Source: Sphingobacterium haloxyli (lineage in GTDB: Bacteria > Bacteroidota > Bacteroidia > Sphingobacteriales > Sphingobacteriaceae). Taken from it: 64,000 bases of DNA. The notes beneath the pieces were generated by a model that saw only the letters and a program-made list of their open reading frames with translations, had not been told where the DNA came from and ran no database searches. Both the position numbers and the translations under genes were made by a program. The first letter of the stretch is position 1; the number at the start of each line of letters is the position of its first letter. This document shows, piece after piece, positions 1-64,000 of the stretch. Location: NCBI RefSeq assembly GCF_002980525.1, contig NZ_PVBQ01000014.1:1-64000 (forward strand), written 5' to 3'.

Positions 1-84
1 ACCTCTTCCCATTCCGAACAGAGCAGTCAAGCCCGCCAGAGCCGATGGTACTGCCGTAAAAGGTGGGAGAGTAGGTCGGTGCCG
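1..84 (+). rRNA. rrf: 5S ribosomal RNA, 3' part (5' end outside the window)
   Basis: The window opens inside a 5S rRNA. The conserved CCATTCCGAACAGAG segment (loop B/helix III region), the GAGCCGATGGTACTGC segment and the GGTGGGAGAGTAGGTCG 3' segment are all visible. About 25-30 bases of the 5' end are missing. The exact 3' end is estimated from the closing helix and may be a few bases off. An intrinsic terminator follows directly, so this is the last gene of an rRNA operon. Confidence 0.93.
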
Positions 85-95
85 ATTTTTATACA

Positions 96-127
96 AAGCC
101 CCTTCAGATTACTGAAGGGGCTTTTTT
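96..127 (+). terminator. Intrinsic terminator of the rRNA operon
   Basis: A perfect 12-bp stem (AAGCCCCTTCAG pairing with CTGAAGGGGCTT), a four-base loop and a run of T directly downstream of the 5S rRNA. Confidence 0.92.
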
Positions 128-213
128 GTTTGGAACATGCCGTTGCTCATCATGTAATACTCGTTACTAATTATTATTTTTGTATAATCACTTTATCATT
201 TCACGGATAATCT

Positions 214-2199
214 ATGATAAAAAAAGAAACCATTGAGAAAGTTTTAGATGCAGCTAGGATAGAAGAGGTAGTAGGCGACTTCGTGGATTTAAAGAAGCGT
301 GGAACGTCCCTCATTGGTAATTGCCCTTTTCATAACGAAAAAACACCATCTTTTCATGTTTCGGTACCCAAAGGTATTTATAAATGCTTTGGTTGTGGTG
401 CAGGGGGAGATGCGCTTAAATTTGTTATGGAATTGGAGAAGTATTCCTATCCCGAGGCCATACGTTATTTAGCAGACAAATATAGTATCCCGGTAGAGGA
501 AGTCGAACGTTCTCCCGCGCAGCTTGCGGCTCAAGATAAGCGAGAAAGTTTGTATGTACTTAGTGCGTGGGCAGGAAAGTATTTTAAAGAGCAACTCTGG
601 AACACCCCTTCAGGACAAAGCATAGCATTAACTTATTTTAAAGAACGGGGTTATCAGGAGAGTATCATAACTAAATTTGACTTAGGTTATTCTCCCGATC
701 AATGGACGGCTCTTTCAGAAGCCGCTGTCGAAAGTGGTTTTCATAAAGATTACCTAAAAGAAATTGGACTTGCCATTGAACGAGATGATAACAGTCTTTA
801 CGACCGTTTCAGGGGACGGGTTATCTTCCCTATTCATAATTTAACAGGGCGTGTCATCGGTTTCGGGGGGCGTACATTGAAGACAGAGAAAGCTGTCCCC
901 AAATACGTTAACTCTCCCGAAAGTGATATATATCACAAATCTGATGTTCTGTACGGTCTTCATTTTGCGAAGAAAGCGATTAAGGATAACGACGTATGTT
1001 ATTTGGTGGAGGGTTATGCTGACGTCTTATCTATGCACCAAGCTGGGGTAGAAAACGTAGTGTCTTCTTCTGGCACTTCTTTAACCTCCGGTCAAATTCG
1101 CCTTATTTCTCGCTTCACGAATAACGTCGTTATTTTGTATGATGGAGACGCGGCTGGCATCAAAGCATCTTTACGCGGAACGGATATGCTGCTAGAAGAA
1201 GGGCTTAACGTGAAAGTGTTGTTGTTTCCAGATGGAAACGACCCTGATTCTTATATTCAGCGTTATGGCTCTACGGCATTTAAAGAACATATTGTTAAGC
1301 ATCAGGAAGATTTTATTTTTTACAAAACAAATATCTTATTAAAAGATACGGACGGTGATCCTATTAAACGTGCGGAGGTCATTAGAGAAGTGGTAGAGAG
1401 TATTGCTTTGATACCTGATGAGATTAAGGTTTCGGTCTTTATCCAGCAATGTTCGCATTTGCTAGATATCGAAGAGCGTGTATTACTGACCGAGTTGAAT
1501 AAAATACGCATTCAGAAGGCAAGAGCACAGGATAGAAAGGTGCAGCATGCATCTAAAACTTCCAATGAGGATGCTCCCATGGATATGCCGCCTGCCGATT
1601 TCTTTTTGACTGATGAAGAACGTACTCAAGGGGTGTCTTCAGCAGGAGAAGGGGCACAGGCTATTACATCCGACATCTTGCAAGAAAGAGAAATTGTACG
1701 TATTTTATTGAATTATGGTGCCGAGCTTGCTGTATGGGAGGGGGATGGGGACATTCCCATAGCTCCTTTGCTCTTAAATGCGTTGGATGATATTGTTTTT
1801 GACGATAGAGCAAGTGCATTTATTGTTAACACGTTTAAACAGCAAGCGGAGTCTTTTGAGATTCCAGATACGAAGTATTTCTTCTCGCACGAAGATAAGG
1901 ACGTACAAGATTTAGCTATTACGTGCGTAACGACGCCCTATGAGCTTAGTCCGAATTGGAACGATGAGAAGCGAAAAATTTATGTCCGCGAGGAACGGGA
2001 GCATCTTCGAGAACTTACTATGCAGGCCATTTACCGCATAAAGAAGAGAAAAGTAGAGAAAGAAATGATCAGAATTAGAGAAGAATTGAAGACAACAGTT
2101 AGCGGAGAAGATATCGAGATTTTATTAGCCAAATATCAAAAGTTGAAAGAGGCAGCGAAGGTGTTGGGAGATTTTTTGGGAAATATTGTAGTGAAATAG
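214..2199 (+). CDS. dnaG: DNA primase DnaG
   Basis: Synthesises RNA primers at the replication fork together with the replicative helicase. The 661-residue protein has the expected order. First is an N-terminal CHC2 zinc finger with ligands C37, H40, C58 and C61. Next are the catalytic core and a TOPRIM domain with the acidic EGYAD motif near residue 266 and DGDAAG near residue 310. Last is a less conserved helicase-binding C-terminus with a basic, helical tail. The length is normal for the family. The start ATG gives MIKKETIEKV, which aligns with family N-termini. A possible -7 promoter box (TATTTTTG) lies at 175-182, after the rRNA terminator, so the gene appears to have its own promoter. 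The next gene follows on the same strand after 59 bases. Confidence 0.97.
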   Translation: MIKKETIEKVLDAARIEEVVGDFVDLKKRGTSLIGNCPFHNEKTPSFHVSVPKGIYKCFGCGAGGDALKFVMELEKYSYPEAIRYLADKYSIPVEEVERSPAQLAAQDKRESLYVLSAWAGKYFKEQLWNTPSGQSIALTYFKERGYQESIITKFDLGYSPDQWTALSEAAVESGFHKDYLKEIGLAIERDDNSLYDRFRGRVIFPIHNLTGRVIGFGGRTLKTEKAVPKYVNSPESDIYHKSDVLYGLHFAKKAIKDNDVCYLVEGYADVLSMHQAGVENVVSSSGTSLTSGQIRLISRFTNNVVILYDGDAAGIKASLRGTDMLLEEGLNVKVLLFPDGNDPDSYIQRYGSTAFKEHIVKHQEDFIFYKTNILLKDTDGDPIKRAEVIREVVESIALIPDEIKVSVFIQQCSHLLDIEERVLLTELNKIRIQKARAQDRKVQHASKTSNEDAPMDMPPADFFLTDEERTQGVSSAGEGAQAITSDILQEREIVRILLNYGAELAVWEGDGDIPIAPLLLNALDDIVFDDRASAFIVNTFKQQAESFEIPDTKYFFSHEDKDVQDLAITCVTTPYELSPNWNDEKRKIYVREEREHLRELTMQAIYRIKKRKVEKEMIRIREELKTTVSGEDIEILLAKYQKLKEAAKVLGDFLGNIVVK

Positions 2200-2258
2200 C
2201 TGGTGGGCAGGGGTTGTCATTTTATTTCTGTAAATTGGCTGCGCAATACGGAAGAACA

Positions 2259-3320
2259 ATGAAAGTAAATAATATTCTAGTTTTTATAGCGATCGTTATC
2301 GTGTTTATGACAGGATGTAAGTCGCAGAAAAAGTTTGAGTTTTTGTCACCTAAATCCGGTGAGACAATTATTCTTGGACAAAAAGTTGCTGTGCGTATGC
2401 ATTTTCCGGACAGTGCCATAGACTCTGTTGTATATTCGGTAGATGGACAAGTTATTGAAAGAAAGCAGGATACGACACAGGTTCTTTTAGATACAGAATC
2501 TATTGGTCTTGGAGCACGTAATTTGGTGGCCAAGCTCTACCGAGAAGGAAAAGAGGATGTGGCATTTAGTAACGTAACCATCTTACCAGAATCGCCGCGT
2601 CAATATACGTTCGAAATTGTCAATGAATATTCCCATGATACAACGGCGTTTACACAGGGCCTGGAGTTTGAAAATGGTTTTTTGTATGAATCTACCGGTG
2701 CTGGAAATGATCTGATATCGTCACTGAGGAAGGTAGAGCTTACTACTGGAAAGGTTATACGGAAGAAAGAAATCGTAGGAACCGATGCGTCTGGCGAACC
2801 CTATTTCGGCGAGGGAATGACGATTGTGGGAGACAAGATTGTAATGCTAACGTGGCGCAATAAGCTTGGGTATGTGTTTAATAAGGATACGTTTGAGCAG
2901 GTTGCAACATTTAATTATCAACAGAGTACACAAGGGTGGGGATTGTGCTACGACGGAAAAAGACTTATAAAGACCGATAGTTCCAATAAATTATATTTTC
3001 TAGATCCTAATACCTATCAGGAAATGGGCTTTATCCCTGTTTATGACCATAATGGCGCTGTTGATTACATTAATGAATTAGAGTTTATTGACGGAAAAAT
3101 CTATGCCAATATATATGGAAAAGATATAGTAGTTATCATCAATCCTGAGACAGGCGCGGTTGAAGGACAGATAAACTTTGTGGGCCTGTATAAGAATGCG
3201 CAGCGAGGCGCGGTAGATGAGGAAATGAACGGGATCGCTTATGACGAGGTAGGCAGGCGATTATTTGTTACGGGTAAACAGTGGGACAAACTCTACGAGG
3301 TCAAAATCATAGAACGCTAA
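2259..3320 (+). CDS. Glutaminyl-peptide cyclotransferase (plant/bacterial type), lipoprotein
   Basis: Predicted to cyclise N-terminal glutamine of peptides to pyroglutamate, releasing ammonia, in the cell envelope. The ATG at 2259 is chosen because it gives a lipoprotein signal peptide, a hydrophobic stretch followed by a lipobox (VFMTGC). An in-frame start 45 bases upstream would bury this signal. Residues about 110-350 match the glutamine cyclotransferase beta-propeller family (PF05096), with the typical FTQGLEFENG, YESTGAG and TYQ.MGFIPV blocks and a C-terminal ELEFIDGKIYANIYG motif. An Ig-like N-terminal segment (about residues 25-105) precedes the enzyme domain, as is common in Bacteroidota homologues. 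It converges with the deformylase gene, with 29 bases between the stops. Confidence 0.9.
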   Translation: MKVNNILVFIAIVIVFMTGCKSQKKFEFLSPKSGETIILGQKVAVRMHFPDSAIDSVVYSVDGQVIERKQDTTQVLLDTESIGLGARNLVAKLYREGKEDVAFSNVTILPESPRQYTFEIVNEYSHDTTAFTQGLEFENGFLYESTGAGNDLISSLRKVELTTGKVIRKKEIVGTDASGEPYFGEGMTIVGDKIVMLTWRNKLGYVFNKDTFEQVATFNYQQSTQGWGLCYDGKRLIKTDSSNKLYFLDPNTYQEMGFIPVYDHNGAVDYINELEFIDGKIYANIYGKDIVVIINPETGAVEGQINFVGLYKNAQRGAVDEEMNGIAYDEVGRRLFVTGKQWDKLYEVKIIER

Positions 3321-3349
3321 AAGGAATACGACTTACTTACTATATTTTT

Positions 3350-3952
3350 TTAAGGAATAAAAGTCCCGTTTTGAATTGAAAATTCGATGTTTTCATTTAA
3401 TATCAGAACATCTTCAGATAATTGTTCCTCCAATCTATCGGGGTAAAGTATGCCATGCAAATGATCTATTTCATGTTGAAAAATGACTGCAGTAAACCCC
3501 TCAATCAATTCTTCGACCGGACTGCCGGTTTTGCTATTTATATACTGAATTTTGATAGCGTAATGGCGAATAATGTCCTCTTTTCTGTCGGGAATAGAGA
3601 GGCAACCTTCTGTCCCTTTTCTTAAAAGCTGTGAATGCCATATAATTTTCGGATTAATATAGAACTCGAACGGTTGATCGATCTTGTCAAAACGTTGGAC
3701 CCAAATAAGGTTTCTATTAATACCCACTTGGGGTGCAGCAATGCCGACACCCTGATGGCTAGTATGTTGTACGGTAGCAAGCATCCGATCGCGAAGTACA
3801 TCTAATAAAGGAGCATTGTATTGGATTTCGGTTGACGGTTCGTGGAGCGTTATCTTTTCTTTTGCGACGGTTGTTTGCAACACATGCATTTTCTCGCCCA
3901 TTTCACCAGATAGTATTAATTTATTTTCGTGTTTTGTGAAGTATCTGTCCAT
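3350..3952 (-). CDS. def: Peptide deformylase
   Basis: Removes the formyl group from the N-terminal methionine of new proteins, a metal-dependent cytosolic reaction. All three family motifs are visible: GVGIAAPQVG (motif 1), EGCLS (motif 2, with the metal-binding Cys) and QHEIDH (motif 3, the HExxH-type metal site). At 200 residues it is slightly longer than the E. coli enzyme (about 168) because of an N-terminal extension. Another in-frame Met lies at residue 18 and a further one at 22, so the true start could be later. A well-formed Bacteroidota promoter lies upstream, divergent from ruvX. Confidence 0.95.
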   Translation of the reverse strand: MDRYFTKHENKLILSGEMGEKMHVLQTTVAKEKITLHEPSTEIQYNAPLLDVLRDRMLATVQHTSHQGVGIAAPQVGINRNLIWVQRFDKIDQPFEFYINPKIIWHSQLLRKGTEGCLSIPDRKEDIIRHYAIKIQYINSKTGSPVEELIEGFTAVIFQHEIDHLHGILYPDRLEEQLSEDVLILNENIEFSIQNGTFIP

Positions 3953-3997
3953 ATCAGCTGTTGAGCATCTTGACTTTTTTGCTTACGTTGCTAAAAC

Positions 3998-4028
3998 CAA
4001 ACCTACACAAATTCGTTTTCATATGCAA
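3998..4028 (-). promoter_or_regulatory. Bacteroidota-type promoter of def
   Basis: On the minus strand, a TTG (-33 element, 4028-4026) is followed after 20 bases by TAGGTTTG (-7 element, 4005-3998), matching TAnnTTTG exactly. Transcription would start near 3990, leaving a leader of roughly 40 bases before the deformylase ATG. Confidence 0.7.
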
Positions 4029-4118
4029 TATAATATAACGGCTTATGTTTTAGACGAGAATAGATACCCAGCAAAAAGCTCGTTAAGGATTTGTATTTTT
4101 GTGTTCAAATAAATAGAT

Positions 4119-4535
4119 ATGCGCATCATGGCTTTTGATTATGGGACGAAAAGAATAGGCATCGCAGTTACTGATCCGATGCAGCTTATTGCAACTTCTT
4201 TAACGACCATTCATCCACAAGAGATCTGGACGTTTTTAGCGGATTACCTCCAACAAGAACAGGTAGAAACGTTTGTCGTGGGCAAGCCGTTACAGATGGA
4301 TGGGACGGCGTCACAGTCAGCACAGCATATTATTGGATTTATGCGGAAACTAAAAAAAGTGTATCCTAGCATTCCCGTCGTTGAGGTTGACGAACGCTTC
4401 ACGTCTAAAATGGCGACCAGAGTAATTGCACAAAGCGGTGCGAAACGGAATAAGAGACAAGAGAAGGGCTTGGTCGATACTGTGTCGGCAACTATCATTT
4501 TACAAACTTACATGGATTCCAAAGCGTTTTTATAA
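4119..4535 (+). CDS. ruvX: Holliday junction resolvase-like protein / pre-16S rRNA nuclease YqgF
   Basis: An RNase H-like nuclease family protein implicated in processing of the 5' end of 16S rRNA and annotated as a putative Holliday junction resolvase. The 138-residue protein has the N-terminal FDYGTKRIG motif, a VVGKPLQMDG strand-loop, the EVDERFTSKMA motif and a C-terminal DTVSATIILQTY block with the final acidic residue, all diagnostic for YqgF. The length is normal. The ATG at 4119 is used; a second in-frame ATG four codons in (MAFDYG) is possible. A -7 like TATTTTTG lies at 4094-4101. ybeY follows after two bases, so the two are co-transcribed and both concern rRNA maturation. Confidence 0.93.
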   Translation: MRIMAFDYGTKRIGIAVTDPMQLIATSLTTIHPQEIWTFLADYLQQEQVETFVVGKPLQMDGTASQSAQHIIGFMRKLKKVYPSIPVVEVDERFTSKMATRVIAQSGAKRNKRQEKGLVDTVSATIILQTYMDSKAFL

Positions 4536-4537
4536 CA

Positions 4538-4972
4538 ATGGCATTAAGAAATATTTCATTTTTCAACGAGGACGTTGATTATAAAATTAAAGATAAACAG
4601 AAAATACGGGAATGGATCGGCGTTACAGTTGCGACAGAAGGGTTCGATCGTATCGGCGAATTGAATTTTATTTTGTGCTCAGATGCCTTTCTGCTGGGGA
4701 TTAATAAGCAATATTTAGGTCACGATACGTATACCGACATCGTGACATTTGATTCTTCGGAAGAGGAGAACGTAATTTCGGGTGATATTTTTATATCGGT
4801 AGAAAGGACTAGGGAGAATGCGTTGAAGTTTGGCGTATCGGAACGTGATGAGCTGCATCGCGTTATCATCCATGGGATATTGCACCTATGTGGATATCTG
4901 GACAAGAAAAAAAGCGATAAAGAAATGATGACAACCAAGGAAAACGACTATTTAGGCAAACGGATGTTTTAA
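4538..4972 (+). CDS. ybeY: Endoribonuclease YbeY (rRNA maturation factor)
   Basis: A metal-dependent RNase involved in 16S rRNA 3'-end maturation and ribosome quality control. The 144-residue protein has the conserved N-LN..L...YLG(H)DTYTDIVTFD core and the C-terminal metal motif. That motif reads HGILHLCGYLD: the first two histidines of the family HxxxHxxxxxH motif are present, but the third ligand position is Asp instead of His. I recall the same change in other Bacteroidota YbeY proteins, so it is probably a lineage variant rather than a loss. It starts two bases after ruvX and ends at a strong palindrome. Confidence 0.93.
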   Translation: MALRNISFFNEDVDYKIKDKQKIREWIGVTVATEGFDRIGELNFILCSDAFLLGINKQYLGHDTYTDIVTFDSSEEENVISGDIFISVERTRENALKFGVSERDELHRVIIHGILHLCGYLDKKKSDKEMMTTKENDYLGKRMF

Positions 4973-4990
4973 GGAATGAAATATGTAAAC

Positions 4991-5024
4991 AGGAGAAGGG
5001 AAATCGTCAGATTTCCCTTCTCCT
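4991..5024. terminator. Palindromic terminator between convergent ybeY and ndk
   Basis: A perfect 15-bp inverted repeat (AGGAGAAGGGAAATC with its complement) around a GTCA loop, between two convergent genes. There is no strong T-run on either side, so it may act as a bidirectional terminator or mRNA 3'-end stabiliser. Confidence 0.7.
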
Positions 5025-5046
5025 AAAGCCGATGCGACTCGAACCT

Positions 5047-5466
5047 TTAAAATCTCTCGAACTGCGAGAAAAAGAAATTACCTTCGATTTCCGCATTTTC
5101 ATTCGAATCTGACCCGTGAACGGCATTCGCGTCGATCGATTTTGCATATTTATTGCGGATAGTTCCTTCTGCTGCCTCTGCCGGATTTGTAGCGCCTATG
5201 AGTTTACGGAAATCCGCTACAGCGTTATCTTTTTCTAAAATAGCAGCGACGATCGGTCCTGATGTCATAAAGTTAACTAGCTCACCATAAAACGGTCTTT
5301 CTTTATGCACGGCATAGAAATCGCCGGCAGTTTTTTTTGTGAGCTGGATGTATTTCATAGCGACAATGCTAAAGCCGTCAGCGATAATATCATTTAAGAT
5401 AGCACCGATGTGACCGTTTGCTACTGCATCTGGCTTAATCATCGTAAAAGTTCTATTTGTTGCCAT
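5047..5466 (-). CDS. ndk: Nucleoside diphosphate kinase
   Basis: Transfers the terminal phosphate of ATP to other nucleoside diphosphates through a phosphohistidine. The start is placed at the ATG giving [15 protein letters not shown], which matches the family N-terminus; an in-frame extension 18 codons upstream has no family similarity. The TMIKPDA strand and the active-site segment [16 protein letters not shown], with the phospho-accepting His in HGSDS, are visible. At 139 residues it has the normal length. A weak -7-like box (TATCTTTA on the minus strand, near 5490-5483) lies just upstream. Confidence 0.96.
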
Positions 5467-5540
5467 ATTGATAAATTTTGTGTAAAGATAGGGAATTAGA
5501 GGAAAGATGAAAAGCAGCAAAAATATAAACCTAAAAAAAT

Positions 5541-5570
5541 TTGTTTTATCCGAGAGACTTATTATATTTG
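5541..5570 (+). promoter_or_regulatory. Bacteroidota-type promoter of the MarR gene and probably the fad operon
   Basis: TTG at 5541-5543 and TATATTTG at 5563-5570 are separated by 19 bases, an exact fit to the -33/-7 consensus. Transcription would begin near 5577, about 24 bases before the MarR start codon. Confidence 0.72.
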
Positions 5571-5600
5571 TTATGCTTGCATAGTAATATAAATCGGATT

Positions 5601-6047
5601 ATGTCCCAAGACAACACCATAGATTATTTTTTAAAAACCTGTTGGCAAACAGTTGCTAACAAGTACAATGTTATTGCCTCACAATTTGGATTCACGCAAG
5701 CTGCGGGTTATATTTTAATCAATATACATAAAGAAGGTGCTTCAGTTACTGAAATTGCAAACGCCACAGGTGTAAAGACAACATCGCTATCGCGTGTACT
5801 AAACAATTTAGAAACGTTGGGGTTTATCTATAGAGAGGTAAATGCATCCGATAAACGATCGGTAAAGGTATATTTGACACCGTTAGGTGTGGAAAAACGA
5901 AAGTTGGCAAAAGATGTTGTTCGGAACTTTAATGAGTTTTTAGAATCTCAAATTCCGGAAGAAGAACGTGTACAATTGATTCAGTCGTTACAGAAAGTCA
6001 ATACGTTGGCAGCAAATTACCAACTGAAGCGAAAAGAAAAAGGCTAA
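5601..6047 (+). CDS. MarR-family transcriptional regulator
   Basis: A 148-residue winged-helix DNA-binding protein. The central segment SVTEIANATGVKTTSLSRVLNNLETLGFIYRE is a clear MarR helix-turn-helix, followed by the wing (NASDKRSVKVYLTPLG) and a C-terminal dimerisation helix. The ATG at 5601 is preferred over an in-frame extension because it lies downstream of a good promoter and gives a normal MarR length. It sits 74 bases upstream of fadN on the same strand, so it is the likely regulator of the beta-oxidation operon, probably sensing a fatty acid or acyl-CoA. The ligand is inference only. Confidence 0.88.
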   Translation: MSQDNTIDYFLKTCWQTVANKYNVIASQFGFTQAAGYILINIHKEGASVTEIANATGVKTTSLSRVLNNLETLGFIYREVNASDKRSVKVYLTPLGVEKRKLAKDVVRNFNEFLESQIPEEERVQLIQSLQKVNTLAANYQLKRKEKG

Positions 6048-6100
6048 GATGTTAGACACCAGATGTTAATTAGCTATGCAGGAATCTCCATATTGACATC

Positions 6101-6118
6101 TAAATACTAAATACTAAT
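6101..6118 (+). repeat. AAATACT heptamer repeat just before fadN, also found before groEL
   Basis: Two tandem TAAATAC units followed by TAAT end three bases before the fadN ATG. The 14-mer TACTAAATACTAAT (6105-6118) recurs at 37374-37387, six bases before the groEL ATG. The function is unknown; it could be a translation-enhancing leader element or a dispersed intergenic repeat. Confidence 0.55.
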
Positions 6119-6121
6119 AAA

Positions 6122-8548
6122 ATGAATAAACGTATTAAGAAGGTAGCTGTTTTAGGTTCTGGAGTGATGGGTTCGCGGATTGCTTGTCACTTCGCGAACA
6201 TTGGCATAGAGGTGCTTTTGCTGGATATTGTGCCACGGGAACTTTTACCACCGGAAGAAGCTAAGGGATTAACGTTGGAAAGCCCGATAGTTCGAAATCG
6301 AATAGTGAACAGTTCTTTGGATACGGCATTAAAAACCAATCCATCGCCCATTTATAGTAAACGCTACGTAAAACGTATACAAACGGGAAATTTTGACGAT
6401 AATATGCCTGCTATCGGAACGTGCGATTGGATTATTGAAGTGGTGGTTGAACGATTGGATATTAAAAAAACTGTCTTTGAACAGGTGGAGCGATACCGGA
6501 AGACAGGAACGTTGATCACGACCAACACTTCCGGCATCCCAATTCATTTGATGACCGAGGGGAGATCGGATGACTTTAAAGCACATTTTTGCGGAACGCA
6601 CTTCTTCAATCCACCACGATATTTAGAACTATTAGAGATTATCCCGACCGCTGAGACCAAGCCCGAAGTAGTCGACTTCTTGTTGCATTTTGGAGATAGA
6701 ATTTTAGGTAAAACTGTCGTGCTATGTAAGGATACGCCGGCTTTCATAGGAAACCGCATCGGGGTTTACTCTATGCTGGCGTTGACACATCTCGTGGAGC
6801 AAATGAGTTTGTCTGTGGAAGAGGCTGATAAATATACTGGGCCTGCGATGGGCCATCCCAAATCGGCTACGTTTCGTACAGCGGATGTGGTAGGTTTGGA
6901 TACATTGGTTAATGTCGCCAAGGGGCTGACGGAAAATGTCCCTAATGACGAAGCGAAAGGAGTTTTCCAATTACCCGCCTATATTAACAAAATGGTAGAG
7001 AATAAATGGCTGGGCGAGAAATCAAAACAGGGTTTTTATAAAAAAGTAAAAGACGATAAAGGCAATTCGGTCATTCTTGTGCTGGATTTAAAGACGCTGG
7101 AATACAGAGAACAAGAGAAAGTCAAATCGGCAACCCTAGAGGCAACTAAGCCTGTAGAAGACATCCGTGAGCGGATGAAAGTGTACGAGCAAGGTACAGA
7201 TAAAGCGGGGGTCTTGTTTCGAGCGGTGCATTATCCCTTATTTGAATATGTCTCCCACCGTGTTCCGGAGATTACCGATGACTTTTATCGTATCGATGAT
7301 GCTATGCGTGCTGGTTTTGGTTGGGAACTGGGGCCGTTTGAGGTCTGGGACGCATTGGGAGTACGGGAAACCATTGAAAAGATTCGTAAAGAGGAGAAAA
7401 GATTGCCGGGACAGCGAGGTGAAGTAGCACAATGGGTATATGATATGTTGGAGGCCGGACACGACTCTTTTTATAAAGTGCAAGATGGTGTAAGGCATTA
7501 TTACCATATAGCCTCAAAATCCTACAAACCAATTCCAGGAACCGAAGATTTAATTGTTTTAGATCATATTAGGGACAGAAAAACCATTTGGAAAAATTCG
7601 GGAGTAACCGTTACGGATTTGGGCGACGGTATTATCAATTGTGAGTTTCATACAAAGATGAACACGATTGGTGGAGATGTGATCCAGGGAATTAATAAAG
7701 CAATTGATTTAGCAGAAAAAGAATATCGGGGTCTTGTTATTACCAATGATGGTAAAAACTTCTCGGCGGGAGCCAATATTGGAATGATCTTTATGATGGC
7801 GGTGGAGCAGGACTATGATGAATTGAATATGGCGGTGCGTATGTTCCAAAATACTGCCATGCGGATCCGCTATTCGTCTATTCCTGTTGTCGTGGCACCG
7901 TTCCAGCTTACACTTGGTGGCGGGTGTGAATTTTCGATGCATGCCGATTTTGTACAATTGCACGCCGAGACCTATATGGGATTGGTGGAATTTGGAGTCG
8001 GCGTTATTCCGGGTGGAGGTGGCTCCAAAGAGTTTGCGGTTCGAGCTTCAGATGAATATAAACCTGATCAAATTGTACAGAATACCTTAAAAGATCGCTT
8101 CTTAACGATAGGGCAAGCGAAAGTATCGACTTCTGCTGTAGAAGCTGCAGAGCTCGGTTACTTACAGGAGGGCAAATATGCCATTACCATGAATCGTAAA
8201 CGGCTGTTGGCGGATGCCAAGGCAAAAGCTTTGGAGCTTGCGAATGCGGGATATATACAGCCAGCGCCACGAACGGATATTAAAGTACTCGGAAATCAAG
8301 GATTAGGAATAGTGTACGTTGGGGCATCTTCCATGCGGGAAGGGAATTATATCTCTGACCATGATAAGAAGATTTCCGAAAAGTTGGGATGGGTAATGTG
8401 TGGTGGAAACCTATCAGAACCTACTGAAGTGTCCGAGCAGTACTTACTCGATATGGAACGAAAAGCGTTTCTAGAGCTATGCGCGGAGCGTAAAACGTTA
8501 GAACGAATACAGCATATGTTGACGAAAGGGAAACCTCTTAGAAATTAG
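6122..8548 (+). CDS. fadN: 3-hydroxyacyl-CoA dehydrogenase / enoyl-CoA hydratase, FadN type
   Basis: A bifunctional beta-oxidation enzyme that hydrates 2-enoyl-CoA and oxidises 3-hydroxyacyl-CoA with NAD. The 808-residue protein starts with the NAD-binding Rossmann motif VLGSGVMGSRIA, followed by the dehydrogenase catalytic segment (HFFNPPRYLELLEI) and its C-terminal domains. The crotonase domain is at the C-terminus (about residues 500-700), with GGGCEFSMHAD and GVGVIPGGGG forming the oxyanion hole region. This order (dehydrogenase first, hydratase last) is that of Bacillus FadN, not of E. coli FadB. It is first in a fadN-fadA-fadE operon; fadA follows after seven bases. Confidence 0.95.
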   Translation: MNKRIKKVAVLGSGVMGSRIACHFANIGIEVLLLDIVPRELLPPEEAKGLTLESPIVRNRIVNSSLDTALKTNPSPIYSKRYVKRIQTGNFDDNMPAIGTCDWIIEVVVERLDIKKTVFEQVERYRKTGTLITTNTSGIPIHLMTEGRSDDFKAHFCGTHFFNPPRYLELLEIIPTAETKPEVVDFLLHFGDRILGKTVVLCKDTPAFIGNRIGVYSMLALTHLVEQMSLSVEEADKYTGPAMGHPKSATFRTADVVGLDTLVNVAKGLTENVPNDEAKGVFQLPAYINKMVENKWLGEKSKQGFYKKVKDDKGNSVILVLDLKTLEYREQEKVKSATLEATKPVEDIRERMKVYEQGTDKAGVLFRAVHYPLFEYVSHRVPEITDDFYRIDDAMRAGFGWELGPFEVWDALGVRETIEKIRKEEKRLPGQRGEVAQWVYDMLEAGHDSFYKVQDGVRHYYHIASKSYKPIPGTEDLIVLDHIRDRKTIWKNSGVTVTDLGDGIINCEFHTKMNTIGGDVIQGINKAIDLAEKEYRGLVITNDGKNFSAGANIGMIFMMAVEQDYDELNMAVRMFQNTAMRIRYSSIPVVVAPFQLTLGGGCEFSMHADFVQLHAETYMGLVEFGVGVIPGGGGSKEFAVRASDEYKPDQIVQNTLKDRFLTIGQAKVSTSAVEAAELGYLQEGKYAITMNRKRLLADAKAKALELANAGYIQPAPRTDIKVLGNQGLGIVYVGASSMREGNYISDHDKKISEKLGWVMCGGNLSEPTEVSEQYLLDMERKAFLELCAERKTLERIQHMLTKGKPLRN

Positions 8549-8555
8549 TAGAAAC

Positions 8556-9731
8556 ATGGAAGCATACATTATAGCAGGATACCGCACAGCAGTAGGGAAG
8601 GCTCCGAGAGGTGGCTTTCGTTTCATGCGTGCCGACGATTTAGCGGCAACAGTTATCAAACACTTGGTGACAACTATGCCGCAATTGGACGTAGCGAAAA
8701 TTGATGACGTCATTGTGGGTAATGCCATGCCAGAGGCGGAACAGGGATTAAATGTGGGACGTCTGATTTCGTTGATGGGACTTGATACGGATAAAGTACC
8801 GGGTGTAACGGTAAATCGGTACTGTGCATCAGGGTTGGAAACGATTGCTACAGCTACAGCGAAGATTAAGGCCGGTATGGCTGATTGTATCATCGCCGGT
8901 GGGGTGGAAGTCATGTCGGGTATGCCCTTTGGCGGTTGGAAAATTGTGCCAAACGCAGTAATAGCGAAAAAGCATCCCGATTGGTATTGGGGGATGGGGC
9001 TAACAGCGGAAGCCGTTGCAAAAGAATTTAATGTTTCGCGTGAAGATCAAGATGCCTTTGCATTAAGATCACACCAAAAGGCGATTGCAGCGATTAAAAA
9101 TGGGCATCTGAAAGACGGAGTTGTACCGATTACAGTGACCGAAAATTACGTAAAGGATAATAAAATCGCTATGCGCGAATATGTCGTAGATACAGATGAG
9201 GGGCCGAGAGCGGATTCTTCTGCGGAAGCGTTAGCAAAGTTGAAGCCGGTCTTCGCGACAGGCGGTTGTGTTACGGCGGGGAACTCATCACAAACATCTG
9301 ACGGCGCAGCTTTTGTTATGGTGGTGTCAGAAAAAATGCTAAAGGAATTGAATGTTAAACCGATAGCACGTTTAGTGAGTTATGCTGTCGCAGGCGTACC
9401 GCCACGAATTATGGGAATAGGCCCAATATCCGCTATTCCAAAAGCGTTGGAAATGGCGGGATTGCAAAAAGAAGACATAGACCTGATCGAACTGAATGAA
9501 GCATTTGCTTCTCAATCCTTAGCCGTTATCCGAGAACTGGGGTTGGATGAAAGAAAAGTAAACGTCAATGGCGGAGCAATTGCTTTAGGGCATCCCCTGG
9601 GTTGTACAGGGGCTAAATTGACGGTACAGATCTTGAACGAGCTAAAACGCCGTGAGAAAAAATATGGTATGGTGACGATGTGTGTCGGAACGGGACAAGG
9701 AGCGGCAGGAATATTTGAGATGTTAGATTAA
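8556..9731 (+). CDS. fadA: Acetyl-CoA C-acyltransferase (3-ketoacyl-CoA thiolase)
   Basis: Performs the thiolytic cleavage of 3-ketoacyl-CoA that releases acetyl-CoA in beta-oxidation. All thiolase landmarks are visible in the 391-residue protein: the nucleophilic Cys in [12 protein letters not shown], the NEAFASQ motif, [17 protein letters not shown] with the catalytic His, and the C-terminal [14 protein letters not shown] with the second catalytic Cys. The length is normal. It lies between fadN and fadE with 7- and 15-base gaps, supporting one transcript. Confidence 0.96.
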
Positions 9732-9746
9732 GGGATATATAAACAA

Positions 9747-11528
9747 ATGGAAACAAAAGCTATTAAAGGCGGCGAATTCGTGATCCGCGAAACTTCCTAT
9801 ACGGATGTTTTTATTCCAGAAGAATTTGATGAAGAAGCGAAAATGATTCGTCAGACTTGTTTGGATTTTCTTGACACGGAAGTGTTGGATAAGCTGGACA
9901 GAATTGACGCACAAGAAGAAGGTTTGATGCAGGGCCTTTTGGATAAAGCAGGAGAGCTGGGGCTATTGGGTGTGTCTATCCCTGAGCAATATGGAGGATT
10001 TGGTAAAAACTTCAATACTTCTATGCTGGTCGGCGAGGCAGTGGGTGGCGGCTATTCTTTTGCCGTGGCACTGTCGGCACATACCGGTATCGGCACATTA
10101 CCCATCTTATATTACGGAAACGATGCACAAAAAGAAAAGTATATTCCGAAGTTAACAACAGGAGAATGGAAAGCAGCCTATTGTTTGACGGAACCTAACG
10201 CGGGGTCTGATGCGAATTCGGGCCGCTCCTCAGCAAAATTAAATGCAGAGGGAACACATTATCTGCTCAACGGGCAAAAAATGTGGATTACAAACGGTGG
10301 ATTCGCCGACGTATTCATTGTATTTGCAAAAATTGATGACGACAAGAACCTCAGTGCTTTTATTGTAGAAAGAGATTTTGGGGGCATTACGATGAATCCA
10401 GAAGAACATAAAATGGGCATCAAAGGATCGTCGACAAGACAAATATTCTTTAATGATTGTCCTGTTCCGGTAGAGAATCTGTTGTCTACAAGGGAAAATG
10501 GCTTTAAGATTGCAGTTAATATTCTAAATATTGGCCGCATTAAATTAGGCGCCGCTACCATTGGTTCTGCTCGTTCCGTCGTTACACAAGCTGTAAAATA
10601 TGCCAATGAACGTGTACAGTTTAATTTGCCTATATCCAAGTTCGGGGCCATTCGTCACAAATTGGCGGAGATGGCTATTCGTTTATACGCTAATGAATCG
10701 GCGGCTTATCGGGCGGGACAAAATATTGATGATGCTTATGCTGCACTTGTCGCAGACGGCATGGACGAGGCTAAAGCCAAGTTGAAATCCACAGAACAGT
10801 TTGCCATAGAATGTGCGATTATCAAAGTATGGTGCTCGGAGATGCTGGATTATGTCGTTGACGAAGGTGTACAGATATACGGAGGTATGGGCTACTCAGC
10901 TGAGGCTCCGATGGAAAGAGCTTACCGCGATTCACGGATTAATCGGATTTTTGAGGGTACTAATGAGGTGAATCGCTTATTGGTAGTGGATATGTTGTTA
11001 AAACGTGCTATGAAAGGCGAGCTCAATTTGATGGGGGCTGCAACGGCTGTTGCAAACGAGCTGATGGCTATTCCTGACTTTGGGGAAGAAGATACAGCTG
11101 TTTTTGCTGCTGAAAAGAGAATCATCGCAAACTTGAAAAAAGCCGGTTTAATGGTAGCGGGTGCTGCAGTACAAAAACTGATGATGAGCCTATCGAAAGA
11201 GGAGGAGATATTGATAAATATTGCAGATATCATTGGTTATGTTTATGTGGCAGAATCAATATTATTGCGAGCGGAGAAAATTTATCACACCCAAGGTGAG
11301 CATGTTGCTACTTTCCCGTTAGATATGGCGAGGGTGTATTTATATACCACGTTGGACAAAGTAGCCACAGCCGGAAAAGAGGCGCTTTACGCTTTTGCAG
11401 AGGGAGATGAGCTGAATATGATGATGGTCGGTCTGCGACGATTTACGAAAGCAGCGCCGTTCAATACAAAAGAAGCGCGTCAGCGTATCGCAAGGAAAAT
11501 GATTGAAGAGAATAAATATTGCTTTTAA
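9747..11528 (+). CDS. fadE: Acyl-CoA dehydrogenase
   Basis: An FAD-dependent enzyme that introduces the first double bond into acyl-CoA. The 593-residue protein has the acyl-CoA dehydrogenase N-terminal helices, the signature AAYCLTEPNAGSDANS and WITNGGFADVFIVFAK, and the C-terminal helical domain. The C-terminal domain contains DEGVQIYGGMGYSAEAPMERAYRDSRINRIFEGTNEVNR, in which the Glu of FEGTNE is the usual catalytic base position. It has a C-terminal extension of about 180 residues beyond the usual 380-400, as in the FadE/VLCAD-like group of Bacillus and Bacteroidota. It is the last gene of the operon and is followed by a terminator. Confidence 0.95.
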   Translation: METKAIKGGEFVIRETSYTDVFIPEEFDEEAKMIRQTCLDFLDTEVLDKLDRIDAQEEGLMQGLLDKAGELGLLGVSIPEQYGGFGKNFNTSMLVGEAVGGGYSFAVALSAHTGIGTLPILYYGNDAQKEKYIPKLTTGEWKAAYCLTEPNAGSDANSGRSSAKLNAEGTHYLLNGQKMWITNGGFADVFIVFAKIDDDKNLSAFIVERDFGGITMNPEEHKMGIKGSSTRQIFFNDCPVPVENLLSTRENGFKIAVNILNIGRIKLGAATIGSARSVVTQAVKYANERVQFNLPISKFGAIRHKLAEMAIRLYANESAAYRAGQNIDDAYAALVADGMDEAKAKLKSTEQFAIECAIIKVWCSEMLDYVVDEGVQIYGGMGYSAEAPMERAYRDSRINRIFEGTNEVNRLLVVDMLLKRAMKGELNLMGAATAVANELMAIPDFGEEDTAVFAAEKRIIANLKKAGLMVAGAAVQKLMMSLSKEEEILINIADIIGYVYVAESILLRAEKIYHTQGEHVATFPLDMARVYLYTTLDKVATAGKEALYAFAEGDELNMMMVGLRRFTKAAPFNTKEARQRIARKMIEENKYCF

Positions 11529-11547
11529 TACGTGTTTTGGTTGATGG

Positions 11548-11581
11548 GCCTGTCACGGATATGTGGCAGGCTTTTATTTTT
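11548..11581 (+). terminator. Intrinsic terminator of the fad operon
   Basis: A 9-bp stem (GCCTGTCAC with GTGGCAGGC, including one G-U pair) and a six-base loop, followed by TTTTATTTTT, 19 bases after the fadE stop. Confidence 0.85.
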
Positions 11582-11643
11582 ATTAAAATAAAATCTATCG
11601 ATTTAGTAGTCTTTATTGAAATGTTTTTATATTTGTCTTGTTC

Positions 11644-11764
11644 GTTCCAATTGGCGTTGGCAACGATAGTAAAAAAAGGCATAAATAAAACGCAGAAAAG
11701 GGAAACAGTAATGCTTCCCTCCTGTGTTCAATAAGTAAATTACAAGTTCAATTGGCGTTGGCAC
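11644..11764. repeat. Pair of direct repeats upstream of the TonB receptor gene
   Basis: The 15-mer CAATTGGCGTTGGCA occurs at 11648-11662 and again at 11749-11763, each preceded by GTTC; their centres are 101 bases apart. The second copy ends 33 bases before the receptor ATG. The spacing and position suggest operators or a duplicated promoter segment; no matching regulator is identified. Confidence 0.6.
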
Positions 11765-11796
11765 TTGTCAGTATTCACTATTAAACACCCGAAAAT

Positions 11797-14388
11797 ATGA
11801 AAAAATGCGGAGTATTGCGATACTCAACGGCTTTATTGTTTGTTTTTCTAGTCAAACAGTGGCTAGTTGCGCAAGTTCAACCTCAACCGATCATCAACGC
11901 TACTTTAGAAGGCGTTGTTGTTGATTCCATTACCAAAGAACCAATTGAAGGGGCAACGATTCAATTAGAGGCCGTTACCCATAGCGTGCGGACAGACCGA
12001 AATGGAAAGTTTGTGTTTGTTACCGGTCAGAAATTACCACTCACATTGATTGTCACTGTTGTAGGGTATGAGCAAAAGAGAATTGTTGCGCATACCTCAC
12101 CGGCAAGCATAGCGTTATCGCCTAAACAGGAGACGTTAGATCAGGTTGTGGTTACATCGCGAAGAAGAAGAGAACAGCTTCAGGATGTGCCTATTCCGGT
12201 TTCTACAGTGAGGGCAAGTACCATAGAAGATGCGGGCGCGTTTAATGTTGCTAGAATTAAGGAAATCGTCCCAACCGTACAACTTTATTCCTCCAATCCA
12301 CGTAATACGACTTTAAATATTAGAGGCTTAGGATCAACGTATGGTCTTACTAATGATGGTATCGATCCAGGCGTGGGATTTTATTTGGATGGCGTCTATA
12401 TGGCACGTCCAGCTGCAACGGCCTTAGATTTTATCGATATTGAACAAATTGAAGTACTAAGAGGGCCACAAGGAACACTATTTGGTAAAAATACGACGTC
12501 TGGAGCTTTTAATATAACCTCCCGTCAGCCCGAATTCATACCTAGCGCAAATTTTGAATTAAGTTACGGAAATTATGGTTATATACAGGCTAAAGTCTCT
12601 TTAACGGGACCTTTGGTGAAAGATAAATTAGCCGCACGGGTTTCGTTCTCAGGAACCCAACGAGATGGTACCTTATACAACGTTGCTTCCGATAGAAATA
12701 TTAATGACATCAATAATTTAGGTGTTCGGGGCCAATTATTGTTTACTCCAAATGATGATTTAAAAATCTCTTTAGCTGGCGATGTAACGAAACAGCGTCC
12801 AGATGGATACGGTTGGGGTATTGCTGGGGTCGTTGGGAACCAACGATCAGCCTATAGACAGTTCAACAAAATTATTGAAGACTTGGGGTATGAAATTCCC
12901 TATAAAACTGCTTTTGAAAGAAAGGTAGATTTGGATACACGTTCTAGAGCAGATAATGAATTGGGCGGTGTATCGCTGAATGTAGACTATAAAATTGGGA
13001 CTGGCACGCTGACTTCTACATCGGCTTGGCGTTACTGGGACTGGGTGCCTTTGAATGATCGGGATTACTTGGGTATTCCGGTTTATACTGTTTCTTCCGG
13101 CAATTCGGTTCATGATCAATGGTCGCAAGAATTTCGATATTCAGGCAATATTAGTGAAAAGGTAAGTGCCGTTGTTGGCGTTTTCGGCTTATGGCAAGAT
13201 TTGAGGACGGATCCGGTACACACGGAAGAGGCGGGCGATGCATTGTGGCGTTTTCAACAAAACAACGAATCGGCGACACAATGGGCACCGGGTTTGATTG
13301 ACAGAGTGGGGATTCGCACGAAATATGGTATCAAAAGCACAAGTGTAGCGGTGTTTTCCCAATTTGACTGGGCTATTACTCCGAAGTTACATCTGTTACC
13401 CGGTATACGGTATAACTATGATAAAAAAGTAGCCGATTACGACCGAACAAAATATATTGATAATTCAATAGACTATACGCCGGAACAATTTGCAGCGGTA
13501 AGCAGTATTTACGCTGACCAAACGTTTGACGTGAATGCAGATGCCGGAAATGTATCGGGTCAATTGTCATTACAATACAGGTTTAATACCAATCACAATG
13601 CTTATGCGACCTATTCTAAAAGCTACAAACCGATAGGCATTAATGTCGGCGGCCTGCCGGTTATTGACGGAGAAGTGGCGACCGATTTAGCAGAAGTGAA
13701 ACCTGAATCTGTTAATCACGTGGAATTTGGTATAAAGACCAGTCCGAGTCGGAATTCTTTCTTGAACCTAACCGTCTATCAGGCGAATATTAAAGATTAT
13801 CAAACACAAGTGCAGACGCCTGATCCTGGCGTGAACAGGGGGTATCTGGCCAATGCAGAGAAGGTGAGAGTGCAAGGTGTTGAACTGGATGGAAGCGTAA
13901 GACCTTGGGAGTTCTTGAGACTAAACGGCGCATTAGCGTATACAGATGGCAGATATGTTTCGTTCACCAATGCCCCCGTTCCCTTGGAAGAGGTTGGAGG
14001 CCCAGAGGCCTTTAAAGATGTTTCTGGAGGCGAACTTCCGGGGATTTCGAAATGGTCCTGGTCATTGGCCGCCGAATCAACGGCGAAGGGACGCTTATTA
14101 GGGTTAGCGGGGAATTACTTTTTAGGAGCAGATCTTTTTTACCGGTCGAAATTCTCCTCCAGCCCGTCACCATCGCAGTATCTGAATATAGATGCCTATG
14201 CTCTACTCAATGCGCGTGTGGGATTTCGCGCAACAATGGGATTATCGGTTATCGTGTGGAGTAGAAATCTAACGAATAAAGATTACTATGAGCAATTGCT
14301 CGCTGCTCCAGGTAATTTCGGGCAATATGCTGGGGTAATTGGCGATCCGCAGACGTATGGTGTGACGTTGCGGTATAACCTAAGATAA
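11797..14388 (+). CDS. TonB-dependent outer-membrane receptor with N-terminal carboxypeptidase-like domain
   Basis: A gated outer-membrane transporter of 863 residues. It has a signal peptide ending near AQVQ and then a carboxypeptidase regulatory-like beta domain (LEGVVVDSITKEPIEGATIQ, about residues 37-110). A plug domain follows (LQDVPIPVSTV through IRGLG and EVLRGPQGTLFGKNTTSGAFNITSR), then a 22-strand barrel ending in the aromatic-poor VTLRYNLR. No SusD-like partner is adjacent, so it is not a polysaccharide SusC system. The plug wording resembles receptors common in Alphaproteobacteria (sphingomonads), a hint of transfer that needs a tree. The substrate is unknown. The adjacent oxidoreductase suggests a small hydrophobic or aromatic compound, which is inference only. 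Confidence 0.93.
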   Translation: MKKCGVLRYSTALLFVFLVKQWLVAQVQPQPIINATLEGVVVDSITKEPIEGATIQLEAVTHSVRTDRNGKFVFVTGQKLPLTLIVTVVGYEQKRIVAHTSPASIALSPKQETLDQVVVTSRRRREQLQDVPIPVSTVRASTIEDAGAFNVARIKEIVPTVQLYSSNPRNTTLNIRGLGSTYGLTNDGIDPGVGFYLDGVYMARPAATALDFIDIEQIEVLRGPQGTLFGKNTTSGAFNITSRQPEFIPSANFELSYGNYGYIQAKVSLTGPLVKDKLAARVSFSGTQRDGTLYNVASDRNINDINNLGVRGQLLFTPNDDLKISLAGDVTKQRPDGYGWGIAGVVGNQRSAYRQFNKIIEDLGYEIPYKTAFERKVDLDTRSRADNELGGVSLNVDYKIGTGTLTSTSAWRYWDWVPLNDRDYLGIPVYTVSSGNSVHDQWSQEFRYSGNISEKVSAVVGVFGLWQDLRTDPVHTEEAGDALWRFQQNNESATQWAPGLIDRVGIRTKYGIKSTSVAVFSQFDWAITPKLHLLPGIRYNYDKKVADYDRTKYIDNSIDYTPEQFAAVSSIYADQTFDVNADAGNVSGQLSLQYRFNTNHNAYATYSKSYKPIGINVGGLPVIDGEVATDLAEVKPESVNHVEFGIKTSPSRNSFLNLTVYQANIKDYQTQVQTPDPGVNRGYLANAEKVRVQGVELDGSVRPWEFLRLNGALAYTDGRYVSFTNAPVPLEEVGGPEAFKDVSGGELPGISKWSWSLAAESTAKGRLLGLAGNYFLGADLFYRSKFSSSPSPSQYLNIDAYALLNARVGFRATMGLSVIVWSRNLTNKDYYEQLLAAPGNFGQYAGVIGDPQTYGVTLRYNLR

Positions 14389-14488
14389 TTGTGCATTCTT
14401 CGGAAAGTGGACTTGTGTCATGCATTCCATTCATGCTGCTGATTTTGATGTTAGCTGAAAGTAAGTAACTTAGTAGCGTATTACGTGG

Positions 14489-15922
14489 ATGAGAAAATAC
14501 GACGCCATTATAATAGGATCCGGCCCGAATGGATTTGCTGCTGCAATTACGTTACAGCGACAGGGACTTTCTACGTTGATTGTGGAAGGCGCTGATACCA
14601 TAGGAGGAGGTATGCGCACAAAAGAGCTGACCCTGCCAGGGTTTAAGCATGATGTTTGTTCTGCGATACATCCCATGGCACTGGCTTCCCCTTTTATGAG
14701 CTCATTACCTCTAAAAGAATATGGGCTGGAATTTATCCAAGCATCCTATGCCGCGGCACACCCTTTGGACAATGGTGATTCGGCCCTACTGTATAATAAT
14801 GTGGAAGAAACCGCACAAGATTTAGGTGTCGATGGACAGACCTATAAAAAATTGGTTATACCTATAATGAACCAATGGGAAAGTTTGGCCCTTGATATAA
14901 TGGGACCATTGCGTTTCCCCCGTCACCCGATGGACTTGGCAAGCTTTGGGTTAAAAGCTTTAAAGCCAGCTACGTGGATAGCGTCGTCGTTTAAGACACA
15001 AAAAGCAAAAGCATTGTGGGGAGGAGTGACTGCACATGGTATACAACCGTTGTCCAACTGGGCTACCTCTGCCATCGGACTGGTATTGATGGCAGTAGGA
15101 CATCGTTATGGCTGGCCCATTCCCAAAGGTGGTTCACAGTCCATCGCTGATGCACTGGCAGCATACTATCTTTCACTAGGAGGTGAAATACAAACAGGTT
15201 TGTGGGTCAAGAATATAGCACAATTACCGGATCATAAGGCTTTGGTATTTAATATGGGGCCGCGTCAAATTTTGCAGTTGCAAGGTACCGGTTTTTCCGA
15301 GACATACAGGCGTTCGCTAGGACGGTTTAAACAGGGGATGGGTGTTTTCAAAATCGACTGGGCTTTATCTGAACCTACGCCTTTCCGGGATGTACGGTGT
15401 CAGCAAGCCGCTACGGTGCATATCGGTAATACGTTCGAGGAAATTGCAAATTATGAAAAGAATGCGCACATGGGTAGGACAGGACAAAAACCATTTGTAT
15501 TATTTGCGCAACCGAGTCGATTTGATTATTTGCGTGCACCCGAGGGGATGCATACCGGATGGGCATATTGCCATGTTCCGAATGGATCTACAGCAAACTT
15601 TACTACGCACATTGAAAATCAGATGGAACGTTTTGCACCTGGATTTAAGGACACTATCCTTGCTAAATCGACGATGAATACCGTTGATATAGAGGCATAC
15701 AACCCTAACTACGTTGGCGGAGACATTAATGGTGGTTTAATGGACATCTATCAGTTGTTTACCAGACCAACGTTGTCTCTTGCACCTTATCGTACGTCGA
15801 ATAAAAACATATATATCGCCTCGTCTTCTACCCCTCCCGGGGGCGGAGTACATGGAATGGCGGGCTTTCATGCTGCCAAATTACTTTTAAAGGACCATTT
15901 TAATGTTGATGTGACGTTATAG
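14489..15922 (+). CDS. Phytoene desaturase-like FAD-dependent oxidoreductase
   Basis: A 477-residue flavoprotein of the CrtI/COG1233 type. The N-terminal ADP-binding motif (IIIGSGPNGFAAAITLQRQG) and the following E residue that binds the ribose (LIVEGADTIGGGMRT) are clear. The C-terminal FAD-contact segment (IYIASSSTPPGGGVHGMAGFHAA) is also typical. It lacks membrane segments and a signal peptide, so it is cytosolic or peripheral. No other carotenoid genes are near, so carotenoid desaturation is not implied; many relatives are uncharacterised oxidases or isomerases. It follows the TonB receptor by 100 bases on the same strand and may oxidise what that receptor imports. Confidence 0.85.
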   Translation: MRKYDAIIIGSGPNGFAAAITLQRQGLSTLIVEGADTIGGGMRTKELTLPGFKHDVCSAIHPMALASPFMSSLPLKEYGLEFIQASYAAAHPLDNGDSALLYNNVEETAQDLGVDGQTYKKLVIPIMNQWESLALDIMGPLRFPRHPMDLASFGLKALKPATWIASSFKTQKAKALWGGVTAHGIQPLSNWATSAIGLVLMAVGHRYGWPIPKGGSQSIADALAAYYLSLGGEIQTGLWVKNIAQLPDHKALVFNMGPRQILQLQGTGFSETYRRSLGRFKQGMGVFKIDWALSEPTPFRDVRCQQAATVHIGNTFEEIANYEKNAHMGRTGQKPFVLFAQPSRFDYLRAPEGMHTGWAYCHVPNGSTANFTTHIENQMERFAPGFKDTILAKSTMNTVDIEAYNPNYVGGDINGGLMDIYQLFTRPTLSLAPYRTSNKNIYIASSSTPPGGGVHGMAGFHAAKLLLKDHFNVDVTL

Positions 15923-16001
15923 CGGATAATTATAATGACCAGTTACGGAATAATACTTATCTTGTTCTCATCATTATTCAACTGTCATAAAAAATATTAA
16001 C

Positions 16002-17258
16002 ATGTCATCTTCTAAGTTAAGTATTGCGATCAGCGAAGACTGGGTTGTCGTGATACTCGGATTAGCCATCATTTTTTTAGCGCTGTGTGGCATTGTTGTG
16101 CCCAAACCAACTTTTTCGTGGAACACGACAGATGTCCTCGTTGGACAAGTTCTTTCGGCAGACAATATATTAGCCGTCGTCATGCAATTTTTGCTGGTGT
16201 TTGTTGCTGCGCTGTTGGGAGGTCTCTTGTTAAAAACACCATTAAAGCGTCTATTCGTCGTTTTTCCCTTCATTTTTGTGTTGACAATATTCGCTTTGAT
16301 AGGGGCGGGTAATAGCACCGTACGGGAATATAACTTAGAAGCGGTTATATTTAGCCTGGGAATCGGTTTGCTAATCGGCAATTTTTTTAAATTACCGATG
16401 TGGTTTAAAGAAGCACTTTCCACAGAATTGTATGTAAAAATTGGATTGGTATTATTGGGAACAACTGTCATTTTTGGCGATATATTAAAAGCGGGAGCTT
16501 TAGGGCTTATTCAGGCGTTGGTAGTCGTATTATCTGTCTGGTATTTTGCCTTTTGGCTTTGCAGAAAACTGAAGATTGATGAGGAGATGTCTATGATGCT
16601 CTCGTCAGCAGTATCCATTTGTGGTGTGTCGGCCGCTATTGCGACTTCTAGCGCCATAAAGGGGGACTCCAAGAAGTTATCTTATGTGGTTTCGCTGGTG
16701 TTGATTACTGCGGTACCGATGTTGATTTTTATGCCCTATATCGCAGAATGGATAGATTTGTCGCAGGAGGTTACGGGGGCATGGCTTGGTGGTAGTATCG
16801 ATACGACCGGTGCGGTCGTTGCATCGGGATCGTTGGTGGGTGAGCGTGCCTTAGAGATCAGTACAATCGTAAAATTTTCTCAGAATGTGCTGCTCGGAAT
16901 CGCTGCCTTTGCTATCAGTATCTACTGGACATATTCACGTTCCAAAAGCGCGGAACATGCGGAGAAACCGACTTTAAAGATTATTTGGGAACGCTTTCCC
17001 AAATTTGTGATCGGATTCGTCTTTGCTTCTCTCTTGTTTTCTTTTGTCATTAGTCCGGAACAAGTAGGCAATGTAAAAGCAGAACTGAAAAGTATTCAAG
17101 GCTTGTGGTTCGCGTTAGCTTTTACATCGATAGGTTTGGAAACGAATTTCAAAGAGCTATTTGTACATAATAACAAGAAGCCGCTTTACGCGTTTTTGAT
17201 CGCACAGGGATTCAATATTATCGTGACCTTAGTGATCGCGTTGTTGTTGTTTGGCTAA
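16002..17258 (+). CDS. YeiH-family putative sulfate exporter, integral membrane protein
   Basis: A 418-residue polytopic inner-membrane protein with about ten to eleven hydrophobic segments. The central conserved block LYVKIGLVLLGTTVIFGDILKAG followed by AVSICGVSAAIATSSAIKGDSKKLSYVVSLVLI is diagnostic of the UPF0324/YeiH family (PF03601), often annotated as a putative sulfate exporter; direct transport evidence in the family is thin. The GGSIDTTGAVVASG segment later in the protein is also typical. It lies 79 bases after the oxidoreductase, so it may share its transcript. A GAGGCA/TGCCTC inverted repeat with no T-run follows at 17265-17283. Confidence 0.88.
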   Translation: MSSSKLSIAISEDWVVVILGLAIIFLALCGIVVPKPTFSWNTTDVLVGQVLSADNILAVVMQFLLVFVAALLGGLLLKTPLKRLFVVFPFIFVLTIFALIGAGNSTVREYNLEAVIFSLGIGLLIGNFFKLPMWFKEALSTELYVKIGLVLLGTTVIFGDILKAGALGLIQALVVVLSVWYFAFWLCRKLKIDEEMSMMLSSAVSICGVSAAIATSSAIKGDSKKLSYVVSLVLITAVPMLIFMPYIAEWIDLSQEVTGAWLGGSIDTTGAVVASGSLVGERALEISTIVKFSQNVLLGIAAFAISIYWTYSRSKSAEHAEKPTLKIIWERFPKFVIGFVFASLLFSFVISPEQVGNVKAELKSIQGLWFALAFTSIGLETNFKELFVHNNKKPLYAFLIAQGFNIIVTLVIALLLFG

Positions 17259-17346
17259 GTTGTTGAGGCAAAGAAGCTGCCTCGGTAAATATAGTTTTCT
17301 TATGGAATTTGCTATCTTTCAGCATCCTATTATTGGGTAATAGCAT

Positions 17347-17895
17347 ATGGACGAAAAAGAACAACTCGTATATTATAAGCAGACTGGCGATTTGCATGTA
17401 TTGGGACAGCTTTATGCTCCCTATATGTCTTTGCTATACGGTGTGTGTTTTAAGTACTTTCAGGAGCAGACAGCGAGTCAGGATGCGGTGATGCAGATCT
17501 TTGAACAACTGGTACATAAGCTTCGTGTACATGAGGTGGATAATTTCAAAAGTTGGTTGTATGTGTTTGCTCGAAATTATTGCTTGATGGAACTTCGAAA
17601 GCAGAAAGGCAAAATGCATGTGGATATCGAAGAGAATATGTCCGAAAGCGAACAGAAGCTCGTAACGGAAGACGAGAGGAAATGGACGGAAGATGATTTC
17701 GAAAAAATACACGAGTGTTTAGCGTCTCTTTCTATAGAGCAGGCTGCCTGTGTGCGGTTGTTTTATCTAGAGCAAAAGTGTTATAAAGACATTGCGGAGG
17801 CGACGGGGTACGATTTGAGTAAAGTGAAAAGCTATATCCAAAATGGGAAAAGAAACTTGAAAATTTGTATGGAGAAGGGGAAACATGGAAAATAA
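17347..17895 (+). CDS. ECF-family RNA polymerase sigma factor
   Basis: A 182-residue sigma-70 family protein with only regions 2 and 4, as in extracytoplasmic-function sigma factors. Region 2 is seen in the ASQDAVMQIFEQLVHKLRVHEVDNFKSWLYVFARNYCLMELRKQK segment. Region 4 helix-turn-helix is seen in LASLSIEQAACVRLFYLEQKCYKDIAEATGYDLSKVKSYIQNGKRNLK. It overlaps the next gene by 11 bases, so the two are translationally coupled, the usual layout of a sigma factor with its membrane anti-sigma factor. A TATCTTTC box at 17313-17320 is a weak -7 candidate. Confidence 0.92.
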   Translation: MDEKEQLVYYKQTGDLHVLGQLYAPYMSLLYGVCFKYFQEQTASQDAVMQIFEQLVHKLRVHEVDNFKSWLYVFARNYCLMELRKQKGKMHVDIEENMSESEQKLVTEDERKWTEDDFEKIHECLASLSIEQAACVRLFYLEQKCYKDIAEATGYDLSKVKSYIQNGKRNLKICMEKGKHGK

Positions 17896-18526
17896 CTATC
17901 AGCTGTCAAGAATACATAACTATATACATGGCTTAATGAGCCGGGAAGAGATGCATGCGCTGGAGCGAGAAGCCCTGGAAGATCCCTTCTTGCAGGATGC
18001 GATTGATGGCTACAAGATGCAACGTGGAGTTGATGTGAAATCGTTGAGCCTATTGCAACAACGGCTGGAGCGGCGCATAGCGGCGCATAGCCAACGTAAA
18101 AACAGATTCTATTTTAGTTGGCAGCGTTTGGCCATAGGAACGGTAGCGGCGGTGATGTTTATTGCAGTATGTACACTCATATTAATCCGTCACTTTCCAA
18201 ATAGGCAGCACTCCAATTTGACCGAAGTAGAATTGATGGATGATGCACTCCTACAGACCGTTGTATATGCGTTGCCTGCCGGTGACGCACGGCCGATAGA
18301 TGGTTGGGAGGCATTTTCCGCGTTTGTATCAACGCATTATTCAGGTGCAAATACGGAAAAACGATTAGAGGTTCGCTTCAAAGTTGGGCAAGATGGGCTC
18401 CCCTATGATGTACGACCACAGGTAGCCAAGAACCACCCAATCTATCAAGAGATCATACAAGTCTTACAAAAGGGACCCAAGTGGGAAGGGAAAGAAGGAG
18501 CTATTGAAATCGTGTTTCCGGAGTGA
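17885..18526 (+). CDS. Putative anti-sigma factor with a C-terminal TonB-like domain
   Basis: A 213-residue single-pass membrane protein. Residues 1-90 are cytoplasmic and start like Bacteroidota anti-sigma factors (IHNYIHGLMSREEMHALEREALEDPFLQDAIDGY). One transmembrane helix follows (about 92-113, IGTVAAVMFIAVCTLILI). The periplasmic part ends in a domain resembling the TonB C-terminal fold: LEVRFKVGQDGLPYDVR, a helix (IYQEIIQVLQKGPKWEG) and a final strand IEIVF. The overlap with the sigma gene supports an anti-sigma role. The signal is unknown; a TonB-like sensor could monitor envelope or TonB status. The TonB-like call is from pattern only. Confidence 0.75.
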   Translation: MENNYQLSRIHNYIHGLMSREEMHALEREALEDPFLQDAIDGYKMQRGVDVKSLSLLQQRLERRIAAHSQRKNRFYFSWQRLAIGTVAAVMFIAVCTLILIRHFPNRQHSNLTEVELMDDALLQTVVYALPAGDARPIDGWEAFSAFVSTHYSGANTEKRLEVRFKVGQDGLPYDVRPQVAKNHPIYQEIIQVLQKGPKWEGKEGAIEIVFPE

Positions 18527-18870
18527 TTTTGCATTTTCTTTTTCTCCGCGAAAAAGAAACAAAACCGAACGAAGTGAGCTCATGGACACCAGAATAAACA
18601 CTTGTCCATAAAGCTCGTCGCTGCGGATATTTGAGAGGATGGAATCGTGCTAAGGATGTGTTTCTACATACCTCAAACATCCGAAGGCGACATTTATTGT
18701 TAATTTGAGGATAGTGCAATTGCGTGGATAAGAGCGATTAGTAATGCTTCGCGGTTATGCGGAGTAAAATGGCCTTGTATTGCAAGGTAACCATGATGAA
18801 CATAAATATTAAATAAAAAAGCAGCCTCTAGGGGCTGCTTCTTATTTTCAACACTTTAAGTGTTATTATG
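18527..18870. other. 344-base intergenic region with a CGCG-centred repeat and a terminator
   Basis: No convincing gene was seen. It holds a near-palindrome CTTTTTCTCCGCGAAAAAG at 18538-18556, resembling a second element near 28337-28359. It also has partial inverted repeats (GGATGT/ACATCC and CCTCAAA/TTTGAGG between about 18650 and 18715), and it ends in the terminator at 18819-18840. The middle may be a degenerate dispersed repeat or a small structured RNA; nothing decides between them. Confidence 0.4.
18819..18840 (-). terminator. Intrinsic terminator of the DUF3127 gene
   Basis: An 8-bp stem (AAGCAGCC with GGCTGCTT); on the minus strand it is followed by TTTTTTATTT, about 30 bases after the DUF3127 stop codon. 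It may also stop transcripts coming from the anti-sigma side. Confidence 0.85.
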
Positions 18871-19245
18871 TTAAAAAGGTAAATCGTCATCATCCGCTCC
18901 GGAGGACGCTATATCGACAGGAGGCATATCCATTTGACCTGGCGCTTGAGCCTGTTGTGGCGTGTTGGCAAGCTTTGTTACTCTCCACGCTACCAATGAA
19001 TTGAAATAGGTAGTAACACCTTCTTTATTTGTCCATGGACGACCGCGTAGGTTAAACGACACTTCTATATCATCGCCAACGGCCAAGTTATCAAATATAC
19101 TAACGCGATCTTGCGTTGCCTCAAAACGAATGTATTCTACAAATTGTGGGTTTTCTGCGTAAGCAACAATTAGATCTCTTTTTTTGAAAGATTCAGTAAC
19201 TTGTTGCGTAGCGCCTATCTCATGAACTTTTCCTCTTATTTCCAT
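18871..19245 (-). CDS. DUF3127 protein with an SSB-like acidic C-terminal tail
   Basis: A 124-residue protein of the Bacteroidota DUF3127 family, recognised from MEIRGKVHEIGATQQVTESFKKRDLIVAYAENPQ and DDIEVSFNLRGRPWTNKEGVTTYFNSL. The pattern of five strands is compatible with an OB fold like that of single-stranded DNA-binding protein. After a Pro/Gln/Ala-rich linker the protein ends in DDDDLPF. This is almost identical to the SSB C-terminal tail that recruits DNA-repair proteins, and to the GLPF end of the SSB encoded at 25938-26384. Function is unproven; an auxiliary ssDNA- or nucleic-acid-binding protein is the best inference. Confidence 0.88.
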   Translation of the reverse strand: MEIRGKVHEIGATQQVTESFKKRDLIVAYAENPQFVEYIRFEATQDRVSIFDNLAVGDDIEVSFNLRGRPWTNKEGVTTYFNSLVAWRVTKLANTPQQAQAPGQMDMPPVDIASSGADDDDLPF

Positions 19246-19313
19246 ATCAAAAACGTATTAAACTGTAAAATTAAGCATTTTTTGCTAAGCAGAATAAGTA
19301 ACTTTGCAAAAAT

Positions 19314-20576
19314 ATGATGGAAGTTTTCAACACACCCAATAAAGTTATCATTACGTGCAATAGACGGTTATCGCCTTATTTGGCACAAGAAGTTGAAGCG
19401 CTGGGCTTTGATATTGTCCGTGCTTTTAATACAGGCGTAGAGGTTAATGCCTCTGTAAATGCATGTATGCGGTTGAACCTAAATTTGCGTACAGCGAGTC
19501 AAGTCCTTTATGAAATAAAGTCATTTCACGCCAAGAATGCCGATGAACTTTATCAAGCGTTAGTAACTATTGCATGGGAAGAGCTGCTGCCTTTTGATGG
19601 TTATTTCTCGGTTACATCGAATGTGCACAATGAGACGATTACGACGCCGCTATTTGCGAATGTCAAGGTAAAAGATGCGATTGTAGATCGCATCAAAGAT
19701 AAAAAAGGTGTACGGCCCAATACCGGACCAGAATTAACCCAAGCAGTCATTCACCTGCATTGGATAGCGGATAGAGCAGAGATTTTTCTAGATACTTCCG
19801 GCGAAACGCTTGCAAAACATGGCTATCGCAAACATCCCGGTAAAGCGCCTATGTTAGAAGCACTGGCTGCTGCGACTATTATGGCTACCCAGTGGGATGG
19901 GAAATCATCTTTCGTAAATCCTATGTGCGGATCGGGAACCCTAGCCATTGAGGCTGCTCTGATGGCACAAAAGCGTATGCCTGGTTTGCTACGGATGAAT
20001 TATGCGTTCATGCATCTCATTGGTTATGACGAGGAAGTGTTTTTCGAAGAACGTCGCCGATTAAAGGAATTGACCGACAAAAAGAATCTCCCACATATTA
20101 TTGCTTCGGATATATCAGATATGGCGATAGACATCGCGAAATCGAATGCGAAGACGGCAGGTGTAGAACATTTGATCACATTTGAAGTAGGCGATTTTGC
20201 GAAAACGACCATTCCGGGTGAAAGCGGCGTTATTATGTTTAATCCCGAATATGGCGAGCGTTTAGGAGTACATACTAAACTGGAAGCAACCTATAAAAGG
20301 ATTGGGGACTTTATGAAGCAGGAATGCAAGGGATATCGAGGTTATATCTTTACCGGGAATCTCGATTTAGCCAAAAAGATTGGCTTGCAAGCTTCCCGAA
20401 GATTTGAGTTTTTTAACGGCAAACTAGACTGCCGGCTATTGCAGTATGAGCTGTACGAGGGTTCGAAAGAGAAGTCTGCCGCATCCGAAGTACGCGAGGA
20501 CTCAAAAGAGCGATCAACCGGAGGTAAAATACATAAACTCATTCGGGTACGGAATAAGGATAATAATGATAGATAA
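19314..20576 (+). CDS. THUMP-domain 23S rRNA guanine-N2 methyltransferase-like protein (RlmL N-terminal type)
   Basis: A predicted SAM-dependent RNA methyltransferase of 420 residues. Residues about 50-165 form the THUMP RNA-binding domain (VTSNVHNETITTPLFANVKVKDAIVDRIK). Then a class I methyltransferase domain starts near FVNPMCGSGTLAIEAALMA (SAM motif I) and contains IASDISDMAIDIAKSNAK. The catalytic motif IV reads NPEYGERLG instead of the usual NPPYGERL. A lysine/serine-rich tail follows. The -7 box TAACTTTG at 19299-19306 lies seven bases before the ATG, so the mRNA leader would be almost absent. The stop overlaps the next gene by 11 bases. Confidence 0.9.
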   Translation: MMEVFNTPNKVIITCNRRLSPYLAQEVEALGFDIVRAFNTGVEVNASVNACMRLNLNLRTASQVLYEIKSFHAKNADELYQALVTIAWEELLPFDGYFSVTSNVHNETITTPLFANVKVKDAIVDRIKDKKGVRPNTGPELTQAVIHLHWIADRAEIFLDTSGETLAKHGYRKHPGKAPMLEALAAATIMATQWDGKSSFVNPMCGSGTLAIEAALMAQKRMPGLLRMNYAFMHLIGYDEEVFFEERRRLKELTDKKNLPHIIASDISDMAIDIAKSNAKTAGVEHLITFEVGDFAKTTIPGESGVIMFNPEYGERLGVHTKLEATYKRIGDFMKQECKGYRGYIFTGNLDLAKKIGLQASRRFEFFNGKLDCRLLQYELYEGSKEKSAASEVREDSKERSTGGKIHKLIRVRNKDNNDR

Positions 20577-21222
20577 CAAGGCAATTATACAGCAAACGGC
20601 AGTATTCGTTCAGGAAAGGTTGAAAAACGCCGAAGCGGGACATGATTGGTGGCATATTCAGCGTGTATGGAACAACACAAAGTTGATCTTGGAAACGGAG
20701 GACGCTGATATATTGGTTTGTGAATTGACCGCATTGCTACATGATATTGCCGATAGCAAATTTCATCATGGTGACGAACAGATTGGTCCACGGATAGCAG
20801 GGGAGTTCCTACAGCATATTGGATTGGATAAAGGCCGGATAGAACATGTGCAGCAGATTATATTCAATATGTCTTTCAAGGCGTCTTTAGGACAGGTCGA
20901 TTTTCATTCCAAAGAATTGGAGATTGTACAAGATGCGGATCGTTTGGACGCTATTGGTGCTATCGGCATTGCGCGCGCTTTTCATTATGGAGGATTTAAG
21001 AATCGAGAAATATACAATCCTGATATTATTCCCCAGCAAAAACTTAGTAAGGAGGTATATAAAAATACGACGGCGCCAACCATAAATCATTTTTATGAAA
21101 AGCTGTTGCTGTTACGGGATAAAATGAACACCGCTACGGCCAAACAGATAGCAGCGGAGCGCCATCATTTTATGGAATCATTTTTGCAACAATTTTATGG
21201 CGAATGGAACGGAGAAAGGTGA
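20566..21222 (+). CDS. HD-domain phosphohydrolase
   Basis: A 218-residue member of the HD superfamily of metal-dependent phosphohydrolases. The metal-binding residues are visible as AGHDWWHIQRVW (His and Asp-His region), TALLHDIADSKFHHG (the HD doublet) and EIVQDADRLDAIGAIGIARAFHYGG (the distal Asp). This matches the YedJ/YpgQ-type (COG1418) subgroup, some members of which hydrolyse nucleotides; the substrate here is unknown. The ATG at 20566 overlaps the end of the methyltransferase gene and is preferred over a far upstream in-frame start that would lie wholly within that gene. Confidence 0.87.
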   Translation: MIDNKAIIQQTAVFVQERLKNAEAGHDWWHIQRVWNNTKLILETEDADILVCELTALLHDIADSKFHHGDEQIGPRIAGEFLQHIGLDKGRIEHVQQIIFNMSFKASLGQVDFHSKELEIVQDADRLDAIGAIGIARAFHYGGFKNREIYNPDIIPQQKLSKEVYKNTTAPTINHFYEKLLLLRDKMNTATAKQIAAERHHFMESFLQQFYGEWNGER

Positions 21223-21298
21223 TTTAACACTATCTTAATCCGAATTCGGTATATTCGTAAAAAATTAAATCATAACTCCATCAGAGTATACCTTATTC

Positions 21299-22069
21299 AT
21301 GTACGATATGAAACCGACATTAGTAATCCTTACTTTATTAACAGTCATACACGTTGGCGCCATGGCGCAAACAGAAATGATTGCACATCGCGGATCCTGG
21401 AAAAACACCAAAGTACCTCAAAATTCACTTGCTTCCTTAAGTAAAGCTATAGAGCAAGGAGCTTGGGGTGCGGAATTTGACGTGCATCTAACAAAAGACG
21501 ATGTATTGGTGGTCACCCATGACCAGGACTTTTATGGAATTGATATAGCGACCTCAACCTACCAAGAATTGCTTGCCAAGAAACACCCTAATGGTGAAAG
21601 TATTCCTACCGCAGAAGAATATCTAAAAAAAGGGTTGACACAGAAAAAAACCAAGTTGATTTATGAGCTTAAAACGAACAAACTTGGTACAGAACGAACA
21701 TTGAAGGCAGCGGAGCTAACGGTAGCGTTAGTGAAGAAATTGAAAGCCGGAAAACAAGTAGAATATATTGCGTTCAGTTACGATGCTTGTTTGAAATTTA
21801 AGGAACTGGATAAAAAAGCGAAAGTTCACTACCTCAATGGTGATAAGTCTCCTCAGGAAATAAAAGAAGCAGGTTTAAGTGGGCTTGATTATCACCTGTC
21901 TGTTTATAAGAAACATCCTGAATGGCTTGGAGAAGCGAAGAAACTGCAACTAAAAACCAATGTGTGGACGGTAAATCGGGAGGATGATATGCATTATTTT
22001 ATCGATCAAAAGATTGATTATATTACGACGGATGAGCCAGAGTTACTTAACCGCATTCTAAAAAAGTAA
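21299..22069 (+). CDS. Exported glycerophosphodiester phosphodiesterase family protein
   Basis: Predicted to hydrolyse glycerophosphodiesters to glycerol-3-phosphate and an alcohol. The 256-residue protein has a signal peptide ending at AMAQ. It then has the GDPD catalytic signature: IAHRGSW (first catalytic His and Arg) and GAEFDVHLTKDDVLVVTHD (metal-binding Glu/Asp and second His). The C-terminal TVNREDDMHYFIDQKIDYITTDEP strand is also typical. An alternative ATG three codons in is equally good for the signal peptide. It is the first of three tightly spaced exported enzymes (gaps of 6 and 15 bases), likely one operon. Confidence 0.92.
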   Translation: MYDMKPTLVILTLLTVIHVGAMAQTEMIAHRGSWKNTKVPQNSLASLSKAIEQGAWGAEFDVHLTKDDVLVVTHDQDFYGIDIATSTYQELLAKKHPNGESIPTAEEYLKKGLTQKKTKLIYELKTNKLGTERTLKAAELTVALVKKLKAGKQVEYIAFSYDACLKFKELDKKAKVHYLNGDKSPQEIKEAGLSGLDYHLSVYKKHPEWLGEAKKLQLKTNVWTVNREDDMHYFIDQKIDYITTDEPELLNRILKK

Positions 22070-22075
22070 TTTTCA

Positions 22076-22915
22076 ATGTATCGTCCAATAATAAATATTC
22101 TTGTTGGTATTTTTCTTTTTGTTACCGCTGGGTTCGCGCAAGAGAATCAAGACTCGCTATTAGTCGCTACAAAAGACTGGAAAATAACGAAAGTAAAAAA
22201 AGGCGTCGTATGGAAGCAAGGACATTTTCATAATCTCTTTGATAGCGAGCAAGAGATCAACTACGTGGAAATAGATCTTAAAAGGAACTTGAAAAAACTT
22301 TATTTAGCCGCGGAGCCTTCTGAGTTGAAGCCTACTTCACAGTTGGCATCCGAGCATCAGGCGTTGGTTGCAGTGAACGGTGGTTTCTTTGATATGAAAA
22401 ATGGTGGTGCAACTGATTTTATACAGGTGGATAATAAAGTGGTCAACCGTACAAGAAAAAAATCAGAACGTGGTAATGCGCTGCTTTTGCTTTCGAAAAA
22501 AGAAATAAAGATTAAAGCGGCGACGGATACCTTATATGAGGCGGAGCATTATCCCAATGTCATGCTTTCTGGGCCATTGCTTATCGTGAATAGCAAGCCT
22601 TATCCATTAGCCAAAAATGCCTTCAACGATAACAGGCATCCACGTACGGCGGCCGCACTGACAGAAAACGGTAAATTGCTTCTATTTGTTGTTGACGGGA
22701 GGAATAAATCTTCGCACGGTATGAATCTCCATGAGCTCTCGCGTGTATTGCGGTGGTTGGGAGCGAAGGAGGCGATGAATCTTGACGGCGGAGGTAGTTC
22801 GACACTGTATATAAAAGGTGCAACCGGCAACGGTGTGGTAAACCACCCATCAGATAACAAATTGTTTGATCACGAGGGAGAACGCGCGGTGGCTAACATC
22901 ATTTATCTCAAATAA
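22076..22915 (+). CDS. Exported phosphodiester glycosidase family protein (NAGPA-like)
   Basis: A 279-residue exported protein of the family named after the mammalian uncovering enzyme, alpha-N-acetylglucosamine phosphodiesterase (PF09992). The signal peptide ends near GFAQ. The domain is recognised from ALVAVNGGFFDMKNGG, RHPRTAAALTENGKLLLFVVDGRN and the C-terminal AMNLDGGGSSTLYIKG with the conserved Asp-Gly-Gly-Gly-Ser. It should cleave a sugar-phosphodiester. Its place between a GDPD enzyme and an endonuclease/exonuclease/phosphatase-fold enzyme suggests joint breakdown of a phosphodiester-containing polymer or lipid headgroup. Confidence 0.9.
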   Translation: MYRPIINILVGIFLFVTAGFAQENQDSLLVATKDWKITKVKKGVVWKQGHFHNLFDSEQEINYVEIDLKRNLKKLYLAAEPSELKPTSQLASEHQALVAVNGGFFDMKNGGATDFIQVDNKVVNRTRKKSERGNALLLLSKKEIKIKAATDTLYEAEHYPNVMLSGPLLIVNSKPYPLAKNAFNDNRHPRTAAALTENGKLLLFVVDGRNKSSHGMNLHELSRVLRWLGAKEAMNLDGGGSSTLYIKGATGNGVVNHPSDNKLFDHEGERAVANIIYLK

Positions 22916-22930
22916 TAATATTTTTATGCT

Positions 22931-23767
22931 ATGAAGAAGATTCCTTTATCACTCTTACTCCTTTTCATATTTTCTTATATCTTGTCAGCACAAGAGCTCA
23001 CGGTAGCTTCTTTTAATATACGTTTAAAGACAACATCGGATGTGGGAAACTTATGGGACGACCGGAAGCTGGCGGTCACCAATCTTATCCAATTTCATGA
23101 ATTCGATATTTTTGGTATTCAGGAAGGGTTTTACGACCAGGTGCAGGACATCAAAACGCAGTTACCCGATTTTAAATACATCGGTGTAGGACGTGATGAT
23201 GGTGCACAGAAAGGAGAGCATTCGGCTATTTTTTTCAATGCAAGACGTTTTAAATTAATTAAAGATGGAACGTTTTGGCTTTCGGGTACAGATACCGAAA
23301 AGCCTAACAAAGGGTGGGATGCAGCTTTGCCAAGAATTTGCACATGGGGTGTATTTGAAGATACCGAGAATAGCAAGCAATTTATCTTCATGAATACGCA
23401 TTTTGACCATCGGGGAATTGAGGCGCGTCGTGAAAGCGCAAAGCTTATTTTAGAAAAAGCAAAAGAACTAGCAGAAGATTTGCCCATCATCTTGACCGGC
23501 GATTTTAATGTTGATGAAACCAACGAAGCATATTTTACGCTGGCCAAAAGTGGGATCGTAGAAGACACCTATGACCAGGCAAAAATCGTGTACGAACCGA
23601 ATTCCTCTTTTAATGCGTGGGGAAAAGGAATCAAGCCGAAGCAGCGTATCGATCATATTTTTATTACTAAGCCGTTCACTGTATATAAATATGGTATCTT
23701 AACGGATACGTATATGGGCAAATTTCCTTCGGATCATTTTCCCATAGTTAGTGTGTTGCAGTGGTAA
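22931..23767 (+). CDS. Exported endonuclease/exonuclease/phosphatase family protein
   Basis: A 278-residue secreted metal-dependent phosphoesterase with the exonuclease III/inositol-phosphatase/sphingomyelinase fold. A signal peptide ends at LSAQ. Motifs in order are ELTVASFNIRL (Asn metal site), IFGIQEGFYDQ (catalytic Glu), FMNTHFDHRG (His), ILTGDFNVDE (Asp/Asn pair) and KQRIDHIFI with PSDHFPIVSVL at the end (terminal Asp-His). DNase, sphingomyelinase or phosphoinositide phosphatase activities are all possible in this fold. The neighbours favour a lipid-headgroup or sugar-phosphate substrate over DNA. It is the last gene before the convergent peptidase gene. Confidence 0.9.
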   Translation: MKKIPLSLLLLFIFSYILSAQELTVASFNIRLKTTSDVGNLWDDRKLAVTNLIQFHEFDIFGIQEGFYDQVQDIKTQLPDFKYIGVGRDDGAQKGEHSAIFFNARRFKLIKDGTFWLSGTDTEKPNKGWDAALPRICTWGVFEDTENSKQFIFMNTHFDHRGIEARRESAKLILEKAKELAEDLPIILTGDFNVDETNEAYFTLAKSGIVEDTYDQAKIVYEPNSSFNAWGKGIKPKQRIDHIFITKPFTVYKYGILTDTYMGKFPSDHFPIVSVLQW

Positions 23768-23793
23768 GCTCTTGTGCTTAATTTCTTACAACC

Positions 23794-24651
23794 TTACAAC
23801 GAAAAGTATTTGGACGGGTTGAGTTTCCTGCTATTTAAGAGAACTTCATAGTGCAGATGTGGGCCAGTGCTCCGGCCAGTACTGCCAAGTAAACCAACAA
23901 TATCTCCTGCTTCCACTGCCTGTCCTTTTTTGACACGTGTTCGGGTCAAGTGTGCATAACGGGTTTCGTATCCGTTGTTGTGTTTTACCATAACCACATA
24001 CCCGTAAGCTCCTTTCCAACCCGCAAAAGTAACTCTTCCTTTTGCAGTAGCTTTAACTGGATCCCCTGTTCTTCCTTTTAGGTCTACACCCTGATGCATT
24101 TCACGGCCGCGGTTTGTAAAGGGGTTCCGACGATATCCATAGGACGATGTAATTCGCCCATGGTGTGGGCGACCTAGCGGTAAGCCATCTAACTTGGATT
24201 CTAGGTCTGCTAATTGCTTTTTGTAAAACGCAGAAAGCTCTACTAGATCATCATCGTTTTTTTCCACTGGCCCTCCCATATTAGGATTCATCTTAATTTC
24301 CTTTAGTCCCCGCTTTTTCATCTTTTGGTTGATGCGGTCAATGGTACTATCAATGGAGTTGAACGATTTCTTTATTTCCTCGGTTGTGAGCTGATTGTTG
24401 AACTCATCCAATTCCAGCAGACGATTTTCAGCTTTCAGCTTATTTAATTTTTGGTCATAGACCTTTATATATTTTTCAGATGTTCTTTGCTTAACCACGT
24501 AGACGACGGATAACACCGTTATCGCGGAGAGGGAAAGAAAGGAACATAGGATTTTTTTCCAGTGAGTGACGACGAACGTGGGTACCTGCATTCTCTTGGT
24601 AGATGTACCATCCGGTTCGACGAAAAGCACGGCGGTTTTTTTCTTTAGCAT
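23794..24651 (-). CDS. M23-family metallopeptidase, membrane anchored
   Basis: Probable peptidoglycan endopeptidase or divisome-type regulator, 285 residues from the ATG at 24651; four codons upstream is an in-frame TTG that is less likely. A single transmembrane segment lies near residues 35-55, followed by a coiled-coil region (about 60-150) and the LytM/M23 domain at the C-terminus. The zinc residues are present in the MHQGVDLKG segment (His...Asp) and in TGPHLHYEVLLN (HxH). The typical ITSSYGYRRNPFTN start and the YGYVVMVKHNNGYETRYAHL strand are also seen. Active-site residues look intact, so it is likely an active hydrolase. It has its own promoter facing away from mutY. Confidence 0.92.
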   Translation of the reverse strand: MLKKKTAVLFVEPDGTSTKRMQVPTFVVTHWKKILCSFLSLSAITVLSVVYVVKQRTSEKYIKVYDQKLNKLKAENRLLELDEFNNQLTTEEIKKSFNSIDSTIDRINQKMKKRGLKEIKMNPNMGGPVEKNDDDLVELSAFYKKQLADLESKLDGLPLGRPHHGRITSSYGYRRNPFTNRGREMHQGVDLKGRTGDPVKATAKGRVTFAGWKGAYGYVVMVKHNNGYETRYAHLTRTRVKKGQAVEAGDIVGLLGSTGRSTGPHLHYEVLLNSRKLNPSKYFSL

Positions 24652-24688
24652 GAGCTTCAACAATAAAAACTTTTATGATACGAAAGCA

Positions 24689-24720
24689 CAAAGGTAATGT
24701 ATCAAGCTCTGTGTAGTCAA
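24689..24720 (-). promoter_or_regulatory. Bacteroidota-type promoter of the M23 peptidase gene
   Basis: On the minus strand, TTG at 24720-24718 and TACCTTTG at 24696-24689 are separated by 21 bases. Transcription would start near 24683, about 30 bases before the ATG. Confidence 0.68.
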
Positions 24721-24784
24721 TATTTTACATATTTTAACATTTTTTAGGACTCTTTTTATTATAAAAAAATAGGCAACTTTGTGC

Positions 24785-25861
24785 ATGTCATTCGCTGTAA
24801 AATTAATGAATTGGTACCGTGAGAAAGGGCGTGATCTGCCTTGGAGAACCACGCATGACGCTTATATTATCTGGCTTTCGGAGATTATCTTACAACAGAC
24901 TAGAGTGGAGCAGGGAATGCCCTATTTCCACCGTTTTGTAGAGGCATTTCCAATTGTAACAAAATTTGCGCAAGCCGATGAAGAAGATATCCTACGGTTA
25001 TGGCAAGGTTTAGGGTACTACTCGCGCGCCAGAAACATGCATAAAGCAGCCAAAATGGTCATGAGTGATTTTCAGGGCACGTTTCCGAATACCTATGGGG
25101 AAGCTATTCGTTTGCCCGGCGTTGGAGAATATACGGCAGCGGCCATCGCGTCTTTTTCGGCAAATGAACCACGGGCGGTAGTCGACGGAAACGTATATAG
25201 GGTATTGGCCCGCTACTTTGGGATAAACGAACCGATTAATTCCATACAAGGGAAAAGAATATTTGCCGAGATTGCCCACGACATGCTTGATAAGCGTAAT
25301 CCCGGCATATACAATCAGGCCATTATGGATTTTGGAGCGTTGCAATGCAAACCTAAAAACCCGCTATGTGAGGATTGTATTTTTCGTGTGGAATGTGTCG
25401 CGTTTCAAAAAGGATTAGTCGATATGCTACCTGTGAAGTTAAAAGGGAAAGTAAGCCGCAATAGATATTTCCATTACTTTATCGTAAAGGAGGACGACAA
25501 GATTTTGATGTCAAAACGAGGACAAGGCGATGTATGGACAAACCTTTATGAATTTCCAATGATAGAGACAGCGGAGGACATTTCCTTGTCCGATTTAATG
25601 GCACATGCAGATTTTGTCCACTATTTTGATGAGAATACGGTTTTAGAGGTCGTAGGCAAGCAGATAAAACAAGTACTAAGCCATCAAAACATTTATGCAC
25701 GTTTTTTTATCATTCGCGATTCCCGTGCTTTGAAAAAGAAAAAAAAGGACTGGAATTACTATTTTTGTGAAAAAATCGATAAATTAGCTAAGCATAAACT
25801 TATATTCTCTTTTCTGGAAAAAAATGTCCATCTCATCTCCGCTAATACTAGCGTGAAATAA
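24785..25861 (+). CDS. mutY: Adenine DNA glycosylase MutY
   Basis: Removes adenine mispaired with 8-oxoguanine. The 358-residue protein has the N-terminal WYREKGRDLPWR, the WLSEIILQQTRVEQG segment with the catalytic Glu, and the helix-hairpin-helix LPGVGEYTAAAIASFS followed by VVDGNVYRVLARYFG (catalytic Asp). The four-Cys iron-sulfur motif (C-x6-C-x2-C-x5-C in CKPKNPLCEDCIFRVEC) and a C-terminal NUDIX-like recognition domain follow. The ATG at 24785 is chosen because it matches the family N-terminus; an in-frame TTG two codons earlier is not needed. A CAACTTTG -7-like box ends only three bases before the ATG. Confidence 0.96.
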   Translation: MSFAVKLMNWYREKGRDLPWRTTHDAYIIWLSEIILQQTRVEQGMPYFHRFVEAFPIVTKFAQADEEDILRLWQGLGYYSRARNMHKAAKMVMSDFQGTFPNTYGEAIRLPGVGEYTAAAIASFSANEPRAVVDGNVYRVLARYFGINEPINSIQGKRIFAEIAHDMLDKRNPGIYNQAIMDFGALQCKPKNPLCEDCIFRVECVAFQKGLVDMLPVKLKGKVSRNRYFHYFIVKEDDKILMSKRGQGDVWTNLYEFPMIETAEDISLSDLMAHADFVHYFDENTVLEVVGKQIKQVLSHQNIYARFFIIRDSRALKKKKKDWNYYFCEKIDKLAKHKLIFSFLEKNVHLISANTSVK

Positions 25862-25937
25862 TAAATGTTCATTCTGACTATAGAGTATAATAATTTATTA
25901 CAACAAGATACAGTTGATTAGCCCTAAATTATAAATT

Positions 25938-26384
25938 ATGGCAAGTGTTAATAAAGTGATTTTAGTCGGGCATTTGGGAAAAGATCCCGAAGTGCGGTAT
26001 TTAGACAACAATGTCTCCGTTTGTAGTTTTCCTTTTGCAACTTCTGAAACCTACACTAAAGACGGTGTACGGGTCCAACATACCGAATGGCACAATATTG
26101 TCATGTGGCGTAATCTAGCGGAAATGGCAGTTAAATATCTTCAAAAGGGGAAGTTGGCTTATATTGAAGGAAGGTTGCGAACCCGAAATTATGAGGATAA
26201 AGAAGGCACACGTAGGTATGTGACAGAGATCGTGGGCGAGAGTTTTAAGTTATTAGGACGTCCCTCTGATTTTGGACCAACGGGAAGATCTACATCGCAG
26301 GAAGAAGAAAAAAACGATGGTGGAAAAGACGAAGAGGTCGATTTTACAGAGAACAACGACGATGCAGATGGCTTGCCTTTTTAG
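25938..26384 (+). CDS. ssb: Single-stranded DNA-binding protein
   Basis: Binds and protects single-stranded DNA in replication and repair. The 148-residue protein has the OB fold core: VNKVILVGHLGKDPEVRYLDNN, TEWHNIVMWRNLAEMAVKYLQKGKLAYIEGRLRTRNYED and VTEIVGESFKLLGR. An acidic, disordered linker follows, and the C-terminal tail ADGLPF is the protein-recruitment tip. The length is normal. It follows mutY by 76 bases on the same strand. Confidence 0.96.
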   Translation: MASVNKVILVGHLGKDPEVRYLDNNVSVCSFPFATSETYTKDGVRVQHTEWHNIVMWRNLAEMAVKYLQKGKLAYIEGRLRTRNYEDKEGTRRYVTEIVGESFKLLGRPSDFGPTGRSTSQEEEKNDGGKDEEVDFTENNDDADGLPF

Positions 26385-26442
26385 TATGTCATAAATACTG
26401 GCGCTCAAGTCCTTTAGTGTGCTGGAATTTCGGCATAGCATC

Positions 26443-26474
26443 TTGTAATATTTTAATATTTTGCCGTATCTTTG
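26443..26474 (+). promoter_or_regulatory. Bacteroidota-type promoter of pheS, almost touching the start codon
   Basis: TTG at 26443-26445 and TATCTTTG at 26467-26474 with a 21-base spacer. The -7 box ends five bases before the pheS ATG, so the transcript would start at or next to the A of the start codon. Confidence 0.7.
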
Positions 26475-26479
26475 GCACT

Positions 26480-27517
26480 ATGTTGCAGGACAAAATTAAG
26501 CAGTTTACAGAAGAGATAAAGGGGTTTGCCCCCGTTTCGGCAGACGATGTTGAAAATTTTCGTTTAAAGTTCTTAGTTGCCAAGGGTATCGTTAAAGGGT
26601 TATTTGAAGAATTTAAAACGGTATCAGTCGAGGAAAAGCGCACGCTAGGCAAAGTTTTAAATGAGTTTAAGCTATTAGCCGAAAAAACATATAGCGACGC
26701 TCAAGCTCAGTTTGCGCAAACAGAAAAGAACCTGCAGCGTGAGGAAGGTGACTTGACGCTTCCTGGAGAGGGATTTCAATTGGGATCTCGGCATCCGCTC
26801 TCGTTAGTACGAAAAGAAATTGTAGAGATCTTCAAAAAGTTGGGCTTTATCGTGGCCGAAGGGCCAGAAATCGAAGACGATTGGCACAACTTCTCTGCAC
26901 TTAATTTTCCTCCTGAACACCCTGCTCGGGATATGCAAGATACCTTTTTCGTAGAAAAGAAAGACGGGAATGACATCGCGTTACGTACACACACCTCTTC
27001 TGTTCAAGTCCGTTTAATGGAGATGGGAAAGCCGCCATTTCGAGCCATTATGCCGGGACGTGTTTACAGGAATGAAGCCATATCCGCTCGAGCGCACTGC
27101 TTTTTTCATCAAGTTGAGGGACTATACGTCGACGAAAATGTTTCTTTCGCAGACTTGAAGCAAACGTTATTTCATTTTGTGCAAGAATTATATGGCGAGG
27201 GAACAAAAGTACGTTTCCGTCCTTCATATTTTCCTTTCACTGAACCATCTGCCGAAATGGATATTTCTTGCACAATTTGTAAAGGAGAAGGATGTCAGCT
27301 CTGTAAATATTCCGGATGGGTGGAGATATTGGGGTGCGGTATGGTAGACCCTAATGTGTTAGAGAATTGCGGGATTGATAGTAAAAAATATTCGGGTTTC
27401 GCTTTCGGTATGGGTATCGAACGGATAACAAATTTGAAATACGAAATTCGGGATTTACGCTTGTTCTCTGAAAACGATGTCCGTTTCTTGTCGCAGTTTG
27501 AGACGGAACTTGTGTAA
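26480..27517 (+). CDS. pheS: Phenylalanyl-tRNA synthetase, alpha subunit
   Basis: Catalytic alpha subunit of the alpha2-beta2 enzyme that charges tRNA-Phe. The 345-residue protein has the N-terminal tRNA-binding coiled coil (about 1-90), then class II synthetase motif 1 (HPLSLVRKEIVEIFKKLGF), motif 2 (MPGRVYRNEAISARAHCFFHQVEGLYV) and motif 3 (FAFGMGIERITNLKY). The ATG at 26480 is chosen over an upstream in-frame start because it matches the family N-terminus and lies right after a promoter. pheT is not adjacent, the usual situation in Bacteroidota. A TetR gene follows after 16 bases. Confidence 0.96.
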   Translation: MLQDKIKQFTEEIKGFAPVSADDVENFRLKFLVAKGIVKGLFEEFKTVSVEEKRTLGKVLNEFKLLAEKTYSDAQAQFAQTEKNLQREEGDLTLPGEGFQLGSRHPLSLVRKEIVEIFKKLGFIVAEGPEIEDDWHNFSALNFPPEHPARDMQDTFFVEKKDGNDIALRTHTSSVQVRLMEMGKPPFRAIMPGRVYRNEAISARAHCFFHQVEGLYVDENVSFADLKQTLFHFVQELYGEGTKVRFRPSYFPFTEPSAEMDISCTICKGEGCQLCKYSGWVEILGCGMVDPNVLENCGIDSKKYSGFAFGMGIERITNLKYEIRDLRLFSENDVRFLSQFETELV

Positions 27518-27533
27518 TCTCCCCAATTAATAT

Positions 27534-28115
27534 ATGGAGTCTGACCAAGTCATATTATCAATAAAGAAATCTGCACGCGAACTTTTTAGACGCTACGGAT
27601 ATAACAAAACCAGTGTAAATGAACTGGCAAAACAGGCGCGTATTGCAAAAGCAACATTCTATAAACATTTCGCTAGTAAAGAGCTCATTCTGCATGAGGT
27701 ACTGATGGATTATATCCGAGAGAACGTAGAAGACATCCTGAATAAAAACATCAGAGAAAAAGATCTTTCTACTTTTCTAGCGAATACGATTCTTCGTGTA
27801 AGCCGTGTGACTTACACCGTCTGTAATGAGTTTGTAGGGTGGGAGTTTATTCGGGAGTCGGCCAATGCGCAAGAGTACTTAAAGACACTTTCCGATGACT
27901 TGGAATTTCTACTACTTAGCTCTTTTATACAAAATGAAACTATTGCGCTAACTGTACCCGAAGAAAGATTAACCTTTCTGATCAAATCCAGTAAAAATAT
28001 TGTGTTTTCGTTCGCGTTTACCGCAGTGACTGATGCCGATGTGCGTAAAAACTTTATTTCTTTTCAAAAGGAAATTCTCCCCTATCTGGTGCAAGCAACG
28101 TTATTGGAATCATAG
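27534..28115 (+). CDS. TetR/AcrR-family transcriptional regulator
   Basis: A 193-residue one-component regulator. The N-terminal helix-turn-helix is clear: ILSIKKSARELFRRYGYNKTSVNELAKQARIAKATFYKHFASKELILHEVL. The C-terminal helical ligand domain is not recognisable as a known subgroup. It starts 16 bases after pheS and is probably co-transcribed with it; such TetR genes often control membrane or efflux genes elsewhere, and no obvious target is next to it. Confidence 0.9.
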   Translation: MESDQVILSIKKSARELFRRYGYNKTSVNELAKQARIAKATFYKHFASKELILHEVLMDYIRENVEDILNKNIREKDLSTFLANTILRVSRVTYTVCNEFVGWEFIRESANAQEYLKTLSDDLEFLLLSSFIQNETIALTVPEERLTFLIKSSKNIVFSFAFTAVTDADVRKNFISFQKEILPYLVQATLLES

Positions 28116-28387
28116 TTCTTCTCCTTGTTTCTTGATAAAAATGAACGCGAAAAAACACAAGGTCGTTTTAATCCGCATAACCGCTATCAATTATTAATTG
28201 CTTTTATTTTACGCATCATACAATTGCACTATCCTTTATTAACATTAAATGCCGCATCCAAATATTTTACAACTGTACAAATTCATTCTTGGTACTACCC
28301 CAAATGTAAAATATTTGAAGCGGCGAGGTTTTTGCTTCTTTTTCACGGGGAAAAAGAAGATGAAAAATCCGTACTTTTGCACCCATT

Positions 28388-29800
28388 ATGGGTAGACGAA
28401 TTCCACAGGACAAGCGATTTGTATCCAATGTCCAAATTATCGATATAGCCGAAGAGGGAAAAGGGGTTGCCAAGCACGACGAATTAGTCTTGTTCATTGA
28501 GCAAGCCGTGCCTGGCGACGTCGCAGATGTTGAGCTGTTCCGGAAGAAGAAGAATTTTGCCGAGGGACGTTTGGTGGCATTAAAGGAAGCCTCGAAATAT
28601 CGTATAGACCCTTTTTGCCCACATTTCGGTGTGTGTGGAGGATGTAAATGGCAACACATGGAATACCCTGCGCAGTTGTTGTTCAAGCAGCAACATGTCG
28701 AGAATGTGCTCAAGCGCTTAGGTAAAGTTGATGTTTCTTCCATGGAACCTATTCTTGCCTCGAGGGAAACAACGTATTATAGGAATAAACTGGAATTCAC
28801 ATTTTCTAATAAACGATGGCTGACGTCGGTGGATGAAGAAGTAAAGCCAGACGATTTAAACGCCCTAGGGTTTCACGTGCCAGGAAGGTTTGATAAGATT
28901 TTAGATATAGACCACTGCTTTCTGCAACAAGATCCATCCAATGCGATTCGAAATGCCGTGCGCTCTTTTGCCATAGCACAAGGAATCTCTTTTTATGATC
29001 TACGTGCACATGATGGTGCTTTGCGTAATCTAATTATCCGTACGTCTTCGACAGGAGAAGTGATGGTGATTGTTGTTTTCGCATATCCGGAAGAAGGACA
29101 GGTCGATTTATTGATGAACTACATCAACGAACAGCTTCCCGAACTCACCTCGCTGCTATACATCATTAATCAGAAGCGTAACGATACCATTTTTGATCAG
29201 GATATCCATACTTTTAGCGGCCGCGACTTTATCTATGAAGAAATGGAAGGATTAAAGTTCAAAGTGGGACCAAAGTCTTTTTATCAAACGAATTCTGCAC
29301 AGGCGTACGAACTGTATAAGATAACACGTGAATTTGCCGGTTTAAAAGGAGACGAATTGGTTTATGATTTGTACACCGGAGCAGGAACGATTGCTAATTT
29401 TGTCGCCAGAATGGCGAGAGAGGTTGTGGGCGTCGAGTATGTGCCTTCTGCCATTGAAGATGCGAAGATCAATTCGCAAATCAATGGGATTGGCAACACG
29501 AAGTTCTACGCCGGAGACATGAAAGATGTTCTGACCGCGGATTTCATCAGCGAGCATGGTCGACCCGATGTTGTGATTACGGATCCGCCACGAGCAGGAA
29601 TGCATCCAGATGTTGTGAACCGCATTTTGGAAATGGAGGCTAAAAAAGTGGTCTATGTAAGCTGCAACGCTGCAACTCAAGCTCGTGACATAGCTTTATT
29701 GCAAGAAAAATATAAGGTAGAACGTATCAAACCGGTGGACATGTTTCCACATACACAGCATGTAGAAAACGTTGTTTTATTAGTAAAAATTGAGGTGTAA
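28388..29800 (+). CDS. rlmD: 23S rRNA (uracil-C5)-methyltransferase, RlmD/RumA type
   Basis: SAM-dependent methylation of a uracil in 23S rRNA (position 1939 in the E. coli enzyme). The 470-residue protein has an N-terminal TRAM domain (about 10-65) and iron-sulfur cysteines in CPHFGVCGGCKW (C-x5-C-x2-C), with a probable fourth in DHCFLQ. The TrmA-type methyltransferase domain has VYDLYTGAGTIANFVAR (SAM), ITDPPRAGMHPDVV and the catalytic Cys in YVSCNAATQARDI. Some Bacteroidota members may have shifted site specificity, so the exact uracil is an inference. The -7-like box TACTTTTG at 28372-28379 ends eight bases before the ATG. Confidence 0.92.
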   Translation: MGRRIPQDKRFVSNVQIIDIAEEGKGVAKHDELVLFIEQAVPGDVADVELFRKKKNFAEGRLVALKEASKYRIDPFCPHFGVCGGCKWQHMEYPAQLLFKQQHVENVLKRLGKVDVSSMEPILASRETTYYRNKLEFTFSNKRWLTSVDEEVKPDDLNALGFHVPGRFDKILDIDHCFLQQDPSNAIRNAVRSFAIAQGISFYDLRAHDGALRNLIIRTSSTGEVMVIVVFAYPEEGQVDLLMNYINEQLPELTSLLYIINQKRNDTIFDQDIHTFSGRDFIYEEMEGLKFKVGPKSFYQTNSAQAYELYKITREFAGLKGDELVYDLYTGAGTIANFVARMAREVVGVEYVPSAIEDAKINSQINGIGNTKFYAGDMKDVLTADFISEHGRPDVVITDPPRAGMHPDVVNRILEMEAKKVVYVSCNAATQARDIALLQEKYKVERIKPVDMFPHTQHVENVVLLVKIEV

Positions 29801-29808
29801 GAGAAAAT

Positions 29809-30201
29809 ATGGATATAGAAGATTTAATGGGGAGGATGGCGTCGCCAGGCGATCCCACCGCAAACAGCCCTCTCAAAAGTTTGAAAGTTGATCTAGATTT
29901 TTACAGTGACTCCATAAAGGAGGTAGCTAGGGAGATGATAGCAGAGGGATACACCTTATATCCAATTTTTATTGCGCATCAACATGAGGTCAGTATAGGA
30001 GAGCTATTGTTAAATAAAGACGAATTGAATACACAGTGGACCATTAATGTGAGCTCGCTCGAGGAGTTTGTCGACCGTGGACTTGTCAAGGAAGACCGGA
30101 AAGACTACTTTATGAAGCATTTCAAAAGTTCTGATGAATATATGTGTCTCTTCGTTATCATACCGGAGGGGGCCAATTTCGTTTTCTATCCATATAACTA
30201 A
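29809..30201 (+). CDS. Conserved hypothetical protein downstream of rlmD
   Basis: I do not recognise a named family. The 130-residue protein is soluble and acidic, with no signal peptide or membrane segment. It has a predicted alpha/beta pattern: an amphipathic helix (KEVAREMIAEGYTLYPIFIAHQHEV), a strand-rich middle with NTQWTINVSSLEEFVDRGLV, and a C-terminal hydrophobic strand EYMCLFVIIPEGANFVFYPY. It starts eight bases after rlmD, so the two are almost certainly co-transcribed; a role linked to RNA modification is possible but unsupported. Confidence 0.8.
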   Translation: MDIEDLMGRMASPGDPTANSPLKSLKVDLDFYSDSIKEVAREMIAEGYTLYPIFIAHQHEVSIGELLLNKDELNTQWTINVSSLEEFVDRGLVKEDRKDYFMKHFKSSDEYMCLFVIIPEGANFVFYPYN

Positions 30202-30230
30202 CTTTTAGTTAGATTTAGAACTTTTTAACA

Positions 30231-30260
30231 TTGGTTACGCTAAAACATTTGCTAAATTTA
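30231..30260 (+). promoter_or_regulatory. Promoter-like sequence abutting the gene at 30266
   Basis: TTG at 30231-30233, 19 bases, then TAAATTTA at 30253-30260 (one mismatch to TAnnTTTG). The box ends five bases before the ATG at 30266. Confidence 0.55.
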
Positions 30261-30265
30261 TATGA

Positions 30266-31030
30266 ATGTATATAAATAAGAAATATATTTGGTTACTCGT
30301 GAGTTGTATAGCGTTCCTACTTACAGGAGCATCAAACACATATGCACAGCAGTCAAGCGGAGTTTCCGGTATCGTAGTAGAAAGGGGGGGGAGCGTACGT
30401 CTTTCGGAGGTAAATGTAACGAACCTGCGTACAAAAAAGCGTGTACAAACAAATACATTTGGGGTATTTATCATTGAGGCGTCTGTTGGAGACAGTCTTT
30501 CTTTGACAAAGACAGGTTATGGACCTGTGAAGACCGTTTTGCATACAAATGAGGATATCCTTGTTGAGATGCAGGCTGGCTTGACAATCGAGACGGTGGT
30601 TGTGAGTCGGATGAGCAAGGAAGCGGAGATGAGGGATATGTTGGACGATTACCGTAAGAAAGGAGTTTATAACGGTGGCAAAAATACAGTAGGCACTTAC
30701 TTAGGTAGCCCAGCGACCGCATTGTATAATTTGTTTGGACGTGATGCAAAAAACGCAAAACGGTTTGCGAATTTAATGGACAGAGAACTTGAAGAAAGCC
30801 AAGTAGATCGAGTGTTTAACAAAACTACCGTGAAGTCCGTGATCAACCTAGAGGGAGATGAACTCCAGTCGTTTATGGATATGTATCGTCCTTCCTATAA
30901 TATGGTTAAAAATTGGGGGCAATATGACTTCATGCATTATGTTAAGCGGTCGTTTGAAGCATGGGACAAAAACGGACGACCTCGTTCTGACCGTCTGCCG
31001 AAACTCGAAATTCCTCCACAAGAACGGTAG
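30266..31030 (+). CDS. Exported carboxypeptidase-like regulatory-domain protein
   Basis: A 254-residue exported protein. A signal peptide ends near TYAQ. Residues about 30-110 form a carboxypeptidase regulatory-like (CarboxypepD_reg) beta domain: VSGIVVERGGSVRLSEVNVTNLRTKKRVQTNTFGVFIIEASVGDSLSLTKTGY. The C-terminal half (about 115-254) is helical and charged, with a conserved-looking VYNGGKNTVGTYLGSPATALYNLFGRDAKNAKRF segment and no barrel. It is therefore not a TonB receptor but a free periplasmic or outer-membrane-associated relative. The role is unknown. The start 30266 is used because an ATG four bases earlier is closed by an early stop. Confidence 0.85.
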   Translation: MYINKKYIWLLVSCIAFLLTGASNTYAQQSSGVSGIVVERGGSVRLSEVNVTNLRTKKRVQTNTFGVFIIEASVGDSLSLTKTGYGPVKTVLHTNEDILVEMQAGLTIETVVVSRMSKEAEMRDMLDDYRKKGVYNGGKNTVGTYLGSPATALYNLFGRDAKNAKRFANLMDRELEESQVDRVFNKTTVKSVINLEGDELQSFMDMYRPSYNMVKNWGQYDFMHYVKRSFEAWDKNGRPRSDRLPKLEIPPQER

Positions 31031-31143
31031 TCTTTGTTGACGGCATTCCCGCAAGTTTCCGTTGATTTACGCCTTAGTTGCTGCATTTTGGCATTTACTT
31101 TGTTTGTATAATGTAATTAAGTAAACATAGAAAATAATTAATT

Positions 31144-31833
31144 ATGAAATTCAATAGAAAAATAGCTGTATATGGCTTGTCAGTAGCCACGTCAGTAATG
31201 TTGTTTGCTAGCTGTGCGGCTGTACAAAATGCTAGTAATACAACAAAAGGAGCTACCATTGGAACAGCCGCGGGAGCTGGTTTAGGGGCGTTAATTGGTG
31301 GCAAGGCCGGTAATACGGCTATCGGAGCTATCGCAGGCGCGGCTATTGGTGGTGTAGCAGGTGGCTTGATCGGTAAAAAGATGGATAGACAGGCAAAGGA
31401 GATTGAAAATACCGTCGCTGGAGCAGAAGTAATCAAAGCCGATGAAGGTATCATTGTGAAGTTTGACGAAGGTATTTTATTTGACTTTAATAGCTCCACG
31501 TTGAAATCTGCCGCAAAGACAAATATTTCTAAGTTGGTAGAAACGCTCAACAAAGAGCCCGGTACGAACATCTTGGTTGTAGGACATACCGATAACATTG
31601 GTACGCTGGCTGCAAATCAGAAGGTGTCGGAATCTCGCGCAGCATCAGTCAGAGCTTATGCCGTTTCACAGGGATTGAGTAGTTCCCGGATAAAAACGGA
31701 AGGTAAAAATTATTCGGAACCAATTGCATCCAATGATACGAACGCCGGACGAGCTGAAAATCGTCGTGTGGAGATTGTGATTGTAGCTGGTGACGACATG
31801 ATTAGAGAAGCACAAGCAGAAGCTGGGAATTAA
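31144..31833 (+). CDS. OmpA-family lipoprotein with a glycine-zipper segment
   Basis: A 229-residue outer-membrane lipoprotein that should bind peptidoglycan. A lipobox is visible (LFASC near residue 24). Residues about 35-85 are a glycine zipper (ATIGTAAGAGLGALIGGKAG and a second similar stretch) that can insert in membranes. The C-terminal OmpA domain starts near IIVKFDEGILFDFNSSTL and has the peptidoglycan-binding pattern VVGHTDNIGT...NQKVSESRAASVRAYAVSQG and AGRAENRRVEIVI. It is monocistronic and closed by a terminator. Confidence 0.93.
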   Translation: MKFNRKIAVYGLSVATSVMLFASCAAVQNASNTTKGATIGTAAGAGLGALIGGKAGNTAIGAIAGAAIGGVAGGLIGKKMDRQAKEIENTVAGAEVIKADEGIIVKFDEGILFDFNSSTLKSAAKTNISKLVETLNKEPGTNILVVGHTDNIGTLAANQKVSESRAASVRAYAVSQGLSSSRIKTEGKNYSEPIASNDTNAGRAENRRVEIVIVAGDDMIREAQAEAGN

Positions 31834-31861
31834 GCAGTAGAACTTTGCTTATATAAAAACG

Positions 31862-31895
31862 AAAAGCGCTGTCCGGATAGAACAGCGCTTTTTTC
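31862..31895. terminator. Bidirectional intrinsic terminator after the OmpA lipoprotein gene
   Basis: An 11-bp stem (AAAAGCGCTGT with ACAGCGCTTTT) and a nine-base loop, with T-runs usable in both directions. Confidence 0.88.
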
Positions 31896-32036
31896 TTAGC
31901 GTGTCTTCTTTAAAGGACTGCCCAAGCCTTCATCTTTGTTAGTATCCTGATGAGCCGCGGGTTTTTTCATAAGCTCTGCCAAACTGTCACCAATCTAAGT
32001 TTTTATTTGTAACTTTGTAGTCTTTTAGTTGATGCT

Positions 32037-33464
32037 ATGATAGAATTACAACACACGACAAAAACACACGACGAGTCTCGTCAAGGTGAGGCTTTGGATA
32101 TGCTTCCTACAGGCAAATCTACAGGGAGGAAATTGTATATCGAAAGTTACGGCTGTCAAATGAATTTCTCCGATAGCGAGATCGTTGCTTCTATTCTGTT
32201 GGATAATGGTTTTGAAACAACCAAAGATTATAAGGAAGCTGATGTTGTCTTTATCAACACATGCTCCATCCGGGAGAACGCAGAACAGCGTGTGCGGAAT
32301 AGACTGAAAGAATTCGAATCTGCGAAAGCGAAAAATCCAGGCCTGGTAGTAGGTGTTCTAGGTTGTATGGCTGAGCGATTGAAGTCGAAATTTCTAGAAG
32401 AGGAAAAATTAGTTGATGTCGTCGTGGGCCCGGACGCTTATCGTGATTTGCCAAACTTGATAGACAAGGTTGATGACGGAAATAAGGCGGTCAACGTATT
32501 GCTTTCAAGAGAGGAAACCTATGCAGATATTAGCCCGGTACGCTTGAACTCTAACGGAATTTCTGCGTTTATCTCTATAATGCGCGGATGTGACAATATG
32601 TGTTCATTCTGTGTTGTTCCTTTTACACGCGGGCGTGAACGAAGTCGGGACTGCCATTCTGTTGTGAAAGAAGCACAAGATCTGTTTAACGCAGGCTATC
32701 GGGAAGTCACTTTGTTGGGACAGAATGTCGATTCGTATAAATATTCAGTAGCAGAAGGCGAAACGCCGGGACAAGTGGTAAACTTTGCGCAGCTATTGGC
32801 TATGGTGGCGGAAGTAAGTCCAGAACTTCGTGTGCGTTTTTCCACTTCTCATCCGAAAGACATTACCGACGAGGTATTGCATACCATGTCTCGGTACGAA
32901 AACATTTGTAATTACATACACTTGCCAGTGCAATCGGGAAGCTCACGGGTATTAGAATTGATGAACCGTACCTATGACCGGGAATGGTATATGGATAGGG
33001 TTAATGCTATCCGTCGCATTATTCCAACCTGTGGTATATCTACGGACGTGATTACGGGGTTCTGCACAGAAACAGAAGAAGAACATCAAGAAACGCTTTC
33101 TATGATGGATTACGTAAAGTATGATTTTGCTTATATGTTTGCTTATTCCGAGCGACCAGGTACATTGGCTGCGAAACGTTATGAAGATGACGTACCAGAA
33201 GAGGTGAAGAAAAGACGTTTGACGGAGGTCGTCAATAAACAGCAGGAGCATAGTCTTTATCGTTTGCAAAATTTCGTTGGCAAAGTGCACAAAGTTCTTA
33301 TTGAAGGATTTTCAAAACGATCGGACCAAGATTATTGTGGTCGGAATGATCAAAATACAATGGTTGTCTTCCCTATTGATGAGCGCTTCAAGCCGGGGCA
33401 ATATGTCCATGTATTGGCTGAACGTTGCACATCGGCAACTTTAATTGGCAGGATTGTAGAGTAG
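32037..33464 (+). CDS. miaB: tRNA-2-methylthio-N6-dimethylallyladenosine synthase MiaB
   Basis: A radical-SAM methylthiotransferase that modifies A37 of tRNAs reading UNN codons. The 475-residue protein has the N-terminal UPF0004 domain with cluster cysteines ([29 protein letters not shown]). The radical-SAM motif [26 protein letters not shown] (CxxxCxxC) follows, and a C-terminal TRAM domain ends the protein. The length is normal. A TAACTTTG -7-like box is at 32010-32017, 19 bases before the ATG. It is the first gene of a five-gene cluster (miaB, activator, lptE, TPR protein, secG) with gaps of 13 bases or less. Confidence 0.96.
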
Positions 33465-33477
33465 AGGTTGGAAGAAA

Positions 33478-34737
33478 ATGGATATTCAAGATATTAAAAA
33501 TAGATTTGGAATCATTGGTAATTCACCGCTGCTAAATCGTGCAATTGACGTCGCCTGGCAAGTGGCCCCAACGGATATATCTGTATTGATACAAGGCGAA
33601 AGTGGATCAGGGAAAGAGGTTTTTTCACATATTATCCATCAGTTAAGTGCGAGAAAGCATGGACCGTTCATCGCGGTAAACTGTGGTGCGATTCCAGAAG
33701 GAACAATAGATTCCGAATTGTTCGGTCACGAGAAGGGTTCGTTTACGGGTGCACACGAAGCACGAAAAGGATATTTCGAAGTCGTAGATAGCGGGACTAT
33801 TTTTTTGGATGAAGTGGGCGAACTCCCTTTAGGGACACAAGCCAGACTATTACGGGTATTGGAGACGGGTGAATACATTCGTGTAGGTTCATCGAAAGTA
33901 CAGAAAACAAATGTACGTGTAGTTGCGGCAACGAATGTCGATGTGTATGAAGCGGTAAAAAAAGGTAGGTTTCGAGAAGATCTGTATTATCGTCTGAATA
34001 CTGTCCCGTTGCGGATTCCTTCTTTACGAGAACGTAAAGAAGATATTAATTTGCTCTTTAGAAAATTCATTGTTGATTTTTCAGATAAATATAGGTCGCC
34101 CGGGGTACAATTGACACCAGACGCACAGGAAACGCTAATGAAGTACAGTTGGCCCGGAAATGTGCGACAGCTAAAAAATATTGCCGAGCAAATTGCTGTG
34201 TTGGAAAAGGAGCGTGTTGTCGATTCTCCTATACTATCTAAATACTTACCTATAGAGCAACCCGTATCATCCTTGCCTGTCTTTGTCAAAGATGCCGGAA
34301 AAGAAGATTTTTCAGAGCGAGATTTATTATATAAAGTCCTCTTTGATATGAAAAAGGATATGGTGGATTTAAAGAAACTTGTGGTAGAGCTTATTAAGGA
34401 AGGGGTAAGTCCAGGTACTTATGAGCAAAATTCACCGTATATCAATCAATTGTATAAAGAAGTTAAGCCCTCCGCCGGCTATTTAGGAGAAGAAAGCACA
34501 CATCCCACTTTAACTATTCATAATCCTAATCAGGGCTCAAAAGGGAATGACTACATGTCGTATGATGACCAAGAAGCTGAGGAAATAGAGGAGTCGCTTT
34601 CTTTGGTAGAGAAAGAATCGGATTTGATAAAAAAGGCGTTGAAGAAACATAAAGGTAAACGTAAGGCAGCCGCTCGTGAACTGGGCATTTCTGAACGCAC
34701 CTTGTATAGAAAAATCAAAGATTTAAATTTAGATTGA
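33478..34737 (+). CDS. Sigma-54-type AAA+ transcriptional activator without a receiver domain
   Basis: A 419-residue protein beginning almost directly with the AAA+ domain: Walker A GESGSGKEVF, the GSFTGA loop that contacts sigma-54, Walker B GTIFLDEVGEL, and the second conserved region LNTVPLRIPSLRERKEDI. A linker of about 120 residues follows. It ends in a Fis-type helix-turn-helix (IKKALKKHKGKRKAAARELGISERTLYRKIKDLNLD). No N-terminal receiver, PAS or GAF domain is present, so activity must be set by expression, the linker or a partner. It overlaps the lptE start by four bases, linking it to the outer-membrane assembly genes. Confidence 0.9.
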   Translation: MDIQDIKNRFGIIGNSPLLNRAIDVAWQVAPTDISVLIQGESGSGKEVFSHIIHQLSARKHGPFIAVNCGAIPEGTIDSELFGHEKGSFTGAHEARKGYFEVVDSGTIFLDEVGELPLGTQARLLRVLETGEYIRVGSSKVQKTNVRVVAATNVDVYEAVKKGRFREDLYYRLNTVPLRIPSLRERKEDINLLFRKFIVDFSDKYRSPGVQLTPDAQETLMKYSWPGNVRQLKNIAEQIAVLEKERVVDSPILSKYLPIEQPVSSLPVFVKDAGKEDFSERDLLYKVLFDMKKDMVDLKKLVVELIKEGVSPGTYEQNSPYINQLYKEVKPSAGYLGEESTHPTLTIHNPNQGSKGNDYMSYDDQEAEEIEESLSLVEKESDLIKKALKKHKGKRKAAARELGISERTLYRKIKDLNLD

Positions 34738-35267
34738 TGAATACCATGAAAACGAGAAGTATATTTTTATTTCCCTTTTTAGCAGTTGTGGTATGTTTCT
34801 TATTTAACGGCTGCGGTGTTAAATATGGTTTTACAGGAGGGTCTATTCCCCAGAACATGAAGACAGTGCATGTGGCTTATTTCGAGAATATTGCGCCTAT
34901 GGTCTACCAAACGCTCGGTCAAAACTTTACAGAGGGATTGAAGGAACGTATCCGAAACCAATCCAGACTAAGTCAAGTCAACGGTGAGGCGGACGCCATG
35001 TTCGAGGGTGTCATCACGGGATATGATATTGCTCCCGCAGCAGTGGAGGCCAACACCGATCGTGCGGCCTTAAACCGTTTGACGATTACGGTTAAAGTAA
35101 AATATACAAACCGTTTAGATGAGACGGGAGAGAGTAATTTTGATGAATCGTTTTCGCAATTTAGGGAGTTTTCTGGTTTGATACAATCGCAAGAAGAAAA
35201 CTTAACAAGAGAAATTATTAACTTACTGACGGAAGATATTTACAATAGAGCATTCGCTAACTGGTAA
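34734..35267 (+). CDS. lptE: LptE-family LPS-assembly lipoprotein
   Basis: A probable outer-membrane lipoprotein that plugs LptD during lipopolysaccharide insertion. At 177 residues it has a lipobox (FNGCG near residue 27), then GGSIPQNMKTVHVAYFENIA and the family pattern LTEGLKERI...L..V...ADA.FEGVITGYDI. It was recognised as the Bacteroidota LptE type; sequence similarity to E. coli LptE is low, so the symbol rests on family knowledge. The start could be the second Met (34740, MKTRS). It overlaps the upstream activator gene by four bases. Confidence 0.82.
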   Translation: MMNTMKTRSIFLFPFLAVVVCFLFNGCGVKYGFTGGSIPQNMKTVHVAYFENIAPMVYQTLGQNFTEGLKERIRNQSRLSQVNGEADAMFEGVITGYDIAPAAVEANTDRAALNRLTITVKVKYTNRLDETGESNFDESFSQFREFSGLIQSQEENLTREIINLLTEDIYNRAFANW

Positions 35268-35273
35268 AATATT

Positions 35274-36368
35274 ATGGGAAATCAAGGGTCGTCATTTACA
35301 CATTTATACCACCAGGCTTTGGTTAGCCCAAAGGATATTGCCCTGACTGATTTTGAGCAATTGCTCGCTCGATATCCCTATTCGCAGCCACTTCACTTTG
35401 CTTTTGAAAGGCACAAATTTTTGAAAGAAGGGCCGTCAGTTCGCCTCGAAAAACGGGCGATTTTGTTGGCAAGTAGCGCCAACTGGTTGGCGGAATATGT
35501 TCAGTTGCCGGTGGAAGACGTGCCTATAGTAGAAGTGGAAGATGACGATTATGTGCCCTTTGAGGATATTGCCAGATCTTTGGATGAGACGGAAGAACCT
35601 CTCGTGGAAGTACGCTTAAAGGATGAAGGGGGCGAGGAATCGGATGAGCAACAAGTTGATACGCAACCTGTCGCACCTGGGGAGGAATTACAGCGTAAAG
35701 ATGCCTTAGAAACGTTGGTACAAGAAGGGATAGGAGGCGGAGATTATTTTGCTGTCCATGCTAAGGATATATCGTTTGAACAGCAAAAAAACGAAGTTTC
35801 TGAAGAAGAACTAATAGAAGACGACAGAAAAGAAGAAAATATTAGTTTATATAATGACGAGTTGATGCCTTATAGCTTCCGTTGGTGGTTACACAAGACC
35901 CGACTGGAGCACGCGGATACGTATCAACCATTTGTAAGTCCACGAATTCCAGTGGCAAATAGAACCTCATTTGATCCAGCGGAATTGGATCGCGTTACAC
36001 TCGATCAACAGATTCGTGAGCATATTATCCACTTACAACATCCGGAAGACAAACTTAGCGATGAGGTGAAGCGTCGCGAATCCACCACTAATGGGCCAAG
36101 TAAAATAGCAGAAGTAATAGAGCGATTTATTCGGGAGGAACCTCAGATACAACCTCCGCAACCAGAGAATTTAAATGTCGAAAACAAAGCCAGAAAGAGC
36201 TCGGAAGAACAATTTGATTTAGTGACAGAAACACTCGCGGATATATACGCAGATCAAGCCATGTATGTCAAGGCTATAGAAGTCTATAAAAAATTAATTT
36301 TGAGATTTCCAGAAAAAAAATCGTATTTTGCGACCCGAATTAAGGAACTGGAAGAAAAACTATATTAA
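35274..36368 (+). CDS. Hypothetical acidic protein with a C-terminal TPR-like region
   Basis: I recognise no named family. The 364-residue protein is strongly acidic in the middle (about residues 80-190, with runs such as EVEDDDYVPFEDIARSLDETEEP). It has no signal peptide. The N-terminus contains a helical motif LLARYPYSQPLHFAFERHKFLKEG, and the C-terminal 60 residues form a tetratricopeptide-like pair (LVTETLADIYADQAMYVKAIEVYKKLILRFPEK). Its place between lptE and secG is typical for Bacteroidota, so it probably assists an envelope or secretion step as a scaffold; that is inference. Confidence 0.8.
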   Translation: MGNQGSSFTHLYHQALVSPKDIALTDFEQLLARYPYSQPLHFAFERHKFLKEGPSVRLEKRAILLASSANWLAEYVQLPVEDVPIVEVEDDDYVPFEDIARSLDETEEPLVEVRLKDEGGEESDEQQVDTQPVAPGEELQRKDALETLVQEGIGGGDYFAVHAKDISFEQQKNEVSEEELIEDDRKEENISLYNDELMPYSFRWWLHKTRLEHADTYQPFVSPRIPVANRTSFDPAELDRVTLDQQIREHIIHLQHPEDKLSDEVKRRESTTNGPSKIAEVIERFIREEPQIQPPQPENLNVENKARKSSEEQFDLVTETLADIYADQAMYVKAIEVYKKLILRFPEKKSYFATRIKELEEKLY

Positions 36369-36379
36369 CAAATAAAATA

Positions 36380-36757
36380 ATGCAAACATTTTTAATTGTC
36401 CTGATCATACTGGCAAGTGTTTTATTGGGATTTATCGTGTTGATTCAAAACCCTAAAGGAGGGGGCTTGGCATCAGGGTTCGCTGGCAGCTCTAATTTAA
36501 TGGGGGTGCAACGCACAGGTGATTTCTTAGAAAAGGGAACATGGGGCTTAGCCATTGCATTGATGGTATTCTGTTTGGCGATGAACATTTTGGGTCCATC
36601 ATCTGGAGGGGGAACAGGAGGGCTTGGTGATCAAATCGATGCTCCGGCGCAAACTTCTCCGCTGAACCTTAATCCGAACTCAACACAACAAGAAACAGCG
36701 CCCGTCATGGAAACGGAAACGCCCACGTCGGCAACTGGCGTTGATACCGTAAATTAA
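36380..36757 (+). CDS. secG: Preprotein translocase subunit SecG
   Basis: A small subunit of the SecYEG channel. The 125-residue protein has two membrane helices (about 3-22 and 52-72) separated by the conserved loop IQNPKGGGLASGFAGSSNLMGVQRTGDFLEKGTWGLAI. A low-complexity tail rich in Thr, Pro and Gln follows, as in other Bacteroidota SecG proteins. It is last in the miaB cluster and is followed by a strong terminator. Confidence 0.94.
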   Translation: MQTFLIVLIILASVLLGFIVLIQNPKGGGLASGFAGSSNLMGVQRTGDFLEKGTWGLAIALMVFCLAMNILGPSSGGGTGGLGDQIDAPAQTSPLNLNPNSTQQETAPVMETETPTSATGVDTVN

Positions 36758-36778
36758 GAAGTAGCTTAATCGATATTG

Positions 36779-36813
36779 AAGACCTCGCAAACTAGTTGTG
36801 AGGTCTTTTTTTT
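36779..36813 (+). terminator. Intrinsic terminator after secG
   Basis: A 12-bp stem (AAGACCTCGCAA with TTGTGAGGTCTT, one G-U pair) and a five-base loop, followed by a run of T. Confidence 0.92.
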
Positions 36814-36859
36814 AACGATCTGTTTTAATAAGACTACTAAGAATCCACATCTCGCTTTC

Positions 36860-36898
36860 ACCGCTATTGTGCTGCGTATCCGGTGATGGCGGTTTTTT
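36860..36898 (+). terminator. Candidate second terminator or attenuator upstream of groES
   Basis: ACCGCTAT can pair with ATGGCGGT (one G-U) across an 18-base loop, followed by six T. A competing stem CACCG/CGGTG overlaps it, so the two structures exclude each other. It could be a tandem terminator or a leader element. Further downstream, a TGACAGGATGGCG at 36918-36930 and CATTTGGCATAG near 36972-36983 may belong to heat-shock regulation, but this is unproven. Confidence 0.4.
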
Positions 36899-37046
36899 GA
36901 AATACTGTCTCATTTAGTATGACAGGATGGCGTTAGTGCGTGAAAAAATGGCAATAATTTCCTCGTTTTTTCATTTGGCATAGTTGGTGATGGAGATGGA
37001 GAGAAGAATTTAAATCAAAAATCAAATTAAAAATAACTAGATTACT

Positions 37047-37322
37047 ATGGCATTAAGTATTAAACCTATCGGAGACAGAGTTGTCGTAGAGGCAGCTCCC
37101 GCAGAAGAAAAAACAGCATCAGGAATCTACATTCCGGACACCGCAAAAGAGAAACCTTCTCAGGGTACTATCGTTGCAATAGGAGTGGGGAAACCGGAAG
37201 AGCCGCTAACTGTTCAAGTGGGCGATAAAGTTTTATATGGCAAATATGCAGGTACAGAAATCACTTACGAAGGTAAGGAGTATTTGATTATGCGTGAATC
37301 TGATATTTACGCGGTTCTATAA
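37047..37322 (+). CDS. groES: Co-chaperonin GroES
   Basis: The heptameric lid of the GroEL folding chamber. The 91-residue protein has the family start [36 protein letters not shown] (mobile loop included), the [33 protein letters not shown] roof and core, and a normal length. It forms the groES-groEL operon with the next gene 71 bases downstream. The 5' region carries structured DNA and possible heat-shock elements. Confidence 0.97.
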
Positions 37323-37373
37323 GTCAAGGTAAAATCAATATTAAAAAAAGAGTTAGCAATATCTAATACTTAG

Positions 37374-37387
37374 TACTAAATACTAAT
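37374..37387 (+). repeat. TACTAAATACTAAT element before groEL
   Basis: An exact 14-base match to the element before fadN (6105-6118); here it ends six bases before the groEL ATG. It lies inside the groES-groEL spacer, so if functional it acts on RNA or translation rather than as the operon promoter. Confidence 0.55.
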
Positions 37388-37393
37388 TAAAAA

Positions 37394-39034
37394 ATGGCAA
37401 AACAAGTAAGATATAACGTAGAAGCGCGTGACGCACTGAAAAAAGGTGTCGACACCTTGGCGAACGCAGTAAAAGTAACTTTAGGGCCTAAAGGTCGTAA
37501 TGTAATCATCGAGAAAAAATTTGGATCTCCTGCGATTACAAAAGATGGTGTAACCGTAGCCAAAGAAATCGAATTGAAAGATGCTTTGGAAAACATGGGC
37601 GCACAGATGGTGAAAGAAGTTGCTTCTAAAACGGCTGATCAAGCTGGCGATGGTACAACAACCGCCACTGTTCTTGCTCAGGCTATCGTTGCTCCGGGTT
37701 TGAAATCTGTAGCAGCGGGTGCTAACCCAATGGATCTGAAACGTGGTATCGATAAAGCAGTTGCTGCTGTTGTCGCTAATTTGCAATCGCAATCAAGAGA
37801 GGTTGGAGCTGATAACAACAAAATCAAACAAGTTGCTACGATCTCAGCAAACAATGATGAGGTGATCGGATCTTTGATTGCCGAGGCAATGCAGAAAGTT
37901 GGAAACGACGGGGTTATCACGGTAGAAGAAGCAAAAGGTACCGAAACTGAGGTGAAGACAGTTGAAGGTATGCAGTTCGACCGTGGTTATTTGTCGCCGT
38001 ATTTCGTTACTAACTCTGACAAGATGGAAGCGGATTTGGAGAATCCTTATATCTTGATTTACGACAAGAAAATCAGCAATATGAAAGAATTGTTGCCTAT
38101 CTTGGAAAAACAAGTACAAACAGGGAAGCCACTGTTGATTATTGCGGAAGACTTAGATGGAGAAGCTTTAGCGACATTAGTGGTGAACAAGATCCGTGGT
38201 TCACTGAAAGTAGCTGCGGTGAAAGCGCCGGGCTTTGGCGACCGTCGTAAAGCAATGTTAGAGGATATTGCTATTTTGACAGGTGGTACGGTCATCTCTG
38301 AAGAAAGAGGTTATAAATTAGAGAATGCGGAGCTTTCTTACTTAGGCCAAGCAGAGAAGGTAACCGTTGACAAAGACAATACAACAGTTATCAACGGCTC
38401 AGGAAATGCGGACGATATTAAAGCGCGTGTTGCACAAATTCGTTCACAAATCGAAACTACAACGTCAGACTACGACCGTGAAAAATTACAGGAACGTTTG
38501 GCGAAATTGTCTGGCGGTGTAGCTGTACTTTATGTAGGTGCTACTACAGAAGTGGAGATGAAAGAGAAAAAAGATCGTGTAGACGATGCATTGCATGCTA
38601 CCCGTGCTGCAGTGGAGGAAGGTATAGTTGCTGGTGGTGGCGTTGCTTTTATCCGTGCGACTGAAGCGTTAGTAGATCTTAAAGGAGCTAATGAAGATGA
38701 AACAATCGGTATCGACATTATCAAGCGTGCTATTGAAGAACCTCTTCGTCAAATTTGTAACAACGCTGGTATCGAAGGTGCCGTAGTTGTTCAAAAAGTA
38801 AAAGAAGGTACGGCTGACTTCGGGTACAATGCACGTACAGATGTATACGAAAACTTGATTGGTGCAGGCGTTATCGATCCTACCAAAGTTTCTCGCGTAG
38901 CGTTGGAAAATGCAGCTTCTGTTGCGTCTATGCTATTAACTACAGAATGTGTGTTAGCTGATGAGCCAGAAGAGGCTGGAGCGGCTGGTGCTGGAGCTCC
39001 TCCAATGGGCGGTGGTATGCCAGGCATGATGTAA
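37394..39034 (+). CDS. groEL: Chaperonin GroEL
   Basis: A 60-kDa chaperonin that folds proteins in an ATP-driven chamber. The 546-residue protein shows [14 protein letters not shown], the ATP-binding [11 protein letters not shown] and [15 protein letters not shown], the apical domain, the [18 protein letters not shown] signature, and the C-terminal GGMPGMM tail typical for GroEL. The length is normal. It is the second gene of the groESL operon, followed by a terminator. Confidence 0.98.
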
Positions 39035-39065
39035 GATAAGGACATCCCTATTATATAATTGAAAC

Positions 39066-39103
39066 AAAAGGCTTCGGATATTTTCTGAAGCCTTTTTTCT
39101 TTT
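39066..39103 (+). terminator. Intrinsic terminator after groEL
   Basis: A 10-bp stem (AAAAGGCTTC with GAAGCCTTTT) and an 11-base loop, followed by a long T-rich tract. Confidence 0.9.
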
Positions 39104-39132
39104 TTATATTTAGTCCAACATATTCATATCAG

Positions 39133-39642
39133 ATGCAAAAATATCATTATACGGATGGAACAAATACGTTCGGTCCTTTTTCGGTAGAGGAGTTAAAAAC
39201 CAAAGGTATTACCGGCGATACATATGTATGGACTGAAGGTATGCCGAACTGGGTGCTTGCTAAAAATGTACCGGAATTGAGCGGTATGCTATCCATCGAT
39301 TCGCAGCCTTATTTCACAGGATCACAAACCTCTCCTCAATTCCCGAATACACCGGCTTCACCTTATAACCAGCGTATGGGGCAACCGCCAAAGACCTATT
39401 TGCTGGAAACGATTCTTACGACCATTTTTTGTTGTTGGCCGTTAGGAATTCCCTCCATTGTGTACGCATCACGCGTGGAAAAAAAATTCTATGCTGGTGA
39501 TCTACCGGGAGCGGAGGCGGATTCTGCAAATGCAAAAAAATGGTTGTGGATCAATGTCGGCGTTTGTATTGGATTGTGGGTGCTTTATTTCATCATCTTT
39601 GGTTTCGCAATGTTCGGGGCAATGATGTCCGGAAATTTCTAA
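39133..39642 (+). CDS. DUF4339 (GYF-like) and CD225/dispanin domain membrane protein
   Basis: A 169-residue two-domain protein. Residues 1-50 form a GYF_2/DUF4339 domain (YHYTDGTNTFGPFSVEELKTKGI...VWTEGMPNWVLA). A Pro/Ser/Gln-rich linker follows. The C-terminal CD225 domain has two membrane segments (TILTTIFCCWPLGIPSIVYASRVEKKFYAGD and a helix of about 25 residues near the end), including the double-Cys and basic loop of the interferon-induced transmembrane protein family. In bacteria the function is unknown. The next gene, DUF2752, starts after four bases, so they form an operon. Confidence 0.85.
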   Translation: MQKYHYTDGTNTFGPFSVEELKTKGITGDTYVWTEGMPNWVLAKNVPELSGMLSIDSQPYFTGSQTSPQFPNTPASPYNQRMGQPPKTYLLETILTTIFCCWPLGIPSIVYASRVEKKFYAGDLPGAEADSANAKKWLWINVGVCIGLWVLYFIIFGFAMFGAMMSGNF

Positions 39643-39646
39643 CAAC

Positions 39647-40033
39647 ATGTTGAGAAAGTATCGTTGGGTATTTCTAGGAGCCAGTGTGGTAATGTTGGGA
39701 GCAGCGACCTACATTTATTATACCTTCGATCCTGCCGCTCATAGCTGGTTCCCACAATGTCCGTTCAAGGCATTGACGGGATTGGATTGCCCGGGATGCG
39801 GTTCGCAACGTGCCGCTCACGCAATATTACATGGAGATTTTGTGGGAGCTTTCCATTACAATGCTTTGCTACTACCTTTTATTCCCTACCTAACCGTCGG
39901 CTTTGGGTATCGGTTGGTGAAAGATCCGGATGAACGTCTAATGAAATGGCAGAAAATCCTGTTTGGTGAATACGCCATTAAAATTTTAATAGCTATTATT
40001 TTTGTGTATTTTATTCTGCGAAATATGGTGTAG
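39647..40033 (+). CDS. DUF2752 membrane protein
   Basis: A 128-residue protein of the DUF2752 family, recognised from WFPQCPFKALTGLDCPGCGSQRAAHAILHGDFVGAFHYNALL. The CPGCGxQR motif and the preceding Cys are the family hallmark. Three membrane segments are visible (about 8-27, 70-90 and 105-125). The function is unknown. It is paired with the CD225-domain gene, a combination seen in other Bacteroidota as far as I recall. Confidence 0.87.
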   Translation: MLRKYRWVFLGASVVMLGAATYIYYTFDPAAHSWFPQCPFKALTGLDCPGCGSQRAAHAILHGDFVGAFHYNALLLPFIPYLTVGFGYRLVKDPDERLMKWQKILFGEYAIKILIAIIFVYFILRNMV

Positions 40034-40186
40034 ATTCTTTATTCGTAATCCTTATACTTAAACATGGAAACGTATACAAATTCTTTTCTTCTCTTTCTTT
40101 GAAGAAGGCTCGAAGAGCAGCTTTTTGGATTGGTTTTTGTCCCATCCGCATAACGCTAAGTTCGTAAAACTCATAAAAATGAATGC

Positions 40187-41656
40187 ATGATTTTAATCGT
40201 TGACGACCAAATAGAAAATATATATTCGCTAGATAAGCTGCTAAGATCCAAAGGTTTTGAAGTTGATTCCGCCCTTTCGGGCGAAGATGCCCTTAAAAAA
40301 GTGTTGAAAAATGACTACGCACTGGTTATTCTGGACGTGCAAATGCCGGGCATAGATGGCTTTGAAGTAGCGGAAACGCTATCGGGGTACAGCAAAACCA
40401 AAGAAGTACCTATTATATTTTTATCCGCTGTGAATACAGATAAGAAATTTATAGCTAGAGGTTACGCTTCGGGTGGGATAGATTATATAACCAAGCCGGT
40501 AGATCCCGATATTTTAATGCTGAAAGTGAAGACATTCTATCGATTATATGAGCAGACATTAGCACTGAACGAGACCCAAAAAATATTGGAATCAGAGATA
40601 GAAACGAGAAAAAAGGCGCAACAGGAACTGAGAGATAAGGTGGAGCACTTACATACTACGCTCGAAAGTTTACCGCAAATTGCTTTTACAGCGGACGGTC
40701 AAGGCCGAATTACTTTTGTCAATAAAAGGTGGTATAAATTTTCTCGATGTCCCGAGACGTTCCCCGAAGTACACCCGGATGATACTTGCATCAAACAAGT
40801 TTGGAAACACTGTATTGAACGTAGCCAGCCGTTGGAGCTGGAAGTGCGTATCAAAGGACTGAAATCCGGACTTTTTTGTTACCATCTTTTACGTATTATT
40901 CCTGTCAAGGACAGAACGGGAGTACGCAGTTGGGTAGGAACTTTTACCGATATACACGAACAGAAGGAAGAAGAGCGGAAAAAAGATGAATTTTTGAGTA
41001 TAGCAAGCCACGAACTCAAGACTCCACTGACGAGCATCAAGGCTTATATTCAATTATTAGAACGTATGCCGGATGTCCAGAAAGAAAGCAAATTTGCAAC
41101 TTATATTAGCCGTGCGCAAAATCAGATCAATAAATTGGACAGTCTTATTGCTGATCTATTAGACATTTCCAAGATTGAAAATGGAAAACTAAAGGTGAAT
41201 AAAAAGCTGTTTAATATGGAAAAGCTGATTGAAAGCGCTATCGAAACCATTTATTATACGCATAGCCATGTGCAGGTAAAAATCGAACGAAAAGGGGAAA
41301 TAATTACACAAGAAGTGAACGGTGATGCTTTTCGTATCGAACAAGTGCTAATCAACTTCCTGACGAATGCTATAAAATATTCTCCCGACAGTGACAGCGT
41401 AGTTGTACATACTGCTGCCGATAGAGATCAGCTTTATATAGCCGTCCAAGATTTTGGAATTGGTATTCCGGACCACAAAAAAAATAATATCTTTACGAAA
41501 TTTTACCGCGTGGAGGAATCATCTGTAAAATTTCAAGGACTAGGGATCGGTTTGTATATCTGTGCAGAAATTATTAGACAGCACAATGGCACGTACGGCA
41601 TAGAAAGTTCTTCAAACCAAGGGACTACCTTTTATTTTACTATACCATTTAACTAA
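40187..41656 (+). CDS. Receiver-PAS hybrid histidine kinase
   Basis: A 489-residue cytosolic kinase. The receiver domain (1-120) has the phospho-accepting Asp at residue 50 (VILDVQMPG). A coiled coil (about 125-155), a PAS domain (about 155-265) and a HisKA domain with the phospho-accepting His at 275 (IASHELKTPLTS) follow. The ATPase domain (about 340-489) has NFLTNAIKYS, DFGIGIP and GLGIGLYI motifs. Having the receiver before the kinase means an upstream phosphorelay can tune its own autokinase. It is first of seven packed genes; the next starts six bases after its stop. Confidence 0.93.
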   Translation: MILIVDDQIENIYSLDKLLRSKGFEVDSALSGEDALKKVLKNDYALVILDVQMPGIDGFEVAETLSGYSKTKEVPIIFLSAVNTDKKFIARGYASGGIDYITKPVDPDILMLKVKTFYRLYEQTLALNETQKILESEIETRKKAQQELRDKVEHLHTTLESLPQIAFTADGQGRITFVNKRWYKFSRCPETFPEVHPDDTCIKQVWKHCIERSQPLELEVRIKGLKSGLFCYHLLRIIPVKDRTGVRSWVGTFTDIHEQKEEERKKDEFLSIASHELKTPLTSIKAYIQLLERMPDVQKESKFATYISRAQNQINKLDSLIADLLDISKIENGKLKVNKKLFNMEKLIESAIETIYYTHSHVQVKIERKGEIITQEVNGDAFRIEQVLINFLTNAIKYSPDSDSVVVHTAADRDQLYIAVQDFGIGIPDHKKNNIFTKFYRVEESSVKFQGLGIGLYICAEIIRQHNGTYGIESSSNQGTTFYFTIPFN

Positions 41657-41662
41657 ATCGTT

Positions 41663-44600
41663 ATGTCCAAGAATCTTATTCGAAAATTACAGATTGGATT
41701 TGGATTTTCGTTGTTTGTATTGTTGTTAAGTTCATCTGCTTCCTACATTAGTATCAAAACGCAGATGAATAACCGCAACAAGGTTATCAAAACACACCGA
41801 ACAATCGATTCGATCAATCAGATTTTGATTAATCTACAGAATGTGGAAACAGGGCAACGTGGGTATCTGTTAACAGGAGAAGTAAAGTTTTTAGGACCTT
41901 ATCATGGAAGCCGAACTTCCCTGCCAGCATCTTTATCCGCAACCCGCGAGTTAACCAGTGATACACCAGAACAAGCACGACGCGTAGACAGCATAGAGGC
42001 ATTAATGACGACGAGGTTGGATCTCTTAAATGAACATGTTGATTTAAAAAGAGAGGGAGGGGCAGTTACGGTCGAACAGTTGGAGCGTGGTAAATTGTAT
42101 ATGGACAGCTGCAGGAATATTATTGGTCGTTTTGTGCGGGAAGAAGCTAGTAAGCTCGATCTCCAAACCACGAGAATGCAGCGAAATTCAGGATTGACCT
42201 CATTCTTTATCATTTTGGCAGCTTTGGTTTCTCTTATTGTCACCATCTTGTTCTATCTACAAATTCGGAATGAGTTTCGAAGACGAGAGAACATGCAGGC
42301 ACTGCTTCGTGACAAAGATGAAGATACGACACATCGGTTGAGTATTATACACAATATGGCGCAACAGATTGCGGATGGAGACTATTCCGTTAGGCTAGAC
42401 GACGTTGAAAAGGATACGCTGGGTTATATCGCATCTTCTCTCAACGGTATGGCAATCGCGTTGGAAGAATCGTTTGGAAAGCTCAATGATAACGAGTGGC
42501 GACAAACCGGGCTAGCTAAAATAAACGATATTTTAGCGGGCAATAAGACGGAGGAGATTGTTGCGAATGACGCGTTGGAGTTGTTGGTGTCTTATACAGA
42601 GTGCTTAAATGGGGCGGTTTATATATGGGACAAAGGGCTGCTTTCGCTGTCCGGATCCTATGGTTTGGTAGACCATATTCAGAAGGAATATCAGCCGGGC
42701 GAAGGGATTGTGGGGCAAGTGTTTAAAGATAAACGAATTAAAGTTTTAGAAAACGTAGATGAAAAGGACTATGTTGTTAGTTTTTCTTCGGGAAAAATAA
42801 AAACCACCCATCTACTTTGGTTGCCTTTGATGGTAAAAGGACAGTGTTTTGGAGTAATTGAGCTCGGAAGTAGGTTGCCTTTTGTGCAATTGGACATGGA
42901 CTTCTATCAAGAGGCTTGTCGCAATATTACGTTAGAAATTTTAGCAGCGAAAGGGAGAAAGCAGATCCAAACGTTACTGGAAGAAACGCAAGCGCAGGCA
43001 GAGGAACTACAGACGCAACATGCAGAACTAGAGAATCTTAATACGGAGCTAGAAGCTCAAACGCAGAAACTGCAGGCCTCTGAAGAAGAACTACGCGTGC
43101 AACAAGAAGAGCTAATGCAGTCAAATCAGGAATTAGAAGAACGCTCAAAACTGTTAGAGGAAAAGAATCATCTCATTGCTGAACGAAATCTTGAAATCCA
43201 AAAGAAAGCGGAGGAACTCGCGCTCAGCACAAAATATAAGTCGGAGTTTCTTGCCAATATGTCGCATGAGCTCCGGACACCGCTAAATTCTATTTTGTTA
43301 TTATCTCGATTAATGGTCGAAAATGCAGATGCCAATTTAACGGAGGACCAAGTGGAATCCGCCAAGGTTATACAAAGCTCTGGTTCTAGCTTATTGAGCC
43401 TTATCGATGAAATCTTAGATCTATCGAAGATAGAAGCTGGCAAGATGGAACTCGAGTACGAACATGTGGCATTGAGCGATCTTAGAAACGACTTATTAAG
43501 TTTGTTTTTGCCAATAGTGGAGGAAAAGGGACTTGAGTTAAAGGTTGAAATAGACGAAGGCGCAGCGAACTACGTGGAAGTAGATAAACTAAGGGTTGAG
43601 CAGGTGCTCCGTAATCTACTTTCCAACGCCATTAAATTTACGCCCAAAGGTCGCGTCACATTATCGATCTCTCAACAACACGATGATCCCGATTATATAC
43701 AGTTCATCGTGAAAGACACAGGAATCGGAATTAGTCCAGAAAATCAAAAGATTATATTCGAGGCGTTCCAACAAGCAGACGGTTCTACTCGGCGTAAGTT
43801 TGGGGGGACCGGATTGGGGCTTTCTATCAGTAGAGAAATTGCCCGATTACTGGGTGGCGAAATTACATTGAACAGTGCGCTAGGTGAAGGGAGCACATTC
43901 AGTCTTGTTATCCCAGTTCGGAAAATGGCCAAGCCTTTAGTAGCTGCACCTGATCTGCTAGTAGAGAGCATAACACATGATGTAAAAGAGGTGACCTCCC
44001 TAGTTACTGACCCATCCTCGTCGTTAACTATCTCGGATATTCCTGAGGAAGTTAAAGATGACCGCCATGATATAAAACCGGGGGATAGCGTTATCCTTAT
44101 TGTTGAAGACGATACACCTTTTGCTAAAGCATTGCTTAAATATACACACCAGAACGGATACAAGGGCATCGTCATTGTACGGGGTGATTGGGCGACAGAG
44201 GCGGCTGAAAAATATCAACCTTTGGCAATTTTATTGGATATACAGCTTCCTGTAAAAGACGGGTGGCAAGTGATGGAAGAACTCAAGAGTAATGCAAAAA
44301 CAAAGCATATCCCCGTTCACATTATGTCCTCGTTGGAAGTGAAACGGGAAAGTCTGTCAAAAGGTGCTATTGATTTCATAAATAAACCTATCGCGATAGA
44401 ACAGATTGGACAAATGTTTCGTAAAATAGAAGATGCGCTTACCCGGAGCCCTAAAAAGGTGTTAATTGTCGAAGAAAATCCAAAACATGCGACAGCATTA
44501 TCCTATTTTCTGAGCAATTTTAATATCGTTTCCGAGATAAAAAACAGTGTTGACGATAGTATTCGCGCATTGATATCCGACAATGTTAATTGTGTTATTT

Positions 44601-45259
44601 TGGATATGGGTGTGCCGGACGAAACAGGCTATAATACGTTGGAAGCGATTAAGCAAAATGAGGGGCTGGAACATCTGCCTATTATTATTTTTACAGGCAA
44701 AAATTTATCTCAGACGGAAGAGCTGAAAATAAAACAGTATGCCGATTCGATTGTTATAAAGACGGCACATTCGTTCCAACGTATTCTGGATGAGGTAGGG
44801 TTATTTCTTCACTTGGTGGAAGAAAGTAATCTAGAGCCGGAAAAAAGGAAACTAAATAAGCTAGGCTCCCTTAACGAGGTGCTTAATGAAAAAACGGTGT
44901 TGATTGCAGATGACGATGTGCGAAATATCTTTTCGTTGACGAAAACATTGGAGCACTATCAAATGAAGGTAGTTTCAGCAATAGATGGGAAAGAGGCGTT
45001 ACAACAATTGGAAATGCATCCGGAGACATCGATTATCTTAATGGACATGATGATGCCTGAAATGGACGGTTATGAAACGATCAGACAAATCAGGAGTATA
45101 CAGAAATACGCCAAATTACCCATCATTGCCGTGACGGCAAAGGCGATGACGGGCGATCGTGAAAAATGTATCAAAGCGGGAGCGTCGGATTATATATCCA
45201 AACCGGTCGATAAAGACCAATTGTTATCCCTTTTGAGAGTCTGGTTATATGAAAACTAA
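41663..45259 (+). CDS. Large CHASE3-HAMP-GAF hybrid histidine kinase with three receiver domains
   Basis: A 1198-residue membrane sensor kinase. A membrane helix (about 10-31), a periplasmic CHASE3 domain (about 40-175), a second helix (about 178-200), a HAMP linker and a GAF domain (about 285-430) come first. They are followed by a long Glu/Gln-rich coiled coil (about 432-525). HisKA has His535 (NMSHELRTPLNS), and the ATPase domain has NLLSNAIKFTP and GGTGLGLS. Three receivers follow, with Asp859, Asp981 and Asp1128. The middle receiver is the most diverged. The coil contains repeated E-E/Q-E steps like methyl-accepting helices of chemoreceptors, which matters because cheR and cheB lie just downstream. 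Confidence 0.93.
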   Translation: MSKNLIRKLQIGFGFSLFVLLLSSSASYISIKTQMNNRNKVIKTHRTIDSINQILINLQNVETGQRGYLLTGEVKFLGPYHGSRTSLPASLSATRELTSDTPEQARRVDSIEALMTTRLDLLNEHVDLKREGGAVTVEQLERGKLYMDSCRNIIGRFVREEASKLDLQTTRMQRNSGLTSFFIILAALVSLIVTILFYLQIRNEFRRRENMQALLRDKDEDTTHRLSIIHNMAQQIADGDYSVRLDDVEKDTLGYIASSLNGMAIALEESFGKLNDNEWRQTGLAKINDILAGNKTEEIVANDALELLVSYTECLNGAVYIWDKGLLSLSGSYGLVDHIQKEYQPGEGIVGQVFKDKRIKVLENVDEKDYVVSFSSGKIKTTHLLWLPLMVKGQCFGVIELGSRLPFVQLDMDFYQEACRNITLEILAAKGRKQIQTLLEETQAQAEELQTQHAELENLNTELEAQTQKLQASEEELRVQQEELMQSNQELEERSKLLEEKNHLIAERNLEIQKKAEELALSTKYKSEFLANMSHELRTPLNSILLLSRLMVENADANLTEDQVESAKVIQSSGSSLLSLIDEILDLSKIEAGKMELEYEHVALSDLRNDLLSLFLPIVEEKGLELKVEIDEGAANYVEVDKLRVEQVLRNLLSNAIKFTPKGRVTLSISQQHDDPDYIQFIVKDTGIGISPENQKIIFEAFQQADGSTRRKFGGTGLGLSISREIARLLGGEITLNSALGEGSTFSLVIPVRKMAKPLVAAPDLLVESITHDVKEVTSLVTDPSSSLTISDIPEEVKDDRHDIKPGDSVILIVEDDTPFAKALLKYTHQNGYKGIVIVRGDWATEAAEKYQPLAILLDIQLPVKDGWQVMEELKSNAKTKHIPVHIMSSLEVKRESLSKGAIDFINKPIAIEQIGQMFRKIEDALTRSPKKVLIVEENPKHATALSYFLSNFNIVSEIKNSVDDSIRALISDNVNCVILDMGVPDETGYNTLEAIKQNEGLEHLPIIIFTGKNLSQTEELKIKQYADSIVIKTAHSFQRILDEVGLFLHLVEESNLEPEKRKLNKLGSLNEVLNEKTVLIADDDVRNIFSLTKTLEHYQMKVVSAIDGKEALQQLEMHPETSIILMDMMMPEMDGYETIRQIRSIQKYAKLPIIAVTAKAMTGDREKCIKAGASDYISKPVDKDQLLSLLRVWLYEN

Positions 45260-45273
45260 CGTTGGAATTATAC

Positions 45274-45651
45274 ATGACAATGAATACGCAAAAGGTAATT
45301 TTAATTATCGATGACGATAGCCGGAATATTTTCGCGTTACAATTAACGCTGAAGGCTAGGCGATATAAGTTTTTATCTGCTCAGAACGCGCTAGAAGGCT
45401 TGCAGCTTTTGCAATCTAACTCCGAGATAGGGTTGGTGCTGTTGGACATGATGATGCCCGAAATGGATGGTTATGAAGCTATAAAACAGATTCGAGGTTC
45501 GGATGTATATGGAAGGGTTCCAATAGTTGCTGTTACAGCAAATGCAATGAGTGGCGACCGGGAGAAATGCTTGGCGGCCGGAGCAGATGATTATATTGCG
45601 AAACCCATCGACGTGGATAAGTTAATGAAAGTTATTGAGGAGCTGTTATAG
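45274..45651 (+). CDS. Single-domain response regulator (CheY-like)
   Basis: A 125-residue stand-alone receiver. The acidic pocket (IIDDDSR), the phospho-accepting Asp in LVLLDMMMPEMDGYEAI, the Thr/Ser in VAVTANAM and the Lys in IAKPIDVDKL are all present. It closely resembles the third receiver of the preceding kinase (DMMMPEMDGYE.I.QIR is shared), suggesting duplication. The ATG at 45274 is used; a TTG four codons earlier is in frame but unlikely. Its stop (TAG) is directly followed by the ATG of cheR. Confidence 0.92.
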   Translation: MTMNTQKVILIIDDDSRNIFALQLTLKARRYKFLSAQNALEGLQLLQSNSEIGLVLLDMMMPEMDGYEAIKQIRGSDVYGRVPIVAVTANAMSGDREKCLAAGADDYIAKPIDVDKLMKVIEELL

Positions 45652-46476
45652 ATGATAGAGCTGGATATCGTGAAGGACGAGGATATGGAAATGCTGTTAA
45701 AGGATATTTCCAATTTGTATGGTTATGACTTTACACAATATAGCAAGGCGTCTTTAAAACGACGCCTCAATAGAATATGTATGCTCGATAAGTTCGCAAG
45801 CTTTGCGGAATTAAGATATAGGCTTACGCATGATCGTGCCTATCTATCGCGTTTTATTGAAGAAATAACCGTCAATGTCACGGAGATGTTTAGGGACCCT
45901 CAATTTTACGCTACGTTACGCCAGCATATATTACCCGTCCTAGGAACATATCCGTTCATTCGTATCTGGGTTGCAGGCTGTTCAACAGGCGAGGAAGCTT
46001 ATTCACTGGCCATATTGCTAAAGGAAGCTAATTTGTTTGATAAAACATTGATTTATGCGACGGACATTAATCCCAACGTGCTAGAAAAGGCTTCCAAAGG
46101 TATTTTCCCATTAAATCAAATGAAACAGTATTCCAGAAACTATATTTTATCAGTTGGAAAACGGGATTTTTCTTCTTATTACGTTTCGATGTATGACGTG
46201 GCAAAATTCCATTCTGATCTAAGTAGTAGAATGGTGTTTTCCACCCACAATTTGGTGTCAGATTCCTCTTTTAATGAATTTCAGCTTATTTTATGCAGAA
46301 ATGTCCTTATCTATTTTGACAAGGACCTTCAAAACAAAGTGTTTAAACTTTTTGACGATAGTCTTCAGCCACTTGGTTTTTTGGCGTTGGGAGCCAAAGA
46401 AACGCTTCGATTTTCCGATGTCGAGCACCGATACAAACAGTGGAATGAGGATCGAATTTGGAAAAAAATATCCTAG
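45652..46476 (+). CDS. CheR-type protein-glutamate methyltransferase
   Basis: A SAM-dependent methyltransferase that in chemotaxis esterifies receptor glutamates. The 274-residue protein has an N-terminal helical domain (ISNLYGYDFTQYSKASLKRRLNRI). The catalytic domain follows, with ITVNVTEMFRDPQFY, the SAM motif IRIWVAGCSTGEEAYSLAILL, YATDINPNVLEKASKG and ILCRNVLIYFDKDLQNKV. No chemoreceptor is in the window, so its substrate is open. Upstream and downstream genes touch it (0 and 5 bases), so it is translated from the same mRNA as the kinases. Confidence 0.94.
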   Translation: MIELDIVKDEDMEMLLKDISNLYGYDFTQYSKASLKRRLNRICMLDKFASFAELRYRLTHDRAYLSRFIEEITVNVTEMFRDPQFYATLRQHILPVLGTYPFIRIWVAGCSTGEEAYSLAILLKEANLFDKTLIYATDINPNVLEKASKGIFPLNQMKQYSRNYILSVGKRDFSSYYVSMYDVAKFHSDLSSRMVFSTHNLVSDSSFNEFQLILCRNVLIYFDKDLQNKVFKLFDDSLQPLGFLALGAKETLRFSDVEHRYKQWNEDRIWKKIS

Positions 46477-46481
46477 TAAAA

Positions 46482-47063
46482 ATGACCATGAAAAAGGTGA
46501 CAGAGATTCTATTAGTAGGCGGGTCTGCGGGAAGCATCAGCGTCCTTCTGGAGGTATTGCCTCATCTTAATGGTCACCTTTCTTTTCCCATAGTAGTGGT
46601 GGTTCATCGCCAATCGCATCCCGAAAGTATATTGGAAGGAGTACTGGGGTCTCGTAGCCATTTGCCAGTGGAGGAAGCGTATGATAAAATGACACTGAAA
46701 GCAAGTTACATATATCTAGTGCCGGCAGATTATCATCTTCTATTTGAAAACAAGCAGCTAGTCTCTTTGGATTATTCGGAGAAAATTAACTATTCCCGGC
46801 CATCTATCGATGTCTCTTTTCGATCTGCCGCACAAATATTTACGGAGCATACCACTGCGCTGTTGCTATCTGGAGCCAATACAGATGGTATCGACGGTTT
46901 GCGGTGTATAGCACAGCAGCGAGGTACAATCCTGGTCCAGGATCCGGACACAGCCGAAATAGCTTATATGCCTCAGCAGGCCCTTCTTAATCTACAGGTC
47001 GACACGGTTTTAAAACCAGAAGAAATGGCTTCCTTCATTAATCAGTTGAGTACGGACTATTAA
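46482..47063 (+). CDS. CheB-type protein-glutamate methylesterase lacking a receiver domain
   Basis: Predicted to remove the methyl group added by the neighbouring CheR. The protein is about 193 residues, only the catalytic domain. The family Ser (LVGGSAGS), His (VVHRQ) and Asp (LLSGANTDGIDGL) of the catalytic triad are visible. The N-terminal receiver of classical CheB, which normally controls activity, is absent, so one of the stand-alone receivers or a kinase may control it. The ATG at 46482 is used, with 46488 possible; an in-frame TTG at 46458 would overlap cheR and is less likely. Confidence 0.92.
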   Translation: MTMKKVTEILLVGGSAGSISVLLEVLPHLNGHLSFPIVVVVHRQSHPESILEGVLGSRSHLPVEEAYDKMTLKASYIYLVPADYHLLFENKQLVSLDYSEKINYSRPSIDVSFRSAAQIFTEHTTALLLSGANTDGIDGLRCIAQQRGTILVQDPDTAEIAYMPQQALLNLQVDTVLKPEEMASFINQLSTDY

Positions 47064-47075
47064 TTTAACAGCACC

Positions 47076-47450
47076 ATGAAGAACAAAACAATACTTGTAT
47101 TTGATGATGATACCAATATTTTAGATGTTTTTACCATTGTTCTCGAATCCTCGGGATACCAAGTAGAAATTTCCGAAACCTCGCATAATATTTTGGAACG
47201 GGTTAAAGAAGTAAGCCCGGACATGATTATTATGGACAATTGGATTCCTAATATTGGCGGTGTAAAAGCCACACAAATACTCAAAAGTGACCCTGCTTTT
47301 AAGCATATCCCCGTCATTTATTGTTCAGCGAACAACGATGTAAGTTCGCTCGCGGAACAGGCAGGAGCAGAGGCATACCTAGCCAAGCCGTTTGATTTGG
47401 ATGAATTGGAGAATACGGTCGCGGGCCTGCTTCAAAATAAAGCCCGGTAA
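47076..47450 (+). CDS. Single-domain response regulator (CheY-like)
   Basis: A 124-residue stand-alone receiver with acidic pocket (VFDDDTNI), phospho-accepting Asp in MIIMDNWIPNIGG, Ser in IYCSANND and Lys in YLAKPFDLDEL. It is less like the other receivers of the cluster than the gene at 45274 is. It may be the output or the control domain for the receiver-less CheB 12 bases upstream. Confidence 0.92.
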   Translation: MKNKTILVFDDDTNILDVFTIVLESSGYQVEISETSHNILERVKEVSPDMIIMDNWIPNIGGVKATQILKSDPAFKHIPVIYCSANNDVSSLAEQAGAEAYLAKPFDLDELENTVAGLLQNKAR

Positions 47451-47552
47451 AGCCATGCGCAGGTTATGGATCAAACAAAGGACACCTTACGCCATATCAG
47501 GACAAAACGTTTGAACCGTAAATGGTGTTCTATTCCTACAACTATGGGCGGA

Positions 47553-49748
47553 ATGAAGAAGAGTAGAAGGTTGGTACAGTGGCTTTTTGTGTTGATGCTG
47601 TACGGCACCATTTATCCTGTGGCCCACTCCCAAGATTCGCTCTTTCATTCACAAGAGGTCATTTGGAAGGAAAGGCAAGCACAGGTGCAGCATTGGAAAC
47701 GGGTACAAGATACCTTTTCAACCACTGTCGATAGTGTAAAAAAGCGTCTTTTTTTCGAGCGTGGGGCACGTGATACCACCGCCCTAGATAGCACATTGAT
47801 CTTTCTGATTGAGAAAAAGAAAGGGATTTCAAAATTTATTTATGATATTAAGACTGCCCGAACGACATGGCTGCTAACACCTGAGCCTACACCTGTGGAA
47901 GGGGATAGTTTAGTTTTAGAAGAATTGTTGGAAACGGATTCTGTCGAAAACAAAAATAAAGACTTGGTGGACACATTGTCACATCTGATCAATGGATATG
48001 AAAGACTGATTGGCGACGTCATTTATCTGGAAAGATGGCTTGGCAACCAACGAGCAGAAGTAGCAATAAATGACGTAGATACGAGCACCGTTAAGAAGGA
48101 TGATCCTGTTCGACGGCATATCGTGCGGGCGGTACAGACCAATTTAGGGAAGGATGGTTCCACTTCAGGGTTTTTCGATTTTCCGGCATGGAGTAATCGT
48201 CTTTTTCTAATTTTGGTAAGCCTATTTTATTTTTATTGGATGTATAAGTTGGGGCGTAAGGCAGAGCAGGACGATGAGGAATTTCGATTATATCAGAACG
48301 AACCATTATGGATCCCGTTTTTAAAAGCGTCCATTTTCTTTTTGACGTTATTGCCTTTTGCCTCCTTGTCTGTGCCTGTGCTTATTCTTGAAAGCAGCTA
48401 TTTCCTCGTCTTCGTGTTCCTTTATATTCTTTTATACAAAGAACTTTCGGCTTTTAAACGGAAAGTACTGGGGCTGATTTTCATTTCCTATATTATATTG
48501 ATAGTTGCGAATCTCTTTTTATCCGCCCCGTGGTGGACGAAGGTTTTTGCAATACTGGCTAACGTCATCGGTATGGTCGTGGTTTGGTCTATAGGACGCC
48601 GGACAGACGTCGATAATCCGATAGGATATATTCACCTCTATGCCCGTTGGGTGATTATACTAGGACATTTTCTGGCCATCGTGCTAAATATAATGGGATA
48701 TGTCAGTTTTGCGCGTATGTGGAGTTTAGCGGCGGGTATTGGATTGTTACAAGTTATTGCACTACGTGCTGTATGCGAAATGTTACTTCACGATATTGAA
48801 CAGCAATATGAACGAGCGAAGCCCGAAGCTATGTTGCGCCGTTTCGATCTGAAGCGGATGTTGCTGAGTTTTGAACGCCTATTCCGTTTTTGTTCGGCTG
48901 CATTGATTGTGTTAGTATTGTTGAACAATTTCCATCTCGTCCGAGAAGCGAGTTCGCTGTTGGAACGTTTGCTCATGACAGAACATAAAATCGGCGGAAT
49001 TGCGTTTGCCTATGGTAATCTTATGCTTGCAGGCGCTGTTATTTGGTTAGCAAACTGGTTTCAGAAAAACTTGAAAAATCTATTAGATGATTCTTCGCCT
49101 AAAAATGAGTTGCAAGTTCGGAAGGTGACGCTATTCCCGCTGTTTAGGCTGCTTATTATCGTTATAGGTTTTTTGATAGGCATTAGTATACTCGGTTTAG
49201 GGATCGATAAATTGACGGTTATTATTGGTGCTTTGAGTGTCGGTATAGGTTTAGGATTACAGAATGTCATCAATAATTTCGTTTCGGGTATTATTCTGGT
49301 TTTCGAAAAACCTTTCAAGATCGGTGATTATGTGGAATTGGCTGATAAAAAAGGCCAGGTGATGGAAATCGGTATTCGTTCCAGTACGTTACTGACTGAT
49401 GAAGGAGCTCGAGTAATTATACCTAACGGTGACCTACTTTCTGGAAGGCTAGTCAATTGGACGTTTAGAGACGCGGATATTCGTGTGAATATGACATTAA
49501 CTGTGGACAATACCATTCGGGTTGAGGAAGTCAAGCAAGAATTGGAAGTCAAACTGGCGAGCTTTGAGGAGATAGACCGATCTATTCCCATGAAAATATT
49601 CACAAAGGAAATTACGGTTGATAGCTATCAACTTAGTATTCAAGTAGGCATTAAGCACGTTCGTTATATTGAACGCTTTCGGAGTCGATTTTTAGAATCC
49701 TTTAAGGAAGATATGGATGCCCGAGGGGTCAAGGTATCCTCGGGCTAA
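47553..49748 (+). CDS. MscS-family mechanosensitive ion channel with a large N-terminal part
   Basis: Probable osmotic release channel of the MscK/YbdG-like type. From the Met at 47553 the protein has a signal peptide (ending near AHSQ), a periplasmic alpha-helical domain (about 30-210) and about ten to eleven membrane helices. The MscS pore and beta domains come last: VIIGALSVGIGLGLQNVINNFVSGIILVFEKPFKIGDYVELADKKGQV and VIIPNGDLLSGRLVNW. An in-frame ATG at 47466, 29 codons earlier, and one at 47544 are alternatives; the later ones give a proper signal peptide. It is the last gene of the phosphorelay cluster, which hints that the relay responds to envelope or osmotic stress. Confidence 0.92.
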   Translation: MKKSRRLVQWLFVLMLYGTIYPVAHSQDSLFHSQEVIWKERQAQVQHWKRVQDTFSTTVDSVKKRLFFERGARDTTALDSTLIFLIEKKKGISKFIYDIKTARTTWLLTPEPTPVEGDSLVLEELLETDSVENKNKDLVDTLSHLINGYERLIGDVIYLERWLGNQRAEVAINDVDTSTVKKDDPVRRHIVRAVQTNLGKDGSTSGFFDFPAWSNRLFLILVSLFYFYWMYKLGRKAEQDDEEFRLYQNEPLWIPFLKASIFFLTLLPFASLSVPVLILESSYFLVFVFLYILLYKELSAFKRKVLGLIFISYIILIVANLFLSAPWWTKVFAILANVIGMVVVWSIGRRTDVDNPIGYIHLYARWVIILGHFLAIVLNIMGYVSFARMWSLAAGIGLLQVIALRAVCEMLLHDIEQQYERAKPEAMLRRFDLKRMLLSFERLFRFCSAALIVLVLLNNFHLVREASSLLERLLMTEHKIGGIAFAYGNLMLAGAVIWLANWFQKNLKNLLDDSSPKNELQVRKVTLFPLFRLLIIVIGFLIGISILGLGIDKLTVIIGALSVGIGLGLQNVINNFVSGIILVFEKPFKIGDYVELADKKGQVMEIGIRSSTLLTDEGARVIIPNGDLLSGRLVNWTFRDADIRVNMTLTVDNTIRVEEVKQELEVKLASFEEIDRSIPMKIFTKEITVDSYQLSIQVGIKHVRYIERFRSRFLESFKEDMDARGVKVSSG

Positions 49749-49913
49749 AAAAACTGTTATGATGACTATACTGCCCTTTTTGTGATGCCTCTGTACCGTA
49801 TGCTGCCGGTACTCACATCATGGTTGATTATGCGAACATCGGGTAAATCAGCTTTCCATGACGGATAGTGTTCAATATATATGCGCCGAAGACAATATTC
49901 GTCTCTCCTCGTA

Positions 49914-50324
49914 TTAGATGAATCGCGAATCTCTTCCGGTAGGATTTGTGCCCGGTTCGATTGAAGTACCGCGGTCAATGTTAGGCTCCGGCGTCGAGAG
50001 TTCATTAATTTCGGGTTCTGCGTCCGGGTTGATCTCGTCGATATCGGGATTTGGAGCTTCTAATGGAGCGATGTCAGGTTGCTCATCGGGCTGGTTCTCA
50101 TCGATTTCATCCAATTCCGGTTCTTCCCGTTCCAGAGGATCTACATCAGGTTGTTCAGGAGGAAGATTTTCAATGCGTTCCCCGCCATCGGGTAGATTTT
50201 CTTCATCCGGTGAATTTCCTTCTCCGCCGCGATTCGGAGTCGCAGGATCAGATGCTGGGTCTACCACTGCGAAAGCTAGAATAGGACCTTGTCCGTTCTC
50301 AGCAAAAAAGTTTTGTGTTTTCAT
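49914..50324 (-). CDS. Acidic Pro/Asp/Glu-rich repeat protein, unknown
   Basis: I recognise no family. The 136-residue protein is very acidic and proline-rich and is probably disordered. It contains two imperfect 21-residue repeats (EQPDVDPLEREEPELDEIDEN and EQPDIAPLEAPNPDIDEINPD in outline). No membrane segment or signal peptide is seen. The upstream context ATAATCAG-ATG-AAAAC is the same as that of the universal stress gene at 50577, and more of the upstream region is shared, which supports real expression. An open frame of equal length runs on the other strand; its Ser/Gly-rich translation looks like a shadow. Confidence 0.65.
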   Translation of the reverse strand: MKTQNFFAENGQGPILAFAVVDPASDPATPNRGGEGNSPDEENLPDGGERIENLPPEQPDVDPLEREEPELDEIDENQPDEQPDIAPLEAPNPDIDEINPDAEPEINELSTPEPNIDRGTSIEPGTNPTGRDSRFI

Positions 50325-50390
50325 CTGATTATTTTTAATTCTTAAGTTGGTGATAAAACGAAGCTATAGCCCCATTTCATTATGTTTACT

Positions 50391-50446
50391 GTATTTAATG
50401 TGTTAATTGAACCTTCTCAGTTAAATATAGTTGCAGTGATAAATAC
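50391..50446 (-). promoter_or_regulatory. Upstream region of the acidic-protein gene, similar to that of the Usp gene
   Basis: In minus-strand order it has GTATTTATC (50446-50438), TATATTTAA (50429-50421, a -7-like box) and CATTAAATAC (50400-50391). The same three elements in the same order occur upstream of the universal stress gene at 51519-51456. Confidence 0.55.
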
Positions 50447-50520
50447 CCGAAAAATAAAATAAATACCCTTAACTATGATATTTGCTCGGTTTACGTTAAT
50501 CTGTATACAAGGTGTTGAAC

Positions 50521-50545
50521 AAAAAACGACCCTATTAAGGATCGT
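50521..50545 (-). terminator. Intrinsic terminator of the universal stress protein gene
   Basis: On the minus strand ACGATCC pairs with GGGTCGT (one G-U) around a six-base loop, followed by six T, about 30 bases after the stop codon. The downstream acidic-protein gene therefore has its own promoter. Confidence 0.8.
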
Positions 50546-50576
50546 CAAGGCTTTTTACATACGTTCATGAGGCTTT

Positions 50577-51419
50577 CTATTCCTCAGTTTCTCTAAGAAG
50601 CAACAGCGGAATACCCGACTTTTTGATCAGCTGTTTGCTTACACTTCGGCGAAAGAGTCGCTCAAAGAATCCATATGATTTTGGAATAGTAACGATTAAT
50701 CCCGCGTTATGGTATTCTGCAAAAGTTTCTATTTCTTCTGCAATATCATTACCTGTTGTATAGTGATATTCCGGTTGAACTACTTCCAATAACGCATTAA
50801 TTTTATATTGCTCCGTAGTTGTGTCGGGGTTTGCTCGTTCCCCTTCTGGCATCACATTCAGAACTAGTAATTTTGCTCGAAGTCTCTCTAACCACTGGGT
50901 AATTTCGGCCACGGGCGTGTTAGACGATACCTTTCTTAAATCGCAGGCGAAAACGATCTTGTGTATGGGTTCATAGCCAACGTGGTTTGGGACGATAAGT
51001 AATGGTTGCTTTAAGGATGACGCTAAATTGGCGGTATTACTGCCAATTAGCGCTTGTTCCAAATTACTCCTTCCTGTGGCTCCTACTACGACCAAGTCAG
51101 CATCCCATTTTTCGAGAAGTCCTTCAATCCCGTGTAGCAACGGGAAGTTATTCGTTACCATATGGATGTTCACAGTGCTGTTCCCACCCAGTATCTGTAT
51201 TAACTCCTGCTGTACCGCCTCTAAATTTGATATACTTTGTTTCTCTATAAGAGAAGGGGCTGCGTCTGTCATCGGAAGATCTGTGCCAATGGGCAGATTG
51301 TCATATGCATGATAAAGTACAATTTGATTTGCCTCTACAGATTTTGCTAGATTCGCGGCATATCGGGCAGCATTGAGTGCTGATTCTGAAAAGTCCGTTG
51401 TAATGATAATTGTTTTCAT
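50577..51419 (-). CDS. Universal stress protein, two Usp domains
   Basis: A 280-residue tandem UspA protein. Domain 1 (1-145) starts MKTIIITTDFSESALNAARYAANLAK and has the nucleotide-loop segment LVVVGATGRSNLEQALIGSNTANLASSLKQPLLIVP, a G-2x-G-9x-G-like ATP-binding pattern. Domain 2 (150-280) is more diverged (AGLIVTIPKSYGFFERLFRRSVSKQLIKKSGIPLLLLRE) and lacks a clear glycine pattern. Usp proteins respond to starvation and oxygen stress; the ligand here is not known. It shares its upstream region design with the acidic-protein gene. A paralogue lies at 59434. Confidence 0.93.
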   Translation of the reverse strand: MKTIIITTDFSESALNAARYAANLAKSVEANQIVLYHAYDNLPIGTDLPMTDAAPSLIEKQSISNLEAVQQELIQILGGNSTVNIHMVTNNFPLLHGIEGLLEKWDADLVVVGATGRSNLEQALIGSNTANLASSLKQPLLIVPNHVGYEPIHKIVFACDLRKVSSNTPVAEITQWLERLRAKLLVLNVMPEGERANPDTTTEQYKINALLEVVQPEYHYTTGNDIAEEIETFAEYHNAGLIVTIPKSYGFFERLFRRSVSKQLIKKSGIPLLLLRETEE

Positions 51420-51455
51420 CTGATTATGTTTTTGTTCTGTCGTTTTCTTTTAACC

Positions 51456-51519
51456 GTATTTAATGAACAATCTGTTATAAGGGATTGTTTATTAAATATA
51501 TACCTAAAGCGATAAATAC
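51456..51519 (-). promoter_or_regulatory. Upstream region of the Usp gene, matching that of the acidic-protein gene
   Basis: Minus-strand order: GTATTTATC (51519-51511), TATATTTAA (51500-51492, -7-like) and CATTAAATAC (51465-51456). Additional GGGTATTT-type sequences lie further upstream in both regions. They probably define a common stress regulon or a duplicated promoter. Confidence 0.55.
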
Positions 51520-51709
51520 GAGTCGGAGTGTGAGATACGTGTTGAGACGGCGTGAAATACCCTAATTTAATTTTTAGCCAACTATTTCGAGGTACAATCC
51601 TTTTACTATGAAAGAGATATGTTGTACTCTTGAAGCTATTACAGCAAGTGTATACGGTAACAATAAGAAGCAGTAATAAAAATAGATGGTTTAATTAAAA
51701 AAGAATAAC

Positions 51710-51952
51710 ATGGAAAATTTAGAAAAAAACGTCAATGCGAAGGAAGGCGAAATGACCAAGGAAATTGAAAACAAAACAGCAAAAGTGCCGTCAAAGGCAT
51801 ATTTATGTGTCGCCATTGCGGCGATGGCGGCATCCGCTACGTTAAAATGTATGGGACATAAGCATACCGCTTTATTTGTCGGACAGTGGGTCGCTCCTTT
51901 TTTACTTTTTGGCATTTACAATAAGATCGTAAAAACACAAGGACACGATTAA
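51710..51952 (+). CDS. Small predicted membrane protein, unknown
   Basis: An 80-residue protein of no recognised family. It has a charged N-terminus of about 25 residues (Glu/Lys-rich), then two hydrophobic stretches (YLCVAIAAMAASATLK and LFVGQWVAPFLLFGIYNKIV) joined by a short loop with GHKHT, a hairpin-type membrane protein. It lies between the divergent universal stress gene and a DUF4142 gene, so a stress-related role is plausible. The ATG follows an AT-rich leader without a Shine-Dalgarno sequence. Confidence 0.75.
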   Translation: MENLEKNVNAKEGEMTKEIENKTAKVPSKAYLCVAIAAMAASATLKCMGHKHTALFVGQWVAPFLLFGIYNKIVKTQGHD

Positions 51953-52021
51953 TATCGAGAGATTAAAGGCCGTTCCGATTTACATGGGACGGTCGTAATT
52001 GTTCACTAAAACAACAAAGGT

Positions 52022-52582
52022 ATGAAAAGATATCTCAAGTATTGTTTCGCCGTGCTAGGTACGGTTATTCTATTTTTACCAAATATATCCGCGCAGGAAG
52101 CCAATAGGGACCAAGAGTTTTTAACGAAAGCGGTTAGTTCGAATCAATTTGAAATAGCATTGGGAACACAGGCCTTAAATCAGTCAGAAAATGAGGAGAT
52201 TAAGCAATATGGTCAGATGTTGGTCAACGATCACACCAAAGTATTGGAGGAGCTGGAGGAAGCTGCTATGTCCAAAAAGCTGGTCGTACCAGATGGGATG
52301 GAAGAAGATCAGGCCTCGATATTGAAGTCGCTGTCGGTGCTGACAGGAACAGATTTTGACAGAGCCTTCAAGGATGTCGCGGTAAAAATGCACGAGAATG
52401 CTATCGCATTATTTGAAAATGCGTCCAATAATTTAAATGATGAAGAATTTAGAAGTTGGGCGGCAGAAAAAGTGCCCTCGCTCAGAAGCCACTTGGAGAA
52501 GGCCAAGGAACTACAGGTGACATCCTCCGAATCTCATATTTCTTCTCATTCTATGGAGGGAGATTCAATAGAAACCTTATAA
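52022..52582 (+). CDS. Exported DUF4142 protein
   Basis: A 186-residue exported protein of the DUF4142 family (ferritin-like helical bundle). The signal peptide ends near ISAQ. Family features are RDQEFLTKAVSSNQFEIALGTQAL, NEEIKQYGQMLVNDHTKVLEELEEAA and the late helix VKMHENAIALFENASNNL. DUF4142 proteins are periplasmic and are often found among stress genes. No metal ligands are obvious. It is followed by a small charged protein after ten bases. Confidence 0.9.
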   Translation: MKRYLKYCFAVLGTVILFLPNISAQEANRDQEFLTKAVSSNQFEIALGTQALNQSENEEIKQYGQMLVNDHTKVLEELEEAAMSKKLVVPDGMEEDQASILKSLSVLTGTDFDRAFKDVAVKMHENAIALFENASNNLNDEEFRSWAAEKVPSLRSHLEKAKELQVTSSESHISSHSMEGDSIETL

Positions 52583-52592
52583 ATAAATAACG

Positions 52593-52829
52593 ATGGCAAC
52601 AAAAGTAGAGAATGAAAAGACAGGTCTCAGAGAGAAAAAGAAAAAAAAAGAAGGCGATACTTATCAGGAACTTGGGTCGGTGATCGAAAAGACAGAACGT
52701 ACTAAAGACGGCGATGGAGAAGCGGGGGTAGATTCGCAAGCAGAGCAACTGAATGATATGCCAAACGATCCTACGGATCGCCCTTTGGAGCGCGAAAAAA
52801 AGGATAGAAAAGCGCAGAATAAAAAATAA
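52593..52829 (+). CDS. Small highly charged protein, unknown
   Basis: A 78-residue hydrophilic protein (Lys/Glu/Asp-rich, no hydrophobic segment), probably disordered. It has alternating basic (LREKKKKKEG) and acidic (DGDGEAGVDSQAE) blocks and ends KKDRKAQNKK. It starts ten bases after the DUF4142 gene and so is likely co-transcribed with it. The composition is reminiscent of stress-protective hydrophilic proteins; this is a guess. Confidence 0.65.
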   Translation: MATKVENEKTGLREKKKKKEGDTYQELGSVIEKTERTKDGDGEAGVDSQAEQLNDMPNDPTDRPLEREKKDRKAQNKK

Positions 52830-52933
52830 ATTGGGATAGCGTAGCAATGGCACAATCGTAGTAGGAACAAAGTGAAATGTATTCCGATTATAAATCCGAA
52901 ATAGTTAGCCTGTAATAATATAAATTCCATACT

Positions 52934-52983
52934 AAAAGAGGTGATAAATAATTGTTATTTTATTTATCACCTCTTTTTATTTT
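52934..52983 (+). terminator. Strong intrinsic terminator after the stress genes
   Basis: A perfect 18-bp stem (AAAAGAGGTGATAAATAA with its complement), an eight-base loop and then a T-rich tract. Confidence 0.88.
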
Positions 52984-53070
52984 AATTATATTAATTAATG
53001 TCTTATATTCGGCGAATTTGCAATATTTTTTAGTGGCAATTGGTTTATTGTAATATCATATTTAAAAAAA

Positions 53071-54195
53071 ATGATTCTAGGGGTACTTAAAGAAACCAAA
53101 GTTAGTGAGCGCAGAGTGGCGCTTAGTCCGGAGATAGTTAAACTGCTCGTCAAGAAGGACTTTAAGGTTCAGATAGAAAGTGGCGCTGGGCTGGGCTCCA
53201 ACTTCGCGGATGAAGATTATAAGCTGGCAGGCGCAGACATTGTTCGGAAAGCCGATATTTTTAATGCAGACGTCGTTCTCAAGGTGAATGCTCCTACGTT
53301 AGAAGAGGCTTCGCAGTATAAGAAGCAAGCGGTCAGTATTTCTTTGCTATATCCTTATACGCAACCGGAACTTCTCGATATGCTAAACGCTCGTCAAATT
53401 ACGTCCTTCGCTATGGATGCGGTGCCTCGTATATCACGGGCGCAGAAAATGGACGCCTTGAGTTCGCAGGCAAATTTGGCTGGCTATAAGGCGGTAGTCA
53501 TAGGAGCGAATGCATTGGGGAAAATATTCCCATTGATGATGACCGCTGCGGGCACAATTACCCCCGCGAAGGTGCTTATTTTTGGAGCTGGAGTAGCTGG
53601 TTTACAAGCTGTCGCTACAGCCAAACGTCTTGGTGCTGTGGTCGAAGTGTCCGATGTGCGTCCAGAGACAAAGGAACAAGTGGAATCGTTAGGTGGCCGC
53701 TTTTTAGTTGTTGAGAGCGCCGAAGAGGTAAAAACAGAAGGCGGTTATGCGAAAGAAGTTTCGCAAGAATTTCTAGCAAAACAGCAGCAATTGATTAAAG
53801 ATAAAATCAGAGACGCTGATCTTGTCATTACAACCGCGCTGGTGATGGGTAAGAAGTCACCGATTCTGGTTACAGAAGAAATGGTTAAATCGATGAGAGC
53901 CGGTTCTGTCATTGTGGATATGGCGGTTGAATCTGGTGGTAATTGTGAAATTTCAGAGTTCAACAAAACTGTCGAAAAGCATAATGTCACTATAATCGGA
54001 GAATCTAACATTCCGTCATTGTTAGCCGTCAATGCTAGTCAACTGTATGCAACCAATATTAGTGCTCTGTTACTTCACCTGGCCAGCAATGAAGGCTTTA
54101 AATGGGAAATGGACGAAGAAATAACCAGAGGTGCATTAATTACACACCAAGGGGAATTGGTGCATGAATTTACAAAATCTATTTTATCTAAATAA
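53071..54195 (+). CDS. pntAA: NAD(P) transhydrogenase alpha subunit, part 1
   Basis: The NAD(H)-binding subunit (domain I) of the proton-translocating transhydrogenase. The 374-residue protein starts MILGVLKETKVSERRVALSPEIV and has the GAGVAGLQAVATAKRLGAVVEVSDVRPE Rossmann fold with the ribose-binding Asp, and the mobile loop GGYAKEVSQEFL. Splitting into a short NAD-binding subunit, a small membrane subunit and pntB is the three-subunit form known from Rhodospirillum. The next gene starts 17 bases after its stop. Confidence 0.95.
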   Translation: MILGVLKETKVSERRVALSPEIVKLLVKKDFKVQIESGAGLGSNFADEDYKLAGADIVRKADIFNADVVLKVNAPTLEEASQYKKQAVSISLLYPYTQPELLDMLNARQITSFAMDAVPRISRAQKMDALSSQANLAGYKAVVIGANALGKIFPLMMTAAGTITPAKVLIFGAGVAGLQAVATAKRLGAVVEVSDVRPETKEQVESLGGRFLVVESAEEVKTEGGYAKEVSQEFLAKQQQLIKDKIRDADLVITTALVMGKKSPILVTEEMVKSMRAGSVIVDMAVESGGNCEISEFNKTVEKHNVTIIGESNIPSLLAVNASQLYATNISALLLHLASNEGFKWEMDEEITRGALITHQGELVHEFTKSILSK

Positions 54196-54212
54196 TTTAA
54201 AAATCATAAGTT

Positions 54213-54500
54213 ATGTCTGCTGAGAGTTTTATCATTCTATTGTACATATTAATATTAGCCAGTTACTTGGGCTTTGAACTAATAAATAAAGTGCCTCCAA
54301 CGCTTCATACTCCACTGATGTCGGGATCAAATGCGATTTCAGGAATCACGATTGTGGGAGCAATTCTAGCCTGTAATGAATTGGGGTTTGTTTCTGTAAG
54401 TAAGTGGCTGGGAATGCTGGCACTTATATTAGCCACCATCAACGTGGTTGGTGGTTATACGGTTACTGACAGGATGCTCAAAATGTTCAAAAAAAAATAG
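54213..54500 (+). CDS. pntAB: NAD(P) transhydrogenase alpha subunit, part 2
   Basis: A 95-residue membrane subunit with three helices. Family features are LASYLGFELINKVPPTLHTPLMSGSNAISGITIVGA, which aligns with the C-terminal membrane part of E. coli PntA. It sits between pntAA and pntB with gaps of 17 and 6 bases, confirming the operon. Confidence 0.94.
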   Translation: MSAESFIILLYILILASYLGFELINKVPPTLHTPLMSGSNAISGITIVGAILACNELGFVSVSKWLGMLALILATINVVGGYTVTDRMLKMFKKK

Positions 54501-54506
54501 AAAGTA

Positions 54507-55898
54507 ATGAACATCGTAATACAAATCTCATATCTAGTCGCCTCTATATTGTTTATAGCTGGCATTAAAATGTTAGGACGTACAAAAACTGCTCGTAAAG
54601 GAAATATCGTCTCGTCAGTTGGTATGTTCATCGCCATATTGGCAACTGTTGTTCAGGTGGAGGCTATTTCACTGATTGATATTCTTATATGCGTTCTTAT
54701 CGGGGGCACTATTGGGTTAACTATTGCATTTAAGGTGCAAATGACAAAGATCCCCGAGATGGTAGCCATGTTTAATGGCTTCGGAGGACTAGCATCGCTG
54801 GCTGTCGCTTTATCCGATTTCTGGCTAAATACACAACAACGTAATTTAGAGGTTGATGTAGTAACAGGCGTTAGCGTTGCTTTGAGTATTTTCATAGGGG
54901 GAGTCACATTCACCGGATCGATTATTGCCTTTATGAAGCTCAGCGGAAAAATGTCGGGTCGAGCGATTATTTTTACAGGTCAACACCTCATCAATTTAAT
55001 TCTTTTAGTATTGTCTGTGGTTGTCGCAGTTTTTGCATTGACAGACTTTACGAATCCGATCTACATCATTTTACTGGGTGTCCTTGCGTTAGGCATAGGG
55101 ATACTTGTGGTTATTCCCATCGGCGGAGCTGATATGCCGGTTGTTATCTCCTTACTAAATTCCTATTCGGGAATGGCCGCCTGTGCAACAGGCTTTGTTC
55201 TTAACAACAATGTGCTCATTGTATCCGGTGCGTTGGTAGGAGCTTCAGGGATTATTCTTACACAAATTATGTGTAAGGCAATGAACCGTTCACTTGCAAA
55301 CGTTCTTTTGGGAGGGTTTGGCCAGACATCTGGTGGGGGAGGCACATCGGCTGACGGTCCACAAATAGTCGTGAAAGAAGTAGGTGTTGAAGAAGCGGCC
55401 CAAATTTTTGATTCGGTTTCTTCTCTAATTATCGTTCCCGGCTACGGAATGGCAGTTGCACAAGCTCAGCATACGATCCGAGAACTAAGTGAATTGTGTG
55501 AAAAAAAAGGTGTCGACGTACGTTTTGCTATTCACCCCGTTGCGGGTAGAATGCCGGGACATATGAATGTGCTCTTAGCAGAAGCAAATATATCTTACGA
55601 TAAGCTTATCGAAATGGACGAAATTAACGATGACTTTGCAAATACAGATCTGGTATTTGTAGTCGGAGCTAATGATGTCGTTAATCCTGCGGCTAAAACA
55701 AACCCGAACAGTCCAATTTTTGGCATGCCTGTCTTGAACGTCGAGAAGGCGCAGACTGTTATTGTTACTAAAAGAAGCATGGGGAAAGGATATGCTGGTA
55801 TTGAGAATGAGTTATTTGGTGCAGATAACTGTCTCATGCTCTTTGGCGATGCGAAGCAAACCATTACTAAATTGGTTGGAGAGCTAAAGGAAATATAA
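54507..55898 (+). CDS. pntB: NAD(P) transhydrogenase beta subunit
   Basis: Has the rest of the proton channel (about eight membrane helices, 1-270) and the NADP(H)-binding domain at the C-terminus (about 290-463). The latter has IIVPGYGMAVAQAQ (GxGxxA/V), FAIHPVAGRMPGHMNVLLAEA and VGANDVVNPAAKTNPNSPIFGMPVLNVEKA. It couples hydride transfer from NADH to NADP+ with proton flow and so supplies NADPH. The 463-residue length is normal. A long palindrome separates it from the convergent putP. Confidence 0.96.
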   Translation: MNIVIQISYLVASILFIAGIKMLGRTKTARKGNIVSSVGMFIAILATVVQVEAISLIDILICVLIGGTIGLTIAFKVQMTKIPEMVAMFNGFGGLASLAVALSDFWLNTQQRNLEVDVVTGVSVALSIFIGGVTFTGSIIAFMKLSGKMSGRAIIFTGQHLINLILLVLSVVVAVFALTDFTNPIYIILLGVLALGIGILVVIPIGGADMPVVISLLNSYSGMAACATGFVLNNNVLIVSGALVGASGIILTQIMCKAMNRSLANVLLGGFGQTSGGGGTSADGPQIVVKEVGVEEAAQIFDSVSSLIIVPGYGMAVAQAQHTIRELSELCEKKGVDVRFAIHPVAGRMPGHMNVLLAEANISYDKLIEMDEINDDFANTDLVFVVGANDVVNPAAKTNPNSPIFGMPVLNVEKAQTVIVTKRSMGKGYAGIENELFGADNCLMLFGDAKQTITKLVGELKEI

Positions 55899-55929
55899 AT
55901 TTTTCGCTATTTGTACCGATTGCCAATTT

Positions 55930-55975
55930 GTAAACGAAGAAAGCATCAATTATGATTGATGCTTTCTTCGTTTAC
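55930..55975. terminator. Bidirectional palindromic terminator between pntB and putP
   Basis: A perfect 21-bp inverted repeat (arms GTAAACGAAGAAAGCATCAA plus T) around a TATG loop; its end lies one base from the putP stop codon. It can serve both convergent genes. Confidence 0.85.
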
Positions 55976-55976
55976 T

Positions 55977-57485
55977 TTACTGCTTGTCGGCGTTGGAGGT
56001 CCTCGTCCTGACCTCGTCAAATTCCTGCTCTATTTCTGCCGAGACAGGCTTACCCATCAGCGAGACTGCAACAATCGTCAGAAAGCTTAATAGAAACCCC
56101 GGAATAATTTCATATACTTCCTTATAGTCGTGGGGAATGTAAATCCAAAGTAAGACTGTGGCTCCTCCTACCAACATACCCGACAAGGCTCCCGCCACTG
56201 TCATACGTTTCCAAAGTAACGAGAGAATAACCAACGGGCCGAAGGCTGCGCCAAATCCGGCCCATGCATTACCTACAAGACCAAGAATGCTTTCTTGCGG
56301 ATTCAATGCGAGTAAGAAAGCAACGATAGCAACGACAAGGACAGAAATACGGCTCATGATAAGCATGTTCCTTGCATTGGCGTGTTTATTAAAAAATGTT
56401 CTGTAAATATCTTCAGTCATTGAACTGGAGGTGACCAAAAGCTGGGATGATATCGTACTCATAACGGCGGCTAAAATGGCAGAAAGCAAGAATCCGCCGA
56501 TAAGCGGGTGGAAAAGTGCTTTTGAAAGGTATATGAATATCGTTTCGGATACTTCTTGCGATGCATCAAAACGTAGCATGGTTTCTGCATCGAACTGTTG
56601 AAGGTACGCAATGCCGAAAAACCCTAGGAGCAAGGAACCAAAGACTGTCCCCGCCATCCAGGTCATACCTACCCGCCTCGCTTTTTTTATGTCCCTCACA
56701 CTATCGATTGCCATAAATCGGACGAGAATGTGCGGCTGGCCAAAATATCCCAAGCCCCAAGCCAAAAGAGAAATAATAGAGATAGTAGTAGTTCCCCGCA
56801 GCATATCCATATAGTTAGTGTTCTTGCGTTGGATGATGTCTATAGTTTCTTCTACCCCCCCTAATTGAAAAACAACAACCGACGGTATTAGGAGCAGCGC
56901 AATGACCATGATGGTGCCCTGTACTGCGTCTGTTAGGCTGACGGCCATGAAACCGCCTATGAACGTATAAAAAACGACGACTAGCGACGTTGCCCACAGA
57001 CCGATACTGTAATCCATGTTAAAAGCAGATTCAAACAGCCTACCACCGGATACCATGCCCGCGGACGTATACAAGGTAAAGAATATCAAAATAAAAACAG
57101 ACGATACTAGTTTCAACAGTTGTGACTTGTCGCGGAATCGGTTTTCAAAGAATACGGGAAGCGTTATGGCGTTTTTAGCGACCTCGGTGTATACCCGTAA
57201 GCGTGGTGCTACAATGACATAATTGAGAAATGCGCCTGTTGTCAGCCCGATAGCGAGCCAAGAGCCTGACATTCCCATCATATACATCGCGCCGGGCAGT
57301 CCCATCAATAACCACCCGCTCATATCAGATGCCCCTGCCGACAAGGCAGTCACAAATGGCCCCATCTTGCGCCCACCTATTAGAAATTCTTCTGAATTGC
57401 TTGTCGATTTCCGATATCCGTAGATACCTATCAAAATCATAATCAATACATATAAACCGATGGAAATAACCTCGTAAATATTCAT
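55977..57485 (-). CDS. putP: Sodium/proline symporter PutP
   Basis: An Na+-coupled proline transporter of the SSS family, used for nutrition or osmoprotection. The 502-residue protein has about 13 helices and the family motifs NSEEFLIGGRKMGPFVTALSAGASDMSGWLLMGLPG (Na+ site region), GGFMAVSLTDAVQGTIM and AWGLGYFGQPHILVRFMAI. The ATG at 57485 (MNIYEV) is chosen; a TTG three codons upstream is in frame but unlikely. Proline specificity is assigned from overall likeness to PutP. Confidence 0.92.
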   Translation of the reverse strand: MNIYEVISIGLYVLIMILIGIYGYRKSTSNSEEFLIGGRKMGPFVTALSAGASDMSGWLLMGLPGAMYMMGMSGSWLAIGLTTGAFLNYVIVAPRLRVYTEVAKNAITLPVFFENRFRDKSQLLKLVSSVFILIFFTLYTSAGMVSGGRLFESAFNMDYSIGLWATSLVVVFYTFIGGFMAVSLTDAVQGTIMVIALLLIPSVVVFQLGGVEETIDIIQRKNTNYMDMLRGTTTISIISLLAWGLGYFGQPHILVRFMAIDSVRDIKKARRVGMTWMAGTVFGSLLLGFFGIAYLQQFDAETMLRFDASQEVSETIFIYLSKALFHPLIGGFLLSAILAAVMSTISSQLLVTSSSMTEDIYRTFFNKHANARNMLIMSRISVLVVAIVAFLLALNPQESILGLVGNAWAGFGAAFGPLVILSLLWKRMTVAGALSGMLVGGATVLLWIYIPHDYKEVYEIIPGFLLSFLTIVAVSLMGKPVSAEIEQEFDEVRTRTSNADKQ

Positions 57486-57873
57486 GGGCAACAATTATTT
57501 GAATTTTCTAATGATACAAAAAAACCTCTTCATAAAAATGTGCTTGTATCAGCGGCAGGGAAACAGGGCGGAAGAATGTCCATAGATTGGCGGAGATAAA
57601 AAACCGAGCCACGCTCAAGTTGATTCTATATATTAAGAATGACAAAAACGCCTTCGATAAGTTCATCTTGCACCCACCACAGTCCCCAACCTTAATCACA
57701 TGTAGTGCAAGCGGTTCTGGGTAAAGGTAAAAAAAAAATCATATCTGCCGCGACAAATAGCTAGATTATAAATAGAAGATATAGTCGACAGCGAAAAGAT
57801 AGGTAAATTCTATAATTTGTTTTTAGTGTGTATTTTTTTCTACCTTAGGGCTCTTAAACTACAACATCATTGG
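57486..57873. other. 388-base region between putP and the AGCS symporter gene
   Basis: A divergent promoter region. No convincing gene is visible; an open frame on the minus strand of 63 codons (57508-57699) has no recognisable features. An 8-bp inverted repeat TGATACAA/TTGTATCA at 57512-57519 and 57544-57551, close to the putP start, is a candidate operator. Clear -33/-7 pairs were not found. Confidence 0.45.
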
Positions 57874-59322
57874 ATGCAGCAACTCATAAACCAAATTTAT
57901 AATATTGTCTGGAGCGACGCCCTTGTTTACCTTTGTCTGTTGACGGGGATCTATTTTACCTTGCGTTTTCGGTTTCCGCAAATACGTTATCTCAAACATA
58001 TGATCCAACTGCTTTTTGCAAGTAGTAACTCGAATCGAGGCATATCTTCTTTTCAGGCTTTTTCCCTTGCAATATCTGGACGTGTTGGAACAGGTAATAT
58101 TGCAGGTGTCGCTACTGCCATTGGTATGGGCGGTCCGGGAGCAGTTTTTTGGATGTGGGTAATTGCCTTTCTTGGCAGCTCTTCCGCCATCATTGAAGCT
58201 TCCCTTGGTCAAATGTACAAGGAGGTGAAGGATGGACAGTATCGGGGCGGGCCAGCATTTTATATCTTGAAAGGGCTAAACTCGAAAATTTTTGCATGGA
58301 CATTTGCGATTGTTACCATTATCAGTACCGGTTTTTTATTGCCAAGTGTGCAGAGCAATAGCATTTCGCTAGCTGTTCATTCCTCTTTTGGGATTTCCCA
58401 CCACGTTATTGCAATAGTATTGGTGTCGCTTCTTGCCTTTATTATTATTGGGGGTGTCAAACGTATAAGCCGGGTGGCGGAGTATGTTGTACCGTTTATG
58501 GCAGGAGCCTATATCTTAATGGCGATCGTGATCATGACGCTCAATTTTCAACAGATACCGGCGGTTATTGCCGTGATATTTGATGCGGCCTTTAACACGG
58601 AATCTGCCTTTGGTGGCATCATTGGCATGGCGATATCTTGGGGGGTAAAGCGTGGTATCTATAGCAATGAAGCCGGACAGGGTACAGCGCCTCATGCGGC
58701 TTCAGCAGCGGCGGTAAGCCATCCTATAAAACAAGGGCTGGTACAAGGGTTCTCCGTATATGTAGACACCCTATTCGTATGTACAGCAACGGCGTTTATG
58801 ATACTGTTTACGGGGCAGTACAACGTAACCGATCCGGAGGGAGGTTTTCTCGTTCAGAACCTTCATGAGTCCATACAGGCTGGACCGGAATATACGCAAC
58901 ATGCCGTCGCGAAACATTTCCCACTGTTGGGGGATAGTTTTGTAGCGATTGCTCTTTTCTTTTTTGCCTTTACCACAATCATGGCCTATTATTACATTGC
59001 CGAGACCAACGTAAGTTTTGTAATGGCGGCGAGCAAAAACAAATTACTGATATGGGTATTGCGCCTCCTCATCCTTTTATCGGTATATTTAGGTTGTATA
59101 TCCACGGCAGAATCTGCATGGGTCTTGGGGGATATTGGTGTCGGCATTATGGCATGGCTCAATGTCATTGCCATTATTTTCTTGCACAACAGGGTATTGG
59201 TATTGCTGAAAGATTACAACGGGCAGATAAGAGAGGGGAAAGACCCCGTATTCAACAATTCAAAATACAATTTTCGCAATATGGATTTTTGGAATCAAAA
59301 AAGTGACTCCTTTCCTGAATAA
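57874..59322 (+). CDS. Alanine/glycine:cation symporter (AGCS family)
   Basis: An Na+- or H+-coupled amino-acid symporter of the AlsT/DagA type. The 482-residue protein has about eleven helices and family motifs: FSLAISGRVGTGNIAGVATAIGMGGPGAVFWMW, YRGGPAFYILKG, SWGVKRGIYSNEAGQGTAPHAASAA and YYYIAETNVSF. The ATG at 57874 (MQQLINQ) is preferred over an upstream in-frame TTG because it aligns with the family N-terminus. It sits next to putP and universal stress genes, compatible with uptake of compatible amino acids. Confidence 0.92.
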   Translation: MQQLINQIYNIVWSDALVYLCLLTGIYFTLRFRFPQIRYLKHMIQLLFASSNSNRGISSFQAFSLAISGRVGTGNIAGVATAIGMGGPGAVFWMWVIAFLGSSSAIIEASLGQMYKEVKDGQYRGGPAFYILKGLNSKIFAWTFAIVTIISTGFLLPSVQSNSISLAVHSSFGISHHVIAIVLVSLLAFIIIGGVKRISRVAEYVVPFMAGAYILMAIVIMTLNFQQIPAVIAVIFDAAFNTESAFGGIIGMAISWGVKRGIYSNEAGQGTAPHAASAAAVSHPIKQGLVQGFSVYVDTLFVCTATAFMILFTGQYNVTDPEGGFLVQNLHESIQAGPEYTQHAVAKHFPLLGDSFVAIALFFFAFTTIMAYYYIAETNVSFVMAASKNKLLIWVLRLLILLSVYLGCISTAESAWVLGDIGVGIMAWLNVIAIIFLHNRVLVLLKDYNGQIREGKDPVFNNSKYNFRNMDFWNQKSDSFPE

Positions 59323-59353
59323 CGCCACGTGCAATATTATGTGCGGGATCTAC

Positions 59354-59384
59354 TTGCCAAAGCCATCGAGGCTTTGTATTTTTG
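59354..59384 (+). promoter_or_regulatory. Bacteroidota-type promoter of the second universal stress gene
   Basis: TTG at 59354-59356 and TATTTTTG at 59377-59384 with a 20-base spacer, an exact consensus match. Transcription would start near 59391, about 43 bases before the ATG. Confidence 0.7.
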
Positions 59385-59433
59385 ATGGAATAGCCCGTTG
59401 GTGTAATATACGGGACGGTAAAAAAAATCAGAT

Positions 59434-60285
59434 ATGAAGCAAACCATTTTGGTACCCACAGACTTTTCAAACAATTCGCTAACAGCTGCACGTTACGCGA
59501 TAGAACTCGCTCGGCAAATGGGGACAGACGTCCATATCTTGCACGCCTACCAGTCGTTCACCTCGGCCTTCCAGACCGCTGGCGCCAATGAAACGGACGA
59601 ACAGCAAGCGAAACGTCGGGCAGAAAGCGGACTTGGCGAGTTTACGGAGAAGCTGGGTCATGTTTCGGAGATACAGGTGGCCTCCAGTGCCGTCAAAAAA
59701 AGTAGTCTACTGGACGCCGTTAACGATTATATTGCGGAAAACAATGTCAAGCTGGTAATTATGGGGGCTCAAGGAGAATCGGGCAGAAGGAAGGACCTGT
59801 TGGGTAATAATACCTATGACGTAGCGAAGGATGTATCTCGTCCGTTGTTGATCGTTCCGGAGCATACAAAAAATGCTTCCAAATTGGAACACGTTGTGTT
59901 CTTTAGTGATTATCAGCAGGGGGATATTAAGAGTCTCACCAGCTTTAATTCTTTGTTTGACCATGCGCGACCTTCTTGTACACTGGTTCATATCCACGAG
60001 GCGGAAGATGCGCCGGTGGAAAGTGACCGACAGCGATTAGAAGAATGGAAAGCGGTACTGGAAAAGGAGACCCCCTTGAGCAATCTGTCTGCGGAACTCG
60101 CTCATGTACCCGAGAATGTGGAGGCAGTGAACGACATTCTCAAACAGCTAAATGCTGACATGACCCTCGTTACGCTCGTCGACGCAAGAAGTTTTTTCAA
60201 AAAACTGTTGCACAAAAGCTTAGCAAGGGCCATTGTTCTTAACCCTCAAACGCCGGTTCTGTTAACATCTGAAGATACGGAGTAA
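59434..60285 (+). CDS. Universal stress protein, two Usp domains
   Basis: A 283-residue tandem UspA protein, paralogous to the one at 50577. Domain 1 starts MKQTILVPTDFSNNSLTAARYAIELARQMG and has the nucleotide-loop LVIMGAQGESGRRKDLLGNNTYDVAKDVSRPLLIVPE. Domain 2 ends in a basic segment (FFKKLLHKSLARAIVLNPQTPVLLTSE). It has its own promoter and a very long hairpin terminator. The two Usp genes flank the small stress proteins, the transhydrogenase and the symporters. Confidence 0.92.
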   Translation: MKQTILVPTDFSNNSLTAARYAIELARQMGTDVHILHAYQSFTSAFQTAGANETDEQQAKRRAESGLGEFTEKLGHVSEIQVASSAVKKSSLLDAVNDYIAENNVKLVIMGAQGESGRRKDLLGNNTYDVAKDVSRPLLIVPEHTKNASKLEHVVFFSDYQQGDIKSLTSFNSLFDHARPSCTLVHIHEAEDAPVESDRQRLEEWKAVLEKETPLSNLSAELAHVPENVEAVNDILKQLNADMTLVTLVDARSFFKKLLHKSLARAIVLNPQTPVLLTSEDTE

Positions 60286-60323
60286 TTATCGCTTGAAGCG
60301 ACTTAGTGAATGAAATGGTGAAT

Positions 60324-60379
60324 AGGCACAACGAAAAAACGCTGTAAACTTTTGTTTACAGCGTTTTTTCGTTGTGCCT
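60324..60379. terminator. Very long perfect hairpin between the Usp gene and tRNA-Glu
   Basis: A perfect 26-bp inverted repeat (outer arm AGGCACAACGAAAAAACGCT, inner part GTAAAC) with a TTTT loop. The inner hairpin GCTGTAAAC/GTTTACAGC followed by GTTTTTTC acts like a normal terminator; the outer part extends the stem. It lies between convergent genes and can serve both strands. Confidence 0.88.
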
Positions 60380-60394
60380 TGCCTTTGTTGTCTG

Positions 60395-60466
60395 TAGCCC
60401 GTAGGGGAATCGAACCCCTGTTTCAAGAATGAAAATCTTGCGTCCTAACCCCTAGACGAACGGGCC
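60395..60466 (-). tRNA. tRNA-Glu (anticodon UUC)
   Basis: A 72-base cloverleaf on the minus strand. The acceptor stem is GGCCCGT paired with ACGGGCT (one G-U), the D-arm contains GTCTAGGGGTTAGGAC, and the anticodon stem CAAGA/TCTTG holds the loop TTTTCAT with anticodon TTC. The T-arm is CAGGGGTTCGATTCCCCTA-like. The discriminator base is A and CCA is not encoded. Confidence 0.95.
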
Positions 60467-60612
60467 GATTTTGTGTTTCGGTGTGCAAATATAGAAATGA
60501 TTATTTATTGTACAAAATAAAATTAAAAAAATAGTTTTCAGCTTGAGAAAAATAAGATAATAATTACGCTTAGACGTTATAAAAACCTTTTTCCACGAGA
60601 AATAGCGGGATA

Positions 60613-61338
60613 TTACAATGTTGAAAATCTTGACTCTTCCATTTCCGTAAATGCCGCTACGGTGGAAAATACTATACTTTTCTCATTATTCTTTAGATTT
60701 GTAAAGGTGGTAGGAAGGAATAAGCCACCACCTATATCCTTGTAGCCGTTTACAAGATACGTGTGGCCTTCTTTATCGACAAATTGCTTAATCCATCCCG
60801 TTTCGCCATTAAACAATATCTCGCCTGATGCACCTCCCCTTAGTTGAAACGGCAGCGAATTTAGTTTTTCCGCATTAAAAATCGTAGTGGACGTCTTCCC
60901 TGTTTTTGTTTCGGGCTGCTCGATCAACACTGGCAGAAAAAGAAATGTATAATCCTTTTTGAACTGCTCGGTAACTCTGGTAAAATGCTCGCTCGTTTTA
61001 GAACCCGCCTGTGTTACTTCATTGCCATTGATAAAAAGCTTCGTTAGTTTACCTGTTTTAAAATTGAACAGGGATACAACGTTATTTCCGTCGTTAGTTT
61101 TGCCTTCGAACCGTGCTTGTCCTGACTTCGTATTGATGAGAAACCTCCGCGCATCTTGAAAGTATTTAGCGTCGTTTCCATTTGCCGTGAAGAGAATATA
61201 GTTTGTACTGTCCCACTTGTCCTTTCCACCGATTCCTTTCAATAATACTCTGCTCGCTTCCTGTTCCTCCTGTGCCCGTATAGGGGCATATGAAAAGGAA
61301 AGTACGCCGATAATGATTGCTATTAGGAATGTTCTCAT
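60613..61338 (-). CDS. Exported protein of unknown function
   Basis: A 241-residue protein with a signal peptide (MRTFLIAIIIGVLSFSYAPIRAQ). The ATG at 61338 is used; an in-frame start 13 codons upstream would overlap the end of ribH. The mature part is beta-rich with a recognisable N-terminal pattern (LLKGIGGKDKWDSTNYILFTA) seen in other exported Bacteroidota proteins of LolA/LolB-like appearance. A central YTFLFLPVLIEQPETKTG and a C-terminal GHTYLVNGYKDIGGGLFLPTTFTNLKNNEKS follow. The role is unknown. It lies 38 bases after ribH on the same strand. Confidence 0.8.
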   Translation of the reverse strand: MRTFLIAIIIGVLSFSYAPIRAQEEQEASRVLLKGIGGKDKWDSTNYILFTANGNDAKYFQDARRFLINTKSGQARFEGKTNDGNNVVSLFNFKTGKLTKLFINGNEVTQAGSKTSEHFTRVTEQFKKDYTFLFLPVLIEQPETKTGKTSTTIFNAEKLNSLPFQLRGGASGEILFNGETGWIKQFVDKEGHTYLVNGYKDIGGGLFLPTTFTNLKNNEKSIVFSTVAAFTEMEESRFSTL

Positions 61339-61376
61339 AGTTGACTCCTTCCTATTTAAGGATAACGTAACGAGCA

Positions 61377-61865
61377 CTAGTATTGTTTACTGATGAGTGC
61401 CATTTGGATTGCGGTAATGGCAGCTTCTTCTCCCTTGTTACCATGTTTTCCCCCAGCTCTATCCAAAGCCTGTTCTATATTGTCTGTCGTTAGTACGCCG
61501 AAAATAACCGGTTTATTATGTTTGATAGCAACGTTAGCGATACCGTTTCCCACAGCGTCGCATATAAAGTCGAAATGCCTCGTTTCACCTTGGATGACGC
61601 AACCAAGGCATATAATTGCATCAAACGATTTATTACGAAGTGCCATATCAGCTCCAGAAATCAATTCGTAACTACCGGGAACGTGGATAATATCGATATC
61701 ATTTTCTAGAGTCCCATGTTGCTGTAAGCTTTGCAGAGCACCACCTAACAAGGCTCCCGTAACTTGGGCATTCCATTGGGAAACGACGACTGCGAATTTT
61801 AGACCCTTCGCGTTGCCAACTTCTATATGTGAGAAGTCTGACAAATTCTTCATGCTACTAGACAT
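61377..61865 (-). CDS. ribH: 6,7-dimethyl-8-ribityllumazine synthase
   Basis: The penultimate step of riboflavin synthesis, joining the pyrimidine intermediate with 3,4-dihydroxy-2-butanone-4-phosphate. The 162-residue protein (from the ATG at 61865) shows FAVVVSQWNAQVTGALLGGALQSL, IIHVPGSYELISGADMAL, CLGCVIQGETRHFDFIC (with the catalytic His) and PVIFGVLTTDNIEQALDRAGGKHGNKG. A -7 box (TATCTTTG, minus strand, 61877-61870) lies only four bases before this ATG. The next Met (61853) would give a short leader instead. An in-frame upstream extension is not family-like. Confidence 0.95.
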   Translation of the reverse strand: MSSSMKNLSDFSHIEVGNAKGLKFAVVVSQWNAQVTGALLGGALQSLQQHGTLENDIDIIHVPGSYELISGADMALRNKSFDAIICLGCVIQGETRHFDFICDAVGNGIANVAIKHNKPVIFGVLTTDNIEQALDRAGGKHGNKGEEAAITAIQMALISKQY

Positions 61866-61964
61866 GGGGCAAAGATAAATAAAACCTTCATGAATCCCTA
61901 ATTCGCCGACGGATAGAAAAAGCGCACGATGTTGTTGATGACCATTGAAAACAAACTCGTTCAC

Positions 61965-61994
61965 AAAAAAAGCTGCTTACAAAAAATAAGCAGC
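61965..61994 (-). terminator. Intrinsic terminator of the TPR-protein gene
   Basis: On the minus strand GCTGCTTA pairs with TAAGCAGC around a seven-base loop, followed by seven T, 25 bases after the stop codon. Confidence 0.85.
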
Positions 61995-62018
61995 CTGTAT
62001 CCCCTAGTGAGCGATTTT

Positions 62019-62687
62019 TTATTGTTTTGCTTGAGCACGTGCTATAAGGCCATCGATCATGTTCGCTTCAGGACTATTTGGATAGTCGGATTTGATGGAT
62101 TGATAAGCCTGTTCCGCATTTTTGAAATCCTCTAATGCTTCGTATACTAGACCTAATTTTTTAAGGAATAGGGGTGTTGTATAGGTGTTTTTACTTTTTT
62201 GCGCCGCCTTTTTGTAGTGAGTGACCGCACTTTTATAATCTTTGGATTCTGAGTAAGCATCTCCGATTAATCCAGTAACCAACGGGTCTAAAATGTCGCT
62301 TCCCGTGTCCGAATATTTTTGTAGGTGTTTTATTGCCTCCTGAAAATTTCCTTGACGCAAATACAATCCACCCAGATAAGCATTTGCAATATTCGCTGAT
62401 TTCGTGTTGGAATATTCTTCTGCTATTTCCTTAAAACCTAAAAATGAACCGTCTCCTTCAATAGCTTTCGCTTGTAGAGAGTCAATTGCAGCATATTCTT
62501 CTGCTTTATATAGTTGGTTTGCTGCCTTTTCCGCGCGAGGGGCTAGGTATAGCCGCTGGTAACCTAAGTACAGTAAAATCAAAAGAATGATGCCTCCAAC
62601 AATGAAGGTGATACTTTTTTGATTATCCTGAAAAAATGAACCTGAAGGTTTTTTAGGTTCAGTTTGATTTACGTTTTTATTTGACAT
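62019..62687 (-). CDS. Membrane-anchored tetratricopeptide repeat protein
   Basis: A 222-residue protein with a cytoplasmic N-terminus, one membrane helix (about 25-43, ITFIVGGIILLILLYLGY) and a periplasmic helical region. Three TPR-like units are visible: IANAYLGGLYLRQGNFQEAIKHLQKY, PLVTGLIGDAYSESKDYKSAVTHYKKA and PLFLKKLGLVYEALEDFKNAEQAYQSI. The topology resembles the ancillary SecYEG translocon subunit YfgM, but this likeness is structural only. It is probably involved in envelope protein complexes. Confidence 0.87.
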   Translation of the reverse strand: MSNKNVNQTEPKKPSGSFFQDNQKSITFIVGGIILLILLYLGYQRLYLAPRAEKAANQLYKAEEYAAIDSLQAKAIEGDGSFLGFKEIAEEYSNTKSANIANAYLGGLYLRQGNFQEAIKHLQKYSDTGSDILDPLVTGLIGDAYSESKDYKSAVTHYKKAAQKSKNTYTTPLFLKKLGLVYEALEDFKNAEQAYQSIKSDYPNSPEANMIDGLIARAQAKQ

Positions 62688-62844
62688 TTGTTGTTATCGT
62701 ATAATAAATATGGAACGCAAAATTACACTTTTAAAATTTTATTGCAAGTTTTCTGGGGTATTTTACTCGTCTTTTATCGACAATAACGAATATTCACGTG
62801 GATCTATACTTTTCACGTGTAGATTTTAGTAAACGTTTTGTTTT

Positions 62845-64000
62845 CTATTCGTTGGTTTTAGAGGGAATACTATCATCTAGCTGCTCATAGATCGAGTTTT
62901 GGCTCTTGAATTCGGGAACAATAGCTTTCATCTGACGAACAACCTCCACATTATTGTCTGCTTTGGCGGTCTCAAAAAGACGATTAAGTTGTTCGCTGAC
63001 CAATGAAAGACTATTTTCTCGGACCTTTGCAATCATGATTTTTTGGTGATGAGTAGGAAGCGTGTTTTCTAGGTCGTTGAGCAATTCCTCGTACAATTTT
63101 TCACCCGGACGTAGTCCTGTGAATTTAATATCGATATCTTGGTAGGGAATAAAGCCTGAAAGTTTAATCATTTTTTCTGCGAGGTCAACGATCTTGACTG
63201 ATTTTCCCATATCAAATACAAAAATCTCCCCCCCATTACCCATGCATCCTGCTTCGATAACCAATTGACACGCTTCGGGAATGGTCATGAAATAGCGTGT
63301 GATCTCCGGGTGTGTAACTGTAAGTGGTCCCCCCTTTTCGATTTGTTCCCGAAAACGCGGAATAACGGAGCCATTTGACCCCAGAACATTCCCAAAGCGT
63401 GTGGTTATGAATCGAGTCTTTGCATTTGGACGACTCGTAGTCAAACTGTTGTTTAAGGACTGTACATACATTTCGGCGATACGCTTAGTCGCCCCCATCA
63501 CATTCGTGGGGTTGACAGCTTTATCAGTAGAAACAAAAACAAATTTCGATACGTCAAACTCGATCGCGAAGTTTGCTAAAGTAAATGTACCCAATACGTT
63601 CGTCCGTACACCCTCAATAGGATGGTTTTCCATCATGGGTACGTGCTTGTATGCTGCCGCATGATAAACATATTGAGGTTTAAAGGTCTCAAACAGTGTT
63701 CGCATCCGTCCCTCATTTTTCACGTCCGCAATGAAAGCTTGATAAGCCTGGCCTTTAAATCGCTCTTGTAGGTCTAAATGAAGGTTATGTAAAGGGGATT
63801 CTGCCTGATCACATAGGATAATAAGTTGCGGCTCGAAGTACCCCAATTGTTTAGCAATTTCACTTCCGATAGAACCTGCGGCGCCGGTCACCAAGATACG
63901 CTTTCCTCTTAGTTGTTCTGAAAGTGTCCCGTTGTTCAATTTTATAGGAGCCCGTTCCAATAAATCCTCGATCTTGACTTTGGTGATTTGTGTGGGCGAG
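62845..64000 (-). CDS. Nucleotide-sugar epimerase/dehydratase of the CapD/FlaA1 type, cut off by the window end
   Basis: The soluble SDR domain of a polysaccharide biosynthesis protein that typically converts UDP-GlcNAc-type sugars. The frame is open to the window edge; just before the visible part the reading ...KVKIEDLLERAPIKL continues the family pattern, so the 5' part (probably four membrane helices) lies outside. Seen here are the Rossmann motif ILVTGAAGSIGSEIAKQL, HAAAYKHVPMMENHP, the SDR catalytic region FVFVSTDKAVNPTNVMGATKRIAEMY, and FGNVLGSNGSVIPRFREQI. The active-site YxxxK is replaced by the MxxxK arrangement usual for this group. It is probably part of an exopolysaccharide or O-antigen locus. 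Confidence 0.93.
   Translation of the reverse strand, partial: SPTQITKVKIEDLLERAPIKLNNGTLSEQLRGKRILVTGAAGSIGSEIAKQLGYFEPQLIILCDQAESPLHNLHLDLQERFKGQAYQAFIADVKNEGRMRTLFETFKPQYVYHAAAYKHVPMMENHPIEGVRTNVLGTFTLANFAIEFDVSKFVFVSTDKAVNPTNVMGATKRIAEMYVQSLNNSLTTSRPNAKTRFITTRFGNVLGSNGSVIPRFREQIEKGGPLTVTHPEITRYFMTIPEACQLVIEAGCMGNGGEIFVFDMGKSVKIVDLAEKMIKLSGFIPYQDIDIKFTGLRPGEKLYEELLNDLENTLPTHHQKIMIAKVRENSLSLVSEQLNRLFETAKADNNVEVVRQMKAIVPEFKSQNSIYEQLDDSIPSKTNE

Follow-up and report, generated by a model that had tools for sequence, protein, structure and literature searches.

A DUF3127 protein of Bacteroidota chromosomes and phages with a predicted SSB/PriB-like OB fold and a conserved SSB-type C-terminal tip

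The single-stranded DNA-binding protein (SSB) and its C-terminal tip organise replication, repair and recombination. The competence protein SsbB belongs, like the main bacterial SSB, to the PF00436 family, and PriB, an OB-fold protein derived from SSB, ends with its OB domain and is not known to carry an SSB tip. In the excerpted text of PMC10164576, the terminal Phe of the SSB tip is placed in a hydrophobic pocket, its alpha-carboxyl in a basic lip and the Asp residues on a basic ridge. Trp-88 of E. coli SSB is listed among the base-stacking residues in the excerpt of PMC3991886. Among phages of Bacteroidota, the PHROGs family phrog_4932 is named as a single strand DNA binding protein, and RefSeq labels the related proteins of phages 11b, P12024L and Muminvirus as SSB; plasmid members are still labelled ‘DUF3127 domain-containing protein’. 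The description of the family as uncharacterised in the initial annotation thus holds for its chromosomal members, for which no paper was found in the open-licence literature, but not for the phage members. The phage reading stays close to existing annotation.

The stretch of DNA analysed (64,000 nt of a Sphingobacterium haloxyli contig; hereafter, the window) contains the only DUF3127 gene of this genome (Table 1). Its product matched PF11325 over residues 2–89 with 85.5 bits, above the curated Pfam cut-off of 27 bits, and its best PHROGs match was phrog_4932, over the full length (1–124). The general SSB family phrog_44 also matched it (5.2e-10). Neither PF00436 (curated cut-off, 26 bits) nor any NCBIfam model matched it at E ≤ 10. 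PF11325 is therefore a family separate from, and beyond, the SSB model of Pfam. The protein resembles bacterial SSBs (PF00436; E. coli Ssb, Salinibacter SSB 5odn) in its OB fold, the aromatic residue at the Trp-88 position, the disordered linker and the acidic Pro-Phe tip, but it falls below the Pfam SSB cut-off and outside the NCBIfam SSB models, has a somewhat shorter OB domain and, compared by eye with SSBs of the same phylum, lacks their N-terminal ‘LIGNLGKDPE’ and ‘TEWHN’ stretches. It belongs to the same family as the phrog_4932 proteins; these are, however, phage-encoded and lie beside recombination genes, whereas the gene in the window is chromosomal, single-copy and outside such a cluster. 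SsbB, too, accompanies the main SSB as a further protein of this kind (PMC3128108), but DUF3127 forms a separate and far more divergent family.

Table 1. Features of the DUF3127 gene, and the canonical SSB gene used for comparison, in the window
Feature	Position	Strand	Evidence
DUF3127 gene (SSB-like protein, 124 aa, ATG start)	18871..19245	-	PF11325, 3e-24; phrog_4932 (SSB), 2.1e-27
Predicted OB-fold domain, residues 1-92	18970..19245	-	AlphaFold2 model; PDB matches to SSB/PriB
Flexible, unconserved linker, residues 93-117	18895..18969	-	pLDDT <50 over 95-119; low column conservation
SSB-type acidic C-terminal tip DDDDLPF, residues 118-124	18874..18894	-	P123/F124 invariant; 252/264 relatives PF-ending
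Canonical SSB, 148 aa, ends NNDDADGLPF (comparison; not part of the DUF3127 gene)	25938..26384	+	PF00436, 5.4e-34

The C-terminal ends of the DUF3127 protein and of the genuine SSB of the window were as first annotated: the former finishes in SGADDDDLPF after a linker that is predicted to be disordered, and the latter in DDADGLPF. These are exactly the two PF-ending genes among the 59 of the window, and no PF ending occurs in the 369 genes that surround DUF3127 at 38 other loci of Bacteroidota (genes called simply as longest ORFs of at least 100 aa). The ending is present in 252 of 264 DUF3127 relatives, 248 of them with [LVIM]PF. In the set from chromosomes, phages and plasmids (n = 185), 178 proteins end in [LVIM]PF, four in PF after another residue and three in neither; in the viral-contig set (n = 79, from 80 loci, L253 being left out as it offered no usable ORF), 70 end in [LVIM]PF and nine have no PF. 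PF endings form the majority in 59 of the 65 clusters made at 70% domain identity. Acidic residues number 3.6 on average, and basic ones 0.13, in the six positions that precede the final tripeptide, and a variable Pro/Ala/Ser linker precedes the tip. P123 and F124 are the sole invariant columns of a 33-sequence alignment covering the phylum and its phages. The commonest residue of a column accounts on average for a fraction of 0.49 in the core, against 0.25 in the linker and 0.78 over the last seven positions. A tail arisen by chance is ruled out by the contrast between the relatives (252/264) and the background genes (0/369). The conservation on which the SSB-like reading depended (182/185 plus 70/79) was thus found, and the tail is real and under selection. 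A flexible linker followed by an acidic Pro-Phe tip, conserved throughout the family, is the arrangement that defines the SSB C-terminus.

The 12 relatives without a final PF include both DUF3127 proteins of family f13 (L135, L139), which keep an acidic end; the SSBs of four f13 genomes (L189, L191, L192, L212) retain a DDLPF end. One Hymenobacter plasmid copy (L184) has lost the tail, and the nine viral copies are either truncated or altered. An unrelated-looking protein near another DUF3127 copy (L302:2791-3165, +) ends in QLPF and is perhaps another mimic of the SSB tip. The S. haloxyli genome encodes two PF00436 SSBs, that of the window and a second one on another contig (G000:C8:138161-138463; L187:1489-1887, +). 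The latter ends in DTDHLP, without the final Phe, so that the DUF3127 tip is more canonical than that of this SSB paralogue. In another genome (L210, G369), the tail of the PF00436 SSB ends in DDELLY in place of Pro-Phe. The canonical ssb of the window directly follows an ORF (24779-26384 for the pair) that we take, from its sequence, to encode a MutY-like adenine glycosylase. RecO, a known SSB partner, is also encoded in this genome.

The AlphaFold2 monomer model, built on a 55-sequence alignment, predicted strands at residues 2–10, 21–32 and 35–44, a helix at 45–51, and strands at 59–72 and 78–91. Ten-residue block means of pLDDT over residues 1–90 were 85–92. The model shows the five-stranded barrel, with a helix between strands 3 and 4, of the SSB/PriB group of OB folds, which bears out the earlier suggestion that the strand pattern of DUF3127 fits an OB fold. 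In a Foldseek search of the PDB, 169 matches were obtained at E ≤ 0.001, and those listed, the best 50, were all SSBs (mitochondrial ones included) or PriBs, with a best E of 1e-6; TMq values were moderate (0.49–0.59), the disordered tail counting in the length. The top VIA-align match was the Salinibacter SSB (5odn_D; Z 12.1, rmsd 2.6 over 91 residues). In an alignment with E. coli SSB (1eqq), W71 falls on the Trp of ‘RTRKW’ and therefore corresponds to the Trp-88 position; position 71 is aromatic in 32 of 33 alignment rows (counted by eye). K22, R69 and W87 are conserved basic or aromatic core positions. An OB fold in common with SSB is not in itself proof of ssDNA binding.

A link to SSB was also seen at the level of sequence profiles. 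Comparison of DUF3127 with Bacteroidota SSBs by hhalign gave 97% with the tail included and 90.7% (score 38.3) with the domains alone; 200 column shuffles reached at most 21.8, and a reversed control gave 0.1%. With a shallower alignment (A3), the domain-only comparison dropped to 18.5%, and its score of 23.4 was close to the highest shuffle in the A1 control, so the strength of the link depends on alignment depth. Direct sequence matches of DUF3127 to SSBs of the PDB were weak (best, 0.056 and 0.052). A few DUF3127 relatives matched PF00436, all below threshold; one of them (G290:C87) matched PF11325 at 6e-25 and PF00436 at 9.3e-4. The profiles indicate a distant homology between DUF3127 and SSB for which the tail is not needed. 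Gp25 of Pantoea phage AAS23, said in the excerpted text of PMC8004638 to hold both DUF3127 and SSB domains, was considered as a two-domain bridge and rejected: it matched DUF3127 at E 0.07 only and PF00436 not at all. With so weak a Pfam match it may represent a further divergent SSB family. Called an SSB, gp25 (L300:12300-12746, -) ends in FDDDIPF and adjoins genes for exonuclease VIII and a recombinase.

Of the 392 Bacteroidota genomes drawn, 218 contain PF11325, nearly always as one copy. It was present in 102 of 105 genomes of the class to which the window belongs (counted among the genomes listed, those of the same class being taken to come first, with 154 further entries without a match) and in 116 of the 287 from the rest of the phylum. 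In phages, tblastn detected DUF3127 in 97 of 50,697 records (60 of the 97 matches were listed); the names of 95 refer to Bacteroidota hosts and the other two read ‘Bacteriophage’. In plasmids it was detected in two of 72,556, and one scan of viral contigs yielded 554 relatives. Host and viral copies were intermixed in a quick tree, read for this mixing alone, with at least three changes forced by supported branches and 11 as the fewest. The core was highly divergent between the two clades of the family. That the gene in the window belongs to a mobile element is rejected on its single copy and its presence in 102 of the 105 genomes counted for the class. In genome G077, the DUF3127 gene (L307:4893-5240, -; G077:C4) was split over two incomplete matches, which would fit a frameshift or a sequencing error.

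The phage copies lie among recombination genes. Erf, a YqaJ exonuclease, DUF3127 and a primase are found together in phage P12024L; Erf is near DUF3127 in phage 11b, NinG in Gundel_1, and NinG plus a primase/helicase in Muminvirus filifjonk. The 135 neighbours scanned (of 188 selected) on 28 viral contigs included six ERF, three RecT and four NinG matches to Pfam, and three NinB/Orf matches to PHROGs. Second copies in bacterial genomes (L055, L057, L079, L302, L305 and L306) lie in prophage-like stretches with genes for annealing proteins, exonucleases or helicases/primases: ERF, exonuclease VIII-like and DnaQ-like genes adjoin the second copy of S. deserti (L055), a Rad52-like gene that of L302, and an exonuclease gene and an AAA_24 ATPase gene that of L079. 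The AAA_24 phage ATPases are presumably Sak4-type annealing proteins. The putative annealing protein of L306 had no family match. A separate PF00436 gene was found in none of eight named records (six phages, two plasmids) and was absent from 21 of 22 longer viral contigs, which may be fragments; a second PF00436 match in the viral contigs falls inside the DUF3127 ORF itself (G404). Since P12024L is common to both sets, a separate canonical SSB is present in one of 29 distinct records, a figure that covers DUF3127-bearing records and is no measure of mutual exclusion between SSB and DUF3127 in phages (the phage SSB search listed 60 of 2316 records).

On chromosomes, DUF3127 stands among unrelated genes, and the copy in the window lies outside any recombination cluster. 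In Sphingobacteriaceae, a divergent methyltransferase-like gene was beside DUF3127 in all four loci examined, and in Flavobacteriaceae the conserved neighbours were other genes of translation and metabolism (Aat-, GreA- and HIT-like, by eye). Membership of a replication operon was rejected, no replication cluster being found among the clustered neighbours of 42 chromosomal loci (two unplaceable). A link to natural transformation was also discarded; the excerpted text of a Riemerella transposon screen (PMC8459023) names no DUF3127 gene.

DUF3127 is probably a divergent OB protein of the SSB/PriB group that binds ssDNA, recruits SSB partners and serves phages as their own SSB. The earlier proposal of a second SSB-like protein gains support from the conserved tail, the predicted OB fold and the tail-independent profile link. 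The main competing explanation, a PriB-like part of the primosome acting with PriA in replication restart rather than in coating, seems unlikely. PriB shares the SSB-derived OB fold (Z about 11), VIA-align gives its chains scores as high as those of SSB (3klw_B, Z 11.5; 1woc_C, Z 11.4), and the OB domain of DUF3127 is short, as in PriB. Yet the SSB tip, which PriB is not known to have, is the most conserved part of DUF3127, and the phage copies adjoin annealing proteins and exonucleases. That same neighbourhood of DNA recombination in phages and prophages argues against an RNA-binding OB protein, whose acidic end would autoregulate RNA binding or make some other contact and would resemble the SSB tip by convergence; in Flavobacteriaceae the chromosomal gene does have neighbours from translation and metabolism, but the invariance of the terminal Pro-Phe fits the binding rule for SSB C-termini (excerpt of PMC10164576), and this explanation is improbable. 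Still less credence is given to a decoy that would coat no DNA and would display the tip so as to titrate SSB partners or regulate them. In its favour are a tip more conserved than the OB core and a core highly divergent between the two clades, but the core keeps K22, R69, W87 and the aromatic residue at position 71, and phages carry DUF3127 in place of a canonical SSB.

Under the favoured SSB-like reading, the OB barrel would bind and coat ssDNA, and the flexible linker would join it to the SSB-type tip. The terminal Pro-Phe and the preceding acidic residues would then dock SSB partners such as RecO, PriA and RecQ, and recombination or repair would have in DUF3127 a second platform of the SSB kind. 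In phages of Bacteroidota, where it is encoded next to annealing proteins and exonucleases, it would be the phage's own SSB. The gene, its predicted fold, the conserved tail, the distant homology to SSB and the phage gene neighbourhood are what the analysis shows; we infer ssDNA binding, partner binding, the oligomeric state and the exact chromosomal role. Recombination or repair, for which RecO is present, is our first choice for the role of the chromosomal copy beside SSB, because every informative neighbourhood is one of recombination.

These results amount to the clean assignment of a DUF, not to a system of a new type, and would provide a name and a mechanism for a family annotated as a ‘domain of unknown function’. 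The family also offers candidate SSBs for phage-based recombineering in Bacteroidota. We lean, with modest confidence, towards the broader view that most Bacteroidia possess in DUF3127 a second, deeply divergent core gene of the SSB clan, sharing the partner network of SSB through the same tip, and that its phage branch supplies recombination modules of the Erf/RecT/Rad52/Sak4 type with their resident SSB. If a second tip-bearing protein is indeed present across the phylum, studies of SSB partners in Bacteroidota would have missed a competitor or a helper.
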